From Octadecabacter sp. SW4 (GTDB lineage Bacteria; Pseudomonadota; Alphaproteobacteria; Rhodobacterales; Rhodobacteraceae), in NCBI RefSeq assembly GCF_008065155.1, contig NZ_CP042819.1, positions 2,734,922-2,798,921 on the forward strand: a stretch of DNA of 64,000 nucleotides, written 5' to 3'. The position numbers were made by a program, and so were the translations under genes. The notes beneath the pieces are model-generated. The model saw nothing but the letters and a program-made list of their open reading frames with translations, searched no databases and was not told the origin of the DNA. Positions 1-64,000 of this stretch are shown piece after piece. The stretch's first letter is position 1. The number at the start of each line of letters is the position of its first letter.

Positions 1-2
1 CT

Positions 3-416
3 GTCGACACCGCCGACGCAATCCAGAACACGCGCCATCGCCTGCCCCACAACCCCAATCTGCGTGAATTTGACTTTGGCGACTGGGATGGGCTGCACCA
101 CAGCGACGTGACCGCCCGCGACCCCGACCTTGTTCGCCGTTTCTGGGAGACCCCGGGCGATCTGGCGGCACCCGGGGGCGAAAGCTGGAACATGGTCGCC
201 GCCCGGGTCAGCGCCGCGATTGACGCGATCATAACGCGAAACCCCCGCCGCGATATCATTGCCGTGGCGCATATCGGCGTGATCATGACGCAGATCCAAC
301 GCGCCAGCGGATGCACCGCCTATCAGGCGATGAGCCACCAAATCGCCAACTTTTCGATCACGGAAATCCAGATGTGGCCCATCAGGGGCATTGCGCGGAT
401 CAATCACTTACCGTGA
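3..416 (+). CDS. Histidine phosphatase family protein (5' end missing)
   Basis: The reading frame is open from the first bases of the window, so the N-terminus with the catalytic RHG motif lies upstream. The visible part carries the family motif LREFDFGDWDGL near its start and the second catalytic histidine region (AVAHIGVIMT) near the middle, as in phosphoglycerate mutase-like phosphatases such as CobC or PhoE relatives. The substrate cannot be told: alpha-ribazole phosphate and small phosphate esters are all possible in this superfamily. It is followed on the same strand by a GST gene. Confidence 0.8.
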   Translation, partial: VDTADAIQNTRHRLPHNPNLREFDFGDWDGLHHSDVTARDPDLVRRFWETPGDLAAPGGESWNMVAARVSAAIDAIITRNPRRDIIAVAHIGVIMTQIQRASGCTAYQAMSHQIANFSITEIQMWPIRGIARINHLP

Positions 417-474
417 TGATCCCGCGCACAAATCACGACTTGGCCGGTAGTGCGCAGCGCCCTAAACTTGGCCC

Positions 475-1164
475 ATGACGTATGAATTATTCCTGGGCAA
501 TCGCCTCTATTTCAGCTGGTCCATCGCGGCCTATTTGATGTTTGAACACTTTGGTCTTGCCGATCAGGTCGCGCTCACCGTGTTTCAACCCCAAGACGAA
601 GCGGACGTCAAACGCCACCTGTCCGGCCTTTCGCCTGCGCGCACCTTGCCGACGATGCGCACGCCCGAAGGTGTGATCGTCTCCGACAGCATGGCCATCG
701 CCGAAGAACTGGCAAGCCGCCATCCCGATATCGCATTCTGGCCCCGCGATCCCGCCGCCCGCGCCGTGGCGCGCACTTTGGCCAACGAAATGCATTCCAG
801 CTTTGGCGGGTTGCGCGGTAACTGGCCGGTGAACCTGCGCCACGCTTATGCGCCCGTCACACCGCCCGTCGAAATTGCCGCGGAACTTGACCGCCTTGAG
901 CAGATCTGGAGCAATGCGCGCGAAGTGACGGGGGCCACTGGCCCGTGGCTTTGCGGCGACTACTGCCTTGCCGATGCGATTTTCGCACCGATGGCGGCAC
1001 GGCTGGCCGCCTATGGGTTTGATACACGATCAATTACCAAATCCTATGTCGCGGCCCATCTTGCCGATCCCGCGTTCCGGAAATGGCGGGCGGACGGCCT
1101 GAAACTTGATCCCGAGATGTCAAAATTCGAGCTGGATTTACCCCAGGCTGACTGGCCCGTCTGA
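475..1164 (+). CDS. Glutathione S-transferase family protein
   Basis: A 229-residue protein with a thioredoxin-like N-terminal domain (residues about 1-80, beginning [18 protein letters not shown]) and an all-helical C-terminal domain (about 90-220). The segment [14 protein letters not shown] is the usual gamma-glutamyl binding loop with the conserved Ser after the cis-Pro region. The family conjugates glutathione to electrophiles or reduces mixed disulfides in the cytoplasm; the substrate is unknown. The ATG start fits family length. Confidence 0.85.
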
Positions 1165-1231
1165 CCGAACGTTAACCATTCTTAAACGCCTTTCCTGCCA
1201 AACCGTTAACCATAACGGAGGGACGGGATAC

Positions 1232-2745
1232 ATGGTCGCACTGACCTACACGGTAGCTTTTGAGGGGGTCGAGGCGCGACAGGTCGAGGTGCAATGCGCC
1301 ATTTCGCCGGGGATGCCCGCGTTTTCCATCGTCGGACTGCCCGACAAGGCCGTGTCCGAAGCCCGCGAGCGGGTGCGCGCCGCGCTGACGGCAATGGCCA
1401 TCGCCCTGCCGTCAAAACGGATCACGATCAATATGTCGCCCGCCGACCTGCCAAAGGAAGGGTCGCACTACGACTTGCCGATTGCGGTCGCTTTGCTGGC
1501 CGCCCTCGACATCATTCCGCAAGACAAGGCGCAAGAAACACTGGCTTTGGGTGAACTCTCGCTTGATGGCACGTTGGTTTCGGTCGTCGGCGCCCTGCCA
1601 GCCGCAATGGCTGCCGCAAGCGAGGACCGCACCCTGCTTTGTCCACAAACCTGCGGCGCCGAGGCGGCCTGGGTCGGCGCGGCCAATGTCATTGGCGCGC
1701 GGTCGTTGGCAGATGTGGTGCGCCATTTCACCGGCCAATCTGTCATCGCCCCGGCACAACCCGGCGAAGTCACCCGTCCGACCCACGCGCGTGATCTGCG
1801 CGACGTCAAAGGGCAGGAACGCGCGAAACGGGCGCTGGAAATCGCCGCCGCCGGACGGCACCACTTGCTGATGGTCGGTTCTCCCGGCTCGGGAAAATCC
1901 ATGTTGGCGGCGCGCCTTGCGGGGATCCTTCCCCCCTTGATCCGGCCGAGGCCCTGGAAACCTCGATGATCCATTCGCTGTCGGGTCTTTTGGACGAAGG
2001 CGGGATCAGCCGCGAGCGTCCGTTTCGCGAGCCCCATCATACTGCGTCTATGGCCGCGATTGTCGGCGGCGGGCGCGGCGCGAAACCGGGCGAAATCAGT
2101 CTGGCGCACAACGGCGTGCTGTTCATGGATGAATTCCCCGAATTTTCGCGCACCGTTCTAGAGACCCTGCGCCAACCTATCGAAACCGGCGATGTGGTGG
2201 TCGCGCGCGCCAATGCGCATGTGCGCTACCCCTGCAAATTCATGTTGGTTGCGGCAGCAAACCCCTGTAAATGCGGATATTTATCTGATCCGGCCCGCGC
2301 CTGCGCCCGGGTCCCGCAATGCGGTGAAGATTATCTTGGGCGCATTTCGGGCCCGCTGATGGACCGTTTTGATTTGCGGGTCGAAGTGCCGCCCGTGGCC
2401 TTTTCCGATCTTGATCTGCCTGCATGTGGCGATAGTTCCGCAGATGTGGCCGCCCGCGTCACCAGCGCCCGTGATGTCCAGACCGCGCGTTTCACGGGGC
2501 ATGCGAATGTGCGGGTCAATGCCGATATGGAGGGCGCCCTGCTCGAGGAAATTGCCAGCCCCGACAGCGCAGGGCGCGCCTTGCTGACCAAGGTCGCGCA
2601 AAGATTCGGACTGTCGGCGCGCGGCTATCACCGTGTGCTGCGGGTTGCGCGCACGATTGCCGATCTGGACGGGGATGCCGACGTGCGCCAACCCCACGTG
2701 GCCGAAGCCGTAAGCTATCGTTTGGCACTGTCCAGCGAAGTGTGA
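1232..2745 (+). pseudogene. YifB/ComM-family Mg-chelatase-like AAA+ ATPase, frameshifted
   Basis: Two adjacent frames together encode one YifB/ComM protein of about 504 residues, the usual length. The first frame starts at ATG 1232 behind a GGAGGG Shine-Dalgarno and holds the N-terminal Lon-protease-like domain and Walker A (GSPGSGKSM). It runs out of frame after LAGILPPL. The second frame, open by about 1937, continues with [10 protein letters not shown], Walker B (FMDEFPEF) and the C-terminal Mg-chelatase domain. The shift is at the C6 run 1931-1936; one extra C restores the full protein. ComM-type proteins are hexameric helicases acting in branch migration during natural transformation. 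A sequencing indel is as likely as a real mutation. Confidence 0.85.
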
Positions 2746-3611
2746 ATACCCGCTGCAATATCATCCAGGGTCGTGTCAGATTCGGGCAGTTGCCAGCCCG
2801 CAAAAATGGGCCAGACATGGGGTAAATCGTGCGCAACGGTCAGATCGACGTCAACACCCTGCCCCTGCAACCGCGCAGCCATGCGGCGGGCATCGTCCAA
2901 CAGGATTTCCGTGTCTCCAACCCAGATGCGCACAGGCGCTGCGCCCTTGAAATCTGCAAAAACCGGCGATGCGCGCGGATCATCCGCAGGTGCACCGTTC
3001 AGATAGGCATCGCGCCCCTCCACCATACGTTCATGCGGCAACACCGCTTCGCGTTGGGCGTTTTCAGCGATGCTGGGGCTGGCCAAGGTCAAATCCGTCC
3101 AGGGCGACAACGCAAATGTCTGCAACGGCTGGGGCAAGTCCTGCGCACAAATCTGCCCAAGCAGCGAAAGCGCCAACCCGCCACCCGCGCTATCCCCGCC
3201 CAAGATCACCGGACCCTGTTTTGCAAGGGCGCGGTAAATCGCCAGCGCCGCATCCGGCGCAGCAGGAAACGGGTGTTCAGGCGCAAGGGGATAGGCGGGC
3301 ACGATCACGCGGCACCCGCAGCGGCGCGCCAGCCGCCGCGCCAAACCTGCATAGGCCCGCGGGCTGCCGATCAGATAGGCGCCACCGTGAAAATAAAGCA
3401 CCGGCACGGGCGCATCTGCGGGGCCGGTTTCAACCGCGTCAAACCCCGCGATCTGGACCCTGCGCAGCCCGCGCGGCCGCCCATAGATCATCCGCATCTG
3501 GCGCTCGAATTTCTGCCGGGCGCGCGCTACTGGCAATCTGGCGATGCGCCGGATGGCCGGTTTTTCAATCGCCCGCAGATAGCCATTCAAAAAGCGGGCG
3601 CGCAGGCTCAT
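2715..3611 (-). CDS. Alpha/beta hydrolase, hormone-sensitive-lipase (HSL) family
   Basis: A 298-residue hydrolase with the HSL-family oxyanion motif HGGA (residues 75-78), the nucleophile elbow GDSAGG (Ser141), and Asp and His candidates in GDTEILLDD and HDLPHVWP near the C-terminus. This identifies a carboxylesterase/lipase acting on short-chain esters; there is no signal peptide, so it is cytoplasmic. It lies convergent to the yifB remnant and overlaps its 3' end by 31 bp. Its start overlaps the stop of gshB by 4 bp, so it is probably the last gene of a gshB-led transcript. Confidence 0.88.
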
Positions 3612-4548
3612 GCACGGCGCCGCTCGATCGCATGCCAGATTTTCTCGGCGATGTTCGTGCCGTCAAACCGCTCAAGCTCCTGAATACCGGTGGGCGAGGT
3701 CACGTTGATTTCAGTCAGCCAGTCGCCAATCACGTCGATCCCGACAAAAACCTGCCCTTTTTCCCGCAAAAGCGGGCCGATACGCGCACAAATCTCAAGG
3801 TCGCGTGCCGTCAACTCCACCTTTTCAGCGCGCCCGCCCACATGCATGTTTGATCGCGTTTCGCCCTTGGCGGGCACGCGGTTGATCGCGCCAACGGCTT
3901 CGCCATCAACCAGAATGACCCTCTTGTCGCCCGCCGAAACAGCGGGCAGAAATTTCTGCGCGATCAGAGGTTCATTATTGATCCCAGTAAACATCTCATG
4001 AAGCGAGGCAAGGTTGCCATCCTCGGCGTGCAGCTTGAACACACCAGCCCCGCCATTGCCATAAAGCGGTTTGAGGATGATATCGCCGTGGCGCGCACGA
4101 AAGGCACGCAGCGTGTCAAGGTCACGGGCCACAGCCGTGGGCGGCGTCAGATCGGGAAAATCGAGAACCAGCAGTTTTTCAGGATAGTTGCGCACCCAGA
4201 ACGGATCGTTCACCACCAATGTGTCGGGGTGAATCCGGTCCAAAAGGTGGGTCGTGGTGATATAGCCCATGTCAAAGGGGGATCCTGGCGCAGCCAGACC
4301 ACATCGAAATCAGCCAGATCCACGTCGGTCGCTTCGCCCAAAGCAAAGTGGTTCCCCTCCTCGCGCTTGACGGTCAGGGGCCAGCCGCGCGCGGTGATCC
4401 GCCCCTCTTGATAGGCAAGCTTGTCGGGCGTGTAGTAAAACAGGGAATGGCCGCGCGCCTGCGCTTCCTCGGCGATGCGAAAGGTGCTGTCAGCGTCGAT
4501 ATTAATCGGCCCGATCGGGTCCATCTGAAACGCTACTTTGAGGGTCAT
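3608..4548 (-). pseudogene. gshB: Glutathione synthase, frameshifted
   Basis: The N-terminal part (start ATG at 4548, protein MTLKVAFQMDPIGPIN) reads through VVWLRQDPP and then leaves frame. The rest resumes one frame over as [18 protein letters not shown] and carries the ATP-grasp domain ([34 protein letters not shown]). Joined, they give a normal GshB of about 312 residues, which ligates glycine to gamma-glutamylcysteine to make glutathione. The break is at the run of five G at 4277-4281 (C5 on the coding strand); a sixth base restores the frame. Glutathione is important in this group and two GST genes lie nearby, so a sequencing error is more likely than true loss. An upstream ATG at 4557 is an alternative start. 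Confidence 0.88.
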
Positions 4549-4616
4549 CGCGGGCATCCTGTGTCACTGTCCCACCTTAGATGGCCCAGCCCAGCTATGG
4601 GCGCAAGACACGCGCG

Positions 4617-4973
4617 CTAGAATTCCTGAAAGGCGTTTTCAAGGATCGCGATCTCGCCGGTCCCATTCACCGTTGCCAGATCAAAGCGCACGTCCGTCAA
4701 CTGCCCACGCGGCTGGGTGCCCAGAAATTCACTCGCCGCCATGCTGATCCGGTCCATCTGGCGGCGCGACAGGCTTTGGGCGGCACGGCCGTGACTGCGG
4801 CTTTTCTTGACCTCGACAAAGATCAGCCCATCGCCGTCCTGCACGATTAAATCAATCTCACCGCCCTTGCCACGCCAGCGGCGCGATACAATGCGGCGGC
4901 CGCGGCGCACATAAACTTGTGCAACGGCGTCTTCGGCACAAAGGCCAGCGTGATAGGATGTTGCCCCGCTCAA
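4617..4973 (-). CDS. YraN family (UPF0102) endonuclease-like protein
   Basis: A 118-residue protein with the UPF0102 signature: an early Glu-containing helix (LCAEDAVAQVY), then GEIDLIVQDGDGLIFVEVKKSR, which matches the Asp and Glu-x-Lys residues of the PD-(D/E)xK nuclease fold. The family is widespread beside rsmI and its cellular role is unproven; a DNA-processing function is an inference from the fold. Its start overlaps the rsmI stop by 4 bp (ATGA), so it is translationally coupled downstream of rsmI. Confidence 0.88.
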   Translation of the reverse strand: MSGATSYHAGLCAEDAVAQVYVRRGRRIVSRRWRGKGGEIDLIVQDGDGLIFVEVKKSRSHGRAAQSLSRRQMDRISMAASEFLGTQPRGQLTDVRFDLATVNGTGEIAILENAFQEF

Positions 4974-5830
4974 CTGTTATCCTCGAGTTTCAGCGCCATT
5001 TGATAGACATCACGGCGTGCCAGCCCAAAGGCCCCCGCCACGGCTGTTGCCGCATCCTTGACGCGCATCGTTTTCATCGCGTCACGCAACGCGTCTTCGA
5101 TTTCGTCCGTGCCGGTTTCGCGGCCTTCGCCACGGTCGACCAGTACCACAACTTCACCGCGCAGCGGCGTATCGCCGATAGCGAGCGACAGTTCGCCAAG
5201 GGTTCCGCGCTGCACTTCTTCAAACTTTTTCGTCAACTCACGACAAACCACAGCCGACCGCCCTGCCCCCAAAGTCTCGCACATGGCCGTTAACAAAGCA
5301 CCAACGCGTTTGGGCGATTCGTAAAACACCAGTGTCGCGCCCACATCAGCCAGCGCGGCCAGTTCGGCGCGCCGTGCAGCCGCCGTGCTTGGCAAGAACC
5401 CGACAAACATGAACCGGTCCGTGGGCAATCCCGATACGGTCAAGGCGGCCAGAACAGCCGAAGGGCCAGGCGCGCCAATTACCTGATATCCTTCGGCAAT
5501 CGCTGCACGTCCTAGGGCAAACCCGGGGTCGGCGACCAGCGGCGTGCCCGCCTCGGACACATAGGCCACGGACTTGCCCGTGCCGATTTCCGCCATCAAG
5601 CGCGCGCGCACATGTTCGCTGCTGTGATCGTGATAGGCGATCAGACGGCGCTGCCCCAAAGGGATGCCGTGAATATCCATCAACTTGCGTGCGGTGCGCG
5701 TGTCTTCGGCGGCTATCACATCGGCACTGGCCAGTATATCCAGACCCCGCAGCGTGATGTCGCGCGCGGCCCCGATTGGCGTGGCGACAAAATACAGACC
5801 GGCAGCGAGTGGCTTGGTTTCAAAAATCAT
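4970..5830 (-). CDS. rsmI: 16S rRNA (cytidine(1402)-2'-O)-methyltransferase
   Basis: A 286-residue protein with the tetrapyrrole-methylase fold characteristic of RsmI: LYFVATPIGAARDITLRGL at the N-terminus, AAEDTRTARKLM, YVSEAGTPLVADPG, GAPGPSAVLAALTVSGLP and FVGFLPS. RsmI 2'-O-methylates C1402 of 16S rRNA in the decoding centre, using S-adenosylmethionine. Length and motif order are normal. It is divergent from the LpoA-like lipoprotein gene, as in many proteobacteria, with about 107 bp between the two starts. Confidence 0.95.
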   Translation of the reverse strand: MIFETKPLAAGLYFVATPIGAARDITLRGLDILASADVIAAEDTRTARKLMDIHGIPLGQRRLIAYHDHSSEHVRARLMAEIGTGKSVAYVSEAGTPLVADPGFALGRAAIAEGYQVIGAPGPSAVLAALTVSGLPTDRFMFVGFLPSTAAARRAELAALADVGATLVFYESPKRVGALLTAMCETLGAGRSAVVCRELTKKFEEVQRGTLGELSLAIGDTPLRGEVVVLVDRGEGRETGTDEIEDALRDAMKTMRVKDAATAVAGAFGLARRDVYQMALKLEDNS

Positions 5831-5937
5831 GACTCGACCCTTGTGCCCTCTGCCTTATTATGGTCCCAGCAAGCGCGGCCATTCAACGGCCCGCCAGCTT
5901 TGCGCACAACGCGCCACCAGAGGGAGTGAGATAGTCC

Positions 5938-7125
5938 ATGTTTACCCGTTTGCCCAGCCTACGTAAGGCCGCCCTGCGCTTGTTTGCCGCCATGTCCCTT
6001 TTGTGGCTTGCGGCCTGTGATCCTACAATGCTTGGCGGCACGCCGGGCAATGGCGGACCAAGCATCAACCCAAGCGCGCCAGTGCAGGTCGCCCTTTTGG
6101 TGCCGGGCGGATCAGGTCAGGCGACCGACAGCTTTCTGGCGCAAAACCTTGAAAACGCAGCACGTATGGCGATTGCCGACCTGAACGGCGTGGCCATTAA
6201 CCTGCGCGTCTACAATACCGCTGGCAACCCGCAGCAGGCCGCGGCGATGGCCGCCCAGGCGATCAACGATGGCGCGCGGATCATCATCGGCCCGCTTTAT
6301 GCCGAGGCCGCGAATGCCGCTGGCCTTGCCGCCGCGCAGTCGGGCGTCAACGTGCTGGCCTTTTCCAACAACACGACAATTGCCGGTGGCAACGTTTTCG
6401 TTCTGGGCGCGACGTTCCGCAACACGGCCGACCGATTGGTTGGTTACTCGACCGCCCAAGGGCTTGACCGCATTCTGATCGCCCATGCCGACGACCTGCA
6501 AGGCAACCTTGGCCGCGATGCGATTGCCGCAGCGGCCCGTGCCAACGGCGCAACTGTGACAGGTGTCCAAAGCTATGCCTTCAGCCAGGACGGCATCTTT
6601 CAGGCCGCTGGTCCAATCGCCGCCGCAGTCAGCACGACCGGCGCCGAAGCCGTGTTCGTCACAGGCGGCGTCAACGCCGATCTGCCCATCCTTGCAACAG
6701 CACTGCCGGATCGGGGGTTCAACCCCGGTGCGACGCCCCTTATCGGTCTGACCCGCTGGAACGCTGCGCCTCAGGCGCTGTCACTGCCGGGCCTGCAGGG
6801 CGGCTATTTCGCGCTGCCTGACCAAGGAATGACCGCGGGTTTCGAAAGCCGCTACACCGCCACCTATGGCGAGGCACCGCACCCGCTGGCGGGTCTGGCC
6901 TATGACGGGATTGCTGCCGTGGGCGCGTTGGTCGCCGATGGCAATCGTGCTGCGCTGACCCGCTCGGCACTGACACAGCGGTCAGGTTTTCAGGGCACAA
7001 GCGGCATCTTCCGTCTGCTTCCAAACGGCACGAACGAGCGCGGCCTTGCGGTCGCACAAATCCGCAATAATCAGGTTGTCATCGTTGACCCAGCCCCCAG
7101 AAGCTTTGGTGGCGCGGGGCTCTGA
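5938..7125 (+). CDS. Penicillin-binding protein activator (LpoA-like lipoprotein)
   Basis: A 395-residue predicted lipoprotein: N-terminal basic stretch, hydrophobic segment and lipobox LAAC with the lipidated Cys at residue 27. The mature part is a type I periplasmic-binding-protein fold similar to branched-chain amino-acid binding proteins and to the C-terminal domain of LpoA (ALLVPGGSGQATDSFLAQNL, AARIIIGPLYAEAANAA-like region, GLAYDGIAAVGAL). Position next to rsmI is typical for LpoA homologues, which stimulate the peptidoglycan synthase PBP1a from the outer membrane. The short alphaproteobacterial form lacks the LpoA N-terminal TPR domain, so the exact partner is an inference. Confidence 0.82.
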   Translation: MFTRLPSLRKAALRLFAAMSLLWLAACDPTMLGGTPGNGGPSINPSAPVQVALLVPGGSGQATDSFLAQNLENAARMAIADLNGVAINLRVYNTAGNPQQAAAMAAQAINDGARIIIGPLYAEAANAAGLAAAQSGVNVLAFSNNTTIAGGNVFVLGATFRNTADRLVGYSTAQGLDRILIAHADDLQGNLGRDAIAAAARANGATVTGVQSYAFSQDGIFQAAGPIAAAVSTTGAEAVFVTGGVNADLPILATALPDRGFNPGATPLIGLTRWNAAPQALSLPGLQGGYFALPDQGMTAGFESRYTATYGEAPHPLAGLAYDGIAAVGALVADGNRAALTRSALTQRSGFQGTSGIFRLLPNGTNERGLAVAQIRNNQVVIVDPAPRSFGGAGL

Positions 7126-9916
7126 CGCCCTTCCCACCCAATCCGATCACATCAGCACAGACCCCGCGACGCCGGACAGTTTTCTCTGTCCGGCGCAGGA
7201 CATCTTCGACGCACCTGCGGTCGAAAGCGCGCTGGTCACGGCCCTGCAAGGCCAGACTGATCCCAAAGTCATTCGTGCCGCCGCCGTTGCTGTTCTCGCG
7301 CAGGCCCAGATGCGCGGGCGCACAGCCATCGCCGATGCTTTTACCAAATCCCCGTTTGCCGCCCGCCCGACGACACGCGCCTATGCATGGCTGACCGATC
7401 AGATCATCACTTCCGCGCTTGGGGTCGCGCTGGACCACCTGCATCCGCTGCCCAATCCGACCGCCGCTGAAAACATCGCCGTGATTGCGGTGGGTGGCTA
7501 TGGGCGCGGCGAAATGGCCCCGCATTCCGATGTCGATCTGCTGTTCCTCACGCCCTACAAGACGACCCCCTGGGCCGAAAGCCTGATTGAATCGCTGCTT
7601 TATATCCTGTGGGATCTCAAGCTGAAGGTCGGCCACGCTACCCGCACCGTCAAAGACTGCCTGCGCCTCGCCCGCGAGGATTACACGATCCGCACCTCGC
7701 TGGTCGAATACCGCTACCTTGAAGGTGATCCCGACCTTGCACAGTCGCTGGCCGATCTGCTGTGGAAGGACCTGTTCAAATCGACCGCCCCCGACTTCAT
7801 CGAGGCCAAGCTGGCCGAGCGCGCCGAGCGACACCGCAAGCAGGGTGGGCAGCGCTATGTCGTCGAACCCAACGTCAAAGAGGGCAAGGGCGGCCTGCGT
7901 GACCTTCAAACGCTTTACTGGATCGGCAAATACGTGAACCACGTGCGCACCGCTGCGGAACTGGTCGATGCGGGCGTATTCACGCAAGACGAATACAATA
8001 CCTTTCACAAGGCCGAGGATTTTCTATGGGCTGTGCGCTGCCACCTGCACCTGATCACGGGGCGCGCGACGGACCAACTCACGTTTGATTTGCAAGTCGA
8101 GGTCGCCGCGCGCATGGGCTACGCCGATCACGGTGGCCGCCGCGCCGTCGAACACTTTATGCAGGACTACTTTCGCCACGCCACTCAGGTGGGCGAAGTG
8201 ACCCGCATCTTTCTGACCGCGCTCGAAACGCATTACATCAAAGCCGAACCGATGCTGACCCGCTTGCTCAAGCGACGCAAAAAGGCGCGCGCGCCCTATG
8301 CCATCGCCCAGAATCGCCTGACTGTTGCCGACGAAACGCTGTTTTTGGCCGACAAGCTGAACATGCTGCGTATCTTCGAGGAAGCCCTGCGCACGGGCAC
8401 CTTGCTGCACCCCGATGCGATGCGCCTGTTGGCGAACAACCTTGATCTGATCGATCGCCAGATGCAGAGCGACAAAGAAGCCAACCATATTTTCCTTGAT
8501 CTGCTGCTGAAACACGGCAACCCCGAACGGGCCCTGCGCCGGATGAACGAATTGGGCGTTCTGGGCGCTTTCATCCCCGAATTCGCAACCATCGTCGCGA
8601 TGATGCAATTCAACATGTATCACCACTACACCGTTGACGAACACACGATCCAGTGCATCAGCCACCTTGCCAAAATTGAACGCGCCGAACTGGACGAGGA
8701 ATTGCCCGTCTCGGCCGCGATCATCAAGAACGGGATCAACCGCAAGGTGCTTTACGTGGCGCTGCTCTTGCATGACATCGGCAAGGGCCGCGACGAAGAC
8801 CATTCCGTGCTGGGTGCGCAAATCGCGCGCAAGGTCGCCCCGCGTCTGGGGCTGAAACGCAAGGAATGTGACACCGTTGAATGGCTGGTGCGCTATCACC
8901 TGCTGATGTCGGATATGGCGCAAAAACGCGATATCGCCGACCCCCGCACCGTGCGTGATTTTGCCAAGGCTGTAAAAACCAAGGAACGGCTTGATCTGCT
9001 GTGCGTGCTTACGGTCTGCGACATTCGCGGCGTCGGCCCCAACACCTGGAACAACTGGAAAGCATCGCTGCTGCGCGCGCTTTACCGCCAAACCAGCCGC
9101 GCCCTTGAAGAAGGGATGGAGGCGCTCAACCGCGAGGAACGGGGCACAGAGGCGAAAAAGAACCTGCGCGCTGCCCTGCCAGATTGGGACGAAAAAGACC
9201 TGCGCACCGAAGTGGCCCGCCATTATCCGCCCTATTGGCAAGGCCTTCATGTCACCGCACACGCCGATTTTGCCAATCTTTTGCGCGGCATCAGTGACGA
9301 TGAAATCCGCCTTGAACTGACCCCCGATCCCGACCGCGACGCCACGCGCGTTTGTTTCGCAATGGCCGATCACCCGGGGATATTCAGCCGGATGTGTGGC
9401 GCGCTCGCGCTGGTCGGGGCCAATATCGTCGATGCGCGCACCTTTACGACCAAGGACGGCTACGCCACCGCCGCCTTCTGGATTCAAGATGCCAATGGCG
9501 CGCCTTATGATCCCACGCGCCTGCCGCGCCTGCGCGCGATGATACAGAAGACCCTGCTGGGCAAGGTGGTAACCGGCGAAGCCATGCGCGATCGCGACAA
9601 GATCAAAAAGCGTGAGCGTGCTTTCAAGGTGCCCACCTCAATCGCCTTTGATAACGAAGGGTCAGAGATTTATACCATCATCGAGGTCGATACCCGCGAC
9701 CGGCCCGGATTGCTGTTCGATCTGACGCGCACATTGGCCAACGCCAACATCTATATCGCCAGTGCGGTGGTCGCGACTTACGGTGAACAGGTGGTCGATA
9801 CCTTCTACGTCAAAGACATGTTCGGGCTGAAATTCCACGCCGAAAGCAAGCAACGCGCGCTGGAAACGAAACTGCGCGAGGCTATCGCACAGGGTGCCGA
9901 AAGGGCGCACGCATGA
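7109..9916 (+). CDS. glnD: [Protein-PII] uridylyltransferase / uridylyl-removing enzyme
   Basis: About 935 residues in the order expected for GlnD: nucleotidyltransferase domain with GGYGRGEMAPHSDVD (about residue 130), the GlnD linker, an HD hydrolase domain with LLLHDIGKGRDEDH (about 550), and two C-terminal ACT domains (about 740 and 855, the latter with DTRDRPGLLFDLTRTL). It uridylylates PII proteins under nitrogen limitation and reverses this when glutamine is high. The frame has no ATG before about residue 70 of the mature region, so a GTG or TTG is used. GTG 7109 was chosen (AGAAG just upstream); the frame is open back to TTG 7046, and every candidate start overlaps the preceding gene. 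Confidence 0.93.
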   Translation: MARGSDALPTQSDHISTDPATPDSFLCPAQDIFDAPAVESALVTALQGQTDPKVIRAAAVAVLAQAQMRGRTAIADAFTKSPFAARPTTRAYAWLTDQIITSALGVALDHLHPLPNPTAAENIAVIAVGGYGRGEMAPHSDVDLLFLTPYKTTPWAESLIESLLYILWDLKLKVGHATRTVKDCLRLAREDYTIRTSLVEYRYLEGDPDLAQSLADLLWKDLFKSTAPDFIEAKLAERAERHRKQGGQRYVVEPNVKEGKGGLRDLQTLYWIGKYVNHVRTAAELVDAGVFTQDEYNTFHKAEDFLWAVRCHLHLITGRATDQLTFDLQVEVAARMGYADHGGRRAVEHFMQDYFRHATQVGEVTRIFLTALETHYIKAEPMLTRLLKRRKKARAPYAIAQNRLTVADETLFLADKLNMLRIFEEALRTGTLLHPDAMRLLANNLDLIDRQMQSDKEANHIFLDLLLKHGNPERALRRMNELGVLGAFIPEFATIVAMMQFNMYHHYTVDEHTIQCISHLAKIERAELDEELPVSAAIIKNGINRKVLYVALLLHDIGKGRDEDHSVLGAQIARKVAPRLGLKRKECDTVEWLVRYHLLMSDMAQKRDIADPRTVRDFAKAVKTKERLDLLCVLTVCDIRGVGPNTWNNWKASLLRALYRQTSRALEEGMEALNREERGTEAKKNLRAALPDWDEKDLRTEVARHYPPYWQGLHVTAHADFANLLRGISDDEIRLELTPDPDRDATRVCFAMADHPGIFSRMCGALALVGANIVDARTFTTKDGYATAAFWIQDANGAPYDPTRLPRLRAMIQKTLLGKVVTGEAMRDRDKIKKRERAFKVPTSIAFDNEGSEIYTIIEVDTRDRPGLLFDLTRTLANANIYIASAVVATYGEQVVDTFYVKDMFGLKFHAESKQRALETKLREAIAQGAERAHA

Positions 9917-10494
9917 CAACAGACGTCTGGGACAGGTTGTTTTCCGAATTTTCGCGCGTTTATGCGGCAACTCCCCAGCTTCAGGATTTCTGCCCGTTTC
10001 CAACCGATATCAAGCCTCAGAATGTCGTGGCACACGACATCCCCGCGCGCGCGCTGCTTGAAAGCGATCGGGGTTTGACCACCCGTGCTTACACCGGCTT
10101 GCGCGACGCCTTCGTCGCGGCAGCGCGCCATGCGCTGTGGCGCGAAACCTACAAGGGCACGGATATCGGTCAGGATTTCCTCGACCGTTTCGGATGCTAC
10201 TGCCTGATCGGCAGCGGCGGCGCCTTTTCAAGCGAAAGCCTTTTTGCCTATGTCGTCTATATGCCGCCGGGCCTGCACTACCCGTGGCACGACCACCCCG
10301 CCGAGGAGATTTATTTCGTTCTTGCAGGCGAAGCCGAATTTCATCGTCAAGGCCATCCCTCACGGGTTCTACGCCCCGGTGACGCGTCATTTCATGCAAG
10401 CAGCCAGTCCCACGCCATGACGACCCATGACCATCCGGTGATGGCGCTTGTGTTGTGGCGCGACGGGTTCGCGACCAGTCCAAAACTGACATGA
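9913..10494 (+). CDS. Cupin protein of the DMSP lyase family (DddQ/DddL/DddK-type)
   Basis: A 193-residue protein whose C-terminal half is a cupin with LHYPWHDHPAEEIYFVLAGE and a later HASSQSHAMTT. Tyr123, His126, His128, Glu132, Tyr134 and His167 have the spacing of the metal ligands and catalytic tyrosine known from DddQ-type enzymes, which cleave dimethylsulfoniopropionate to dimethyl sulfide and acrylate. The N-terminal helical region is also typical. The start overlaps the glnD stop by 4 bp (ATGA), so it is translationally coupled to glnD rather than placed in a ddd operon. Assignment to the superfamily is firm; the DMSP lyase activity is inferred. Confidence 0.8.
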   Translation: MTTDVWDRLFSEFSRVYAATPQLQDFCPFPTDIKPQNVVAHDIPARALLESDRGLTTRAYTGLRDAFVAAARHALWRETYKGTDIGQDFLDRFGCYCLIGSGGAFSSESLFAYVVYMPPGLHYPWHDHPAEEIYFVLAGEAEFHRQGHPSRVLRPGDASFHASSQSHAMTTHDHPVMALVLWRDGFATSPKLT

Positions 10495-10501
10495 GCGAGC
10501 A

Positions 10502-10753
10502 ATGGCCCTGACACGCGATATAAACCCGATGCCCGACTTTGTGCGCGCGGCGCTGGATGCGCGTGGCTTGCGCGCAGCATTCGATGCCCGCCCCGCCTAC
10601 CAGCGCAATGACTGGTTGGGCTGGATTGCTGCGCCCAAACGTGAAGAAACGCGGCAACGGCGGCTGGAAAAAATGCTGACAGAGCTTGCGCAGGGGCATG
10701 GCTACATGGGAATGGCGTGGCAGCCCCAGCCGCACAAGGACGCGTCATCTTGA
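10502..10753 (+). CDS. YdeI/OmpD-associated family small protein
   Basis: An 83-residue protein with the short C-terminal motif of the YdeI/OmpD-associated (bacteriocin-protection) family: W..I..(A)PKREETRQRRLEK. In this family the segment usually ends a larger protein; here it stands alone, with FDARPAYQRNDWLGWI before it. Function is not established. It begins 8 bp after the cupin gene and its TGA overlaps the TTG start of murJ, so all belong to one transcript. Confidence 0.7.
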   Translation: MALTRDINPMPDFVRAALDARGLRAAFDARPAYQRNDWLGWIAAPKREETRQRRLEKMLTELAQGHGYMGMAWQPQPHKDASS

Positions 10754-12288
10754 AACCTATCCGCCTTGTCTCGGGTTTTCTCACGGTCGGTGTCTGGACT
10801 TTGCTGAGCCGCATCTTTGGCTTTGTGCGCGACATCATGATCGCCGCTTATCTGGGCACCGGGCCGGTGGCCGAGGCATTTCTCGTCGCCTTCAGCCTGC
10901 CCAACATGTTCCGCCGGTTCTTTGCCGAAGGGGCGTTCAACATGGCATTCGTGCCGATGTTCTCCAAGAAGCTGGAAGGCGACGACGACGCGGCAGATTT
11001 CGCACGCGATGCCTTTACCGGACTGGCGACGATCCTGATCGGTTTCACACTGTTGGCCACCGTGTTCATGCCGTTTCTGGTCATGGCGATGGCCAGCGGG
11101 TTTCTGGGCGACGAACGCTTCGATCTGGCAGTGGCCTATGGCCGGATCGCCTTTCCCTACATCCTGTTCATCTCACTTGCGGCCCTGCTGTCCGGCGTCT
11201 TGAACGCCACGGGGCGGTTCGTGGCCGCCGCCGCTGCGCCGGTGTTGCTGAACGTGATTTTTGTCGCGGCGATCCTGTTGGGCAACCGTCTGGGCTGGCC
11301 GGTGGGTGACACGCTGGCATGGGCGGTGCCGCTGGCGGGGATCGCGCAACTGGTGCTGGTCTGGATCGCGGCCAGCCGCGCCGGATTCCGCCTGATCCCG
11401 CGCCGCCCGCGCCTGACACCGGACCTGAAACGCCTTGCGATTATCGCAGCGCCTGCCGCGCTTGCCGGCGGTGTTGTGCAGATCAACCTGCTGGTCGGGC
11501 GCCAGGTCGCGAGCTTTTTTGACGGGGCAATTGCCTGGCTGTCCTATGCGGATCGCCTGTATCAACTACCGCTTGGCGTGGTCGGCATTGCCATCGGCGT
11601 GGTCCTGCTGCCCGACCTGTCGCGCCGTCTTCGCGCGGGCGACATGGCGGGCGGACGTGATGCGTTCAACCGCGCCTGCGAGTTGAGCCTTGCACTGACG
11701 GTCCCCGCCGCCGTGGCGCTGATGGTGATCCCCCTGCCGCTGGTCACGGTGCTGTTCCAACGCGGGGCCTTTGGCGCCGATGATGCCGCGGCAACCGCGC
11801 TTGCGGTCGCGGTCTATGGCCTCGGGCTGCCCGCCTTCGTGATGCAAAAAGCCCTGCAACCGCTGTTTTTCGCCCGCGAGGACACACGCCGCCCGTTCTA
11901 CTATGCTCTTGTGTCGTTGTTGGTGAATGCCGTGGTTGCCTTTGGGCTGTCCTATTACATCGGCTATATCGCCGCCGCGCTTGGGACCACTTTGGCGGGT
12001 TGGGCGATGGTGTTGCTACTCTGGCGCGGGTCACGCGACATGGGCGAGGCCGCGCATTTCGACGCCCGGTTCAAACGCCGTATCTGGCGCATCATTGCGG
12101 TGTCGGCGTTGATGGGCGTGACCCTTTGGGGGCTGACGCTGGTGATCGGCCCGTTCCTGATGGTCCCGACCTGGCGCTACCTTGCGCTTGCGGTGCTGGT
12201 GTCGATCGGCATCACGACCTATTTCGCCCTTGGCCATGCCCTTGGCGCATTTCGGCTTGGTGAATTCAAACGGGCAATGCGCCGTTAG
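10750..12288 (+). CDS. murJ: Lipid II flippase MurJ (MviN family)
   Basis: About 512 residues with some 14 hydrophobic segments, including the MviN/MurJ N-terminal signature (TLLSRIFGFVRDIMIAAYLG, AFLVAFSLPNMFRRFFAEGAF) and a charged loop pattern typical of the MOP exporter superfamily. MurJ flips lipid-linked peptidoglycan precursor across the inner membrane. The start was set at TTG 10750 because the family usually begins M-K-P-I-R-L; this TTG overlaps the stop codon of the preceding gene (TTGA). A GTG at 10717 in frame is the alternative. Confidence 0.93.
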   Translation: MKPIRLVSGFLTVGVWTLLSRIFGFVRDIMIAAYLGTGPVAEAFLVAFSLPNMFRRFFAEGAFNMAFVPMFSKKLEGDDDAADFARDAFTGLATILIGFTLLATVFMPFLVMAMASGFLGDERFDLAVAYGRIAFPYILFISLAALLSGVLNATGRFVAAAAAPVLLNVIFVAAILLGNRLGWPVGDTLAWAVPLAGIAQLVLVWIAASRAGFRLIPRRPRLTPDLKRLAIIAAPAALAGGVVQINLLVGRQVASFFDGAIAWLSYADRLYQLPLGVVGIAIGVVLLPDLSRRLRAGDMAGGRDAFNRACELSLALTVPAAVALMVIPLPLVTVLFQRGAFGADDAAATALAVAVYGLGLPAFVMQKALQPLFFAREDTRRPFYYALVSLLVNAVVAFGLSYYIGYIAAALGTTLAGWAMVLLLWRGSRDMGEAAHFDARFKRRIWRIIAVSALMGVTLWGLTLVIGPFLMVPTWRYLALAVLVSIGITTYFALGHALGAFRLGEFKRAMRR

Positions 12289-12307
12289 GAACGCTGTCGG
12301 ATACGCG

Positions 12308-12964
12308 TCATGAACGCGCCCCACCCCCCGGTGACAGGATCGGCGCGAGGGCCAAGCCAATCACGAAACCGGCGATTTCAGCAATCCACGTGGGGGTGGA
12401 CCCGAAAACCATCCCGTAAACCAGCATGATCCCCAAAAGGACGATAATCAGGGAAAATGCACGGAACTGGTTTTCGCCCAAACGCCCCAAGGTCAACCAC
12501 ATCAGATAGGTATAGGCACCGATCAACCCGTAAACCGGCGGAAATACCCCGATCAGCGCCACGTTGCGCGGTGACAAAAGCCCGTAAACCAGCGCCCCGC
12601 CAATCGTGCAGGCCAGAAACAGAATGATGACAGCGACGGGGTTCAATATCTCTGCGACATATTTCCCAAGCGCCAGCAGCAGGACAATCCCCCACAACGC
12701 ATGGGTAAAAGAACCGTGGACAAACGGATAGGTGACAAAGCGTTTCAGCAGATCGAACGTCCACACGCCCTGATCAAAAACGACCGCGATGACATTGGGC
12801 GACATCCCATAATCCTGTATCGCCGCAGACCGCCAGCCGACCCCCGTGCGCCCGCCAAGCCAGCCCTGATCCGCCAGACTAAGCACCGCTTCGACGCCGA
12901 CCACGACGGCCACAAGCCCAAGAATGATCGGCGGAATGGCATTGAACGGGTTTTCACTGCGCAT
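12308..12964 (-). CDS. Rhomboid-family membrane protein lacking the catalytic residues
   Basis: A 218-residue protein with about six membrane segments and recognisable rhomboid architecture: the L1-loop motif [20 protein letters not shown] and a later segment [16 protein letters not shown] corresponding to the GxSG helix. The usual nucleophile motif GxSG reads GVFP, the His of the last catalytic helix is replaced ([10 protein letters not shown] in place of AHxxGF), and the Asn of HxxxN is Gly. It therefore cannot be a serine protease by the known mechanism and is better called a pseudoprotease. The start was placed at ATG 12964; a frame extends upstream but overlaps trpS. It is convergent to murJ and divergent from trpS. 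Confidence 0.82.
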
Positions 12965-13043
12965 GGAACGGGTCCTTTGGTTGACGGCCTCTTGCGGCAT
13001 GGGTAAGCGAGAGCGAACCCGAAATCCAGCCCCGGACCCGATC

Positions 13044-14063
13044 ATGACCCAAGCGACATTCACCCCCCGCGTCTTTTCCGGCATCAAACCGTCCGGCGGG
13101 CTGCAACTTGGCAACTACCTTGGCGCGATCAAACGCTTTGTCGGGATGCAGGGCGGCGATTTCGAAACGATTTACTGCGTGGTTGATATGCACGCGATCA
13201 CCGTCTGGCAGGACCCTGCCGAATTGTGCAATGCCACCCGCGAAGTTGCCGCCGGTTATCTGGCCTCGGGGATCGACCCTGCGCAATCAATCCTGTTCAA
13301 CCAATCGCAAGTGTCCGCCCATGCGGAACTGGGTTGGATTTTCAACTGTGTCGCCCGCCTTGGCTGGATGAACCGGATGACGCAATTCAAGGACAAGGCC
13401 GGCAAGAACGCTGAAAAAGCCTCGCTCGGCCTATACGCTTACCCCGCGCTGATGGCCGCTGACATTTTGCTCTATCACGCCACGCATGTCCCCGTGGGCG
13501 AAGATCAGAAACAGCACGTCGAACTGACCCGCGATATCGCCAACAAGTTCAACCATGACTATGGCACTGATTTCTTTCCCGTCACCGAACCGGTGATCGA
13601 CGGCCCCGCGACCCGCGTGATGAACCTGCGCGACGGCACCAAGAAGATGTCGAAATCCGGCGAAAGCGATATGGAGCGCATCAACATGACCGATGATGCC
13701 GACACCATCGCCAGGAAATTCAAAAAGGCGCGCACCGATCCGGCCCCGCTGCCTGACACCGTCGCAGGGCTGGCCGACCGCCCCGAAGCACGCAATCTGG
13801 TCGATATCTACGCCGCCCTGGCCGATATCACGCCCGCCGACGTCATCGCACAATATTCCGGCGCGGGCTGGGGCGCGTTCAAGCCCGCCTTGGCCGATCT
13901 TGCCGTGGAAAAACTCGCGCCGATCAGCACCGAAATGGCCCGCCTGATGGCTGACCCCGCCGAAATTGACCGCACATTGGCAGCGGGTGCCGAAAAGGCC
14001 CGAACCATCGCCGCGCCGATCTTGGCAAAAACCTACGATATCGTTGGAATGCTGCGCAGCTAG
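13044..14063 (+). CDS. trpS: Tryptophanyl-tRNA synthetase
   Basis: A 339-residue class I synthetase with the nucleotide-binding region [18 protein letters not shown] (the HIGH-equivalent) and the KMSKS loop ([10 protein letters not shown]) about residues 200-205. It charges tRNA(Trp) with tryptophan. Length is normal for bacterial TrpRS. The start ATG 13044 matches the family N-terminus ([14 protein letters not shown]). It follows a divergent rhomboid-like gene, and its end overlaps the convergent RNA methyltransferase gene by 4 bp. Confidence 0.95.
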
Positions 14064-15160
14064 CGCAGGGCGTCGGTCTGGAACAGCTTGACCTTCAGCC
14101 CGCCGAATGACACCGGCGGGCCTGCGGGTTTGAACGGCAGGCCGGATGATTTGGCCAACCCGTTGTCAGATGTGACCATCCCGACCCGCCAACCCTTGAA
14201 CCGCTCCAGCAGCGTCTTGCCCAGCGCGCCATAAACCGCGAACAGCAGCTTTTTGTCGCCGATCCGGGCGCCATATGGCGGGTTGACGATGACCAGTCCG
14301 GGCGGGCCATCGGGGCGCTGCACATCGCTCACGGCTGCGCGGGTAAATTGGGTGCACTCTGCCACACCTGCACGGGCAGCATTGGCGATGGACATGCGGA
14401 TTGCACCATCGTCGCGGTCGCTGCCAAAAAACCGCACCGACGGCAGGGTTGCGGGCTGGTCGGCACGCATGGCTGCCCATCTCGCCGCATCAAATGTTGC
14501 CAGTTGTTCAAAGGCAAAACCGCGCGAGCGGCCAGCGTGCAAACCAGCCGCCATCTCTGCCGCCTCGATCACAAACGTGCCGGACCCGCACATCGGATCA
14601 ACCAGCGGCTCGCTGCCGTTATAGCCACATTCCCGCAGGAACATCGCCGCCAGATTTTCGCGCATGGGTGCCTTGCCCACGGCCTCTTTGTGGCCACGCT
14701 TGTGCAGGCTTTCACCTGATGTATCGACGCTGAAGGTGCACAGGTTGTCGTCGATCCGCAATTTCAGCCGGATCGGTGCATCAGCGGCAATCGTTGCGCC
14801 CAACTCTTCGACCAGCGCCTTTTCCACGCGCTGGATTGCCGCGCCCGCATGATAGATTTTCGAGGCTTTGCAAATCGCTTCGACCTTCACCGGCACATCG
14901 GCGCGCAGCACGTCGCCCCAGGGGAACTTGCGCGACCGCTTATCCAGTTGCGCCAGATGGAAGGCACGAAATTCACCGATACGGGCCAGCACACGCCCCG
15001 CCCCGCGCATCTGCAGATTGGCGCGCCAGACCTCGGCCCAATCGCCCTGCACGGTGACACCCCCCGCCGTGACGACAGGGTTGGTGAAACCACGAGCGGC
15101 AGCTTCTTCGCGCAGGGTGTTTTCAAGGCCGGGGGCAGCCACCAGGAAGATATCGAACAT
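14060..15160 (-). CDS. THUMP-domain class I RNA methyltransferase (RlmL N-terminal-type)
   Basis: A 366-residue protein: an N-terminal THUMP region (about 1-160) followed by a Rossmann methyltransferase domain with [17 protein letters not shown] and the catalytic NPPYGARI motif. This is the architecture of the m2G methyltransferases related to the N-terminal half of E. coli RlmL, which modify 23S rRNA or tRNA guanosines at N2. The start ATG 15160 gives [13 protein letters not shown], the usual family N-terminus; the upstream open frame is non-coding in appearance. The precise RNA target is unknown. Confidence 0.9.
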
Positions 15161-15188
15161 ACCCGTCCCTAGACCCACTGCGCCCTGA

Positions 15189-16055
15189 TTACGAGGGGGT
15201 ATCGCCGATCTTGTCCTGCGTGCGCGTGTCAAAATCGCTGGCGTCATGGCGCTCGTGCAATTGCGTCTCGGGCTCGCCAAAGGTCCGGTTCACCATGCGG
15301 CCACGTTTCACGGCAGGGCGCGCGTCGATCTTTTGTGCCCACGCCATGACATTCTTGTAGCTGGCGACATCCAGAAAGTCAGCAGCGCCATACTGACGGC
15401 CCAGAACCAACTGCCCATACCACGCCCAGATGGCCATATCGGCGATGGTATAATCTGCGCCCGCGATGAACGGATGATCCGCCAACTGGCGATCCAGAAC
15501 GTCCAGCTGACGTTTGGTCTCCATCGCGAAACGGTTGATCGGATATTCAAATTTTTCAGGGGCATAGGCATAAAAATGGCCAAACCCGCCGCCCAAATAG
15601 GGCGCGCTGCCCATCTGCCAGAATAACCACGACAGACATTCGGTGCGCGCGCCGTGGTCCTTGGGAAGGAAATGCCCGAACTTTTCCGCCAGATAAAGCA
15701 GGATCGCCCCGCTTTCAAACACCCTCTGGGGCGCGTCGCCAGAGCGATCCATCAGCGCCGGTATCTTGGAGTTGGGGTTGACGTCGACAAAGCCGCTGCC
15801 AAATTGGTCGCCATCACCAATGTTGATCAACCAGGCATCATATTCCGCCTCATTCACCCCCTGCGCCAACAATTCTTCAAGCATCACCGTGACCTTGACG
15901 CCATTGGGCGTGGCCAGTGAATAAAGCTGAAGCGGATGCTTGCCCACCGGCAAGTCCTTGTCGTGGGTGGCACCTGCGATGGGGCGGTTGATACTGGCGA
16001 ACTGCCCGCCATTTTCTTGGTCCCAGGTCCAGACTTTGGGCGGCGTGTAGGTCAT
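15189..16055 (-). CDS. yghU: Glutathione S-transferase, YghU type (GSH-dependent disulfide-bond oxidoreductase)
   Basis: A 288-residue GST with the YghU/Nu-class N-terminal extension (YTPPKVWTWD, ASINRPIAGATH), the thioredoxin-like domain with HPLQLYSLATPNGVKV and the VNPNSKIPAL loop, and a helical C-terminal domain (WLFWQMGSAPYLGGGFGHFY). Nu-class enzymes bind two glutathiones and reduce organic hydroperoxides or disulfides. It is the upstream neighbour of the RNA methyltransferase on the same strand, with a 28-bp gap. Confidence 0.92.
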   Translation of the reverse strand: MTYTPPKVWTWDQENGGQFASINRPIAGATHDKDLPVGKHPLQLYSLATPNGVKVTVMLEELLAQGVNEAEYDAWLINIGDGDQFGSGFVDVNPNSKIPALMDRSGDAPQRVFESGAILLYLAEKFGHFLPKDHGARTECLSWLFWQMGSAPYLGGGFGHFYAYAPEKFEYPINRFAMETKRQLDVLDRQLADHPFIAGADYTIADMAIWAWYGQLVLGRQYGAADFLDVASYKNVMAWAQKIDARPAVKRGRMVNRTFGEPETQLHERHDASDFDTRTQDKIGDTPS

Positions 16056-16213
16056 ATGACATCCTTTGCATTGATACAGGGGACAGTTGACGCTGTTGGC
16101 GAAGGTTTCAAGCCTCGTCCACTGTGCATTTACGCACCATTGGCGTTTGAAACAGGATATTCACAGACGATCACACGCGACCTATCTGCAAGTCATGACA
16201 ATCGGAGCCTGAA

Positions 16214-16708
16214 ATGTCCAACCTTGCCCCCAACACAACCCGCATCGGCCATGTTCATCTGCGCGTGTCCAACCTTGATCGCGCCATCGCGTTTTATGGC
16301 GATGTTCTTGGCTTTGAAGTGCAGCAGCGTTACGGCAAAGGGGCCGCGTTCCTGTCAGCGGGTGGCTATCACCACCATATCGGGCTGAACACCTGGGAAA
16401 GCCTTGGCGCGACACCGCCACCGCCCGGGCACACAGGGTTGTATCACACTGCGTTCCTTTATCCCGATCATGCGAGCCTTGCCGCCGCGATTCACCGGGT
16501 GCTTGGTGCTGGCGTCCCGCTGGACGGGGCGGCGGATCATGGCGTGAGCGAGGCGGTCTATCTGCGCGATCCCGATGACAACGGTGTCGAGCTTTATGTC
16601 GACCGCCCCAAGGCCGACTGGCCGCGCGGGGCCGACGGGCAACTTACAATGGGAAATCGCCCGTTTGATGTTGGTGCCTTGCTGGCGCGCTATCCGTCAC
16701 AAAACTGA
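16214..16708 (+). CDS. VOC (glyoxalase/dioxygenase superfamily) protein
   Basis: A 164-residue protein of two beta-alpha-beta-beta-beta modules typical of the vicinal oxygen chelate fold: RIGHVHLRVSNLDRAIAFY at the start, GYHHHIGLNTWES in the middle and DPDDNGVELYVDRP near the end. The His and Glu candidates of the metal site are present (His in IGHVHL, His in YHHHIG, Glu in GVELYVD). Resembles CatE-type extradiol dioxygenases, but the substrate cannot be told. It stands alone downstream of a 158-bp gap from the divergent yghU gene. Confidence 0.82.
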   Translation: MSNLAPNTTRIGHVHLRVSNLDRAIAFYGDVLGFEVQQRYGKGAAFLSAGGYHHHIGLNTWESLGATPPPPGHTGLYHTAFLYPDHASLAAAIHRVLGAGVPLDGAADHGVSEAVYLRDPDDNGVELYVDRPKADWPRGADGQLTMGNRPFDVGALLARYPSQN

Positions 16709-16882
16709 ATCCGAATCCCGGCAATGTAGAGATGCGCAACGGGCGGCTTGCCCAACGCGCCAACTCGGCCCCGTCCCGCCGATTGTCCCTTGCGCCCGGG
16801 CCACCCCGCCCGGGCGCGTTTTCATGGTCTGGACCTTATACCTTGCGGCGACTAGCGTTCTTCCAAACGAAAGGAAGTCCAG

Positions 16883-17749
16883 ATGGCGACCGGCAAGAAC
16901 ATCCGCACCTATTTCCAAGGCACATGGCATACCGGCGACGTCCCTGTGATGCGCGCCGCCGATCATGGCATGTGGCTGGGCAGCAGTGTGTTTGACGGTG
17001 CGCGCGCCTTTGACGGGCTATGCCCCGATCTTGAGGCCCACTGCGCCCGCGTGAACCGTTCGGCCAAGGCCCTGATGATCACACCGACCATCGAAACGGC
17101 AGATATGGTCAAGATCATCCACGAGGGGCTGGCGCTTTATCCGCCAAAGTCACCAATCTACATCAGGCCGATGTATTGGGCGATCGACAGCGGGTTCAAC
17201 GCGATCGTGCCGCGCGAAGATGGCGAAACGGGCTTTGCGATCTGTCTCGAGGAAATCCCGATGGCAGCGCCGGATGCGACAACCACTTTAACGACGACGC
17301 GCTTTCGCCGCCCGGTGATGGAAAGCGCGGTGGTCAACGCCAAAGCGGGCTGCCTTTATCCCAACAACGCGCGGATGCTGGCCGAAGCCCGGGCCAAGGG
17401 GTTCGGCAATGCCCTTGTCGCTGACGCAATGGGCAACGTGGCCGAAAGTGCCACGGCAAACGCCTTTATGGTCAAAGACGGCGCGATCTTTACGCCGATC
17501 CCCAACGGGACATTCTTGGCGGGAATCACCCGCGCACGTCACATCAGCAACCTTGCCAATGACGGCGTGCAGGTCCAGGAAACCGTGCTGACGTTCGATG
17601 ATTTCCGTAACGCGGACGAAGTGTTCCTGACAGGCAATTTGTCCAAGGTCACGCCCGTCACCGCCTTTGATGATCGTCAGTATCAGGTCGGCCCCGTAAC
17701 GCGTCGCCTGCGCGAGCTTTACTGGGATTGGGCCGCGACGGCGGGCTGA
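16883..17749 (+). CDS. Class IV (branched-chain-like) aminotransferase
   Basis: A 288-residue fold-type IV PLP enzyme: GSSVFDGARAF near the N-terminus, the PLP lysine region VVNAKAGCLYPNN, and NVAESATANAFMV before the C-terminal TGITRARHI-like segment. This family makes or degrades branched-chain amino acids or D-amino acids; IlvE-type activity is the most likely reading. The start ATG 16883 has AAAGGAAG a few bases upstream. Its stop overlaps the start of the next gene (TGATG), implying translational coupling with an unknown membrane protein. Confidence 0.88.
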   Translation: MATGKNIRTYFQGTWHTGDVPVMRAADHGMWLGSSVFDGARAFDGLCPDLEAHCARVNRSAKALMITPTIETADMVKIIHEGLALYPPKSPIYIRPMYWAIDSGFNAIVPREDGETGFAICLEEIPMAAPDATTTLTTTRFRRPVMESAVVNAKAGCLYPNNARMLAEARAKGFGNALVADAMGNVAESATANAFMVKDGAIFTPIPNGTFLAGITRARHISNLANDGVQVQETVLTFDDFRNADEVFLTGNLSKVTPVTAFDDRQYQVGPVTRRLRELYWDWAATAG

Positions 17750-18804
17750 TGCGGCGCTGGCTTCGCCTCGCGCTTGCGCTCAGCCCGTTTGGTCTGACGG
17801 CGATGACCTTTGTCTGGCTGATGACAACCAACCCCTTCGTCGCTCCGTTCGTCGCGCGCGGCACTGACCAGCTAGCAATCACGCTTGAACGGGAAATGGC
17901 GCGCACCGTGAACCCTGAATGGCTGGTCCCACGGTTTCAGGACGCGGTCGCGGCAAAGGATCTTGACCGTATCGAATTGCATATCGACCTTGCGCAGGCA
18001 TATCAGATCCCGCTGCCGCCCGAGACATTGACCCTGGCTGGCGATATCGTTGCGGCGCAATCGGGCTTTGTTGCCAATTCACTGTCATGCGCGCAATGCG
18101 CGGTCGATATATCGTCCTGCCGTTCAATCGCGCAACTTGGCGCCTGCGCGGTGCCATTCGAGGTCTCACCGGCGGGCGATCTGAATGCATTGCGGCGCGC
18201 CGGTGTGAACTATGCAACAGGCGCCGAGGTCGACGAGCTTGATCTGGGGCTGGCCTTGGTCGGGCTTGGCGCAACGGCGGCGATCGTCGTCAGCGGCGGC
18301 ACGTCAGGAACCATAAAGCTTGGCGCGGGGCTGATCCGCACGGCGCGCCGCCTTGGCAGCCTGACACCGGACTTTGCACGTATTCTAGGTGGTGCAGCGC
18401 GCCTTCCGGTCAACTGGTCGCGGGTGCCTGCCTATCTCGGGGGGCGCGCGCCGCTGGACGAAATTACCGACACGGTGCAACTGGCCCGCCTGGGCGCGAT
18501 TGCCGCAGATCTGGGCCGGTTGCGCCGCAATACCGACACCGCCCAGGCGCTTGTTCTGATGCGCCATATCGACAGCGCCGAGGATGCGGCGCGACTGGCC
18601 CGCGTTTCAGACGCTGCGGGGCCAAATACGCGCCGGATCATGCAGGTTCTGGGCAAAAGCCGCGTGTTTCGCGCAATGGTGCGTCTCAGCGATGCGACAA
18701 TCGGGGCGTTGGCATTCGGATATGCCTTGATCGTTCAGATTCTGGTCTTTTGCGGACAACAATGTGGAAACCTGTGCCTGCGCAGATTGCGCCGCCTGAT
18801 CTAG
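17749..18804 (+). CDS. Membrane protein of unknown function, coupled to the aminotransferase
   Basis: A 351-residue protein not recognised. It has an N-terminal membrane segment (LRLALALSPFGLTAMTFVWLM), a presumably periplasmic region with a cysteine cluster (CAQCAVDISSCRSIAQLGAC, about residues 115-134), a Gly/Ala-rich hydrophobic stretch (LDLGLALVGLGATAAIVVSG) that could form a hairpin in the membrane, and a C-terminal hydrophobic segment followed by CGQQCGNLCLRRLRRLI. The ATG lies inside the stop of the upstream aminotransferase gene. Four clustered cysteines suggest disulfides or metal binding, but nothing proves it. Confidence 0.75.
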   Translation: MRRWLRLALALSPFGLTAMTFVWLMTTNPFVAPFVARGTDQLAITLEREMARTVNPEWLVPRFQDAVAAKDLDRIELHIDLAQAYQIPLPPETLTLAGDIVAAQSGFVANSLSCAQCAVDISSCRSIAQLGACAVPFEVSPAGDLNALRRAGVNYATGAEVDELDLGLALVGLGATAAIVVSGGTSGTIKLGAGLIRTARRLGSLTPDFARILGGAARLPVNWSRVPAYLGGRAPLDEITDTVQLARLGAIAADLGRLRRNTDTAQALVLMRHIDSAEDAARLARVSDAAGPNTRRIMQVLGKSRVFRAMVRLSDATIGALAFGYALIVQILVFCGQQCGNLCLRRLRRLI

Positions 18805-18885
18805 AATGCGATCAGGTCGATACCGCAAAACCGTTGCCAGTTCGGCCGCACTGCGCCACACTCGGGCCGAATATGGGGGACCGTC

Positions 18886-19341
18886 ATGCGTAAATTTCTG
18901 GTTGTTCTGGATGATAGCCGCGAATGTCTGAATGCAATGCGCTTTGCCGCCATGCGGGCAGCGAAAACCGGTGGCGGCGTTGCGGTGTTGTCGATCATCC
19001 CGCCGGATGAATTTAACCACTGGATCGGTGTGGGCGAAGTGATGCGCGCCGAGGCCCGTGAACGCATCGAGGTGCATTTCGAGGTTTTCGCCAAATGGAT
19101 GCGTGACAAGCAAGGCGTCGATCCGCAGTTGATCATCCGCGAGGGCGAGGCCGTTCCCGAAATCATGGCACAAATTGACGAAGACCCCGAAATCGGTGTG
19201 CTGATCCTGGGTGCCGGCACCGACAAAAAAGGGCCCGGCCCATTGGTCACGCAGTTGACCCGCAATTCCGGCGCTCTCCAGATTCCCATCACCATCGTCC
19301 CCGGCGAGATGTCCAAAGAACGGCTCGAAGCGATTACCTGA
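18886..19341 (+). CDS. Universal stress protein family
   Basis: A 151-residue single UspA domain: hydrophobic first strand KFLVVLDDSRECLNAM, then GGGVAVLSIIPPD, and the C-terminal loop VLILGAGTDKKGPGPLVTQL in place of the usual ATP-binding GxxGxxxxxxGS. The last strand is ALQIPITIVPGEM. Usp proteins bind ATP or act as dimeric stress modulators in the cytoplasm. The Gly-rich loop is altered, so ATP binding is uncertain. It is followed by a long non-coding gap. Confidence 0.85.
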   Translation: MRKFLVVLDDSRECLNAMRFAAMRAAKTGGGVAVLSIIPPDEFNHWIGVGEVMRAEARERIEVHFEVFAKWMRDKQGVDPQLIIREGEAVPEIMAQIDEDPEIGVLILGAGTDKKGPGPLVTQLTRNSGALQIPITIVPGEMSKERLEAIT

Positions 19342-19697
19342 CACAAGAAGCCTCTGAAATCACGGTATTTTCCTCGCAACTCCGTGAGAAATCGGAAACA
19401 TTCCCAGATCACAAAATTGCGTGGCCGATTTCCGCGTGATCACAGATGGCGTGAAACCGCCTGAATCCGGCAGGGTTCGGTGCGCTGGCGCGCGATGACT
19501 GTTGAAGGATGTGTGAAACTCTCGCCACGTCGCAAACTGCGCCGGGGTCAAGGGGATAGACCGTTCACTTTGCGGTCGAGTTTTCGTGTGCGCTGTTCCC
19601 CTTCCGAAACGGTGTGCACGGCGTCAGCTTGGTGTCATCGAAAGCGGGCAATGCGCCAGCTTGAAAAATACGAACCAAGTCTTTGAAAGGACGCACC
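19342..19697. other. Intergenic gap of about 356 bp
   Basis: No gene, tRNA or strong hairpin was found on either strand. A Shine-Dalgarno-like GAAAGGA lies just before the start of the downstream periplasmic protein gene, so the right part probably holds its promoter and leader. Codon-like structure is absent; short frames here look random. Confidence 0.5.
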
Positions 19698-20033
19698 ATG
19701 ACCAAGACAATCGCACTAACACTCGCCGCCCTGTTGGGCTCCGCCACCCTTGCTTCTGCGCAAGACAATTCCTTCAGTCTTGACCGCCAGCTTGACGCTT
19801 CGTCGTTCATCTCGCTCGAGAATATCCGCGCGTCGGGTAATGGCACGGTCGAAATCTATGACTATCACACGGGCGTTCAGGGCGACCTTCTGGGCAGCCA
19901 GAAAGTGCGCGCCGGGGCAAACGCCAACGTCCAGATCAACCTTGGCCAAACCGTGCGTGACGATGTGATCGCCGTGCTCAAGGTGAATGGCCAGATCGTC
20001 GCCACGCAAGAGTATGACGTCGAACCACGGTAA
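19698..20033 (+). CDS. Small periplasmic protein of unknown function
   Basis: A 111-residue protein with a clear signal peptide (MTKTIALTLAALLGSATLAS, likely cleaved after ASA-Q at residue 22). The mature domain of about 90 residues is beta-rich (GTVEIYDYH, ANVQINLGQTV, VIAVLKVNGQIVATQEYDV). No catalytic motif or cysteine was seen and no family was recognised. The gene is isolated, with its own ribosome site and a strong terminator after it, which suggests an independently expressed, perhaps abundant, envelope protein. Confidence 0.72.
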   Translation: MTKTIALTLAALLGSATLASAQDNSFSLDRQLDASSFISLENIRASGNGTVEIYDYHTGVQGDLLGSQKVRAGANANVQINLGQTVRDDVIAVLKVNGQIVATQEYDVEPR

Positions 20034-20052
20034 GCATTGCACCTTCATCTCA

Positions 20053-20076
20053 GGCCGGTCCCTTGGACCGGCCTTT
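20053..20076 (+). terminator. Rho-independent terminator
   Basis: A perfect 9-bp G+C-rich stem (GGCCGGTCC with GGACCGGCC, 20053-20061 and 20065-20073) with a 3-base loop, followed by TTT. It lies about 20 bp after the small periplasmic protein gene and ends that transcript. Confidence 0.75.
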
Positions 20077-20155
20077 GCTATTTAGAATCGTTCCAAACCT
20101 TGACTTTGCGGGGTTGCAGGCGCATATCATAAGCCTGACAAAAAAGGTTGGTCCC

Positions 20156-20716
20156 ATGTTCATTCAAACCGAATCCACGCCGAACCCCGCGACATTGAAA
20201 TTCCTGCCCGGCCAGACGGTTTTGGCGTCCGGCACGGCCGATTTCGCAAGTGCCGAGGCCGCGGCAGTCAGCCCCCTTGCCCAGCGTATTTTCGCGGTGT
20301 CAGGCGTTGCGGCGGTGTTTTTCGGCACCGATTTCGTGACCGTGACCAAATCCGACGACACGGATTGGGACCATATCAAACCCTCGATCCTCGGTGCGGT
20401 GATGGAACACTATCAATCGGGCCAGCCGGTGATGGAAGGCGAACAGGCGGCGTCCGGCCATGCGGAACATACCGGCGAAGATGGTGAAATCGTCAATCAG
20501 ATCAAAGAATTGCTTGATACCCGCGTGCGCCCCGCAGTGGCACAAGATGGCGGCGACATCACCTTTCACGGCTTTGATCGCGGCATCGTCTATCTGCACA
20601 TGCAGGGCGCTTGCGCAGGCTGCCCGTCTTCGACACTGACCCTGAAAATGGGCATTGAAAACCTGCTGCGCCACTATATCCCCGAGGTGGTCGAGGTGCG
20701 CCCCGTTGCCGCCTAA
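20156..20716 (+). CDS. NifU-family Fe-S cluster scaffold/carrier (Nfu type)
   Basis: A 186-residue protein with an Nfu N-terminal domain (MFIQTESTPNPATLKFLPG, about 1-90) and a NifU C-terminal domain (EIVNQIKELLDTRVRPAVAQ ... GACAGCPSS). The CxxC motif binds a 4Fe-4S cluster for delivery to apo-proteins. The same two-domain form is found in mitochondria and alphaproteobacteria. Start ATG 20156 matches the family N-terminus. Its 3' end overlaps tsaB by 11 bp. Confidence 0.93.
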   Translation: MFIQTESTPNPATLKFLPGQTVLASGTADFASAEAAAVSPLAQRIFAVSGVAAVFFGTDFVTVTKSDDTDWDHIKPSILGAVMEHYQSGQPVMEGEQAASGHAEHTGEDGEIVNQIKELLDTRVRPAVAQDGGDITFHGFDRGIVYLHMQGACAGCPSSTLTLKMGIENLLRHYIPEVVEVRPVAA

Positions 20717-21284
20717 CCCAACGATCCTTGCATTTGACACATCGGCGGCGCATTGCGCCGCCGCTTTGTTATTGGATAGCCAAATCACCACCCGCGTCGA
20801 TCCGATGGCGCGCGGGCAGGCTGAACACCTGATGGTCATGCTTGCGGATATGCTGTCCGAGGCAGGCATCGACTGGAGTGCGCTTGACGCTGTGGCCGTT
20901 GGCATCGGGCCGGGCAATTTCACCGGCATTCGCATTTCCGTATCCGCCGCGCGCGGCGTGGCTTTGGGGCTTGGCAAACCTGCGATCGGCGTGTCATCAC
21001 TCGAGGCTCTCGCGCACGGTCAACCACGCCCCTTTGCCGCCTGCCTGCCTGCCCCCCGCGACCACCATTATGCGCAGACCTATACGGCGCAAGGCAGTGA
21101 CGCGCCAATGCTGGCACAAGGCACGGCCTCCCCTCCTGACCCGGTCGCCCTGATCACGAACATCGCGCAACTCGCGGCCGAACGTCTGACCGCCGGTGCG
21201 CCGATTGCGCGCCCCGCGCCGCTTTATCTGCGCCCCGCCGATGCGGCCCCGCCCAGCGACCCCGCGCCGCTGATCCTGCCGTGA
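20706..21284 (+). CDS. tsaB: tRNA threonylcarbamoyladenosine biosynthesis protein TsaB
   Basis: A 192-residue protein of the ASKHA fold with ILAFDTSAAHCAAALL, MARGQAEHLMVML and GIGPGNFTGIRISVSAARG, the TsaB signature. TsaB works with TsaD and TsaE to put t6A on tRNAs decoding ANN codons. The start is TTG 20706, eleven bases inside the NifU-like gene; no ATG is available before the conserved first strand. The stop overlaps the GTG start of rimI (GTGA). Confidence 0.9.
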   Translation: MPPNPTILAFDTSAAHCAAALLLDSQITTRVDPMARGQAEHLMVMLADMLSEAGIDWSALDAVAVGIGPGNFTGIRISVSAARGVALGLGKPAIGVSSLEALAHGQPRPFAACLPAPRDHHYAQTYTAQGSDAPMLAQGTASPPDPVALITNIAQLAAERLTAGAPIARPAPLYLRPADAAPPSDPAPLILP

Positions 21285-21700
21285 CGCCTGCCACCGCTGC
21301 GCGCCTTTACGCGCGCGCCTTCCCAGCGTCGCGCCGGTGGAGCGCGGATGAATTCGCGCGGCTCATGGCTGACGCCCATGTGATTCTCTGCGGAGATACC
21401 TCGGCGATGGTCATCGCGCGCATTGCGCTGGACGAGGCCGAAATTCTGACCCTCGCCACCGATCCAGATCTGCGCCGCCAGGGGCTGGCGCGCACAGTCC
21501 TGCAATCGTGCGAAGACCGGTTGCGCGCCCGTCACGTGCAAAGCGTTTTCCTAGAAGTTGCCGCCGACAACATGGCGGCACAGGCACTTTATAAGGGGTT
21601 TGGCTATAGTCTCGTGGGCGAACGGCCCAATTACTATCGCCGCAACGATGGCACCGCCGTTGCCGCCCTGGTGCTGCGCAAAGCGCTTGTGGTGATCTGA
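21281..21700 (+). CDS. rimI: Ribosomal-protein-alanine N-acetyltransferase (RimI-type GNAT)
   Basis: A 139-residue GNAT acetyltransferase with the acetyl-CoA motif ATDPDLRRQGLARTVLQ and the final motif FLEVAADNMAAQALYKGFGY. RimI acetylates the N-terminal alanine of ribosomal protein S18; the tsaB-rimI pairing is widely conserved. Starts with GTG 21281, coupled to tsaB by a 4-bp overlap. Confidence 0.88.
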   Translation: MTPATAARLYARAFPASRRWSADEFARLMADAHVILCGDTSAMVIARIALDEAEILTLATDPDLRRQGLARTVLQSCEDRLRARHVQSVFLEVAADNMAAQALYKGFGYSLVGERPNYYRRNDGTAVAALVLRKALVVI

Positions 21701-21882
21701 CCTCACGTCACCCACGGCCGGATCGCGCGAACCCGCCCTTTCGGCCATCAATTTCTTAAAAAGCTGTTGACCCTTGCGGCCCCGCGTTGCCTTATCTTGC
21801 GATGCTGACATGATCAGCACGCTTTTCGCGGGGGCGACGGGAAACCGGACACGCCCCGAAATCAAAGACCTGGGAGACACAC

Positions 21883-22878
21883 ATGACCCTCATGACGAAA
21901 TTACTTTCTGCTTCGGCTGCTCTGGCGCTGACGGCGGGTGCCGCACTGGCTAATCCGGCCGTGCTGTTCGACCTTGGTGGCAAGTTCGACAAATCCTTCA
22001 ACGAAAGCGCCTATAACGGTGCGCAGCGTTGGGCCGAAGAAACCGGCGGCTCATACGACGAAGTTGAAATTCAGTCCGATGCCCAGCGCGAACAGGCCAT
22101 TCGCCGTTTCGCCGAAGCCGGCAACAACCCCATCGTGATGGCAGGCTTTTCATGGGCCACAGCGCTAAGCGAAGTTGCGGCGGACTACCCCGACACCAAG
22201 TTCCAGATCATCGACATGGTGGTTGATGCGCCAAACGTGCGCTCGATCGTCTTTGCCGAAGAACAGGGATCGTATCTGGTCGGCGTTGCGGCTGCGATGG
22301 CATCCGAAACTGGCACCGTCGGCTTTATCGGCGGCATGGATATCCCGCTGATTCGCAACTTTGCATGTGGTTACGTGCAGGGCGTGCTGGCAACGGATCC
22401 GGACGCGACGGTCATCGCCAACATGACCGGTACGACGCCTGCCGCCTGGAATGACCCCGTGAAGGGATCGGAACTGACACTGGCCCAGATCAGCCAGGAC
22501 GCGGATGTTGTTTACGCAGCCGCTGGCGGCACAGGTGTTGGCGTTCTGCAGACCGCCGCCGACGAAGGCATCCTGTCAATCGGTGTGGACAGCAACCAGA
22601 ACTACCTGCACCCCGGCATGGTTCTGACCTCCATGCTCAAGCGTGTGGACAACGCCGTTTATGACGCATTGGTCGCTGGTGAAGACCTGGAGGCCGGCTT
22701 TAACGTCATGGACCTGTCCAACGGCGGCGTCGGCTATGCGCTGGATGAATTCAACGAAGCCCTGATTACGGATGAAATGAAGGCTGCACTTGATGCTGCA
22801 TCCGCTGCGATCATGTCGGGCGAAGTCGCGGTTCACAACTACAACACCGACGAATCCTGCCCTGTCTATGACTTCTAA
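21883..22878 (+). CDS. BMP-family substrate-binding protein of a nucleoside ABC importer
   Basis: A 331-residue exported protein: signal peptide ending ALTAGAALA-N (about residue 24), then AVLFDLGGKFDKSFNESAYN, the BMP/Med N-terminal signature, and FIGGMDIPLIRNFACGYVQG. BMP proteins bind purine nucleosides in the periplasm. No lipobox is present, so it is soluble. GGGAGA precedes the ATG. Downstream come an NTF2-like gene, a double ATPase, two permeases and a purine nucleoside phosphorylase, which together support nucleoside uptake and phosphorolysis. Confidence 0.92.
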   Translation: MTLMTKLLSASAALALTAGAALANPAVLFDLGGKFDKSFNESAYNGAQRWAEETGGSYDEVEIQSDAQREQAIRRFAEAGNNPIVMAGFSWATALSEVAADYPDTKFQIIDMVVDAPNVRSIVFAEEQGSYLVGVAAAMASETGTVGFIGGMDIPLIRNFACGYVQGVLATDPDATVIANMTGTTPAAWNDPVKGSELTLAQISQDADVVYAAAGGTGVGVLQTAADEGILSIGVDSNQNYLHPGMVLTSMLKRVDNAVYDALVAGEDLEAGFNVMDLSNGGVGYALDEFNEALITDEMKAALDAASAAIMSGEVAVHNYNTDESCPVYDF

Positions 22879-22904
22879 GTCAGGTGACTAAGGCCAAATA
22901 ATTA

Positions 22905-22934
22905 GGGCCGCGCCGGTGATCGGCGCGGCCCTTT
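22905..22934 (+). terminator. Strong hairpin after the binding-protein gene (attenuator/terminator)
   Basis: A perfect 11-bp stem (GGGCCGCGCCG at 22905-22915 with CGGCGCGGCCC at 22921-22931) and a 5-base loop, followed by TTT. Because the transporter genes continue downstream on the same strand, it probably reduces read-through, so that the binding protein is made in excess of the membrane parts. Confidence 0.75.
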
Positions 22935-22954
22935 GCAAATGGGGGATCAGAACA

Positions 22955-23317
22955 ATGAGCGATGCAATTACAACCTTCTTTCGCGCCTGGAGCGAAACCG
23001 ACCCAAAGGCGCGGCGCGCCCTGATTGACGATTCCTTTGCCACTGGCGGGATCTATTCCGATCCGCGCAGCGGCGCGCGCCTGGACGATAACGGCGCCAT
23101 CGCCGACTACGTGGGTATGTTCAGCGCCAATGCCCCCGGCTGGACCGCGCGCGTCGAAAAAACAGACGACGTTAACGGCTACCACCGCGCGATCATCGCC
23201 TTTGGTGGCAAGGGGCCGGACGGTGCCGAAATGGTCCAACACGGCACCTATTTTGCCACCCTCGATGAGGCTGGCAAACTGACTCTGCTGGCCGGATTTG
23301 TCGGCACAGGGGCCTGA
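22955..23317 (+). CDS. NTF2-like (SnoaL-type) small protein in the nucleoside transporter operon
   Basis: A 120-residue protein with the NTF2-like cone fold pattern: a first helix AITTFFRAWSETDPKARRAL, then IYSDPRSGARLDDNGAIADYVGMF, and strands HRAIIAFGG and HGTYFATLDEAGKLTLLAGFV. The fold serves small-molecule binding or catalysis, and no function can be given. It lies between the binding-protein and ATPase genes, with only 1 bp between its stop and the ATPase start, so it belongs to the operon. Confidence 0.75.
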   Translation: MSDAITTFFRAWSETDPKARRALIDDSFATGGIYSDPRSGARLDDNGAIADYVGMFSANAPGWTARVEKTDDVNGYHRAIIAFGGKGPDGAEMVQHGTYFATLDEAGKLTLLAGFVGTGA

Positions 23318-23318
23318 C

Positions 23319-24860
23319 ATGACCGATATCGCCCCCGCCATCGAACTCAAGGGTATCTCCAAGGCGTTCGGCCCCGTCCAAGCCAACAAGGATATCGCGA
23401 TCCGCGTCATGCCCGGCACGATCCACGGAATCATCGGCGAAAACGGCGCGGGCAAATCGACCCTCATGTCGATCCTTTACGGTTTTTACAAAGCCGATAA
23501 GGGCGAGATTTTTATCAGCGGGCGCAAAGTCCAGATTCCCGACAGCCAGGCGGCCATCGCTGCGGGCATCGGCATGGTGTTCCAACACTTCAAACTGGTC
23601 GAAAATTTCACCGTCCTTGAAAACGTGATCCTTGGGGCTGAAGACGGCGCGATGCTGCGCCCCAGCCTTGCCAAGGCGCGGCGCGAACTCAAGGCGCTGG
23701 CCGAAGAATACGGCCTGAACGTCGAACCCGACGCCGTGATCGAAGACATCGGTGTTGGCATGCAACAGCGCGTCGAGATCCTCAAGGCGCTGTATCGTCA
23801 AGCTGACATTCTGATTTTGGACGAACCCACCGGCGTGCTGACCCCCGCCGAAGCCGACCAGCTGTTCCGCATCCTTGAGCGGCTGCGCGAAGAAGGCAAA
23901 ACCATCATCCTGATCACCCACAAGCTGCGCGAGATCATGGAGATCACCGATACCGTCAGCGTCATGCGACGCGGCGAAATGACCGCCACCGTGAAAACCG
24001 CCAACACCAGCCCGCCCGAATTGGCCGAACTGATGGTCGGGCGCAAGGTGCTGCTCCGGGTCGACAAAGAACCTGCCAAGCCGGGCGCAAAGGTTCTGGA
24101 AGTCCGCGATTTGAACATCACTGACGACAAGGGCGTGCACCGCCTCAAGGGGGTATCCTTTGAGGTGCGCGCCGGTGAAATCCTCGGGATTGCCGGCGTT
24201 GCAGGTAACGGGCAGTCCGAACTTCTCGAGGTGCTGGGCGGGTATGAAAAAGCCACCGGTGAAATTCTCGTCAACGGTGAAAAAATCGACCTGACGGGCA
24301 GCAAATCCGATGGCCAAAGCCGCCGGGCGCGCGGCATCGCCCACGTCCCCGAGGACCGCCAGCGCGAAGGCCTGATCATGGACTATTTCGCTTGGGAAAA
24401 CATGGTGTTCGGCTATCATCACGACCCAAAATACCAGCGCAACCGCCTGTTGATGGATAACGCCGCGATCAAGAAAGACACCGCCGACAAGATGGAACGG
24501 TTTGACGTGCGCCCGCCCGATCCCTTTTTGCAGGCCAAAAGCTTTTCCGGCGGCAACCAGCAAAAAATCGTCCTGGCCCGCGAGATGGAGCGCGACCCCG
24601 ATCTGCTGTTGATCGGCCAGCCCACCCGCGGTGTCGATATCGGGGCGATTGAATTCATCCACCAGCAGATCATCGCCCTGCGCGACCAAGGCAAGGCGAT
24701 CTTGCTGGTGTCAGTCGAACTTGAAGAAATCCTGTCCTTGTCGGACCGGATCGCGGTCATTTTTGACGGCAAGATGATGGGCGAACGCCTGCCCGCTGAC
24801 ACGGACGAAAACGAGCTTGGCCTGATGATGGCCGGTATGACCAAAGGGGAGGCCGCCTGA
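23319..24860 (+). CDS. Nucleoside ABC transporter, double ATP-binding protein
   Basis: A 513-residue protein with two fused ABC domains, as in the sugar/nucleoside CUT2-like class. Domain 1 has Walker A GENGAGKST and a degenerate signature (IGVGMQQRVEI); domain 2 has a non-canonical Walker A (GVAGNGQSE) and the signature FSGGNQQKI. Such asymmetry is normal for RbsA/NupA-type ATPases. It powers import with the two permeases encoded next. The start ATG 23319 follows the NTF2-like stop directly, and the stop overlaps the permease ATG (TGATG). Confidence 0.92.
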   Translation: MTDIAPAIELKGISKAFGPVQANKDIAIRVMPGTIHGIIGENGAGKSTLMSILYGFYKADKGEIFISGRKVQIPDSQAAIAAGIGMVFQHFKLVENFTVLENVILGAEDGAMLRPSLAKARRELKALAEEYGLNVEPDAVIEDIGVGMQQRVEILKALYRQADILILDEPTGVLTPAEADQLFRILERLREEGKTIILITHKLREIMEITDTVSVMRRGEMTATVKTANTSPPELAELMVGRKVLLRVDKEPAKPGAKVLEVRDLNITDDKGVHRLKGVSFEVRAGEILGIAGVAGNGQSELLEVLGGYEKATGEILVNGEKIDLTGSKSDGQSRRARGIAHVPEDRQREGLIMDYFAWENMVFGYHHDPKYQRNRLLMDNAAIKKDTADKMERFDVRPPDPFLQAKSFSGGNQQKIVLAREMERDPDLLLIGQPTRGVDIGAIEFIHQQIIALRDQGKAILLVSVELEEILSLSDRIAVIFDGKMMGERLPADTDENELGLMMAGMTKGEAA

Positions 24861-26302
24861 TGGAACGGATGCCAAAATGGGCCGATGTTATTCTTGTGCC
24901 GCTTGTCTCGTTGATCCTTGCCGCAATTATTTCGGCCTTTGTGATCCTTGCGATCGGAGAAAATCCCTGGGCCGCGTTGAAACTGATGGTCAGTGGCGCG
25001 CTTGGGTCCAGTTATGGCTGGGGCTACACGCTTTATTACGCGACGAATTTCATCTTTACGGGGCTTGCCGTCGCCATCGCCTTTCACGCGCGCATGTTCA
25101 ACATCGGCGGTGAGGGGCAGGCGATTCTGGGCGGTCTTGGCGTCGCGATTGTCTGCCTTTATATCCCCTGGCCGCACTGGACGCTTGCGATCCTGGGGGC
25201 CACGGCGGGTGCTGCGCTGCTTGGCGCCGCATGGGCCGTGATCCCGGCGTTTCTGCAGGCCAAACGCGGCAGCCACATCGTGATCACCACGATCATGTTC
25301 AACTTTATGGCCGCCGCTTTGCTGAACTACCTGCTGGTCAACCAGCTCAAGGCACCGGGGATGGAACCGGCCACGTCGAAATTCCCCGAAGCGACGAACC
25401 TGCCGTCCTTTCAGGATATGTTCAGCTTTGGCGAAACCACGCTGTTTCGCGGCACACCCGCCAATGTAGCGTTTTTTGTTGCGGTTCTGGCTTGTGTCGC
25501 CATCTGGGTGCTGATCTGGAAGACGCGGCTTGGCTATGAAATCCGCGCCTTTGGCCACTCGGAATCGGCTGCGAAATACGCCGGTATCAGCCCGACGAAA
25601 ATCATCATGGTCTCGATGATCATTTCCGGCGGGCTGGCCGGGATGATGGCCGTCAACAACGTCATGGGCGAGGCGGAGCGCCTTGTTCTGAACGCCGTCG
25701 AGGGCGCGGGTTTCATCGGTATCGCCGTAGCCTTGATGGGGCGCAGCCACCCGTTTGGTGTGTTCCTTGCCGCGATTCTGTTCGGGTTCCTTTATCAGGG
25801 CGGTGCCGAACTTGCCCTGTGGACAAGTATCCCGCGCGAAATGATCGTCGTCATTCAGGCGCTCGTGATCATGTTTACGGGCGCGCTCGACCAGATGGTG
25901 CGGGCGCCGCTTGAAAAGGTGTTCATCGCCTTCAACAAGCCACAGCCCGAGCCACAAGCGAAGCCGCAAGCAAAGATGGGGGATAACACGTGGATCTTTT
26001 GTTCAATATCCAGGTCTGGGATTCGACCATCCGCCTTGCCACGCCGCTGCTGCTGGCCTGCCTTGCGGGCTTGTTTTCCGAACGGTCCGGCATTTTTGAC
26101 ATCGGCCTTGAGGGCAAGATGCTGGCGGCCGCTTTTTTGTCTGCCGCCGTGGCCTATACCAGTGGCAACGCCTGGATCGGTCTGCTTGCGGGAATCGGCG
26201 CATCTATGGCACTGGCTGCACTGCATGGCATGGCCTCGATCACCTTTCGCGGCAACCAGCTTATTTCCGGTGTTGCCATCAACTTTCTGGCGGCTGGCCT
26301 GA
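24860..26302 (+). CDS. Nucleoside ABC transporter permease 1; C-terminal end probably altered by a 1-base deletion
   Basis: The first about 370 residues are a normal NupB/YufP-type permease (MPKWADVILVPLVSLILAAI, FNIGGEGQAILGGLGVAI, NVMGEAERLVLNAVEGAGFI, about 8-10 membrane segments). After FNKPQPEPQAKPQAKMG the frame runs a further 313 bp on top of the next permease gene. This tail is rich in Arg, Cys, Pro and Trp and looks like out-of-frame translation. One extra G in the run 25978-25982 would give a stop at about 25984-25986, three bases before the next gene. The natural protein therefore probably ends there. Confidence 0.88.
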   Translation: MERMPKWADVILVPLVSLILAAIISAFVILAIGENPWAALKLMVSGALGSSYGWGYTLYYATNFIFTGLAVAIAFHARMFNIGGEGQAILGGLGVAIVCLYIPWPHWTLAILGATAGAALLGAAWAVIPAFLQAKRGSHIVITTIMFNFMAAALLNYLLVNQLKAPGMEPATSKFPEATNLPSFQDMFSFGETTLFRGTPANVAFFVAVLACVAIWVLIWKTRLGYEIRAFGHSESAAKYAGISPTKIIMVSMIISGGLAGMMAVNNVMGEAERLVLNAVEGAGFIGIAVALMGRSHPFGVFLAAILFGFLYQGGAELALWTSIPREMIVVIQALVIMFTGALDQMVRAPLEKVFIAFNKPQPEPQAKPQAKMGDNTWIFCSISRSGIRPSALPRRCCWPALRACFPNGPAFLTSALRARCWRPLFCLPPWPIPVATPGSVCLRESAHLWHWLHCMAWPRSPFAATSLFPVLPSTFWRLA

Positions 26303-26958
26303 CAGTGGTCGTCGCGCAAAGCTGGTTTTCCCAAGGGGGGCGCACCCCCCAGCTTGCCGGTGGCGCGCGGTTTGAACCGATCGAATTGCCCTTTGCCGCA
26401 GCCCTGGCAGACGTGCCAATGGTTGGCCCTGTCTACGCCGACCTGATTTCAGGCCAGACGATCCTTGTTTATATTGCCCTGCTTTGCGTCCCTGCCACGT
26501 GGTGGTTGCTTTATCGCACCCGTTTCGGGCTGCGTCTGCGCGCCGTGGGCGAAAACCCCGCCGCGGTCGATACTGCAGGCGTTTCAGTTGTCGGGCTGCG
26601 ATATGCCGCCGTGATGATTTGTGGTGTCCTGTGCGGTATTGCCGGTGCATACCTTGCCACGGCCTTGCAGGCCGGTTTCACCAAGGACATGACCGCAGGA
26701 CGCGGTTATATCGCGCTGGCCGCGCTGATCTTTGCCAAATGGCGGCCCTGGTATGCACTGTCTGCGACAATCCTGTTTGGCTATTTGCAGGCAATTGCCC
26801 TGCGCCCCGATCTGATCGAGAAAACCTTTGGTTTCGATATCCAGGGTCAACTGCTTGACGCCCTGCCCTTTATCATGACCGTCGTGATCTTGGCCGGTTT
26901 CGTCGGCAAGGCCATTCCACCGCGCGCAGGCGGCGAACCATATGTCAAAGAGCGCTGA
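25990..26958 (+). CDS. Nucleoside ABC transporter permease 2
   Basis: A 322-residue permease of the NupC/YufQ kind: IRLATPLLLACLAGLFSER, FDIGLEGKMLAAAF and GRGYIALAALIFAKWRPW, about 8 membrane segments. It pairs with the preceding permease to form the channel of the BMP-type nucleoside importer. The start is GTG 25990, preceded by the G-run that also acts as its ribosome site. Its end overlaps the phosphorylase gene by 17 bp. Confidence 0.93.
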   Translation: MDLLFNIQVWDSTIRLATPLLLACLAGLFSERSGIFDIGLEGKMLAAAFLSAAVAYTSGNAWIGLLAGIGASMALAALHGMASITFRGNQLISGVAINFLAAGLTVVVAQSWFSQGGRTPQLAGGARFEPIELPFAAALADVPMVGPVYADLISGQTILVYIALLCVPATWWLLYRTRFGLRLRAVGENPAAVDTAGVSVVGLRYAAVMICGVLCGIAGAYLATALQAGFTKDMTAGRGYIALAALIFAKWRPWYALSATILFGYLQAIALRPDLIEKTFGFDIQGQLLDALPFIMTVVILAGFVGKAIPPRAGGEPYVKER

Positions 26959-27745
26959 CCTTGCCGCCCTGATCCGCGCCCGCGCGGGTGATGCACCGGT
27001 GCAGGTCGGGCTGATCCTTGGGTCCGGCCTTGGGCATCTGACCGGTGCGGTGGACGGCGTGGCAATCCCATATGGTGACCTTGACGGGTTTCCCCACGCA
27101 GGTGTCAGCGGGCACAACCCCAACCTTGTGATCGGCAATCTTGAGGGCGTGCGCGTGGCCGTCTTTGGCGGGCGGGCGCATTACTACGAAAGCGGGCGCG
27201 GCGATGCAATGCGCCTGCCGTTGGAGGTGCTGCACGACTTGGGCGCGGACACGCTGATTGCCACCAATGCCGCCGGATCCATGCGCCCTGATATGGTGAC
27301 CGGTTCAATCATGTGCCTGTCTGATCACATCAACTTTTCCGGGTTGAATCCGTTGATCGGAGAACCGACCGATGCACGCTTTGTGCCAATGAAAGACGCC
27401 TATGATCCGGGCCTCCGCGCCGCCCTTCGCGCCGCCGCCACTGCTGAAAACACCGACATGGCCGACGGGATTTATGCGTGGTATTCCGGCCCGTCCTTTG
27501 AAACCCCTGCCGAAATTCGCGCAATCGCGATGTTGGGGGCAGACGCGGTGGGCATGTCCACCGTCCCCGAAGTGATCCTTGGGCGGTTCCTTGGCCTGCG
27601 CTGTGCCGCAATTTCCACCATCACCAATATGGCGGCGGGCATGAGTGACGAAAACATCAGCCACGACCACACCAAGGCGATGGCCCCGATCGGTGCCGCC
27701 AAGCTGGAAAAGGTGCTGCGCCGCTATTTGCGCGACCGCGAATAA
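26942..27745 (+). CDS. Purine-nucleoside phosphorylase (trimeric, class II-like)
   Basis: A 267-residue phosphorylase with the phosphate-site motifs GLILGSGLGHL and FGGRAHYYESG, then MSTVPEVILGRFLGLRC and TNMAAGM, as in PunA/PNP of the trimeric NP-II family. It splits purine nucleosides imported by the adjacent ABC system into base and ribose 1-phosphate. The context (BMP importer upstream, overlapping start) supports the purine role over a methylthioadenosine role. A hexameric DeoD-type phosphorylase is also encoded at 40.2 kb. Confidence 0.9.
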   Translation: MSKSADLAALIRARAGDAPVQVGLILGSGLGHLTGAVDGVAIPYGDLDGFPHAGVSGHNPNLVIGNLEGVRVAVFGGRAHYYESGRGDAMRLPLEVLHDLGADTLIATNAAGSMRPDMVTGSIMCLSDHINFSGLNPLIGEPTDARFVPMKDAYDPGLRAALRAAATAENTDMADGIYAWYSGPSFETPAEIRAIAMLGADAVGMSTVPEVILGRFLGLRCAAISTITNMAAGMSDENISHDHTKAMAPIGAAKLEKVLRRYLRDRE

Positions 27746-27886
27746 ATCCAGATCGGACCAAGGCATAGGTCCACAGGCCGAAAGCAGCCCTATTTTCCGG
27801 TATTTGACGCCTGCGGCATTTGACTTGCTGGCCAAAGCGGCGTTTTCTAGGTAAGCGGCCTTAGCCATCGCCGGACCCGGTAACCT

Positions 27887-28804
27887 ATGCAAATTTACCT
27901 TCCCATTGCCGAAGTATCGGTCAACGCCTTCCTCCTGTTGGGGTTGGGCGGTATGGTCGGGATTTTGTCGGGCATGTTTGGCGTGGGCGGCGGCTTTCTG
28001 ATGACGCCGCTGTTGTTCTTTATCGGCATCCCCCCGGCCGTGGCCGTTGCAACCGAAGCAAACCAGATCGTTGCATCGTCCTTTTCCGGTGTGCTGGCAC
28101 ATCTCAAACGCAAAACCGTTGATCTGCGAATGGGCACGGTGTTGCTGATAGGCGGGCTTGTCGGCGCGGCCCTTGGGGTTGTCGTGTTCAATTACCTCAG
28201 GTCGCTTGGCCAAGTCGATTTGCTGGTAAAATTAAGCTATGTGCTGTTTCTTGGCATCGTTGGCGGGCTGATGTTTCTGGAAAGCCTGCGCGCGATCCGG
28301 CGCAGCAAAAAGACGGGCGCGGCCCCGGTCCGGCGCAAGCACACATGGGTGCATTCGCTGCCGTTCAAGATGAAGTTCCGCGTGTCGGGGCTTTATATCT
28401 CGGTGATTCCGCCACTGATCGTCGGGGTTTTGGTGGGTATCCTTGCAGCGATCATGGGTGTCGGTGGCGGCTTTATCATGGTTCCCGCAATGATCTATTT
28501 GCTGGGCATGCCCACCAAGGTTGTTGTCGGCACCTCGCTGTTCCAGATCATTTTCGTCACCGCCTTCACCACCCTGCTGCACGCAACGACCAACTTTACC
28601 GTCGATATGGCACTGGCGGTACTGTTGCTGATCGGCGGCGTGATTGGCGCGCAGATCGGCACGCGCATCGGCACACGCATGAAAGCCGAACAGCTGCGTA
28701 TCCTGCTGGCGATCATGGTGCTGGCGGTCTGCGGCAAGCTGGCGTTTGATCTGCTGGTCATGCCATCGGAGCTTTATTCCATTGGCGAAAGCGAGCATTC
28801 ATGA
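27887..28804 (+). CDS. TauE/SafE-family sulfite/organosulfur exporter-like permease
   Basis: A 305-residue membrane protein with two TauE/SafE repeats, each beginning with a near-identical loop (GMFGVGGGFLMTPLL about residue 30 and AIMGVGGGFIMVPAM about 190), and about 8-9 membrane segments. Members are proposed to export sulfite, sulfoacetate or related anions. Its TGA overlaps the ATG of the TIGR02186-type gene downstream. In this window the likely sulfite source is Xsc at 54.6 kb, but the link is inferred only. Confidence 0.88.
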   Translation: MQIYLPIAEVSVNAFLLLGLGGMVGILSGMFGVGGGFLMTPLLFFIGIPPAVAVATEANQIVASSFSGVLAHLKRKTVDLRMGTVLLIGGLVGAALGVVVFNYLRSLGQVDLLVKLSYVLFLGIVGGLMFLESLRAIRRSKKTGAAPVRRKHTWVHSLPFKMKFRVSGLYISVIPPLIVGVLVGILAAIMGVGGGFIMVPAMIYLLGMPTKVVVGTSLFQIIFVTAFTTLLHATTNFTVDMALAVLLLIGGVIGAQIGTRIGTRMKAEQLRILLAIMVLAVCGKLAFDLLVMPSELYSIGESEHS

Positions 28805-29556
28805 TCCGGCTTGTCGCCCTTTTGATTGTGCTTGCTCTGCCCGCCAAGGCCGAAGAAGTCGTGCTGGGTCTTAGCAAAGACGCCGTTGCAATCACGGCAA
28901 CATTTGACGGCTCGGACATTTTGCTGTTTGGCGCGGTCAAACGCGAAAGCCCGATCGATCTGGCAAGCGACCTTGAGGTCATCATCACCATCGCCGGGCC
29001 GACTGTCCCTGTCACGGTCCGCCGCAAGGAACGCCGCCTGGGCATTTGGGTCAATACCGATGTCGTAGAAATTGACGCGGCCCCGTCTTTCTATGCCGTC
29101 GCGACCACTGCCCCCCTGCGCGAAATCCTGACCGACGTCGAAGACCTGCGCTACAAGATCAGCATCCCGCGCGCGATCCGGTCTGTCGGCGCGCCGATGG
29201 GCGTGACAGATTCCGAAAATTTTACGACCGCGTTGATCCGCATCCGCGCGGGCAACGACCTATATCAGGTCCGCGAAGGCATGGTCGACCTTGAAGAAAG
29301 CACGCTGTTCAGCGCCGCGTTCCGCCTGCCAGCCAACCTTACCGAGGGCGACTATAACGCCCAGATTTACCTGACCCGCAACGGGATCGTCGTTGACGAA
29401 TATGAAACGGTGATTCCCGTCAAGAAAGTCGGGCTGGAACGCTGGCTCTTTAACCTCGCCCATGAAAAACCGCTGATCTACGGCCTGATGTCGCTTGCGA
29501 TCGCCATCGCGGCGGGCTGGGGGGCCTCGGCGATCTTTACGGCACTGCGCCGCTAA
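28801..29556 (+). CDS. TIGR02186-family membrane-anchored protein
   Basis: A 251-residue protein: signal peptide (RLVALLIVLALPAKA-E), an extracytoplasmic beta-rich domain starting EVVLGLSKDAVAITATFDGSD, and a C-terminal membrane helix (YGLMSLAIAIAAGWGASAIF). This matches the TIGR02186 family, commonly encoded next to TauE/SafE permeases in alphaproteobacteria. It starts inside the stop of the TauE gene (ATGA), so it is probably an obligate partner of the permease. The biochemical role is unknown. Confidence 0.85.
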   Translation: MIRLVALLIVLALPAKAEEVVLGLSKDAVAITATFDGSDILLFGAVKRESPIDLASDLEVIITIAGPTVPVTVRRKERRLGIWVNTDVVEIDAAPSFYAVATTAPLREILTDVEDLRYKISIPRAIRSVGAPMGVTDSENFTTALIRIRAGNDLYQVREGMVDLEESTLFSAAFRLPANLTEGDYNAQIYLTRNGIVVDEYETVIPVKKVGLERWLFNLAHEKPLIYGLMSLAIAIAAGWGASAIFTALRR

Positions 29557-30266
29557 CCCCGCCCGATATAGGGCATCTTGGTCGCCATGATCGTCTGAAA
29601 CTGCACGTTGGCCTCGGGCGACAATTGCGCCATGCGCAGCACTGCATCGGCCACCAGCCCCACATCCATCGTCGCCATTCCGGGCTGCGATTTTGCCAGC
29701 TCTGCCACCATATCCGTTCGGGCATTGCCAATGTCAATCTGGCCGCAGGCAATATCAAACGGACGGCCATCCAGCGAGAGCGTCTTGGTCAACCCCGTCA
29801 CCCCGTGTTTCGTCGTGGTATAGGTCACCGAACCCTCGCGCGGGACATGGGCGCTGATTGATCCATTGTTGATGATCCGCCCCCCTTGCGGCGACTGGCG
29901 ACGCATCTGGCCAAACGCCGCCCGCGCGCACAGAAACATGCCCGTCAGATTGACGGCCACCGCACGGGTCCAATCGGCAACGGGAATGTCATCAATCGGG
30001 GCGGCAGGCGTAAAAATACCGGCGTTATTGAACAACACATCAAGGCGGCCCGCCTTGGCCGCGAAGGTATCGAACGCCTGCGCAACCGCGCCCTCGTCCG
30101 TCACGTCGCAGGGCAGGACGACGGCGCCGTCGTGCCCCTGCGCGACCTCTTGCAGCAAAGCGGCGCGGCGCGCGATCAACCCCACACGCCAGCCCGCTGC
30201 CAGAAAGGCCTGCGCGCAGGCACGGCCAATCCCGCCGCTGGCACCCGTGATCATGATGCTTTTCAT
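29553..30266 (-). CDS. SDR-family oxidoreductase
   Basis: A 237-residue short-chain dehydrogenase: nucleotide motif TGASGGIGRACAQAF at the N-terminus, LFNNAGIF, a Ser in INNGSISAH and the catalytic YTTTK pair (YxxxK). NAD(P)-dependent; the substrate is not predictable. It is convergent to the TIGR02186 gene and overlaps it by 4 bp. Its start overlaps the helicase stop on the same strand (ATGA), so the two are co-transcribed. Confidence 0.9.
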   Translation of the reverse strand: MKSIMITGASGGIGRACAQAFLAAGWRVGLIARRAALLQEVAQGHDGAVVLPCDVTDEGAVAQAFDTFAAKAGRLDVLFNNAGIFTPAAPIDDIPVADWTRAVAVNLTGMFLCARAAFGQMRRQSPQGGRIINNGSISAHVPREGSVTYTTTKHGVTGLTKTLSLDGRPFDIACGQIDIGNARTDMVAELAKSQPGMATMDVGLVADAVLRMAQLSPEANVQFQTIMATKMPYIGRG

Positions 30267-31795
30267 TCGGCGTCCCGTTCAAGTTCCAACGGCACCGGGT
30301 CAACGCGCAAATCTTCGGTGCCAAGCGTCCCGCTGGGCCGCGCAAGACGATTGCGAACGACCCAGCGCAACTGCGTTTCTGCTCGCGTGATCGCCACATA
30401 GGCGAGGCGTTTCCACAGCTGCGTGCCCGCCTCCATCCGGCCCATGCGGCTGGCGATCTGGATGTCGGGCGCAAAGACCTGCACGGTATCCCATTGCGAA
30501 CCCTGCGCCTTGTGGATCGTCACCGCCGCACCGTGCAAGAACGTGGCCCCCATGCGGGCGGCAAAGGGGATGAAGGGTTCTTCGTCGCCCTCGTGTTCGA
30601 TCTTGACGATGGACGCGGCACTGACCTGTGGATCTTCGGCCCCCATCACGTGCAGGCGCGAGAACCCCGGCTTGCGCCCCGGCCCCAGATAGATCACCTG
30701 CGCGCCTTTGATCAGGCCGCGCGCCTCAAGGTCCAGGCGTTTCTTGCGGTGCTTCATCGGCAGTTCGATCCCGTCGCAGATCAGCGGCTCGCCTTCCAGC
30801 AATTCATCCTCGGGCGCACCAAAGGCGGCCCGAAACGCATGGATCAGCTTGATCCGCGTGGCGTTGCGCCAGACCAGACAGGGCGAGCGCGCCATAAGAT
30901 CACTTTCGACCCGCTGCGCCATCACAACGCGTTCGTCGCGGGCGGCGGCATCGGCGATCATCTGTTCGAACTGGTGAAATTCCAGCGCCGGATCGCCCAG
31001 CGCATGGGCCAGATCAAGGATCGGATTATCCGCATCCTGACGGTGAATACGGTTCAGGACCAGCTTGCGGTTGTCCGGCAGACTATCGAAAACCATCGCC
31101 CCGCCTTCACCTTTGACGGGGGGCAATTGTGCAGGGTCGCCAAACAACAGCAGGGTCGGGAAAATCTCGGTCAGATCCTCGAATTGTTTGGCGTCCAGCA
31201 TCGAGCTTTCGTCAACCAGGCCGATATCCAAAGGCTCCTCGCGGCGCTTCCATCCGGTGATGAAATCACTGCCGCGCAGGCCCGCCGCCGCCAACGCCGC
31301 CGGCACCGATGTGTTCGCCTGGTAAGACGCCCAGGCACGATCCAGCGCCACATCTGTCAGCCCCTCGATCTCGGGGCGGTCGCCTTGACCGGCCAGCCAT
31401 TCGGCGACCTTTTCAAATTCGGGGTCATAGACGGGGGTATACAGGATCCGGTGGATCGTCGTCGCAGGCACGCCGCGATTGCGCAAAACGCTGGCCGCCT
31501 TGTTCGTCGGCGCCAGAATGGCCAGCGTGCGGCGATCCTTGCGCCTGCGCCCTTCCCAATCGCCCGACACCACATCGACGCCTGCATCGCGCAGCGCCTT
31601 GAACAGTTCCGCCAGCAGCAGCGTCTTGCCCGAACCCGCCTTGCCAACCACGGCCATCACAGACGAGGCCGGATCACCCGCAGGCGGCATCAGCAAGTGG
31701 TCATCCAGATCGATTCCAGAGCCGCGCAGCGTTTCAGCAATGCTATCCCAGGCTTCGGCCTGATCGTGCGAAAATGTGAGTGCGGGCAGTGACAT
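30263..31795 (-). CDS. RecD-like ATP-dependent DNA helicase (AAA family)
   Basis: A 510-residue SF1 helicase-like protein: Walker A GKAGSGKTLL (about residue 53), LAPTNKAASVLRNRG (motif Ia), GLVDESSML (Walker B), LLFGDPAQLPPV (motif III), then the C-terminal UvrD-type motif IHKAQGSQWD and YVAITRAETQLRWV. It is shorter than RecD2 and lacks the N-terminal extension. It is related to conjugative relaxase helicases and Dda-type enzymes. The cellular role is not established. Confidence 0.87.
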   Translation of the reverse strand: MSLPALTFSHDQAEAWDSIAETLRGSGIDLDDHLLMPPAGDPASSVMAVVGKAGSGKTLLLAELFKALRDAGVDVVSGDWEGRRRKDRRTLAILAPTNKAASVLRNRGVPATTIHRILYTPVYDPEFEKVAEWLAGQGDRPEIEGLTDVALDRAWASYQANTSVPAALAAAGLRGSDFITGWKRREEPLDIGLVDESSMLDAKQFEDLTEIFPTLLLFGDPAQLPPVKGEGGAMVFDSLPDNRKLVLNRIHRQDADNPILDLAHALGDPALEFHQFEQMIADAAARDERVVMAQRVESDLMARSPCLVWRNATRIKLIHAFRAAFGAPEDELLEGEPLICDGIELPMKHRKKRLDLEARGLIKGAQVIYLGPGRKPGFSRLHVMGAEDPQVSAASIVKIEHEGDEEPFIPFAARMGATFLHGAAVTIHKAQGSQWDTVQVFAPDIQIASRMGRMEAGTQLWKRLAYVAITRAETQLRWVVRNRLARPSGTLGTEDLRVDPVPLELERDAE

Positions 31796-31834
31796 GGCGT
31801 GACCCTACAGCGCAGGCGCGGCGCGTGCCAGAGG

Positions 31835-32470
31835 TCACGCAGCCTGTTGCGATATCCGTGGTGAATGGCCAAAGGCGCGGGCAAACCAGTGTTCCGACAA
31901 GGCCGAGGAAATGCCTGCACGTTGCAAGACCCGCGCGCGTGCGGCGGGGGCATATTCCCAAAGGCCGACGCTGATTTTGTCGCGCCCCGCGCCGCTGCTG
32001 CCCAGCACGGTCGGCGAGGATCCGATCATGCGATAGATCCGCACCATGCGGGCGTCAAACACCCCGACAAAATGCGTCAAGGAGAACCCGCGCATCAGCT
32101 CCCCCCCTGCCAACATCAACGCGCCCGCGACCTGTGGTGCCGCACCGCGCGCCAGACAAAACCGGGTGCATTCCCAGATCAGCGGACTGGTGATATCTGT
32201 GCCTTGGGTCAGTTCATCAAAGTGGTCGCGCACCATCGTCTGACCCGTGGTTGGCAAGAACCGCATCGACCCGCCGTGCAACCCGTCGCGGCGCTGCCAG
32301 ATGACGTAAAGCGGGTTCAGGGCGTCATATGCATCCCGTTCCCAGCCCTGTTCATCCACCTGCATTTCCCACCCCAGACGGTGTGCAAATTGGTCGGCGC
32401 GGTCACGAAACATCGACGCGCGCAGGGCCGGATAATCCTTCAGTTGGTCAGCATAAAGATAACGCAGCAT
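31835..32470 (-). CDS. Acyl-homoserine-lactone synthase (LuxI family)
   Basis: A 211-residue LuxI homologue. The conserved LuxI residues fall at Arg24, Phe28, Trp34, Asp46, Asp49, Arg70, Phe84, Glu100 and Arg103, the invariant set of AHL synthases. It makes an N-acyl-homoserine lactone from an acyl-ACP and S-adenosylmethionine. The start ATG at 32470 matches the family N-terminus (MLRYLYADQL); an open frame further upstream is ignored. It is downstream of and on the same strand as the luxR homologue. Confidence 0.93.
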   Translation of the reverse strand: MLRYLYADQLKDYPALRASMFRDRADQFAHRLGWEMQVDEQGWERDAYDALNPLYVIWQRRDGLHGGSMRFLPTTGQTMVRDHFDELTQGTDITSPLIWECTRFCLARGAAPQVAGALMLAGGELMRGFSLTHFVGVFDARMVRIYRMIGSSPTVLGSSGAGRDKISVGLWEYAPAARARVLQRAGISSALSEHWFARAFGHSPRISQQAA

Positions 32471-32533
32471 CCTGTTCCCCTTTGCGACTTGCAACGGGGG
32501 CACGTTAGGATTGCCATGGTTAACGCAACGAAA

Positions 32534-32551
32534 ACCGACCGTGACGGTGGT
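32534..32551 (-). terminator. Possible weak terminator between luxR and luxI
   Basis: On the minus strand, an imperfect stem (ACCACCGT with ACGGTCGGT, one mismatch) is followed by TTTTC. It sits just after the luxR stop codon and would allow only partial read-through into luxI. Confidence 0.4.
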
Positions 32552-33352
32552 CTACTCGGCGGCTTCGCGCGGCGGAATCGTGCCTTTGCCGGGCCATGCG
32601 CCAGCGGCGGCGCGGGCTGATCCACCCACCACGATCATCCCTTCGGACATGGCGCGCGCAACCGCATGCGTCGTGTTGATTGCGCCCAGTTTGAAGCGCG
32701 CACTTTCGATATAGGCGCGCAGGGTATGTTCCGAGATCGACAGCATCTCCGCGACCTGCGCACGCGCATATCCCATCGCCAGAAAGGTCAAGGCGTCTAC
32801 CTCGCGCGGGGACAACGGTTTGGTCGGTTCGGGCGCGCGGTGCTTTTCAAACTCAAGCGCCTTTTTGTTGAAATAATGCGCAATCAGGATCAGGTCGCGC
32901 TGATAATCCTGGGTAAAGCGCGCCCAGTCATCGTCACTGGCATTGGTCGATACAGAAAACAGTGCAAACTGCCCGTTCGGGCCGCGCACGGGCACCGAAA
33001 ATCCCTGATTGCCGACGCCATGCGCAATCGCATCGCGCTGGAATGCCTGCGCCTGTTTTGATGACCAATCAAGCCGCTTCCATTCCACCGGATGAAACCG
33101 CTGGAAGCAGCCAAGGACCACAGGATCAACCCGCAGGTATTCGCGATCAAGGTAGTGCTGGATCCAGACCGGATCATAGGTGCCGCAGCCGTATTGTTCG
33201 CCATCGGCGCTGACCCAGTGATAGACGATGTGATCGACACCAAAAAGGTCGCGCAGGGCGAATGTCAGGCCCTGAACATCGTCAAGCCCGCGGGCCTGTT
33301 CCAGTCTCTCCAGAAAGTTGTCCAGCTTCAGCGCCGTCACCAACCACCGCAA
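32552..33352 (-). CDS. LuxR-family quorum-sensing regulator (autoinducer-binding)
   Basis: A 266-residue regulator with an N-terminal autoinducer domain (about 20-170, including CGTYDPVWIQHYLDREYLRV and DPVV, the conserved W-Y-D-P set) and a C-terminal LuxR helix-turn-helix (LSPREVDALTFLAMGYARAQ, VAEMLSISEHTL). It presumably senses the AHL made by the adjacent LuxI. No ATG fits; TTG 33352 has AAGGGA seven bases upstream, with TTG 33343 and GTG 33340 as alternatives. A 40-residue C-terminal tail after the HTH is unusual. Confidence 0.9.
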   Translation of the reverse strand: MRWLVTALKLDNFLERLEQARGLDDVQGLTFALRDLFGVDHIVYHWVSADGEQYGCGTYDPVWIQHYLDREYLRVDPVVLGCFQRFHPVEWKRLDWSSKQAQAFQRDAIAHGVGNQGFSVPVRGPNGQFALFSVSTNASDDDWARFTQDYQRDLILIAHYFNKKALEFEKHRAPEPTKPLSPREVDALTFLAMGYARAQVAEMLSISEHTLRAYIESARFKLGAINTTHAVARAMSEGMIVVGGSARAAAGAWPGKGTIPPREAAE

Positions 33353-33497
33353 GCGGTGTTCCCTTGGTCAACGGCGCGATTTCGGCCTGCGCAACACGCG
33401 CAGTCAGCACAAGTTGATCCGCCAACAGCGGCAGATCATTCTTTTGCGCAAAAGCTTGCAGGTCCGATAATACGTCGATGATCCACTTCTGTCCCAT
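33282..33497 (-). CDS. Small protein of unknown function upstream of and overlapping luxR
   Basis: A 71-residue frame (MGQKWIIDVLSDLQAFAQKN) with a strong GAGGAG ribosome site just upstream of its ATG. It ends 71 bp inside the luxR gene in a different frame. The first about 45 residues are amphipathic and look protein-coding; the tail overlapping luxR looks less so. No known domain is recognised. It may be a leader coupling translation to luxR. Confidence 0.55.
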   Translation of the reverse strand: MGQKWIIDVLSDLQAFAQKNDLPLLADQLVLTARVAQAEIAPLTKGTPLAVVGDGAEAGQLSGETGTGPRA

Positions 33498-33627
33498 TGG
33501 CCAGTCTCCTCAAGAGAAGTTAATGATTGGTTAACAACCTATGGTAGCATTGCAGGATTAACGAAACATATCCACCAATTCGGACCCGCCATTTATGGGG
33601 AGGGGATGACGCGCCAACCTTTTGAAA

Positions 33628-33664
33628 CAAAAAAGGGCGCGACCCCCATGCAGGTCGCACCCTT
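33628..33664 (-). terminator. Rho-independent terminator of ccrA
   Basis: On the minus strand, a 12-bp stem with one G-U pair (33633-33644 with 33653-33664) is followed by a run of six T. It lies 25 bp beyond the ccrA stop codon. Confidence 0.85.
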
Positions 33665-33689
33665 AGTTTTACCGAATCGACAGGTGCGC

Positions 33690-34991
33690 CTAGCGCGGAC
33701 CGGCGTCCACCGCGTCTTCAAGCGTGCGCAAACCGGTTTTCGGAGACTGGACCAGCACGGCCATATTACCGGGTTTATGTTCGTTCTTGCGCATCTTGGT
33801 GTGGGCGGCGGGGATGTCATCCCAGCCAAACACCTCGGACATGCAGGGATCAAGGCGGCGCTCGATCATCAGGCGGTTTGCCGATGCGGCCTGCTTGAGA
33901 TGGGCAAAGTGGCTGCCCTGAAGACGTTTCTGATGCATCCACATGTAACGCACATCAAACGTGCAGTTGAATCCCGAGGTGCCGGCACAGATCACGACCA
34001 TGCCACCCTTTTTGCAGACCAGCGTAGACACGGGGAACGTGGCCTCGCCGGGGTGTTCGAACACCATATCGACGTTGTTGCCCTTGCCGGTGATTTCCCA
34101 GATCGCCTTGCCGAACTTGCGCGCCTCTTTCAGCCAGTCATTGTATTGCGGCGTGTTCACGGTCGGCAGTTGGCCCCAACAGTTGAAATCCTTGCGATTG
34201 ATCACACCCTTGGCGCCAAGTCCCATGACAAACTCGCGCTTGTCCTCCTCGGAAATGACACCAATCGCATTGGCCCCTGCCGTGTTGATCAACTGGATCG
34301 CATATGATCCCAAACCACCGGACGCGCCCCAGACCAGCACGTTCTGGCCAGGCTTGAGGTCATGCGGTTCATGGCCAAACAGCATCCGGTAGGCCGTGGC
34401 GAGGGTCAGCGTATAACACGCGCTTTCTTCCCATGTCAGGTGCTTGGGACGGTGCATCAATTGCTGCGCTTGCACACATGTGAACTGCGCAAACGACCCA
34501 TCCGGCGTTTCATAGCCCCAAATCCGCTGGCTTTCGGAAAACATCGGATCGCCACCGTTGCATTCCTCGTCGTCGCCATCGTCCTGATTGCAGTGAATGA
34601 CCACCTCATCGCCAACCTTCCAGCGTTTGACCTTGTCACCCACGGCCCAGACAATGCCGGCCGCGTCGGACCCGGCGATGTGGTAATCGGCCTTGTGCAC
34701 ATCAAAGGGGCTGATCGGGATGCCAAGACCGGCCCAAACGCCATTGTAATTCACACCTGCAGCCATCACGAGAACAAGAACTTCGTGGCTGTCGGGTTGT
34801 TTCACATCGACCACTTCGACCTGAAACGCCTGATCAGGTTCACCGTGGCGTTCACGGCGGATCGTCCATGCATACATCTGCGCGGGAACATAACCCATTG
34901 GCGGCATTTCACCGACTTCATACAGGTCTTTTTCGGGCGCGGAATAGGTTGCGACTTCAGCGGTCTGATCAAGGGCCATCTTGGTCTCCAT
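33690..34991 (-). CDS. ccrA: Crotonyl-CoA carboxylase/reductase
   Basis: A 433-residue MDR-superfamily enzyme with the CCR signature: SDAAGIVWAVGDKVKRWKVG, GDEVVIHCNQDDGDDEECNG, LVWGASGGLGSYAIQLINTAG and FEHPGEATFPVST. CCR reductively carboxylates crotonyl-CoA to ethylmalonyl-CoA with NADPH and CO2, the key step of the ethylmalonyl-CoA pathway for acetyl-CoA assimilation. The mutase of the same pathway (ecm) is two genes away. An ATG four codons downstream is an alternative start. A strong terminator follows. Confidence 0.96.
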   Translation of the reverse strand: METKMALDQTAEVATYSAPEKDLYEVGEMPPMGYVPAQMYAWTIRRERHGEPDQAFQVEVVDVKQPDSHEVLVLVMAAGVNYNGVWAGLGIPISPFDVHKADYHIAGSDAAGIVWAVGDKVKRWKVGDEVVIHCNQDDGDDEECNGGDPMFSESQRIWGYETPDGSFAQFTCVQAQQLMHRPKHLTWEESACYTLTLATAYRMLFGHEPHDLKPGQNVLVWGASGGLGSYAIQLINTAGANAIGVISEEDKREFVMGLGAKGVINRKDFNCWGQLPTVNTPQYNDWLKEARKFGKAIWEITGKGNNVDMVFEHPGEATFPVSTLVCKKGGMVVICAGTSGFNCTFDVRYMWMHQKRLQGSHFAHLKQAASANRLMIERRLDPCMSEVFGWDDIPAAHTKMRKNEHKPGNMAVLVQSPKTGLRTLEDAVDAGPR

Positions 34992-35110
34992 CGGTTTCGG
35001 GTCCTGTATTCAGGCGATGCGCGCTGCACCGCAGAATCGTTGCGTTCACCTATGCTTAGCAAGTCACTTCGCAAGATTGCAATCCCAAATGGCCACTTTT
35101 TGTAATTTTA

Positions 35111-36496
35111 TTACTTTGCCGATGCAGAAATTTCGGGTATTTTTGCTGCGGGTGCATCAAAATGCGCCGCGATCGATGCGGCGTAATATTCCAGAACATC
35201 ATGCGATTCAGCGGGAACCTGCAAATCGTCGCCGATAAGGCCGCGTTGACGCAACCGCGCCAGCCCATCCGCGATCACCTTATCCAACCCGCGCCTTGGC
35301 AAGGGCGCATCGGTGCTGGCAAGCGCGGCCAGATCGGCCTGCACCCTGGCACGTAAATCGTCAGCATCCGTCACGCCAGCCAGCAAGACCCGCGCCACCA
35401 GCGGCACAGGCAACACCGGCATCGCGCGGCGAATACGCGCCATCAACTCGTGGCCCACGGCCTCGGTCTGGTCGCCCTCGCGGTCTTGCATGAAATCGGC
35501 CAGCGCCAAGGGCTCTCCGAAACTGACCGACGCCGTGCCAAATTTGTCGAACCGGCCCGTGATCCGCTGCCAGAGATGCGACAGCACCGCGCGACAAACC
35601 GTGGACAAGGGCGGACGGAACCGGCGCACACCCGATTTGTCGGCGGCAATCAGGAAACGATCCTCAAGCACCCGATCATAGTTCAAGGCGACGGGGACAA
35701 AGATCACCTCGCGCCCGTCCGGTTTGAAATCCGACACGATATAGTTAAGCAACCCAAGGCGCGGTTCAGACACCGCACCGGTCAAACTTAGCCCGCCTTC
35801 GGGGAACACGGCCTGCGTCACCCCGCCCGCCGTTGCCATCTGCACATACCGCGCAAGCACCTTGCGATAAAGCGCACCGCGCGATTTGCGGCGGATGAAG
35901 TAGGCACCCATCATGCGAATGACAGCCGACAGCGGCCAGACCCGCGCCCATTCGCCCACCGCATAGGACAGGGCCGACGCCCGCGACACCAGATAGGTAA
36001 CCAGCATGTAATCCATATTGCTGCGATGATTCATGACAAAGATGATCGCCGCATCAGGGTTCATCCCCTCAAGCTGTGCGCGGTCAAACACGCCTAACCG
36101 GATACGATAAAGCGACCGCGACAACCAGCGCGTCAGTCGCGTGCCAAAGGTAAAATAGGCCGTGGCGGAAAATGACGGTACGATTTCACGGGCATAGCTG
36201 CGCGCCTTTTCAAAGGCCACATTTTCGGGGATGCCTTCCTTGCGGGCGTATTCACCGATTTCCAGCACGACCTCGGCGTCATAGATCAACCGCTGGATCA
36301 TGTCGTAACGGCGCGCCAGCTTGAAGGGTTCAATCGGGCGGGGCAGGCGCGCATTGACCTTGGCGATGACGCGTTCGGCACGGCGTCGGAAAAACCAGCG
36401 CACGGATGGGAACAGGAAATGCGACGCAAACGTCACCGCTGCAAACAGCACGATCAGGATCAAGAGCCATAACGGCAGTTGCACGGTTTGCGTCAT
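35111..36496 (-). CDS. Glycerol-3-phosphate/lysophosphatidate acyltransferase-like protein
   Basis: A 461-residue protein with an N-terminal membrane helix (LPLWLLILIVLFAAVTFASH) and an acyltransferase core bearing the HX4D motif NHRSNMDY and the FPEGG motif (VFPEGGLSLTG). It belongs to the PlsB/PlsC superfamily that acylates glycerol 3-phosphate or its mono-acyl form for phospholipid synthesis. It lies between ccrA and ecm, an arrangement common in this group. No phospholipid genes are adjacent. Confidence 0.85.
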   Translation of the reverse strand: MTQTVQLPLWLLILIVLFAAVTFASHFLFPSVRWFFRRRAERVIAKVNARLPRPIEPFKLARRYDMIQRLIYDAEVVLEIGEYARKEGIPENVAFEKARSYAREIVPSFSATAYFTFGTRLTRWLSRSLYRIRLGVFDRAQLEGMNPDAAIIFVMNHRSNMDYMLVTYLVSRASALSYAVGEWARVWPLSAVIRMMGAYFIRRKSRGALYRKVLARYVQMATAGGVTQAVFPEGGLSLTGAVSEPRLGLLNYIVSDFKPDGREVIFVPVALNYDRVLEDRFLIAADKSGVRRFRPPLSTVCRAVLSHLWQRITGRFDKFGTASVSFGEPLALADFMQDREGDQTEAVGHELMARIRRAMPVLPVPLVARVLLAGVTDADDLRARVQADLAALASTDAPLPRRGLDKVIADGLARLRQRGLIGDDLQVPAESHDVLEYYAASIAAHFDAPAAKIPEISASAK

Positions 36497-36632
36497 GGCA
36501 TGACCTTACAGTGTTCTGCGCTGCCGTAAATCCACCCATGCCGCAATGCAGCGAATTGACAAGGTCATAAAGTGTCGATTATCCATGACTTTGAGAAATA
36601 AAATTACCGAACCTGATTCAAGAGGCCGCCCG

Positions 36633-38600
36633 ATGTCGCACCCGCAGAAAGATCGCCCCTGGCTGTTCCGCACCTATGCGGGCCATTCGACGGCAGCAGC
36701 CTCCAACGCGCTTTATCGTGGTAACCTTGCCAAAGGGCAAACCGGCCTGTCGGTGGCCTTCGATTTGCCGACGCAAACCGGTTACGACAGCGATCACGAA
36801 CTTGCCAGGGGCGAGGTTGGCAAAGTTGGCGTGCCGGTCTGCCACCTGGGTGACATGCGCGCGCTTTTTGCTGACATTCCGCTTGATCAGATGAACACTT
36901 CAATGACGATCAACGCCACCGCCCCTTGGCTGCTCTCGCTCTATATCGCGGTGGCCGAAGAACAGGGCGCCGATACCGCCGCCCTGCAAGGCACCGTGCA
37001 GAACGATATCATCAAGGAATACCTGTCGCGCGGCACCTATATTTGCCCGCCAGAACCGTCCTTGCAGATGATCACCGACGTGGCGGCCTATACCCGCCAA
37101 CACCTGCCCAAATGGAACCCGATGAACGTTTGCAGCTACCACCTGCAAGAAGCGGGCGCGACACCGGAACAGGAACTGGCCTTTGCGCTGGCCACGGCTA
37201 CTGCCGTTCTGGACGACCTCAAGGGCAAGGTCGCGCCGGATGATTTCCCCGAAATGGTCGGACGGATCAGCTTTTTCGTCAACGCAGGTATCCGCTTCGT
37301 GACAGAGCTGTGCAAGATGCGCGCCTTTGTCGAACTGTGGGATGAAATCTGCCTGACCCGCTATGGTGTCCAAGACCCCAAATTCCGCCGCTTCCGCTAC
37401 GGTGTGCAGGTCAACTCGCTTGGCCTCACCGAACAGCAGCCGGAAAACAACGTCTATCGTATCTTGCTGGAAACGCTGGCGGTGACCTTGTCGAAAAACG
37501 CCCGCGCCCGCGCCGTGCAATTGCCCGCATGGAACGAGGCCCTTGGGCTGCCCCGCCCCTGGGATCAACAATGGTCGCTGCGGATGCAACAAATCCTCGC
37601 CTATGAAACCGACCTGCTGGAATTCGGCGATCTGTTTGATGGCAGCCCCGTCGTCACCGCCAAGGTCGATACCCTCAAGGATGGCGCGCGCGCTGAACTG
37701 GCGCAGATCGATGCGATGGGCGGGGCCGTGGGCGCGATTGACTACATGAAATCCCGTCTTGTCGAAAGCAACGCCGCGCGTATCGCCGCCATTGAATCGG
37801 GCGAAACAACGGTTGTTGGCGTCAACAAATGGACGGCTGGCGAACCCTCGCCACTGACTGCTGGCGACGATGCGATCATGGTCGCCGACAAGAACGCCGA
37901 GGCCGATCAACTGGCCCGCCTTACCGCGTGGAAGGCCACGCGCGACGATGCCGCGGTGCGTACCGCCCTTGCCGATCTGCGCGCCACGGCCAAGGCTGGC
38001 GACAACGTCATGCCCCCCTCGATTGCCTGCGCCAGGGCTGGTGTCACGACCGGCGAATGGGCCGATGTGATCCGCGCCGTGCATGGCCAGTATCGCGGAC
38101 CAACCGGCGTAAGCCACAACCCGTCCAACCGCACCGAAGGGCTGGACGATATCCGTGACCGCGTTGCAGCCGTCAGCCAGCGCCTTGGGCGGCGCCTGAA
38201 ATTTCTCGTCGGGAAACCCGGCCTTGACGGGCATTCCAACGGGGCCGAACAAATCGCAGCACGTGCCCGCGATTGTGGCATGGATATATCCTACGAAGGC
38301 ATCCGCCTGACCCCCGCTGAAATTGTCGCAGCCGCACAAAAGGACGACGCCCATGTGATCGGTCTGTCCATCCTGTCGGGTTCGCATATCCCGCTGATCG
38401 GCGAGGTCATCGCGCAGTTGGACGCAGCCGGTCTTGGCCATATTCCGATCGTCGCTGGCGGGATCATTCCCGAAGACGACGCTGCGCAATTGCGGGTAAT
38501 GGGTGTCGCGCGGGTCTATACGCCAAAGGATTTCGAATTGAATAGCATCATGGATGATATCGTCACCCTGGCCGATCCCACCGAAGTGGCCGCGCAATAG
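36633..38600 (+). CDS. ecm: Ethylmalonyl-CoA mutase
   Basis: A 655-residue B12-dependent mutase. The N-terminal TIM barrel has RPWLFRTYAGHSTA, GLSVAFDLPTQTGYDSDH and NTSMTINATAPWLL. The C-terminal cobalamin domain has the base-off motif region GKPGLDGHSNGAEQ and GLSILSGSH. It converts ethylmalonyl-CoA to methylsuccinyl-CoA, the step after CCR and epimerase. Start ATG 36633 gives MSHPQKDRPWLFRTYAGH, with AAGAGG a few bases upstream; the open frame before it is unlike family members. It is divergent from the acyltransferase gene. Confidence 0.95.
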   Translation: MSHPQKDRPWLFRTYAGHSTAAASNALYRGNLAKGQTGLSVAFDLPTQTGYDSDHELARGEVGKVGVPVCHLGDMRALFADIPLDQMNTSMTINATAPWLLSLYIAVAEEQGADTAALQGTVQNDIIKEYLSRGTYICPPEPSLQMITDVAAYTRQHLPKWNPMNVCSYHLQEAGATPEQELAFALATATAVLDDLKGKVAPDDFPEMVGRISFFVNAGIRFVTELCKMRAFVELWDEICLTRYGVQDPKFRRFRYGVQVNSLGLTEQQPENNVYRILLETLAVTLSKNARARAVQLPAWNEALGLPRPWDQQWSLRMQQILAYETDLLEFGDLFDGSPVVTAKVDTLKDGARAELAQIDAMGGAVGAIDYMKSRLVESNAARIAAIESGETTVVGVNKWTAGEPSPLTAGDDAIMVADKNAEADQLARLTAWKATRDDAAVRTALADLRATAKAGDNVMPPSIACARAGVTTGEWADVIRAVHGQYRGPTGVSHNPSNRTEGLDDIRDRVAAVSQRLGRRLKFLVGKPGLDGHSNGAEQIAARARDCGMDISYEGIRLTPAEIVAAAQKDDAHVIGLSILSGSHIPLIGEVIAQLDAAGLGHIPIVAGGIIPEDDAAQLRVMGVARVYTPKDFELNSIMDDIVTLADPTEVAAQ

Positions 38601-38708
38601 ATCAATTCGGCGGTGAATTGCGCTTTTGGTCAGGCCAGAAGGAATTGAATCGTCAAAGTCGAATTCACCCGTTATGACGCGTCCAATAACGATGTATTGG
38701 ACAATATC

Positions 38709-39038
38709 ATGAAAATCGACCTTACAAAAATGAACCGCAAAGAACTTGAAAAACTGGCGGGCGATGTCGACAAGGCAATCGGCCAAGTCGAAAAGCAGGA
38801 ATTGAAAGCCGCCCGCGCCGCCGCTGAAAAAGCTGCACGCGCACACGGATTTTCCCTGGCACAGGTGACTGGCAGCACTCCGACTGCAAAGAAGACAAAA
38901 AAGGGCGGCATGAAATCCGCGCCGAAATACGCCAACCCCGCAAACAAGGACCAAACCTGGACAGGCAAGGGCCGCCAGCCCGATTGGTATAAATCGGCAA
39001 TTGCCGCCGGAATGTCCGCCGACGATATGGCGATTTAA
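38709..39038 (+). CDS. H-NS-family nucleoid protein (HvrA-like)
   Basis: A 109-residue protein with an N-terminal coiled-coil (KMNRKELEKLAGDVDKAIGQ), a basic linker (KKTKKGGMKSAPK) and the C-terminal H-NS DNA-binding motif YANPANKDQTWTGKGRQPDW followed by SADDMAI. HvrA-type proteins bind curved A+T-rich DNA and repress or modulate genes in Rhodobacterales. The start at ATG 38709 fits; a TTG upstream is less likely. This gene and the following DUF4329 pair look lower in G+C than their neighbours. Confidence 0.88.
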   Translation: MKIDLTKMNRKELEKLAGDVDKAIGQVEKQELKAARAAAEKAARAHGFSLAQVTGSTPTAKKTKKGGMKSAPKYANPANKDQTWTGKGRQPDWYKSAIAAGMSADDMAI

Positions 39039-39043
39039 GCACG

Positions 39044-39589
39044 CTATTCCAACAAGGTAACAAGATCCTCATAGCGATAGCTGGGTGCGATCTTGCCCAT
39101 ATCGCCCGGGACAAAATTTACATCTGCGGGCAGGCACCCCAGCCCGCAGATTTGCGAGATCACCATATCACCCGTATCGAGATACCACAGCCGCCCGCCG
39201 GGCGTTGCAACGTAGCCGTCGATTCCTTCTTCCTCATCACCCTCGATATCATCGGTGCTGGGCACTTCGTTGTAATAATTGGGCGAATAGGCACCATGCG
39301 TGTGATACGACGCGGTAATGACATCAATATTGGCGGGGTCATCCGCAAGGCAACTTTCCGCGTCCCCGCGTGTCGGCGGCGAGGCCACCAATTCGCCCGC
39401 CCCGTCAAATCCGATATAGCCGCAATATTCTGCGTTTTCGGTGATCGAGCGCATCTGAACCCCGGCCAGCAGCTCCTGCGCAAAGGCCTGTTCAATCCCG
39501 TCCTGCGCTGCGACACCATGCGCAGCAAAACCCAGAATCGGCACGATCAACAGCCGCTTATTCGCCAAGTTTCTCAAGCAACTCGTCAT
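39044..39589 (-). CDS. Exported DUF4329-type protein A (tandem copy)
   Basis: A 181-residue protein with a signal peptide (LLIVPILGFAAHGVAA-Q, cleavage about residue 28). The mature domain has EYCGYIG (Glu54), HTHG (His96, His98) and NEVPSTDD (Ser111, Asp114), a Glu-His-His-Ser-Asp pattern like the JAMM/JAB metalloprotease site, and [11 protein letters not shown] and ICGLGCLP near the end. This resembles the DUF4329 family. Start ATG 39589 overlaps the 3' end of copy B by 32 bp. The function is unknown; a zinc peptidase is an inference. Confidence 0.75.
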   Translation of the reverse strand: MTSCLRNLANKRLLIVPILGFAAHGVAAQDGIEQAFAQELLAGVQMRSITENAEYCGYIGFDGAGELVASPPTRGDAESCLADDPANIDVITASYHTHGAYSPNYYNEVPSTDDIEGDEEEGIDGYVATPGGRLWYLDTGDMVISQICGLGCLPADVNFVPGDMGKIAPSYRYEDLVTLLE

Positions 39590-40103
39590 AGGTATATGCC
39601 TTTTCAATAGTGCCGTTGATACCTTTGTAAAATAGCGTCGCACGTGGAAGGCAACCAATCCCGCAAACCATCCGCGTTTGATTGTCCTTGGAATCGACAA
39701 ACCACAACCGCCCGCCCGGCGTGGCCACCCAACCGTTGATCCCCAGTGCGCGGTCGCCCTGCATATCCACATCACTTGGCACCTCGTTGAAGTAGCCGGT
39801 ATCAAAAGTGCCATGTGTGTGAAAAGACGCGATCACGACCATGTCGCTGGGCCAGACCGGCAGACAGCTGGCTTGGGTGCCCGCCTCTGGTTCGGTCGCG
39901 CCAAGGCTGCCATCGGGGTAGCGCCCGATATAGCCGCAGTATTCACGCTCTTTGCGAAATGACACCGGCTGCAGGTCTTCGAGAACCCCCATGACGAAAT
40001 CAATTTCTTCCCATGAAGGATCGACACCCGGCCGCGCCGTCACTGCAAAAGGCAGCACCGCGATACAGGTCGCAAGGCGCAGGGCGCGCATGAAATCAGC
40101 CAT
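39558..40103 (-). CDS. Exported DUF4329-type protein B (tandem copy)
   Basis: A 181-residue paralogue of the next gene, with a signal peptide ([16 protein letters not shown]) and the same pattern: EYCGYIG (Glu54), HTHG (His95, His97), NEVPSDVD (Ser110, Asp113), [11 protein letters not shown] and VCGIGCLP. Identity to copy A is high around the motifs and weak elsewhere, which indicates an older duplication. It is divergent from deoD with about 61 bp between the starts. Confidence 0.75.
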
Positions 40104-40164
40104 TGGTTTCTCTCACATCTCAAGATACCCATTCAGGATAGTCACAAAATCAGGGGTTCGCCAC

Positions 40165-40869
40165 ATGACAATCCACATCGGAGCAAAGCCGGGCGACATC
40201 GCCGAAACCGTCCTGATGCCGGGCGATCCGTATCGTGCCAAATGGGCCGCCGAGGCCTTTCTGGAGAACGCCGTCTGCGTGAACGAAGTGCGCGGCATGC
40301 TGGGATTCACCGGCACATGGAAAGGCAACCGCGTAACCATCCAGGGGTCTGGCATGGGGATGCCTTCGCTGTCGATCTATGCCAACGAACTGATCACCGA
40401 ATACAACGCGCAGACGCTGATCCGCATCGGATCATGCGGCGGGATGCAGGACCATGTGGGCGTGCGCGACGTGATCCTTGCGACAACGGCATCAACGCTT
40501 TCGACCCCCTCGCGCGGGATATTCAAAGACCTGAACTTTGCGCCGACCGCCGACTTCGATCTGCTGCACAAGGCCTATCACGCCGCCGGGGCGCTCAAGG
40601 TCAAGACCCATGTGGGTGGGATCTATTCATCGGACGTGTTCTATGACGAACGCCCCGATCTGACCGAACAAATGCAGCGCCACGGCATTTTGGGCGTCGA
40701 AATGGAAGCGGCTGAACTGTATATCCTTGCGGCCCGGCACAAGCGCCGCGCCCTGGCCGTGCTGACTGTCAGCGACCACCTGATCACCCACGAAGCCTTG
40801 CCGGCAGATCAACGCGAGCGCAGTTTTGGCGATATGGTCGATATCGCGCTGACCGCGGCGTTCAGTTAA
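40165..40869 (+). CDS. deoD: Purine-nucleoside phosphorylase, DeoD type (hexameric)
   Basis: A 234-residue NP-I family enzyme: [48 protein letters not shown], and [10 protein letters not shown] with SDHLITHE. It splits purine (deoxy)nucleosides with phosphate. The start ATG 40165 matches the family N-terminus. It is a second, unrelated purine nucleoside phosphorylase in the window (the other is at 26.9 kb, trimeric type), here without a transporter. Its end overlaps the convergent FAD-oxidoreductase gene by 8 bp. Confidence 0.95.
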
Positions 40870-41944
40870 ACCGGTCTGGTCCAAAAGGGGCCAGCAGTTC
40901 ATCGCGCTGGCCGTGCAGAATGTCCTGCGCGGCCAGTTTGCCAACCAGCGGCCCCAACGTGATGCCGCTGTGCATCGCCGCCATATAAAGCCCCCGAACC
41001 CCGCGCGCTGCCCCGATCACCGGAAAGCCGTCAACCGGCACCGGGCGCTGGCCGGTCATGATCGACGCGACCTTCAGGTCAGGCACCGATGGCAGACGCG
41101 CGCGCAGCCTTTCCAGCATCTTGGCGGCGAAATCGGCCGGGCTTTCGCCCAAGTCCTCGTCAAGCCCGCCACCGCTGAACACCTCGCCCATGATGATACG
41201 GCCATCGTTTTCCTGCCGGAAATGGATATCGGGCGACATGATCACGTGGCGCAGGATCGGGGCCAAGGGCGCGGTATGCACGATCACGCCGGTCTTGTTG
41301 TCCATCGGCAGGCGCACGCTGACCTTTGCCAGCAGATCACCGCTGGCAACCCCCGTGGCAACCACCACATCATCGGCTGTCACATCACCAAAACTCGTCG
41401 TCACGCCGGTGACATGATCGCCATGCGTCACAATCCCCGTAACCTCGCACCCGGCAACCACGCTTGCCCCCCATCCTGCGGCGGCCGCAAGCAGGGCGCG
41501 CGTCATGCCCTCGCCGTCTGCTGCGCCTTCGACACTGGTGCGGATGCACTGCGCAGGCGGGTCGGCGACATTGGGTTCCAGCGCACGAAACCCGGACGCA
41601 TCAACCAATTCGGCCTCGTATCCAAACGCCTGCAATTCAGCGAAATGCGCATCGAAATCCGCGCCGCTGTCTTCCCACCACAGGCTGCCGTGCCAACGAA
41701 CGGGTGCCTGGGCCCCGATCCGGTCAGCCACATCGTGAAAGGCATCAATCGCTGCGCGGCGCAGGCGGAAATAGGCGGGCGTTTCGGCGAAATTCGCGTT
41801 GATCCATCCAAACGATTTACCACTGGCCCCGCTGGCCGGTGCGACTGCCTCAAGCACGGTCACATCCGCGCCACCCTCGGCCAGATGCAGGGCGATCGAC
41901 GCGCCGACGATCCCCGCGCCCACAACGATGACCTTCCGGGTCAT
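40862..41944 (-). CDS. FAD-dependent oxidoreductase (DAO family)
   Basis: A 360-residue enzyme with the FAD Rossmann motif [20 protein letters not shown] followed by VLEA, and the C-terminal DAO motif [19 protein letters not shown]. The family oxidises amino or N-methylamino acids such as glycine, sarcosine or D-amino acids. Its start overlaps the stop of the PhyH-family gene (ATGA), so the two are translated together, perhaps acting on the same substrate class. The substrate is unknown. Confidence 0.87.
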
Positions 41945-42744
41945 GATGGACGCCGAAACACAGTTGGAAACCAGTCTTCGCGCAGCTTTTGCCCAACGGA
42001 CATGCCGTGCCCCGGAAACGGCGGTGACGTGGGGCCGGGGCGCTGCACATAACGCGCATCATCGCCCAACAAACGCAGCGAAAACGCTCGCCTGCGCGCC
42101 GCCGCTTCATTGCCGCGCGCGCCGTGCAAAATGCCATAGTTAAAGGCCACTGCATCGCCCGGTTCCATGGGCCACTCCCGGATATCCATACCCTCGCCGT
42201 CAGGGTCCGGCACTGGCATATAGGCATCATCGTCGGGGTAGAAATTCGTCTCGGACAGCCAGCGCGTTGGCAACACCGGCTTTGGCCACAAATGCGATCC
42301 TGCAACACAGCGCAGGGATGCATCCGTCACCGGATCGACGGGCGACCAAAAGCTGACGTTCTGCACGCCATCGACAAAGTAATACGGCCCGTCCTGATGC
42401 CAGGGGGTTGGCTTGCTTGTGCCCGGTTCCTTGACCAGCACGTGATCGTGAAACACCTGCACGGCCTGCGATGCCATCAGATCGGCAGCCACTTCCGCAG
42501 CCGGAGACTGCCGGATTACCTCCGCGAACTCAGGGATGCGCGTCCAATTGCAGTAATCATCAAAAAAGCGCCCCGCCTCGCCCTCTTTCAGGTTCTCGGC
42601 GGCATAAGGGCCGGGGTCAGCCATATTGCGGTCAATGCCAGCGCGGATCGTTTCCACGTGATCGGCAAACAGCCCCCTGACCAGCACAACCCCGTCGCGC
42701 TGGTAGGCGGCAATCATTTCTTCGGTGACAAGTGCGTGTGGCAT
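41941..42744 (-). CDS. Phytanoyl-CoA dioxygenase (PhyH) family protein
   Basis: A 267-residue Fe(II)/2-oxoglutarate oxygenase: the iron motif WHQDGPYYF (His-x-Asp), the distal His in YGILHGARGN, and an Arg in RRRAFSLRLLGD for the 2-oxoglutarate. The start ATG 42744 (MPHALVTEEM) follows GGGAG. It is coupled with a DAO-family oxidoreductase, which suggests hydroxylation then oxidation of an amine or amino-acid-like compound. The substrate is not known. Confidence 0.85.
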   Translation of the reverse strand: MPHALVTEEMIAAYQRDGVVLVRGLFADHVETIRAGIDRNMADPGPYAAENLKEGEAGRFFDDYCNWTRIPEFAEVIRQSPAAEVAADLMASQAVQVFHDHVLVKEPGTSKPTPWHQDGPYYFVDGVQNVSFWSPVDPVTDASLRCVAGSHLWPKPVLPTRWLSETNFYPDDDAYMPVPDPDGEGMDIREWPMEPGDAVAFNYGILHGARGNEAAARRRAFSLRLLGDDARYVQRPGPTSPPFPGHGMSVGQKLREDWFPTVFRRPS

Positions 42745-42802
42745 CGTAAACTCCCGTTGGCACAAGTATGATCATGCCCGCCGCCAATGCCAAGGACACC
42801 AG

Positions 42803-43957
42803 ATGAGCGACCTGCAAAAAACCACTGAAATCCTGCGCGATCTGATCGGCTTTCCTACGGTATCCGTGGACAGTAATCTGGCAATGATCGACCACCTTGC
42901 GACCCTTTTGGCGGACGCGGGCGCGCGCATCGACATCCAGCGTGATCCGACCGGCAAAAAGGCCAACCTGTTCGCCACCCTTGGCCCCGAAGGGGACGGC
43001 GGGATCATCCTTTCGGGCCACACAGATGTGGTGCCTGTCGCCGATCAGGACTGGTCCAGCGACCCGTTCGTGATGGATGAACGGGACGGCGCAGTGTTCG
43101 GGCGTGGCACCTGTGACATGAAAGGGTTTATCGCCGCCTGCGTTGCGATGGCCCCCACATTCGCGGCCGCGGTCACCACCCGCCCGCTGCATTTCGCCTT
43201 TACCTATGACGAAGAAACCGGCTGCATCGGCGGCGGTGCCCTGGTGGAAAACCTGCGCGAAAAGGGGCTGCGTCCGGCGCTGGCCATCATCGGCGAACCC
43301 ACCGAAATGCGCGTGATCGAAGGGCACAAAGGCTGCTTTGAATACACCACCCATTTCACCGGGCTTGAAGGGCACGGATCATCCCCCGATCTGGGCGTGA
43401 ACGCCGTGGAATACGCCGCGCGCTATGTTGCCCGCCTGCTTGACCTCAAGGACCGTCTGCGCGCCCGCGCCCCGGCCGACAGCCGCTTTGACCCAGCGTG
43501 GACAACGATCAACACCGGCGGACTACATGGCGGCGTGGCCCATAACGTGATCCCGGGCAAGGCGCATGTGGATTGGGAAATGCGCCCCGTGCAACCTGGC
43601 GACGCCGAACTGGTGAAACGCGATCTGCATGAGTATTGCGCCAACCACCTGCTGCCAGCGATGCAAGCCATCGACCCCAGCGCCACGATCCGCACCGAAA
43701 CCTGGGGCGAAGTTGTGGGGCTGGAGCCGATGATCGCGAACGCCGCGCGCGATCTGGTGATGGAACTGACCGGCGCGAACGGGGCTGACACCGTACCCTT
43801 TGGCACCGAAGCGGGGCTGTTTCAGACCCTCGGGATGGATGTGGTCGTCTGCGGGCCGGGGTCAATCGCGCAGGCGCATAAACCCGATGAATTCATCGCG
43901 TTGGACCAACTTGATCAGTGCGTGACCATGCTGCACCGGCTGACGGCGCGGCTTTAA
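42803..43957 (+). CDS. argE: Acetylornithine deacetylase (M20 family)
   Basis: A 384-residue M20 metallopeptidase-family enzyme with SGHTDVVPV, GRGTCDMKGFIAA, DEETGCIGGG and FGTEAGLFQ, the ArgE arrangement of Zn ligands. It removes the acetyl group from N-acetylornithine in arginine synthesis, although many alphaproteobacteria use ArgJ instead and have M20 enzymes of other specificity, so the role is likely rather than certain. The start ATG 42803 is preceded by AAGGA. It is divergent from the PhyH gene. Confidence 0.85.
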   Translation: MSDLQKTTEILRDLIGFPTVSVDSNLAMIDHLATLLADAGARIDIQRDPTGKKANLFATLGPEGDGGIILSGHTDVVPVADQDWSSDPFVMDERDGAVFGRGTCDMKGFIAACVAMAPTFAAAVTTRPLHFAFTYDEETGCIGGGALVENLREKGLRPALAIIGEPTEMRVIEGHKGCFEYTTHFTGLEGHGSSPDLGVNAVEYAARYVARLLDLKDRLRARAPADSRFDPAWTTINTGGLHGGVAHNVIPGKAHVDWEMRPVQPGDAELVKRDLHEYCANHLLPAMQAIDPSATIRTETWGEVVGLEPMIANAARDLVMELTGANGADTVPFGTEAGLFQTLGMDVVVCGPGSIAQAHKPDEFIALDQLDQCVTMLHRLTARL

Positions 43958-44337
43958 CCTTCAAGCCCCTTAAGGATCGGACAGTCGGGTCTGTCGTCGC
44001 CTGCGCAGGCCGTCACCAAATCCGAAAGGGTCGCGCGCATCGCCTGCAAGCCCGTGATCTTGAGGTCAATCTCGGCCAGATGATCCTTGGCAATCTGGCG
44101 CACATCGCCACTGGCGCGGCTGCGGTCTTCCCAAAGGGTCAACAAGGCGCGGCAATCCTCGATTGAAAACCCCAAGCCCCGCGCATTGCCCAGAAACGCC
44201 AGTTTGTGCGCATCACTATTGCGAAATTCGCGATAACCATTTGCGGCGCGCTGTGGCGTGACCAACCCGATATCCTCGTAGTAGCGGATCGTCTTGGCGG
44301 GCAGGCCGGTGCGGTTGCTGACTTCACCGATATTCAT
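43954..44337 (-). CDS. cueR: Cu(I)-responsive MerR-family regulator
   Basis: A 127-residue MerR regulator: [21 protein letters not shown] (HTH), then the wing and a dimerisation helix, and the C-terminal metal loop CAGDDRPDC, a C-x7-C pair as in copper-sensing CueR. It activates copper resistance genes when Cu(I), Ag(I) or Au(I) is bound. Start ATG 44337 overlaps the copA stop by 4 bp, so it is cotranscribed after copA. A MerR-type operator lies upstream of copA. Confidence 0.92.
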
Positions 44338-46766
44338 GGTTGCACCCAACGCAGCCGCAGCGCGTTCCCCAGCACCAGAACGCTTGACAGCGCCATCGCC
44401 CCCGCAGCCAGTTGTGGGGAAAGCATCACGCCCCAAAGCGGGAACAGGATGCCCGCCGCAACGGGGATCAACAGCACGTTATAGCTGAACGCCCAGACAA
44501 GGTTCTGTTTGATATTGCGCAGCGTCGCTCGGCTGATGGCAATCGCATTGCCCACGCCGGACGGATCGCCCGCCATCAGCACCACATCCGCACTTTCAAC
44601 GGCCACATCCGTGCCGGTGCCAATCGCCACGCCCACATCCGCGGTCGCCAGCGCGGGCGCATCATTGATCCCGTCCCCGACAAAGGCGACTTTGGTTCCG
44701 CCGCCTTGCAGGGCCTTCACGGCATCGACTTTACCCTCGGGCAGCACCTCGGCGACGACCTGATCAATGCCCAACTCATCCGCGATATGCTGCGCTGTGG
44801 CCGCCATATCGCCGGTGATCATCGCAACACGCAGCCCCTGCGCATGCAGAGCCGCAACAGTGGCTTTGGCATTCGGCTTGGCCTTGTCGGCCACGGCCAT
44901 GACGCCTACCGCCTGCCCATCAACCGCGACCAGCATCGGGGTCTTGCCTTGTCGCGCCAACCTGTCGGTCATCTCGGACAGGGGCGCCGCATCGACACCT
45001 TCGCGCGTCAGCAGGCGTGCGGCGCCAACCAGCACGGTGCGCCCGTTGATCTGCGCGCTCAAGCCGAACCCCGTGATCGCGGTGAAATCCTTGACCACCG
45101 GCAGGGTCAGACCCTTGTCCTTGGCCGCTTGCACCACCGCACGCCCCAAGGGGTGTTCCGACAGTGCCTCCACGGCCGCAACCTGTGCCAAAAGCCCATC
45201 CTCGTCACCGTTCAGCGCCATGATATCCGTCAAAACGGGCCGCCCCTCGGTGAGGGTGCCTGTCTTGTCAAAGGCCACGACTTCGACGCCCTGCAGCGCC
45301 TGCAAAGCATCACCCTGACGGAACAATACGCCCAATTCCGCCGCCCGTCCCGTGCCGACCATAATCGACGTAGGCGTGGCCAGCCCCATCGCGCAGGGGC
45401 AAGCGATGATCAGCACCGACACGCCCGCAACCAACGCAAATGGCAAGGCAGGAGCAGGGCCGAACAAAAACCATACCCCGACAGTGACGGTGGCGATGAC
45501 CATCACCACAGGCACGAACCACGACGTGATCCAGTTCACCAGGTCCTGCACCGGAAGCCGTGCGCCCTGGGCTTCTTCGACCATCGAAATGATCCGCGCC
45601 AGCATCGTGTCCGCGCCCACCGCCGTGGCCCGCATCCGCAACGCACCGTTGCCGTTGACCGTGCCACCGACAAGCGTCGTGCCCTTGGTCTTTTCAACGG
45701 GCAGCGGTTCGCCGGTGATCATGCTTTCGTCGACCCAGCTTTCGCCTTCGCGCAGGATACCATCGACGGCGATCCGCTCACCAGGGCGGATCACCAGAAT
45801 ATCGCCATATTGCACGTCGTCCACCGCGATCTCGACCACCTCACCGTCGCGTTCAATACGTGCTGTCGCAGGGCGCAATCCGACCAGTTTGCGAATGGCC
45901 GCACCAGTGCGTCCCTTGGCGCGCGCCTCAAGCCAGCGACCCAGCAGGATCAGCGTGATAATCACCGCCGCCGCTTCGTAATAAACGACAACCGTGCCTT
46001 CGGGCAGCCACTGCGGTCGAAACACGGCGACAGTCGAAAACAGCCAGGCCGCACCTGTGCCCAGAACCACCAGCGCGTTCATATCTGGCGCACCGCGCAA
46101 CAAGGCAGGGACACCCTTGGTAAAGAAACTGCGCCCGGGAATGGCCAGCACAATCGTCGCCAGCACAAACTGGATCAGCCAACTTTCCTGCATGCCAATA
46201 TTGCTGTTTACCCAAGTATGGATGATGGGAAACACATGGCCACCCATTTCAACAACAGCGACCGGAAAAGTCAGCACCGCTGCAAAAAGCACATTCCAGC
46301 CAATGCGACGCGCGTCTTGCGCATGGCGGTCAACGGGCTGTGCGCCATCATTGATCGGGGTGGCGTCATATCCAACACCGCGCACGGCGGCAATCAACCC
46401 GGCAGGATTATCGGTCAGCGTCGTGACACTCGCGACCCCGCTCGCCAGGTTCACGCTGGCCGTGACAACGCCCGACACCCCGTTCAACGCGGCCTCGACC
46501 TTGGCAAGACAAGAGGCACAGGTCATGCCCTCAATCTGCAAGCGCTGCTTGCGCGGCACCGCCGGATATCCCGCCTCAAGCAAGGCTCCGCTGACCGCGC
46601 GGGCCGTTTCATCACCATCAATCGTGACACGCGCGCTCGAGTTGGCAAGGTTCACTTCAGCGCGGGATACGCCCTGCACAGCGGCAATCGCCTTTTCGGC
46701 GCGCCCCACGCAACTGCCGCAGGTCATCCCGTCAATTTCAAAATTCAATGTCGTCTGCATGCCCAT
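44334..46766 (-). CDS. copA: Copper-translocating P-type ATPase
   Basis: An 810-residue P1B ATPase with two N-terminal heavy-metal domains (GMTCGSC and GMTCASC), eight predicted membrane helices, the CPC motif ([11 protein letters not shown]), the DKTGTLTEG phosphorylation site, SEHPLGRAV and [10 protein letters not shown]. It exports Cu(I) from the cytoplasm. ATG 46766 has AAGGAG at a good distance; ATG 46760 is a second choice. cueR follows with a 4-bp overlap. Upstream is a MerR-type promoter. Confidence 0.96.
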
Positions 46767-46796
46767 TTCGGGACTCCTTGCCGTAAGTTCAACGTG

Positions 46797-46827
46797 CACT
46801 TAAACGTTCTAGTCACGGGAAGGTCAA
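46797..46827 (-). promoter_or_regulatory. MerR-type (CueR) promoter and operator of copA
   Basis: On the minus strand: a -35 element TTGACC (46822-46827), a -10 like TAAGTG (46797-46802) and a 19-bp spacer, the over-long spacing typical of MerR-family promoters. Between them is an imperfect dyad with arms ACCTTCC (46818-46824) and AGAACGT (46804-46810). It ends 30 bp before the copA start and lies in a 65-bp gap after the HisD-family gene. Confidence 0.75.
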
Positions 46828-46831
46828 GGGG

Positions 46832-48130
46832 TCAGCGCCCTAAATCGAACACCTCGTCTGGAAAATATTTCTCAAGACGAATATCGGCCGTGCGCGCATG
46901 GCCTTCCATCCCTTCAAGTCGCGAGATCCGCGCGGTCGCTTCGGCCACGGGGCGGGCGGCGTCACGGCTGGATCGCTGCCAGGTAACCGTCTTGAAAAAC
47001 TTGCCCACCGACAGCCCGCCGGTATAGCGCGCGGCACCGCTGGTCGGCAAAACGTGGTTGGGGCCGGACGCCTTGTCACCAAAGGCTACCGTCGTTTCCT
47101 CGCCCAGAAAAAGTGACCCATACGCCGAAAGCCGCGCCAGCCACCAATCCAGATCGGCGCATTGCACATGCAGGTGTTCGGGCGCGTATCTATCAGAGAC
47201 CTGCGCCATTTCCTCGGGGGTGTCGCACAGAACAACCTCGGCGTAATCGGCCCATGCGGCGCGGGCGTTCTCGGCGTTGACTTGCGGCAAAGCATCAATC
47301 AACGCAGGCACGCGCGCCATCACATCAGCGGCCAGATCGGCACTGTCGGTGACCAGCCAGACCGGTGAATTATAGCCATGCTCGGCCTGCCCGACCAAAT
47401 CGCAGGCCACCAGGGCTGGGTCGGCCAGCCCATCGGCAAGAATCAACAAATCGGTTGGCCCCGCGACCATGTCGATCCCGACAGAACCAAACAAAATGCG
47501 CTTGGCCTCGGCAACGAACTGGTTTCCGGGGCCGACCAGAATATCGGCCTTGGGCAGACCGAACAGGCCCAGCGCCATCGCCGCCACGGCCTGCACACCG
47601 CCCATGTTCAGAATCGCATCGGCACCGCAGGCGTCCATCGCATACAGAATTTCCGCCGGTATCCCGGTATCGGGACGGGGCGGCGAACAGGCGGCGATAT
47701 GGCCGACACCCGCGACTTTGGCGGTGGTCACGGTCATCATCGCGCTGGCGATATGGGCATAGCGCCCGCCCGGCACGTAACAGCCCGCCGCGCTGACGGG
47801 AATCTGGCGCTGCCCCGCCAACAGACCCGGCAAAATCTCGACCTCCATGTCGTGGATCGTTTCGCGCTGGGCCTCGGCGAAACGCTGGATGTTGTCACGG
47901 GCAAAGCGGATATCGTCGCGGGTCTGTTGCGGCACTTGCGCAATCGCGGCCTCCAGATCATCGCGCGTCAGAACCGGCGCACCTGTCCACCCATCAAACC
48001 GCTGGGCCATCGCGCGGGCGGCCTCCTCGCCACCTGTTTCAATCTCGGCCAGAAGTTTGCGCACAGCCGCGCGCACGTCCTGCTGATCGGTTTGTGCCGT
48101 GCGGTCTGCTTTCTTGAGATACGTTGCCAT
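46832..48130 (-). CDS. Histidinol-dehydrogenase family protein, probably sulfonate-related (HpsN-like)
   Basis: A 432-residue HisD-family NAD-dependent zinc dehydrogenase, with the Gln-His pair (VGQAEHGYNSP), the catalytic Glu-His (APEHLHVQ), the Asp ligand (FGDKASGPNH) and the last His ligand (EGMEGHARTAD). It begins MATYLKKADR, unlike canonical HisD, and resembles the HpsN (sulfopropanediol 3-dehydrogenase) subgroup. Position beside the taurine transporter supports a sulfonate role, but histidinol or another alcohol cannot be excluded. A terminator hairpin separates it from tauC. Confidence 0.85.
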   Translation of the reverse strand: MATYLKKADRTAQTDQQDVRAAVRKLLAEIETGGEEAARAMAQRFDGWTGAPVLTRDDLEAAIAQVPQQTRDDIRFARDNIQRFAEAQRETIHDMEVEILPGLLAGQRQIPVSAAGCYVPGGRYAHIASAMMTVTTAKVAGVGHIAACSPPRPDTGIPAEILYAMDACGADAILNMGGVQAVAAMALGLFGLPKADILVGPGNQFVAEAKRILFGSVGIDMVAGPTDLLILADGLADPALVACDLVGQAEHGYNSPVWLVTDSADLAADVMARVPALIDALPQVNAENARAAWADYAEVVLCDTPEEMAQVSDRYAPEHLHVQCADLDWWLARLSAYGSLFLGEETTVAFGDKASGPNHVLPTSGAARYTGGLSVGKFFKTVTWQRSSRDAARPVAEATARISRLEGMEGHARTADIRLEKYFPDEVFDLGR

Positions 48131-48171
48131 GTTGCCCCCGTTGTTTGCGCCAAACCTAGGGCCGCCCATGC

Positions 48172-48203
48172 AAAAGGGGCAGTGGTTTTCACACCCCTGC
48201 CCC
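48172..48203 (-). terminator. Terminator after the tauABC genes
   Basis: On the minus strand, a 7-bp stem GGGGCAG/CTGCCCC (48176-48182 with 48197-48203) and long loop is followed by TTTT. It lies about 37 bp past the tauC stop codon, before the HisD-family gene. Confidence 0.55.
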
Positions 48204-48240
48204 GGTTTGTTCGTTTTTCTGAAAACAGCTTTTGGCGATC

Positions 48241-49560
48241 CTAGCCCTTGCCCTTCCAAGGCACCAACAACCGTTCGGCCCAGCGCATCAGCATATCGAT
48301 GCTGAACCCGATGATCCCGATCAGGATGATACCCGCGATCACGATCGACGTGATCTGGAATTTCGAGGCGGTCATGATCATCATACCCGCACCTTTTTCG
48401 GCGGCGACCAGTTCAGCGGCCACAACCGTGCCCCAGCACACCCCCATCGCCACCCGCGCGCCGGTAAAGATTTCCGGCAAAGAGTTGGGGATGATCACAT
48501 GGCGCATGATCTGCCATTTTGATGCGCCCAGACTATAGGCGGCGTGAACTTTGGTGATGCGCACGCCCGACACGCCGGACCGCGCGGCAATCGCCATGAT
48601 CCAAAGGGCCGCGAGGAACAGCAGGATGATCTTGCCGACCTCGCCAATCCCCGCCCACAGGATCACCAGCGGAATCAGGGCCAAGGGCGGCACCGGCCGC
48701 ATGAATTCCACGATCGGGTCAAACCAGCCACGAAACCAGTTCGACAGCCCCATCGCATAGCCCAGCGGAATGCCGACCAACGCGCCTAGAATAAAGCCGA
48801 TGATCACGCGAAACAGTGAATACCCCAAGTGTTCGGCCAGCGTCGAATTGCGGAAACCATCGGTCGAGATTTCCTTGATCCTTGCCCAGACATCCTCGGG
48901 CGGGGGCAGCCAGATCGGCTCCATCTGCCAGCCCTTGTCGGGGGCGATGTTCAGCGTTCCACGGCTTGTCAGGCTGACCTGGGCAAAGCCCACATCAACA
49001 GGGCTGCCCTGCGCAATCGGTTCGCCGTTGATGGCGGTGATCACCGCCCCATCGTCACGGGTCAGCGCATCATTGGCATCCCAACGGACCAGTTCACTGC
49101 GGTAGGCTTGAATGGCGACACTGTCATTCTCGCCAGTGGTTTCAGGCGCATCCGTGTCTTCGCCCAATGGGAAAACCACCACGTCGACGGTGGCTTGCGC
49201 CGTCTGGCCGCTGTCATCCTCGGCGGTATAGGTAAAGCTGCCCGTGCCGGTATAGGCACCGGGGACATGCAGAAAAGACGGGATCCAGTTCGATCCGGTA
49301 AATGACCCCCACATCACGAATATGAACAGGACAGACACGACCGATGCGACCGTGTTCGAGGACACAGCACTTTCATCGCCAAACGTCACGGTCTTCAGCG
49401 AGCTATAATCGTGTTTGGGGGTCAGGAACCGCTTGATCGCAGTCCAGATCACCGCCGTCAGCAGCACAATCCCGACGTAGGCAGCGATATAGGGCACGGC
49501 ATAGGCAAGCGTTTGCAGCACAAGAACAAGCTCGGTCCATAGATCAAGTAATAACGTCAT
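48241..49560 (-). CDS. tauC: Taurine ABC transporter permease TauC with an Ig/VCBS-like insert
   Basis: A 439-residue permease; TauC/SsuC proteins normally have about 260-280. The last about 220 residues are the standard domain (EHLGYSLFRVIIGFILGALV, RPVPPLALIPLVILWAGIGE, YSLGASKWQIMRHVIIPNSLP). Two extra N-terminal helices precede it. Between them and the core, residues about 101-213 form a soluble insert with GSFTYTAEDDSGQTAQATV and VITAINGEPIA/GTLNIAPDKGW, resembling halves of Cadherin/VCBS-type Ig repeats. The insert sits in the first periplasmic loop. The gene ends the tauABC set; its start overlaps the tauB stop. Confidence 0.9.
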   Translation of the reverse strand: MTLLLDLWTELVLVLQTLAYAVPYIAAYVGIVLLTAVIWTAIKRFLTPKHDYSSLKTVTFGDESAVSSNTVASVVSVLFIFVMWGSFTGSNWIPSFLHVPGAYTGTGSFTYTAEDDSGQTAQATVDVVVFPLGEDTDAPETTGENDSVAIQAYRSELVRWDANDALTRDDGAVITAINGEPIAQGSPVDVGFAQVSLTSRGTLNIAPDKGWQMEPIWLPPPEDVWARIKEISTDGFRNSTLAEHLGYSLFRVIIGFILGALVGIPLGYAMGLSNWFRGWFDPIVEFMRPVPPLALIPLVILWAGIGEVGKIILLFLAALWIMAIAARSGVSGVRITKVHAAYSLGASKWQIMRHVIIPNSLPEIFTGARVAMGVCWGTVVAAELVAAEKGAGMMIMTASKFQITSIVIAGIILIGIIGFSIDMLMRWAERLLVPWKGKG

Positions 49561-50363
49561 GCTCCTGCCTCCGTGCGACCCATGATTTCTTCTTCCATAT
49601 CCCAGATCATCGCCAGAATTTCTTCGCGGGTCTTGTTATAATCGGGGTGTTTCTTGATCTCGCGCAGGTCGGCATCCACACCCATGTCGGCAAACGGCAG
49701 GCGATATTCCTTGTGAATCCGGCCCGGGCGCGGGGCCATGACCAACAGGCGCTCGCCCAACAGCAAGGCTTCCTCGACCGAGTGGGTGATCAGGATGATC
49801 GTCTTGCCCGTCTCTTTCCACAGCTTCAGCACCAGCCCCTGCATCTTTTCACGGGTCAGCGCATCAAGCGCGCCCAATGGTTCATCCATCAGGATCACGT
49901 CAGGATCGTTGGCCAGACAGCGCGCCAGCGCCACGCGCTGCTGCATCCCGCCGGACAATTCGTAAATCGCTTTTTCCTTGAATTCTTGCAGGCCCACCAC
50001 ATCCAGCAGGTGGTCAACATTTTCAATGTAATCGCGCGGACGCTTTCCGGCCATGCGCGGGCCAAAACTGACATTCTCGCGCACCGACATCCATTCAAAC
50101 AGCGCGCCCTGCTGAAACACCATACCGCGTTCCGCATCCGGCCCCTGCACCACATGGCCATTCAATTCGATCTGCCCCTCGGTCGGAGCCAGAAAACCCG
50201 CGACGATATTCAGCAATGTCGTCTTGCCACAGCCCGAGGGGCCAAGCACGCTCATCAGCTCGCCCTGTTTGATATCAAGGGTCACGTCCTTGAGCGCTTG
50301 CACCGAACTGCCGTTCGGCAAGTCAAAGCGCATTGATATGTTCTTGATGTGTAGTCCGCTCAT
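49557..50363 (-). CDS. tauB: Taurine ABC transporter ATP-binding protein
   Basis: A 268-residue ABC ATPase: Walker A GPSGCGKTTLL, Q-loop FQQGALFEWM, signature LSGGMQQRVALA, Walker B VILMDEPLGALDA and the switch His in LITHSVEEAL. The pattern is that of nitrate/sulfonate/taurine importers. The start ATG 50363 (MSGLHIKNISM) was preferred to an upstream TTG. The stop overlaps tauC by 4 bp. Confidence 0.93.
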   Translation of the reverse strand: MSGLHIKNISMRFDLPNGSSVQALKDVTLDIKQGELMSVLGPSGCGKTTLLNIVAGFLAPTEGQIELNGHVVQGPDAERGMVFQQGALFEWMSVRENVSFGPRMAGKRPRDYIENVDHLLDVVGLQEFKEKAIYELSGGMQQRVALARCLANDPDVILMDEPLGALDALTREKMQGLVLKLWKETGKTIILITHSVEEALLLGERLLVMAPRPGRIHKEYRLPFADMGVDADLREIKKHPDYNKTREEILAMIWDMEEEIMGRTEAGA

Positions 50364-50433
50364 ACCCTGCCCCAAAGTGTTTTCGGAAAGGCCACCGCAC
50401 GGGTGGTTTTGCCGAAAACGCCTGAATGGGAAC

Positions 50434-50459
50434 GGCGGCGCAGGCTCTCCCGCGCCGCC
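50434..50459 (-). terminator. Hairpin between tauA and tauB (attenuator or RNA-stabilising)
   Basis: A perfect 8-bp G+C stem (GGCGGCGC 50434-50441 with GCGCCGCC 50452-50459) 9 bp beyond the tauA stop, without a clear T-run. It may protect the tauA message or limit read-through, as often seen after binding-protein genes. Confidence 0.45.
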
Positions 50460-50468
50460 AATCTGGTC

Positions 50469-51482
50469 TTACATATCTGCGGCAGCGGCCAGTGGGCCCG
50501 CGTTCACAGCACCTTCGTAGCTATCCAGCGCCGAATCGATGGAGCCAGAGGCCACAAACACATCTGCCACGCCCTTCATGAAGTTGGCAGCATTGCCACC
50601 CAACCAGGCCGCGCTCAGTTGGTCCTCAACACTTGGGAAGACGAACGTTGCCATCGTTTCAGCGGTGGCACCTTCATCCATACCCGCGTCCTGCGCGATG
50701 ACCGGCAGCATCGCTTCGGCGTCTGCGCCACCGGCGTTCCACATAGCGTTGGCTTGGGCAGTGACAGCCAGGAACTTGGCGACCAGTTCGGGTTCTTCGG
50801 CGGCAAAATCAGCCGGCGCGGTTGTCGCGTCAAACACAAGAATACCCAGTTCGGTCTTTTCATCACCGCTCAGCAGCACGTTGCCGTGCTCTAGCATACG
50901 GCGCAGCGCGCCGCCCCAACCACAGGCCATATCAACCTGACCCTGTGCCAGCGCGGCAGCACCGTCAGCGGGGGCCATGTCAACAACTTCAAGGCTACCC
51001 AGGTCGACGCCGAAATAGTCCATCTGACGCAGGAAACCATAGTGCGCGGCGGTGCCAAGCGGCACAGCAACCTTTGATCCGGCCAGATCAGCGGCAGTCG
51101 AAGCGTCAATCTCGCGGCTTTCGGCGACAACACAGTTATCGTTGTCGGCATAAGACACAGCCACATCAAGCACCTGAATGTCCTGACCCGCGGATGTTGC
51201 GACCACGAAGGGCGGGATACCCTGACTGACAGAAAGCTGAACATCGCCGGATGCCATCGCCGCGGACATTGCCGTGCCAGTGTCAAAGCTGACCCAGTTG
51301 ATGGTCACGCCCATCGCTTCGTCATACATGCCGTTGACCTTGGCGTATTGGAACGGCATCGGCCACTCAAGGAAATACCCGACGGTGATTTCGCTCAGGT
51401 GGGCTTCGGCCAGCGCAGCCTGTGCGCCGCCAAGAAGTGCAAGGCCAGCAGCCGCACCCATCAGTTTAGAAGTGAGTTTCAT
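50469..51482 (-). CDS. tauA: Taurine ABC transporter substrate-binding protein
   Basis: A 337-residue periplasmic protein: signal peptide (AGLALLGGAQAALA-E, about residue 26), then the type II binding fold (TVGYFLEWPMPFQYAKVNGM, VSFDTGTAMSAAMASGDVQL, AVPLGTAAHYGFLRQM, CGWGGALRRMLEHG). The resemblance to TauA/SsuA together with the tpa-tauR-xsc context identifies taurine as the likely ligand. It is transcribed away from tpa on the same strand with a terminator hairpin between, so it may have its own promoter in the 184-bp gap. Confidence 0.92.
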   Translation of the reverse strand: MKLTSKLMGAAAGLALLGGAQAALAEAHLSEITVGYFLEWPMPFQYAKVNGMYDEAMGVTINWVSFDTGTAMSAAMASGDVQLSVSQGIPPFVVATSAGQDIQVLDVAVSYADNDNCVVAESREIDASTAADLAGSKVAVPLGTAAHYGFLRQMDYFGVDLGSLEVVDMAPADGAAALAQGQVDMACGWGGALRRMLEHGNVLLSGDEKTELGILVFDATTAPADFAAEEPELVAKFLAVTAQANAMWNAGGADAEAMLPVIAQDAGMDEGATAETMATFVFPSVEDQLSAAWLGGNAANFMKGVADVFVASGSIDSALDSYEGAVNAGPLAAAADM

Positions 51483-51628
51483 TTATCGTCTCCCATGTTG
51501 GTGACCCTTGCGGGCCGGATTACGCCGGGCAGGTTTACCCTGCCTCAATCGTTGGTTTTGCCCCGATACCAGAGCGGTCCGACGTTAAACGAAGCACGTT
51601 TCGTGCCGTTGTCCAACCCCGGAATAGC

Positions 51629-51660
51629 AAAAGGCCCATCCGGTATGATCCGGATGGGCC
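51629..51660 (-). terminator. Rho-independent terminator of tpa
   Basis: On the minus strand, a perfect 11-bp stem (51633-51643 with 51650-51660), 6-base loop and then TTTT. It starts 6 bp after the tpa stop codon. Confidence 0.85.
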
Positions 51661-51666
51661 CGACAC

Positions 51667-52986
51667 CTAGGCCGGAATGGCCTCGATCGTCTTGCGAAGT
51701 TTATCGACAATCTCGTCGATGTGCTTCTCCTCGCTGATGAACATCGGCGCAAGAATCGCATTGTCGCCGGTGAATTTGATGTGACACCCGTTCCAGAACA
51801 GATCGGTCTGGGCGGCAACCCCGCGCAGCCCCGGTTTGTCTCCCGGATAAAGCTCGACACCGGCCATCATGCCAATGGTGCGGATGTCCTTGACCAGATC
51901 AAGTTCGGCCAGCTCCATCACCGCCTTTTCAAAATAGGGAGCCATGTCATTGGCGCGCTCAAACAGCTGTTCTTCGCGGTAGATCGCCATGCTCGCCAGT
52001 CCGGCAGCACAGGCGGCAGGGTGGCCGGAATAGGTATAGCCGTGGAACAGTTCGATCCCGCCCATCGCCGCCTTATCGGTCACGGTTTCATAGATATCGT
52101 CGCGCACGGCGACCGCACCCATCGGCATCGACCCGTTGGTCAGCGCCTTGGCCATCGTCATGATATCCGGCGTCACATCAAAGGCGTCGGCGGCAAATGT
52201 GCCACCCACACGGCCAAAGCCCGTGATCACCTCGTCAAATACCAGCAACAAGCCGTGCTTGTCACACAATTCGCGCAACCGCTTAAGGTATCCCTTGGGC
52301 GGGGGCAGCGTGCCGCACGATCCTGCAACCGGTTCGACGAACACGGCCGCGATTGTTTCCGCGCCGAAATTGTCGACGATCCGCTGCAAATCTTCGGCAC
52401 GATCCGCGCCCGTGGTCCGGCAACCGGGCGTTTTCATTTCCTCGTCAGTCCATGTGTGACGCATGTGGACGACACCGGGCATCGTCACCGAAAACGCGCG
52501 CCGGTTATTCACCAGCCCGCTCAGGGCGACACCGCCGATGTTGACGCCATGATAGGCTTTTTCGCGACTGATAAAATGGCGCGCATTCTTGCCGCAGGCC
52601 GTGTTGTAGGCCATGACGATTTTCAACGCGGTATCCACCGCTTCAGACCCCGAATTGACAAAGAAAATCTTGTTGATCCCCTCGGGCGTCATCCGCGCAA
52701 TTTCTTCGGCCAGGGCAAAAGACAGCGGGTGCCCCGTGCCAAAGGGCGACGCGAAGGTCAGATCCTGCATCGCCTTGTGGACCGATTCGATGATTTTCGG
52801 ATGGCAATGACCCGCAGGCGAACAAAACAGACCCGATGACCCGTCAATGACCGTGCCACCCTTGTGGTTCGTCATGTAAACGCCTTTTGCTTCAGTGATT
52901 AAGCGGGGATCCTTCTTGAAGCCACGGTTGTCCGTGAAGGGCATCCAGAACTCCTCGAGAGAGTTGTTTTTAGCGTCGAGAGCCAT
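51667..52986 (-). CDS. tpa: Taurine:pyruvate aminotransferase
   Basis: A 439-residue class III (omega) aminotransferase: FVNSGSEAVDTALKIV, LLVFDEVITGFGRVGG and the PLP lysine in MTMAKALTNG. With pyruvate it converts taurine to sulfoacetaldehyde and alanine, the first step of dissimilation. Assignment rests on the cluster (tauR divergent, xsc next to it, tauABC downstream). ATG 52986 is preceded by CCGGAGG. The short gap to tauR contains TauR-like direct repeats. Confidence 0.93.
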   Translation of the reverse strand: MALDAKNNSLEEFWMPFTDNRGFKKDPRLITEAKGVYMTNHKGGTVIDGSSGLFCSPAGHCHPKIIESVHKAMQDLTFASPFGTGHPLSFALAEEIARMTPEGINKIFFVNSGSEAVDTALKIVMAYNTACGKNARHFISREKAYHGVNIGGVALSGLVNNRRAFSVTMPGVVHMRHTWTDEEMKTPGCRTTGADRAEDLQRIVDNFGAETIAAVFVEPVAGSCGTLPPPKGYLKRLRELCDKHGLLLVFDEVITGFGRVGGTFAADAFDVTPDIMTMAKALTNGSMPMGAVAVRDDIYETVTDKAAMGGIELFHGYTYSGHPAACAAGLASMAIYREEQLFERANDMAPYFEKAVMELAELDLVKDIRTIGMMAGVELYPGDKPGLRGVAAQTDLFWNGCHIKFTGDNAILAPMFISEEKHIDEIVDKLRKTIEAIPA

Positions 52987-53047
52987 GACGGCGACCTCCG
53001 GTAAAGGATTAAGATTGCAGAACGCTAGCCTTAGGCAGCGGATTCCT

Positions 53048-53080
53048 TTACATCCAGATTGAACCGCAATTTATATCCAG
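53048..53080 (-). promoter_or_regulatory. Putative TauR operator: two direct repeats
   Basis: On the minus strand two direct repeats, CTGGATATAA (53071-53080) and CTGGATGTAA (53048-53057), lie 23 bp apart in the 103-bp tpa-tauR gap. They are near-identical to the TauR box described in Rhodobacter capsulatus (CTGGACYTAA repeats). This suggests taurine-dependent activation of tpa and autoregulation of tauR. Confidence 0.75.
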
Positions 53081-53089
53081 ATCGGCACG

Positions 53090-54562
53090 ATGGCGATTTC
53101 CGAAGAAACCTTCTTTCTGGACCCGCAGGCGCAGGGCACGCTGCAAAGCCAGATTCAGACAATGGTCGCCGAAGGGATTTTGTCCGGCCGGTTCCGCCGT
53201 GGCGAAAAACTGCCCAGTTCGCGCAAGCTGGCGCAGCACCTAGGGATCAGCCGAATCACCGTGACGCTTGCCTATACCGACCTGCTGGCCGACGATTACA
53301 TCGCCGCGCGCGGGCGCTCGGGCTATTTCGTGTCCGACAATGCGCCCGAACCGCCCAGCTTTCCCGCGCAGGCCGCCGGGGTTGGCAGCGTCGACTGGAC
53401 CCGCGCGATCGGCCAACGCTTTACCGGCAGCGAACCCCATTCCAAACCCCGCGATTGGGCCAGTTTTCGCTATCCTTTCATTTATGGGCAGGCGGACCCA
53501 ACCCTGTTTGACAGCGCCAATTGGCGGCTTTGCGCACTCGAGGCTTTGGGCAAAAAGGATTTTGACGCGCTGACCACCGATTATAACGATCAGGACGATC
53601 CCAAGCTGATCGAATTCATCGCCCGCCAAACCCTGCCGCGGCGCGGCATACTGGCCAAGCCCGATGAAATCCTGCTGACGCTTGGCGCGCAGAACGCACT
53701 ATGGTTAACCGCGCAGGTATTGCTGACCAGCCGCCGCCGCGCCGTCGTCGAAGACCCCTGCTACCCCGCGTTGCGCGCCATCCTGACCCATTCGCGCTGC
53801 CATCTGACGGCCCTGCCCGTCGATCGCGATGGACTGCCGCCGGATGCATTGCCGCCCGATACCGACGTTGTTTTCACCACACCCAGCCACCAATGCCCGA
53901 CCACATCCACCATGCCGATGCTGCGCCGCCAATCCCTGCTTGACCGGGCCGAGCGCGACAATTTTCTGATCGTCGAGGATGACTACGAATTTGAGATGTC
54001 CTTCCTCAAGGCCCCCTCGCCTGCCTTGAAATCCCTCGATCGGAACGGGCGGGTGATCTACGTCGGCTCATTCTCGAAATCGCTGTTTCCAGGCTTGCGG
54101 CTTGGCTACCTTGTCGGTCCCGCGCCCTTTATCCGCGAAGCCCGCGCCCTGCGCGCCAGCGTGTTGCGTCACCCGCCCGGACATATTCAGCGCACGACCA
54201 CCTATTTCCTGTCGCGGGGCCACTACGACGCGCTGATCCGGCGCATGGGCAAGGCCTATTTCGACCGCCGCCGCGTCATGGATAACGCCATCGCCGATCA
54301 CGGGCTGACAGTTGCTGGCGCGGGCAGTTTCGGCGGCTCGTCCTTTTGGATGCGCGCGCCTGATCAGGTTGACACGACCAAACTTGCCGCGACCCTTGCA
54401 GGCAGCGGCGTCCTGATCGAACCGGGCCAACCCTTCTTTGCCGCCAATGACCCGCCCAAAAACTATTACCGGCTCGCCTATTCGTCGATCCCCAGCACCC
54501 GCATTCCCGACGGGATTGCCCGGATCGCCACTGCCATCACAGCGACAACTGGCCATACCTGA
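53090..54562 (+). CDS. tauR: TauR: MocR/GntR-type regulator with aminotransferase-like domain
   Basis: A 490-residue MocR-family protein. The N-terminal GntR winged helix (KLPSSRKLAQHLGISRITVT, about 40-100) is joined by a linker to a fold-type I aminotransferase domain with VEDDYEFEMSF and the PLP lysine in GSFSKSLFPGLRLGYLV. PLP-bound TauR binds direct repeats and activates taurine genes in response to taurine. It is divergent from tpa and 75 bp upstream of xsc on the same strand. Confidence 0.9.
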   Translation: MAISEETFFLDPQAQGTLQSQIQTMVAEGILSGRFRRGEKLPSSRKLAQHLGISRITVTLAYTDLLADDYIAARGRSGYFVSDNAPEPPSFPAQAAGVGSVDWTRAIGQRFTGSEPHSKPRDWASFRYPFIYGQADPTLFDSANWRLCALEALGKKDFDALTTDYNDQDDPKLIEFIARQTLPRRGILAKPDEILLTLGAQNALWLTAQVLLTSRRRAVVEDPCYPALRAILTHSRCHLTALPVDRDGLPPDALPPDTDVVFTTPSHQCPTTSTMPMLRRQSLLDRAERDNFLIVEDDYEFEMSFLKAPSPALKSLDRNGRVIYVGSFSKSLFPGLRLGYLVGPAPFIREARALRASVLRHPPGHIQRTTTYFLSRGHYDALIRRMGKAYFDRRRVMDNAIADHGLTVAGAGSFGGSSFWMRAPDQVDTTKLAATLAGSGVLIEPGQPFFAANDPPKNYYRLAYSSIPSTRIPDGIARIATAITATTGHT

Positions 54563-54637
54563 CCCAATCAACTGGCCCTACTGAATCAGCGGCTCAATTC
54601 ATAACCTCGCGCGACATCCCAACCAAGGATCCTCCAG

Positions 54638-56410
54638 ATGAAAATGACCACCGAAGAAGCCTTTGTTAAAACGCTCCAGAAACACGGTATCGAACACGCC
54701 TTTGGAATCATCGGGTCGGCCATGATGCCGATCTCTGATCTGTTCCCGCAGGCCGGCATCCAGTTCTGGGATTGCGCCCACGAAGGTTCGGCAGGCATGA
54801 TGTCTGACGGCTACACCCGCGCCACCGGCAAGATGTCGATGATGATCGCGCAGAACGGCCCCGGCATCACCAATTTCGTGACCGCCGTGAAAACCGCCTA
54901 TTGGAACCACACGCCCCTGCTGCTGGTCACGCCGCAAGCGGCCAATAAAACCATTGGCCAGGGCGGCTTCCAGGAAGTCGAACAGATGAAACTGTTTGAA
55001 GACATGGTCGCCTATCAGGAAGAAGTGCGCGACCCGACCCGCGTCGCCGAAGTCCTGACCCGCGTGATCGCCAAGGCCAAACGCCTGTCCGGCCCTGCGC
55101 AGCTAAACATCCCGCGTGATTTCTGGACGCAAGTGGTCGATGTTGAAATCCCCGATCCGGTTGAATTTGAAACCTCTCCGGGCGGCGAAAACTCGATCAA
55201 GGCCGCCGCCGACCTGATCTCGGGCGCGAAAAACCCCGTCATCCTGAACGGCGCCGGTGTCGTGCTGTCGCAGGGCGGGATAGCGGCGTCGATGGCGCTG
55301 GCCGAACGGCTGGATGCACCGGTCTGCGTTGGCTACCAGCACAATGACGCCTTTCCGGGCAGCCACCCGCTGTTTGCCGGTCCCCTGGGCTACAACGGGT
55401 CCAAGGCAGGGATGGAGTTGATCAAGGGCGCAGACGTCGTCGTCTGCCTTGGCACCCGCCTCAACCCGTTCTCGACGCTGCCGGGATACGGGATGGATTA
55501 CTGGCCGACAGATGCGAAAATCATTCAGGTCGATATCAATCCCGACCGGATCGGCCTGACGAAAAAAGTGACGGTCGGCATTGTCGGCGACGCCGCCAAA
55601 GTGGCGCGCGGTATCCTGAGCCAACTTGCAGATGACGCAGGCGACAGCGGGCGCGCCGAGCGCAAGGCAGCCATCGCCAAAGCCAAATCCGCATGGGCAC
55701 AACAGCTTTCCAGCATGGACCACGAAGACGATGATCCCGGCACCACATGGAACGAACGCGCCCGCGCCGACAAACCCGACTGGATGAGCCCCCGGATGGC
55801 CTGGCGCGCGATCCAAAGCGCACTCCCGCGCGAGGCAATCATCAGCTCCGACATTGGCAACAACTGCGCGATCGGCAACGCCTACCCCGACTTTGACGAG
55901 GGGCGCAAATACCTCGCCCCCGGGCTTTTCGGCCCCTGCGGTTACGGCCTCCCCGCGATCGTTGGCGCGAAAATCGGCCAGCCGAACGTGCCTGTCGTCG
56001 GTTTTGCCGGGGACGGTGCTTTCGGTATCGCGGTCAACGAACTGACCGCTATCGGGCGCGGCGAATGGCCCGCGATCACGCAGATCGTGTTCCGCAACTA
56101 CCAATGGGGTGCGGAAAAGCGCAACTCGACGCTCTGGTTCGATGACAATTTCGTCGGCACCGAACTGGATACATCCGTGTCCTACGCGGGCATTGCACAG
56201 GCCTGCGGATTGCAGGGGGTTGTCGCGCGCACGATGGACGAATTGACCGCCGCGTTGAACAAGGCAATCGAGGACCAGATGAAACACGGCAAGACCACCC
56301 TGATCGAAGCGATGATCAATCAGGAACTTGGCGAACCGTTCCGCCGCGACGCGATGAAAAAGCCTGTCTCGGTTGCGGGAATTTCCAGGGACGATATGCG
56401 CGCCCAGTGA
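54638..56410 (+). CDS. xsc: Sulfoacetaldehyde acetyltransferase
   Basis: A 590-residue ThDP enzyme of the acetolactate-synthase superfamily: N-terminal PYR domain (GIEHAFGIIGSAMMPISDLF, ALAHEGSAGMMSDGYTRATG-like region), and the ThDP motif GDGAFGIAVNELTAIGRGEW with Asn about 28 residues later. Xsc uses phosphate to split sulfoacetaldehyde into acetyl phosphate and sulfite. Full length, and linked to tauR upstream and acetyl-phosphate enzymes downstream. Two hairpins follow the stop codon. Confidence 0.95.
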   Translation: MKMTTEEAFVKTLQKHGIEHAFGIIGSAMMPISDLFPQAGIQFWDCAHEGSAGMMSDGYTRATGKMSMMIAQNGPGITNFVTAVKTAYWNHTPLLLVTPQAANKTIGQGGFQEVEQMKLFEDMVAYQEEVRDPTRVAEVLTRVIAKAKRLSGPAQLNIPRDFWTQVVDVEIPDPVEFETSPGGENSIKAAADLISGAKNPVILNGAGVVLSQGGIAASMALAERLDAPVCVGYQHNDAFPGSHPLFAGPLGYNGSKAGMELIKGADVVVCLGTRLNPFSTLPGYGMDYWPTDAKIIQVDINPDRIGLTKKVTVGIVGDAAKVARGILSQLADDAGDSGRAERKAAIAKAKSAWAQQLSSMDHEDDDPGTTWNERARADKPDWMSPRMAWRAIQSALPREAIISSDIGNNCAIGNAYPDFDEGRKYLAPGLFGPCGYGLPAIVGAKIGQPNVPVVGFAGDGAFGIAVNELTAIGRGEWPAITQIVFRNYQWGAEKRNSTLWFDDNFVGTELDTSVSYAGIAQACGLQGVVARTMDELTAALNKAIEDQMKHGKTTLIEAMINQELGEPFRRDAMKKPVSVAGISRDDMRAQ

Positions 56411-56420
56411 CCAAAAATCT

Positions 56421-56484
56421 CTCCGGCGGGCTTCTTCTGTTCAAGATAACGCCCGCCGGAGGCCGCGACCGGGCCACTGGTCGC
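56421..56484 (+). repeat. Double hairpin in the xsc-pta intergenic region
   Basis: An 11-bp perfect stem (CTCCGGCGGGC at 56421-56431 with GCCCGCCGGAG at 56451-56461, 19-base loop) is followed by a 6-bp stem (GCGACC at 56465-56470 with GGTCGC at 56479-56484). No T-run follows, so it is more likely an mRNA-stability or attenuation element than a terminator. Confidence 0.5.
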
Positions 56485-56534
56485 ATCCGTCTGCCTGTGA
56501 TGGAATAGGGCGAAACAAACAACAAGGACGCGCG

Positions 56535-57473
56535 ATGCCCGACCCCTATCCCTTTCTGTCCGCCACCCTGCCACATTGCCCGCAACGATTGCTTGATCAG
56601 GCGCGCAGCCTGCCTGTGCCGCGTGTCGCACTGGTGAATGCTGGGGCCGAAAACCCCCTGATCGGCATCCGCGAAGCCGCCGAGGTGGGCCTCGCCGAAC
56701 CCATCCTAATCGGCGACGAGACCAAAATCAGAACCGCTGCCGAAAAGCTGGACTACGACATCAGCCAGTTGCGCCTGATCCACGCACCACAGGCCGAGGC
56801 CGCTGTGAAAGCTGCGGAACTCGCCCGAACCGGACAGGCCGAAGCGATCATGAAAGGTCAGGTTCATACCTCGACCTTCCTCAAGGGGCTTTTGCCCTCC
56901 AAGGCGGGGCTGCGTGACAAAAATACCCGCTGCGGCCATGTGTTCCATATCACGACACCGCATTCGGATCGCCCGCTGCTGCTGACGGATGGCGCGCTCA
57001 ATGTTGATCCCAGTGTGGAAACCCGTCAGGCCTGCCTGTCACTGGCAGTGGACCTCGCCCAAACCCTTGGCATCGCACAGCCCAAGGCGGCCCTTCTCGC
57101 CCCGACCGAAGACCCGATCCCATCGGTGCAGAACACGATGGAAAGCGCCGCCATCGCCGCCTGGGCACGCGATCATCTGCCCCAGGCCATTGTCGCCGGC
57201 CCCATCGCGATGGACCTGATCCTGTCCAGACAGGCCGCACAGGTCAAAGGCTATGACAGCCCCGTCGCGGGCGACGCCGACATCATGGTCACACCCAATA
57301 TCACCACCGGCAACGCGCTGTTCAAACTGATGGTCCTTGGCATGGGCTGCTGCGCGGGCGGGATCGTTCTGGGGGCCAGGGTGCCGATCCTGCTGACCTC
57401 GCGCAGCCAGCAGGCCCCCGCCCGCATCGCCTCGGCCGCGCTTGGCGTCATCGCTGCAGGTGGGCGCGCATGA
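56535..57473 (+). CDS. Phosphate acetyl/butyryltransferase family protein
   Basis: A 312-residue Pta/Ptb-family enzyme: GIREAAEVGLAEPILIGD, AIMKGQVHTSTFLKGLLP, PHSDRPLLLTDGALNVDP and GDADIMVTPNITTGNALFK. It would exchange acetyl between acetyl phosphate and CoA. The start ATG 56535 (MPDPYPFLSATLPHC) was chosen over the longer frame. It is placed between xsc and an acetate kinase, consistent with processing of acetyl phosphate made by Xsc; substrates with longer acyl groups cannot be excluded. Confidence 0.88.
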   Translation: MPDPYPFLSATLPHCPQRLLDQARSLPVPRVALVNAGAENPLIGIREAAEVGLAEPILIGDETKIRTAAEKLDYDISQLRLIHAPQAEAAVKAAELARTGQAEAIMKGQVHTSTFLKGLLPSKAGLRDKNTRCGHVFHITTPHSDRPLLLTDGALNVDPSVETRQACLSLAVDLAQTLGIAQPKAALLAPTEDPIPSVQNTMESAAIAAWARDHLPQAIVAGPIAMDLILSRQAAQVKGYDSPVAGDADIMVTPNITTGNALFKLMVLGMGCCAGGIVLGARVPILLTSRSQQAPARIASAALGVIAAGGRA

Positions 57474-58525
57474 TGCTGGTGCTGAATACCGGATCGTCCT
57501 CGATCAAGATCGCGGTGTTTGATGCAGCACTGGATCTTGTGATCGAGGGCAATATCGCAGGCGTTGGCCAAGCGGGGCGTATGACGCTGGGCGGTGACAA
57601 GACAGATGTAACCTGCGCCGATCACGCCGACGCGCTTGACCACTTGCTGGATGGTCTGGTGGCACGCGGCATCCGGCTTGATCAGATCACCGCCGCGGCC
57701 CACCGTGTTGTGCACGGCGGGCGCCGCCTGACCGCGCCGTGCCGCATCACCGACGAAACAATCACCCAGATCAAAGCGATGATCCCGCTTGCGCCATTGC
57801 ATAATCCGCCCGCCCTCGCGGGGATCGCCGCCGTCACCGCGCAACTGCCACACGTGCCGCAATTTGCGAGCTTCGACACGGCCTTTCACGCCTGCCAGCC
57901 GGATCTGGCGACCACCTATGCCCTGCCCATCGCCCAGCGCGAGAAGGGCATTCGGCGCTACGGCTTTCACGGGTTGTCCTATGCCGGGATGGTGCGCCAG
58001 TTTGGCGATGCTCTGCCGCGCCGCCTGCTGGCACTGCATCTTGGCGCGGGGGTCAGCCTTTGCGCGATCAGGGATGGCAAATCGCTGGCCACCTCGATGG
58101 GCTATTCGCCGCTGTCGGGGCCGACGATGGCCACCCGCACCGGTGACATTGATGGTATGGCCGTCTTGCGGATTGCACAGGAAGAAGGATTCGATGCCGC
58201 TACCCACCTGCTGAACAAGCAAAGCGGGTTGTTGGGCCTCTCGGGCACGAGCGCCGACATGCGCACCCTGCTGGCCGACCCGTCAGACGCGGCGCAATTC
58301 GCGGTTGATCATTTCGTCTATTCTGTCGTGCATCAGACGGGCGGGTTGATCGCCGCACTGGAAGGCGTCGACGCGATCGCCTTTACCGGCGGGATCGGCG
58401 AAAATTCGGCGCCCATACGTGACCGGATCATGGCGCGGTTGGCATGGCTGGGCGACCTGCCCGCGCATATCATCCCAGCCGACGAAGAACGCCAGATCGC
58501 CATCGACGCGACCAGCCTGCGATGA
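57470..58525 (+). CDS. ackA: Acetate/propionate kinase family protein
   Basis: A 351-residue acetokinase, slightly short for the family (about 400). Motifs: VLNTGSSSIKIAVFD, HRVVHGGRRL, FDTAFHACQP, RRYGFHGLSYAGM (GLSY replaces the common GTSH), MGYSPLSGPTMATRTGDID and FTGGIGENSAPIR. It converts acetyl phosphate and ADP to acetate and ATP, recovering energy from the Xsc product. Its start overlaps the preceding gene by 4 bp (ATGATG), so the pair is coupled. Confidence 0.88.
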   Translation: MMLVLNTGSSSIKIAVFDAALDLVIEGNIAGVGQAGRMTLGGDKTDVTCADHADALDHLLDGLVARGIRLDQITAAAHRVVHGGRRLTAPCRITDETITQIKAMIPLAPLHNPPALAGIAAVTAQLPHVPQFASFDTAFHACQPDLATTYALPIAQREKGIRRYGFHGLSYAGMVRQFGDALPRRLLALHLGAGVSLCAIRDGKSLATSMGYSPLSGPTMATRTGDIDGMAVLRIAQEEGFDAATHLLNKQSGLLGLSGTSADMRTLLADPSDAAQFAVDHFVYSVVHQTGGLIAALEGVDAIAFTGGIGENSAPIRDRIMARLAWLGDLPAHIIPADEERQIAIDATSLR

Positions 58526-58526
58526 C

Positions 58527-59378
58527 CTATGCCAGCGCCACCGTGACGGCTGTCGCCGCGACGATATCGTCGATGCTTGCCCCGCGCGACAGATCGCAGA
58601 CGGGGCGCGCAAAACCCTGCAAGATCGGCCCCAGCGCCTGCGCCCCCGCCAACTCCTGGGCCAGCTTGTATGCAATATTGCCCGCGTCCAGCGAAGGAAA
58701 AACCAGCACATTCGCGTCACCGCCCGTCACGCCCTTGGTCGCGGCAATCGCCGCGTTCAGGGCGGCGTCGGCCTGCAATGGTCCGCTGAAACCCGTAACC
58801 TCGGCCGCCGCGCGCACCGCATCCACGCTGTCACCCGCGCCGCTGGACCCGCTTGAATATGACAACAGCGCCACCTTTGCCGACCCAAGCAACGCGCGGC
58901 CGGTCGCCGCCGACGCATTGGCAATCGCCGCCAGCCCGTCAGCATCGGGCGCGACATTGACCGCGCAATCGGCCCAGATCATCGCCCGGCCATCAGGAAA
59001 CACCATCAGGAAAAACGACGATGGCAGTGTCACGCCCTCGGCCAGCCCAATCGCCAGCCCCGCCGCCTCGATCACGCGGCGCGTGGGCGCATCAGCTCCG
59101 GCGACCATCACATCTGCCTCGCCCGCCGCGACCATCGCGGCCGCGCGGATCAACGGCTTGCCCAGCATCCGCCGCGCCAATGCCTCCTTGATGCCCCGCC
59201 CGTTGACCAAGACGGCAACCTGCGCCTCAGTAACATCGCCCAAGGGCAGCGGCACGCATAACCCTTCATCCGCCAGCCGCGCCATCGCGGCGGCAACGCG
59301 CGTATCATCGCTTTCTGGAAAAACCACGCGCGCCTGTTTGGCCTTTGCGGCGTCTTTCAGATTGTCCAAGATGCCCAT
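58527..59378 (-). CDS. pta: Phosphate acetyltransferase (Pta family)
   Basis: A 283-residue Pta-type enzyme: VVFPESDDTRVAAAMARLA near the N-terminus, VMVAGADAPTRRVIEAAGLA, ALLSYSSGSSG and DANVLVFPSLDAGNIAYKLA. It makes acetyl-CoA from acetyl phosphate. The start ATG 59378 has GGAGG just upstream, better than the ATG at 59411. This is a second transacetylase next to the Xsc cluster, convergent to ackA by 1 bp and divergent from the citrate synthase gene with only 33 bp between starts. Confidence 0.87.
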   Translation of the reverse strand: MGILDNLKDAAKAKQARVVFPESDDTRVAAAMARLADEGLCVPLPLGDVTEAQVAVLVNGRGIKEALARRMLGKPLIRAAAMVAAGEADVMVAGADAPTRRVIEAAGLAIGLAEGVTLPSSFFLMVFPDGRAMIWADCAVNVAPDADGLAAIANASAATGRALLGSAKVALLSYSSGSSGAGDSVDAVRAAAEVTGFSGPLQADAALNAAIAATKGVTGGDANVLVFPSLDAGNIAYKLAQELAGAQALGPILQGFARPVCDLSRGASIDDIVAATAVTVALA

Positions 59379-59411
59379 CGCGCCCTCCACTTTCCGCTCA
59401 GGAGCCTTCAT

Positions 59412-60545
59412 ATGACAGACACCGTCAAGATCAACCGTGGCCTCAAGGGCGTCTATTTCGAGCGATCAAGCGTCAGCCATATCGACGGGGCCAAGGGCGA
59501 GTTGAGCTATCGAGGCTATTCCATCCACGATCTTGCCCAGCATTCCACGTTCGAGGAAACCGCCTATCTGCTGATCCACGGCGAATTGCCCACCGCAACC
59601 GAACTGGCCGATTTCGACGCAACCCTGCGTGCCAACCGCGCCATTGCGCCCGCACTTCACACCCTGATCGACACGATCAAGGACGGCCACCCGATGGACG
59701 TGTTGCGCACCTGCGTGTCCGCCCTCGCCGCGCTTGACCGCGAAAGCGAAGATGCGACCGAAGACGGCTTTCTGCGCAACGGCCTGCGCCTCACCGCACA
59801 GCTGCCGACGATCATCGCCGCCCATCAGGCCATCCGCAACGGACGCACGCCCGTCGCGCCCGACCCCGCACTGACCCATGCCGCAAACTGGCTCTACATG
59901 CTGAAGGGTGAAAAGCCTTCAACGGATGCCGCCCGCCTTGCCGATGTCGATTTCATCCTGCACGCCGAACACGGCAGCAACGCTTCCAGCTTTGGCGCCC
60001 GCGTGACCGTCGGGACCGAGGCAAATATCCACGGCGCAATCACGACCGCATTGGCCACCCTTGCCGGACCTGCGCACGGCGGTGCCGCCGAGGACGTGAT
60101 GAAAATGGTGCGCGAGATCGGCACCCCCGACAAAGCCGCCGCCTATGTCAAAGCCAAGCGCGCCAACCGTGAAGCCGTCACCGGTTTCGGCCACCGGGTT
60201 TACCGCGCCGAAGACCCGCGCGCGCGCCACATGCGTGACGGGGTGCGCAAGCTGGGCGACGAAATGGGCGCGCCCGAATGGTATGAAATCCTGCAAGCCG
60301 TGGTCGACGCGATGCAACCCTATGCGCGCCACGGCCTGAATGTGAACGTCGACTTCTATTCCGGCGTGATCTACCAATTGCACGAAATCCCGATGGACCT
60401 TTACGTGCCGATTTTCGCGATCGGGCGGATGCCCGGCTGGGTGATCCAGTGCCTTGATCAGCGGCGCAGCAACATCCTGATCCGCCCGCTGACGCTTTAT
60501 AACGGGCCGGACATGCGGCCCTATGCCCCCGTGAATGACCGTTAG
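59412..60545 (+). CDS. Citrate synthase/2-methylcitrate synthase family protein
   Basis: A 377-residue enzyme with the citrate synthase residues: His in FILHAEHGSNAS, His in GPAHGGAAEDV, GFGHRVYRAEDPR and the Asp in VNVDFYSGVIYQL. The short length and the KGVYFERSSVSHID N-terminus suggest the type II-like (shorter) class, distinct from the main alphaproteobacterial TCA enzyme of about 430 residues. It may draw acetyl-CoA from the neighbouring transacetylase, or act as a methylcitrate synthase. An AGGAG ribosome site precedes the ATG. Confidence 0.87.
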   Translation: MTDTVKINRGLKGVYFERSSVSHIDGAKGELSYRGYSIHDLAQHSTFEETAYLLIHGELPTATELADFDATLRANRAIAPALHTLIDTIKDGHPMDVLRTCVSALAALDRESEDATEDGFLRNGLRLTAQLPTIIAAHQAIRNGRTPVAPDPALTHAANWLYMLKGEKPSTDAARLADVDFILHAEHGSNASSFGARVTVGTEANIHGAITTALATLAGPAHGGAAEDVMKMVREIGTPDKAAAYVKAKRANREAVTGFGHRVYRAEDPRARHMRDGVRKLGDEMGAPEWYEILQAVVDAMQPYARHGLNVNVDFYSGVIYQLHEIPMDLYVPIFAIGRMPGWVIQCLDQRRSNILIRPLTLYNGPDMRPYAPVNDR

Positions 60546-60611
60546 GCGCGCGCGCCGATTGCCATACATTAGATAATCGATATACGTTACGAACAGGGAG
60601 GGCCGGAACCA

Positions 60612-63440
60612 GTGCCAAAGGATCAGCCAGAACTCGATACCTCGCCAAAGGTCAGCGACGAGGTCCGCAAGACCACCTGCTACATGTGCGCCTGCCGCTG
60701 CGGGATCAACGTGCATATGAAGGACGGCAAGGTCGCCTATATCGAAGGCAACCGCGATCACCCCGTCAATCAGGGCGTGCTTTGCGCCAAAGGCTCGGCT
60801 GGCATCATGCAGCACAATGCTCCCTCACGGTTGCGCAAACCCCTGAAACGGGTCGGCGAACGCGGCGAGGGCAAGTTCGAGGAAATCGAATGGGACGAGG
60901 CCTATGACATCGCCGAAGCCTGGCTGCGCCCCCTGCGCGAAACCGCGCCCGAAAAACTGGCGTTCTTTACCGGGCGCGATCAATCGCAATCCTTCACATC
61001 CTTCTGGGCCCAGGGGTTCGGCACCCCCAACTATGCGGCCCACGGCGGATTTTGTTCGGTCAACATGGCGGCCGCAGGCATCTACACGATGGGCGGTGCG
61101 TTCTGGGAATTCGGCCAGCCCGACTGGGAGCGCACAAAACTGTTCATGCTGTTCGGCGTCGCCGAAGACCATGACAGCAACCCGATCAAGATGGGGATCG
61201 GCAAGATCAAGGCACGCGGCGCGCGCATGATCGGCGTCAACCCGATCCGGTCCGGCTATAACGCCGTGGCCGATGATTGGGTCGGGATCACGCCGGGTAC
61301 CGACGGGCTGTTCATCATGGCGCTGATCTACGAGCTGTTCCGCGCAGGCAAGATTGATCTTGATTACCTCGCGCGTTTCACCAACGCCTCGGTTCTGCTG
61401 AACGGCGATCCGAAATCCGACCAGTTCGGCCTGTTCCTGCGCGATGATGACGGCAACCCGCAGGTCATCGACAGGCGCACAGGCCATCTGGCCCCCTGGG
61501 ATGGCGCAGGGGTTGAACCCGACCTGAACGGCACATACCGGCACGCCGGGGTGACCCACGCGCCCGCCCTGCGCAAGATGATCGACCGTTTCATGGACCC
61601 GACCTATGCGCCCGACAAGGTCGCAGGGCGTACCGGTATCCCCGCCGACCGGATCCGCGCCATTGCCGCCGATCTGGCGCGCGTCGCCTTTGACGAGGCC
61701 ATCGAAGTGGATCAGGAATGGACCGATTTCCGCGGCAAGGTGCACCCGAAAATGGTGGGGCGCCCCGTCAGTTTCCACGCCATGCGCGGGATTTCTGCAC
61801 ATTCCAATGGCTTTCAGACCTGTCGCGCGCTGCACTCGCTGCAAATCATCCTTGGCTCTGTCGAAACACCCGGCGGCATGCGTTTCAAACCACCCTACCC
61901 AAAGCCGGCGACGGCCCACCCCAAACCGCATCACGGTTTCAAACCGGGTCAGGCGCTCGACGGCCCGCACCTTGGTTACCCCCAAGGGCCCGAAGACCTT
62001 TGCCTGCAACCCGATGGCACCGCCAGCCGGATCGACAAGGCCTTTACATGGGAAAATCCCATGTCGGCACACGGGTTGATGCATATGGTGATCAGCAACG
62101 CCCACGCAGGCGATCCCTACAAGATCGACACGCTGTTCATGTATATGGCGAATATGTCGTGGAATTCGTCGATGAACACATCCGGCGTCATGGACATGCT
62201 GCGCGACAAGGATGCAAACGGCGACTACGTAATCCCGCATATCATCTATTCCGATGCCTATTCATCAGAAATGGTCGCCTTTGCCGACCTGATCCTGCCC
62301 GATACAACCTACCTTGAACGCCACGATTGCATCAGCCTGCTGGATCGCCCGATCTGCGAGGCCGATGCGGTGGCCGACGCGATCCGCTGGCCCGTGTTGG
62401 AACCCGACCGTGACGTCAAAGGGTTCCAATCGGCGCTCTGCGATCTTGGGGCGCGGCTGGATCTGCCGGGGTTTGTGAACGAGGATGGCAGCCAGAAATA
62501 CGCCGACTACGCCGACTACATTACCAACCATATCCGCCGCCCCGGAATCGGCCCGCTGGCAGGCTGGCGAATGGGCGACAAGGGGCTGCAAGACGGACGC
62601 GGCGACGCCAACGCAGGACAATTGCAAAGCTATATCGACAACGGTGGCTTCTGGATGGAACACCTCCCTGAAAAGGCCGCCTTCTACAAACCCTTCTCCA
62701 AGGCCTATCAGGACTGGGCCGTGCAGATGGGTTTTTACGATTCTCCACAACCCTACATCTTTCAGCTTTACGTCGAACCTTTGCGCCGGTTCCAACTGGC
62801 CGCCGAAGGGCATGGACCGGTCCAGCCGCCCAAACACCTGCGCGAACGCACGAAACTGCTGATGGATCCGCTGCCGTTCTGGTATGCGCCAATGGGCGAC
62901 GCCAGCAGCGATCCGGCGGAATTCAACGTGCACGCGCTGACGCAACGGCCAATGGCGATGTATCACTCATGGGGGAGCCAGAACGCGTGGCTGCGGCAAC
63001 TCCACGGGCATAACCCGCTCTATGTGCCGACGAAAATCTGGGAACAGCACGACTTTGCAGAGGGCGACTGGGCGCGCGTCACTTCACCCACGGGGGAAAT
63101 CACCGTGCCGGTCGCGCATATGGCCGCGCTCAACGAAAACACCGTCTGGACATGGAACGCGATCGGCAAGCGCAAGGGGGCATGGGCGCTGGACCAAGAC
63201 GCGCCCGAAGCCACCAAGGGGTTCCTGCTCAACCACCTGATCCACGAACTTCTGCCCGAAAAGGACGACGGCATGCGCTGGGCCAATTCCGACCCGATCA
63301 CCGGGCAGGCCGCATGGTTCGACCTGCGGGTCAAAATCGAAAAATCCGCCGCGCCCGCCGAAAGCCAACCCGTCACACCGGCACAAAACGCGCCCGTGCC
63401 ACGCGGGCCAGACGCGCTGGCCTGGAAGGTCGGAAAATGA
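60612..63440 (+). CDS. Molybdopterin oxidoreductase, probably sulfite dehydrogenase subunit SoeA
   Basis: A 942-residue DMSO-reductase-family enzyme. The N-terminal 4Fe-4S motif Cys23-x2-Cys26-x3-Cys30...Cys58 (TCYMCACRCGI) is followed by the molybdopterin domains and a C-terminal domain with QAAWFDLRVKIEK. No Tat signal is seen, so it is cytoplasmic, as known for SoeA, the catalytic subunit of membrane-bound sulfite dehydrogenase. Placement beyond xsc supports oxidation of the released sulfite. SoeB and SoeC are not in the window; the next gene is a LysE exporter. Confidence 0.85.
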   Translation: MPKDQPELDTSPKVSDEVRKTTCYMCACRCGINVHMKDGKVAYIEGNRDHPVNQGVLCAKGSAGIMQHNAPSRLRKPLKRVGERGEGKFEEIEWDEAYDIAEAWLRPLRETAPEKLAFFTGRDQSQSFTSFWAQGFGTPNYAAHGGFCSVNMAAAGIYTMGGAFWEFGQPDWERTKLFMLFGVAEDHDSNPIKMGIGKIKARGARMIGVNPIRSGYNAVADDWVGITPGTDGLFIMALIYELFRAGKIDLDYLARFTNASVLLNGDPKSDQFGLFLRDDDGNPQVIDRRTGHLAPWDGAGVEPDLNGTYRHAGVTHAPALRKMIDRFMDPTYAPDKVAGRTGIPADRIRAIAADLARVAFDEAIEVDQEWTDFRGKVHPKMVGRPVSFHAMRGISAHSNGFQTCRALHSLQIILGSVETPGGMRFKPPYPKPATAHPKPHHGFKPGQALDGPHLGYPQGPEDLCLQPDGTASRIDKAFTWENPMSAHGLMHMVISNAHAGDPYKIDTLFMYMANMSWNSSMNTSGVMDMLRDKDANGDYVIPHIIYSDAYSSEMVAFADLILPDTTYLERHDCISLLDRPICEADAVADAIRWPVLEPDRDVKGFQSALCDLGARLDLPGFVNEDGSQKYADYADYITNHIRRPGIGPLAGWRMGDKGLQDGRGDANAGQLQSYIDNGGFWMEHLPEKAAFYKPFSKAYQDWAVQMGFYDSPQPYIFQLYVEPLRRFQLAAEGHGPVQPPKHLRERTKLLMDPLPFWYAPMGDASSDPAEFNVHALTQRPMAMYHSWGSQNAWLRQLHGHNPLYVPTKIWEQHDFAEGDWARVTSPTGEITVPVAHMAALNENTVWTWNAIGKRKGAWALDQDAPEATKGFLLNHLIHELLPEKDDGMRWANSDPITGQAAWFDLRVKIEKSAAPAESQPVTPAQNAPVPRGPDALAWKVGK

Positions 63441-64000
63441 CCCTGGATACCTTTCTCATTTACCTTGCAACGGTGCTGGTGTTTTTCGCCCACCCGCCCG
63501 GACCAAGCCAACTCTTGTTCATCGGCGGGTCCATGCAACACGGCCTGCGACGCGCTTTGCCAATCATGGCGGGCGACCTTGGCGCAAATGCAATCCAGAT
63601 CGTCATCGCCGGTTTCGGTCTCACCAGCCTGATCGTTTTGTCAGCCGATGCCTTTGCCGCAATCAAATGGGCGGGCGTGGGCTATCTTCTCTGGATCGGC
63701 CTGCGCATGATCCGCGACGCTACAACGCCACGCACGTTGAAACCGGTCCCGTCCCGTGGTCACCTCTTCCAGCGCGGTTTCATGACCTCTGCCGCCAACC
63801 CCTACGCAGTGGTTTTCTTCGCGGCACTCTTTCCCCAGTTCATTGACCCGACCCGCCCGGTGCTGCCACAGGTCGCGATCCTCGGGGTGACCTATTTGAT
63901 CATCGACGGGGCCATCTTGTTGGCGATGGGGGCCTTTGCCGCCAAACTGGTCGCAACCTTTGGCGCCACGGTGCAGAAATGGCTTGGCATTGGCTCGGGT
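63437..64000 (+). CDS. LysE/RhtB-family exporter (3' end cut by the window)
   Basis: An open frame of 188 residues running off the end of the window: YLATVLVFFAHPPGPSQLLF (the family PGP motif), RRALPIMAGDLGANAIQIVI, then FMTSAANPYAVVFFAALFPQ and further hydrophobic segments. LysE/RhtB proteins export amino acids or related small molecules. ATG 63437 overlaps the stop of the SoeA-like gene by 4 bp (ATGA). In this place it may export a metabolite of sulfonate degradation or alanine from Tpa; the substrate is unknown. Confidence 0.85.
   Translation, partial: MTLDTFLIYLATVLVFFAHPPGPSQLLFIGGSMQHGLRRALPIMAGDLGANAIQIVIAGFGLTSLIVLSADAFAAIKWAGVGYLLWIGLRMIRDATTPRTLKPVPSRGHLFQRGFMTSAANPYAVVFFAALFPQFIDPTRPVLPQVAILGVTYLIIDGAILLAMGAFAAKLVATFGATVQKWLGIGSG

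Follow-up and report, generated by a model that had tools for sequence, protein, structure and literature searches.

Discussion of DUF4329 has centred almost entirely on its use as a warhead of toxins, and elsewhere it forms the C-terminal toxin domain of Rhs/PAAR proteins. What is the role of two adjacent genes in Octadecabacter sp. SW4 that each encode a whole, exported DUF4329 protein? The genes, here called A and B, lie on the minus strand of the 64,000-nucleotide stretch of contig NZ_CP042819.1 that was analysed (the window), and a reading made from the sequence alone had proposed that they encode two secreted zinc hydrolases, or toxin-like or immunity-related proteins. The pair and its parts are located as follows.

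39558–40103, minus strand: DUF4329 gene A (181 aa), the upstream gene of the pair; slot-I type A; PF14220, E = 3.7e-35
39044–39589, minus strand: DUF4329 gene B (181 aa), the downstream gene of the pair; slot-I type B; PF14220, E = 6.7e-36
39558–39589, minus strand: 32 bp shared by the end of A and the start of B
40035–40103, minus strand: putative signal peptide of A, from sequence inspection
39506–39589, minus strand: putative signal peptide of B, from sequence inspection
39765–39944, minus strand: span of the catalytic set of A, predicted from conservation in 129 relatives
39942–39944, minus strand: E54 of A, conserved in 128 of 129 relatives
39819–39821 and 39813–39815, minus strand: H95 and H97 of A, both conserved in 129 of 129 relatives
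39774–39776 and 39765–39767, minus strand: S110 and D113 of A (S/T110 and D113 each in 128 of 129 relatives)
39248–39430, minus strand: span of the catalytic set of B, predicted from sequence and conservation
39428–39430, 39302–39304 and 39296–39298, minus strand: E54, H96 and H98 of the catalytic set of B
39257–39259 and 39248–39250, minus strand: S111 and D114 of the catalytic set of B

The open reading frames and the alignment of A with B (41% identity over the whole proteins, E = 1e-42; 43% for the mature parts) bear out the description of two 181-residue paralogues that overlap by 32 bp. Both proteins match PF14220 far above its cut-off (123.2 and 120.8 bits, cut-off 28.6; model positions 2–116 of 116), which confirms the DUF4329 identity, and the motifs that they were said to share (EYCGYIG, HTHG, NEVPSxxD, ATPGGRLW, and a C-G-GCLP end) are all found in A and in B, as is the full JAMM-type set of five residues (E, H, H, S, D). 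Both N-termini are Sec-like by simple inspection, in agreement with the signal peptides noticed earlier. An alternative, longer frame for B (39044–39814) runs into A; the 181-residue start gives a good signal peptide, and the same 32-bp overlap occurs in a congener (G001, locus L040). A and B are probably translationally coupled in the window.

Conservation was assessed in a family set of 129 DUF4329 frames at 125 loci, mostly from Rhodobacterales. In A numbering (n = 129), S48, E54, C56, G57, C80, H95, T96, H97, E107, P109, S/T110, D113, T128-P-G-G-R132, W134, C147, and C151 vary hardly or not at all; besides the catalytic residues, these include four cysteines, an extra glutamate, and the TPGGRxW motif. 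Exactly 12 residues separate HxH from Ser/Thr in all 126 relatives that were scored (the three unscored are a truncated copy, one with Gln in place of Glu, and one distant member), as opposed to 7 residues in Prok-JAB (15 of 15) and RadC (22 of 22 scorable), so the long HxH-x(12)-SxxD spacing first seen in the pair holds for the family, and the lengthened loop contains the invariant E107. Comparison of the window with G001 gives dN/dS values of 0.13 (A) and 0.16 (B), which indicates that both genes are maintained; given this purifying selection and the near-invariance of the residues in 129 relatives, the long spacing is not due to chance.

Export appears to be a property of the DUF4329 family as a whole, since a simple heuristic detects a signal-like N-terminus or a lipobox in 127 of 129 relatives, and a lipobox is present in 16 of 16 proteins of one chromosomal slot (slot II, described below) versus 1 of 29 in slot I. 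The frames of the relatives are mostly 175–290 aa long, and the proteins are single-domain, with no carrier domain; the view of A and B as stand-alone, exported DUF4329 proteins with a JAMM-like E-HxH-S-D set was thus sound.

The link between DUF4329 and JAB enzymes is already published: the domain was placed in the JAB superfamily as Tox-JAB-2 (Zhang et al., 2012; PMC3482391). When 105 members were scanned one by one against Pfam, Prok-JAB was matched by 34 (7 of 26, best E = 0.0011, and 27 of 79, best E = 0.0014), all weakly and below the curated Prok-JAB cut-off, and no other unrelated family was matched by more than two members; being specific to this family, these weak matches support the link. 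In profile alignment with hhalign, HTH falls on the HSH of Prok-JAB and, beyond a gap of five residues, PSxxD falls on PSxxD; global mode also places ExCG on ExCG (E = 0.0027), although the local score is borderline (21.0, compared with 20.3 for the reversed profile; 1 of 200 column shuffles scored as high). Comparison with the RadC profile kept the motifs in register at a score no better than that of shuffles, and was set aside. The family thus resembles Prok-JAB (PF14464) and RadC (PF04002) in the order and register of HxH and PSxxD, and Prok-JAB also in ExCG, but differs from both in its own HxH-to-Ser spacing and in its TPGGRxW and CxxxC features. JAMM metalloproteases (Rpn11, CSN5, AMSH) share the E...HxH...SxxD logic; however, their motif is EXnHXHX10D (PMC6035221), whereas the spacing here is HxHx15D in 126 of 126 scored relatives, and a ubiquitin-like substrate is not expected outside the cytoplasm. 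AlphaFold models built from a four-sequence alignment were poor (mean pLDDT 54 and 47); the better of them has a helix, a strand around EYCGYIG, a strand ending near HTH, and a helix at SxxD. A Foldseek search with such a poor model gave no significant structural match, RadC, Sst2, STAMBPL1, and a bacterial deubiquitinase being among the matches at E of about 0.7 or more. A PDB sequence search with the protein and two family profiles gave no relevant match, and PADLOC, PHROGs, and NCBIfam made no assignment for the pair.

The distribution of the family suggests a resident function. DUF4329 occurs in 110 of 395 sampled Rhodobacterales genomes and in 43 of 140 genera, with one to four copies per genome, and is rare in wider samples (6 of 289 genomes in the class; 15 of 399 in the phylum, where 11 of the 15 carriers are members of the window's own family). 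Most copies lie in four recurrent places: slot I, with the order deoD, DUF4329, (hns), ecm, acyltransferase (26 loci); slot II, where a DUF4329 lipoprotein gene lies between tkt and gap (16 loci with tkt); slot III, at tesA and an ABC transporter (13 loci); and slot IV, at gcvP (21 loci). On the gene tree the slot labels require 5 changes, compared with 41 for shuffled labels, which means that each slot is largely inherited vertically. The genome of the window has four copies. The two outside the window are an exported DUF4329 protein in slot III (contig C1, 665618–666064) and a lipoprotein in slot II (contig C1, 1738079–1738549); the slot-III copy of the congener G001 (contig C69, 5740–6294) breaks off just after HTHSTFSP and is pseudogene-like.

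The neighbours of the pair in slot I are the following.

36546–38600, plus strand: methylmalonyl/ethylmalonyl-CoA mutase-type gene ("ecm"), a slot marker; PF01642 and PF02310
38697–39038, plus strand: H-NS-like gene, convergent with B at a distance of 5 bp; PF00816, E = 2.1e-13
40165–40869, plus strand: deoD, purine-nucleoside phosphorylase, divergent from A; a slot marker; TIGR00107

The hns gene is present at 12 of 26 slot-I loci and also in empty slots: in eight genomes without DUF4329 at this place, deoD adjoins hns and ecm (five genomes) or ecm directly (three genomes). The order deoD-hns-ecm therefore stands with and without DUF4329, and hns is a component of the slot rather than a sign of foreign DNA. 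The surroundings had been described as A+T-richer and as including an H-NS gene; this is true but mild (GC of 0.56 and 0.57 for the DUF4329 genes and 0.54 for hns, compared with 0.61 for the window), and the hint of a foreign island that it carried is rejected. Beside deoD, FAD oxidoreductase-like and phytanoyl-CoA dioxygenase-like frames overlap by 4 bp (40862–42765).

Slot I also records the history of the pair. On the gene tree, which is a quick one, the slot-I copies fall mostly into type A (10 rows, support 84) and type B (19 rows, support 97), both of them old. Both types are kept, in the order A-B, only in the window, G001, and one further genome (G423), that is, at three of the 26 slot-I loci; seven of the others have A only, thirteen B only, and three another type. 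The survey thus answers in the negative the question of whether the pair is always tandem, and the pair is not obligatory. The simplest history that we infer from the quick tree starts with an ancient tandem duplication, after which different lineages lost different copies. Another tandem DUF4329 pair (L051) lies in a different position and is of unrelated origin. Two positions differ consistently between the types: position 101 of A (39801–39803), in the loop between HTH and PSxxD, where all A-type proteins have Asp and most B-type proteins have Ser, and position 155. These positions are candidate sites of divergent specificity, that at 101 being in the predicted active-site loop.

Against this background, a weapon or an immunity device seems improbable. 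Tox-JAB-2 toxins share with the pair the same full-length Pfam domain and the same E, H[ST]H, S, D signature (PMC3482391), whereas A and B are whole exported proteins without an Rhs/PAAR carrier or an immunity gene, in conserved chromosomal slots; at the 125 loci, no immunity gene, toxin carrier, secretion system, mobile element, or small partner recurs beside DUF4329, so membership in a toxin module with an immunity partner finds no counterpart here. Secreted Tox-JAB-2 proteins of large DNA viruses and Xanthomonas phages are, like A and B, single secreted proteins of the same clade (PMC3482391), but they are viral, and no relevant match was found in phage records (by tblastn) or in viral contigs (by peptide and spaced DNA pattern). 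Plasmid matches are limited to two Rhizobium phaseoli records, one of which, pRphaN671a, encodes a 193-aa DUF4329 protein (L253, 4887–5465) in a possibly defence-rich region with Shedu, AbiGi, PD-(D/E)XK, and TcmP genes. A stand-alone Tox-JAB-2 secreted against competitors would accord with the Rhs/PAAR toxins and with this defence-like setting; the lack of an immunity gene, carrier, or secretion domain, the fixed and mostly vertically inherited slots, the lack of viral copies, and frames mostly of 175–290 aa make it quite improbable. Two paralogues side by side might also suggest a non-catalytic or immunity-like protein with the fold kept for binding, for example with one copy guarding against the other. 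This is very improbable, as every catalytic residue is kept in A and B, no toxin-like partner recurs, and 23 of 26 slot-I loci have one copy only, which is of type A, of type B, or of neither. The toxin-like or immunity-related alternatives of the sequence-only reading therefore yield to vertically inherited syntenic slots, the lack of a partner gene, and intact catalytic residues in both copies.

The main rival reading is nuclease activity, in which the DUF4329 site would cut RNA or DNA and an exported enzyme would serve nutrition by breaking down nucleic acid outside the cell or in the periplasm. Toxin JABs have been argued to be possible nucleases because the groove for the ubiquitin tail is lost (Zhang et al., 2012; PMC3482391), and in later papers Tox-JAB-2/DUF4329 appears among the RNase or nuclease effectors, for which reason the bond cut by A and B could be a phosphodiester. 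The divergent neighbour deoD, a nucleoside salvage gene, would fit such a role, but deoD also lies next to ecm in genomes that lack DUF4329, so that deoD is a slot marker and is rejected as a functional partner, and the remaining slots adjoin tkt/gap, gcvP, and tesA genes. On balance, we consider an exported nuclease rather unlikely.

Intact catalytic residues together with export make a resident envelope metallohydrolase the best reading, and the pair is best placed in a widespread, conserved envelope family of roseobacters, not in a toxin system. More specifically, A and B would be exported, probably disulphide-bonded, JAMM-like metallohydrolases in the producer's own envelope, a proposal that we put at about an even chance. 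As single-domain enzymes of JAB/JAMM fold, they would be exported by Sec and, after signal cleavage, would fold with the four conserved cysteines probably joined in disulphides. The two histidines of HTH and the aspartate of SxxD would bind a metal ion, most likely zinc, with E54 as the general base assisted by the serine/threonine of SxxD; the loop, which has five more residues than that of other JAMM-type enzymes, would present the extra invariant glutamate (E107 in A). In the producer's own periplasm or cell envelope, the enzyme would most likely cleave a peptide, isopeptide, or amide bond, and the role would be one of resident, partly dispensable physiology and not that of a weapon, with A and B as old paralogues of one slot.

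Some neighbours hint at peptidoglycan. A YkuD L,D-transpeptidase gene lies directly upstream on the same strand at four slot-III loci of one subclade (L047, L049, L050, and L252), and at six loci (including L168, 3588–5336) this place is taken by a gene for a caspase-like protein that is exported and carries a peptidoglycan-binding domain. Each arrangement is confined to one lineage, and a link to peptidoglycan is therefore kept as a weak pointer. A bolder proposal, under which the family would be the first dedicated envelope branch of bacterial JAMM enzymes, is doubtful; its members would be exported metallopeptidases or amidases, with disulphides and a remodelled active-site loop, and the producer's cell-wall peptides or envelope proteins would be their substrates.

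To our knowledge, JAB/JAMM enzymes otherwise occur within cells or as parts of injected toxins, and no exported DUF4329 protein or exported bacterial JAMM enzyme was found in the literature searched. The domain and its JAB link were known, but the papers searched contained neither the slot-resident, exported family with its four cysteines nor the pair's history. Resident, exported DUF4329 proteins with an intact JAMM-type site occupy fixed places in over a quarter of the sampled Rhodobacterales genomes, which opens a putative enzyme family of abundant marine bacteria to direct tests. Such stand-alone proteins are suited to settling whether the DUF4329 site cleaves peptides or nucleic acids, and the family hints at the way in which a resident enzyme and a toxin domain may descend from one ancestor.
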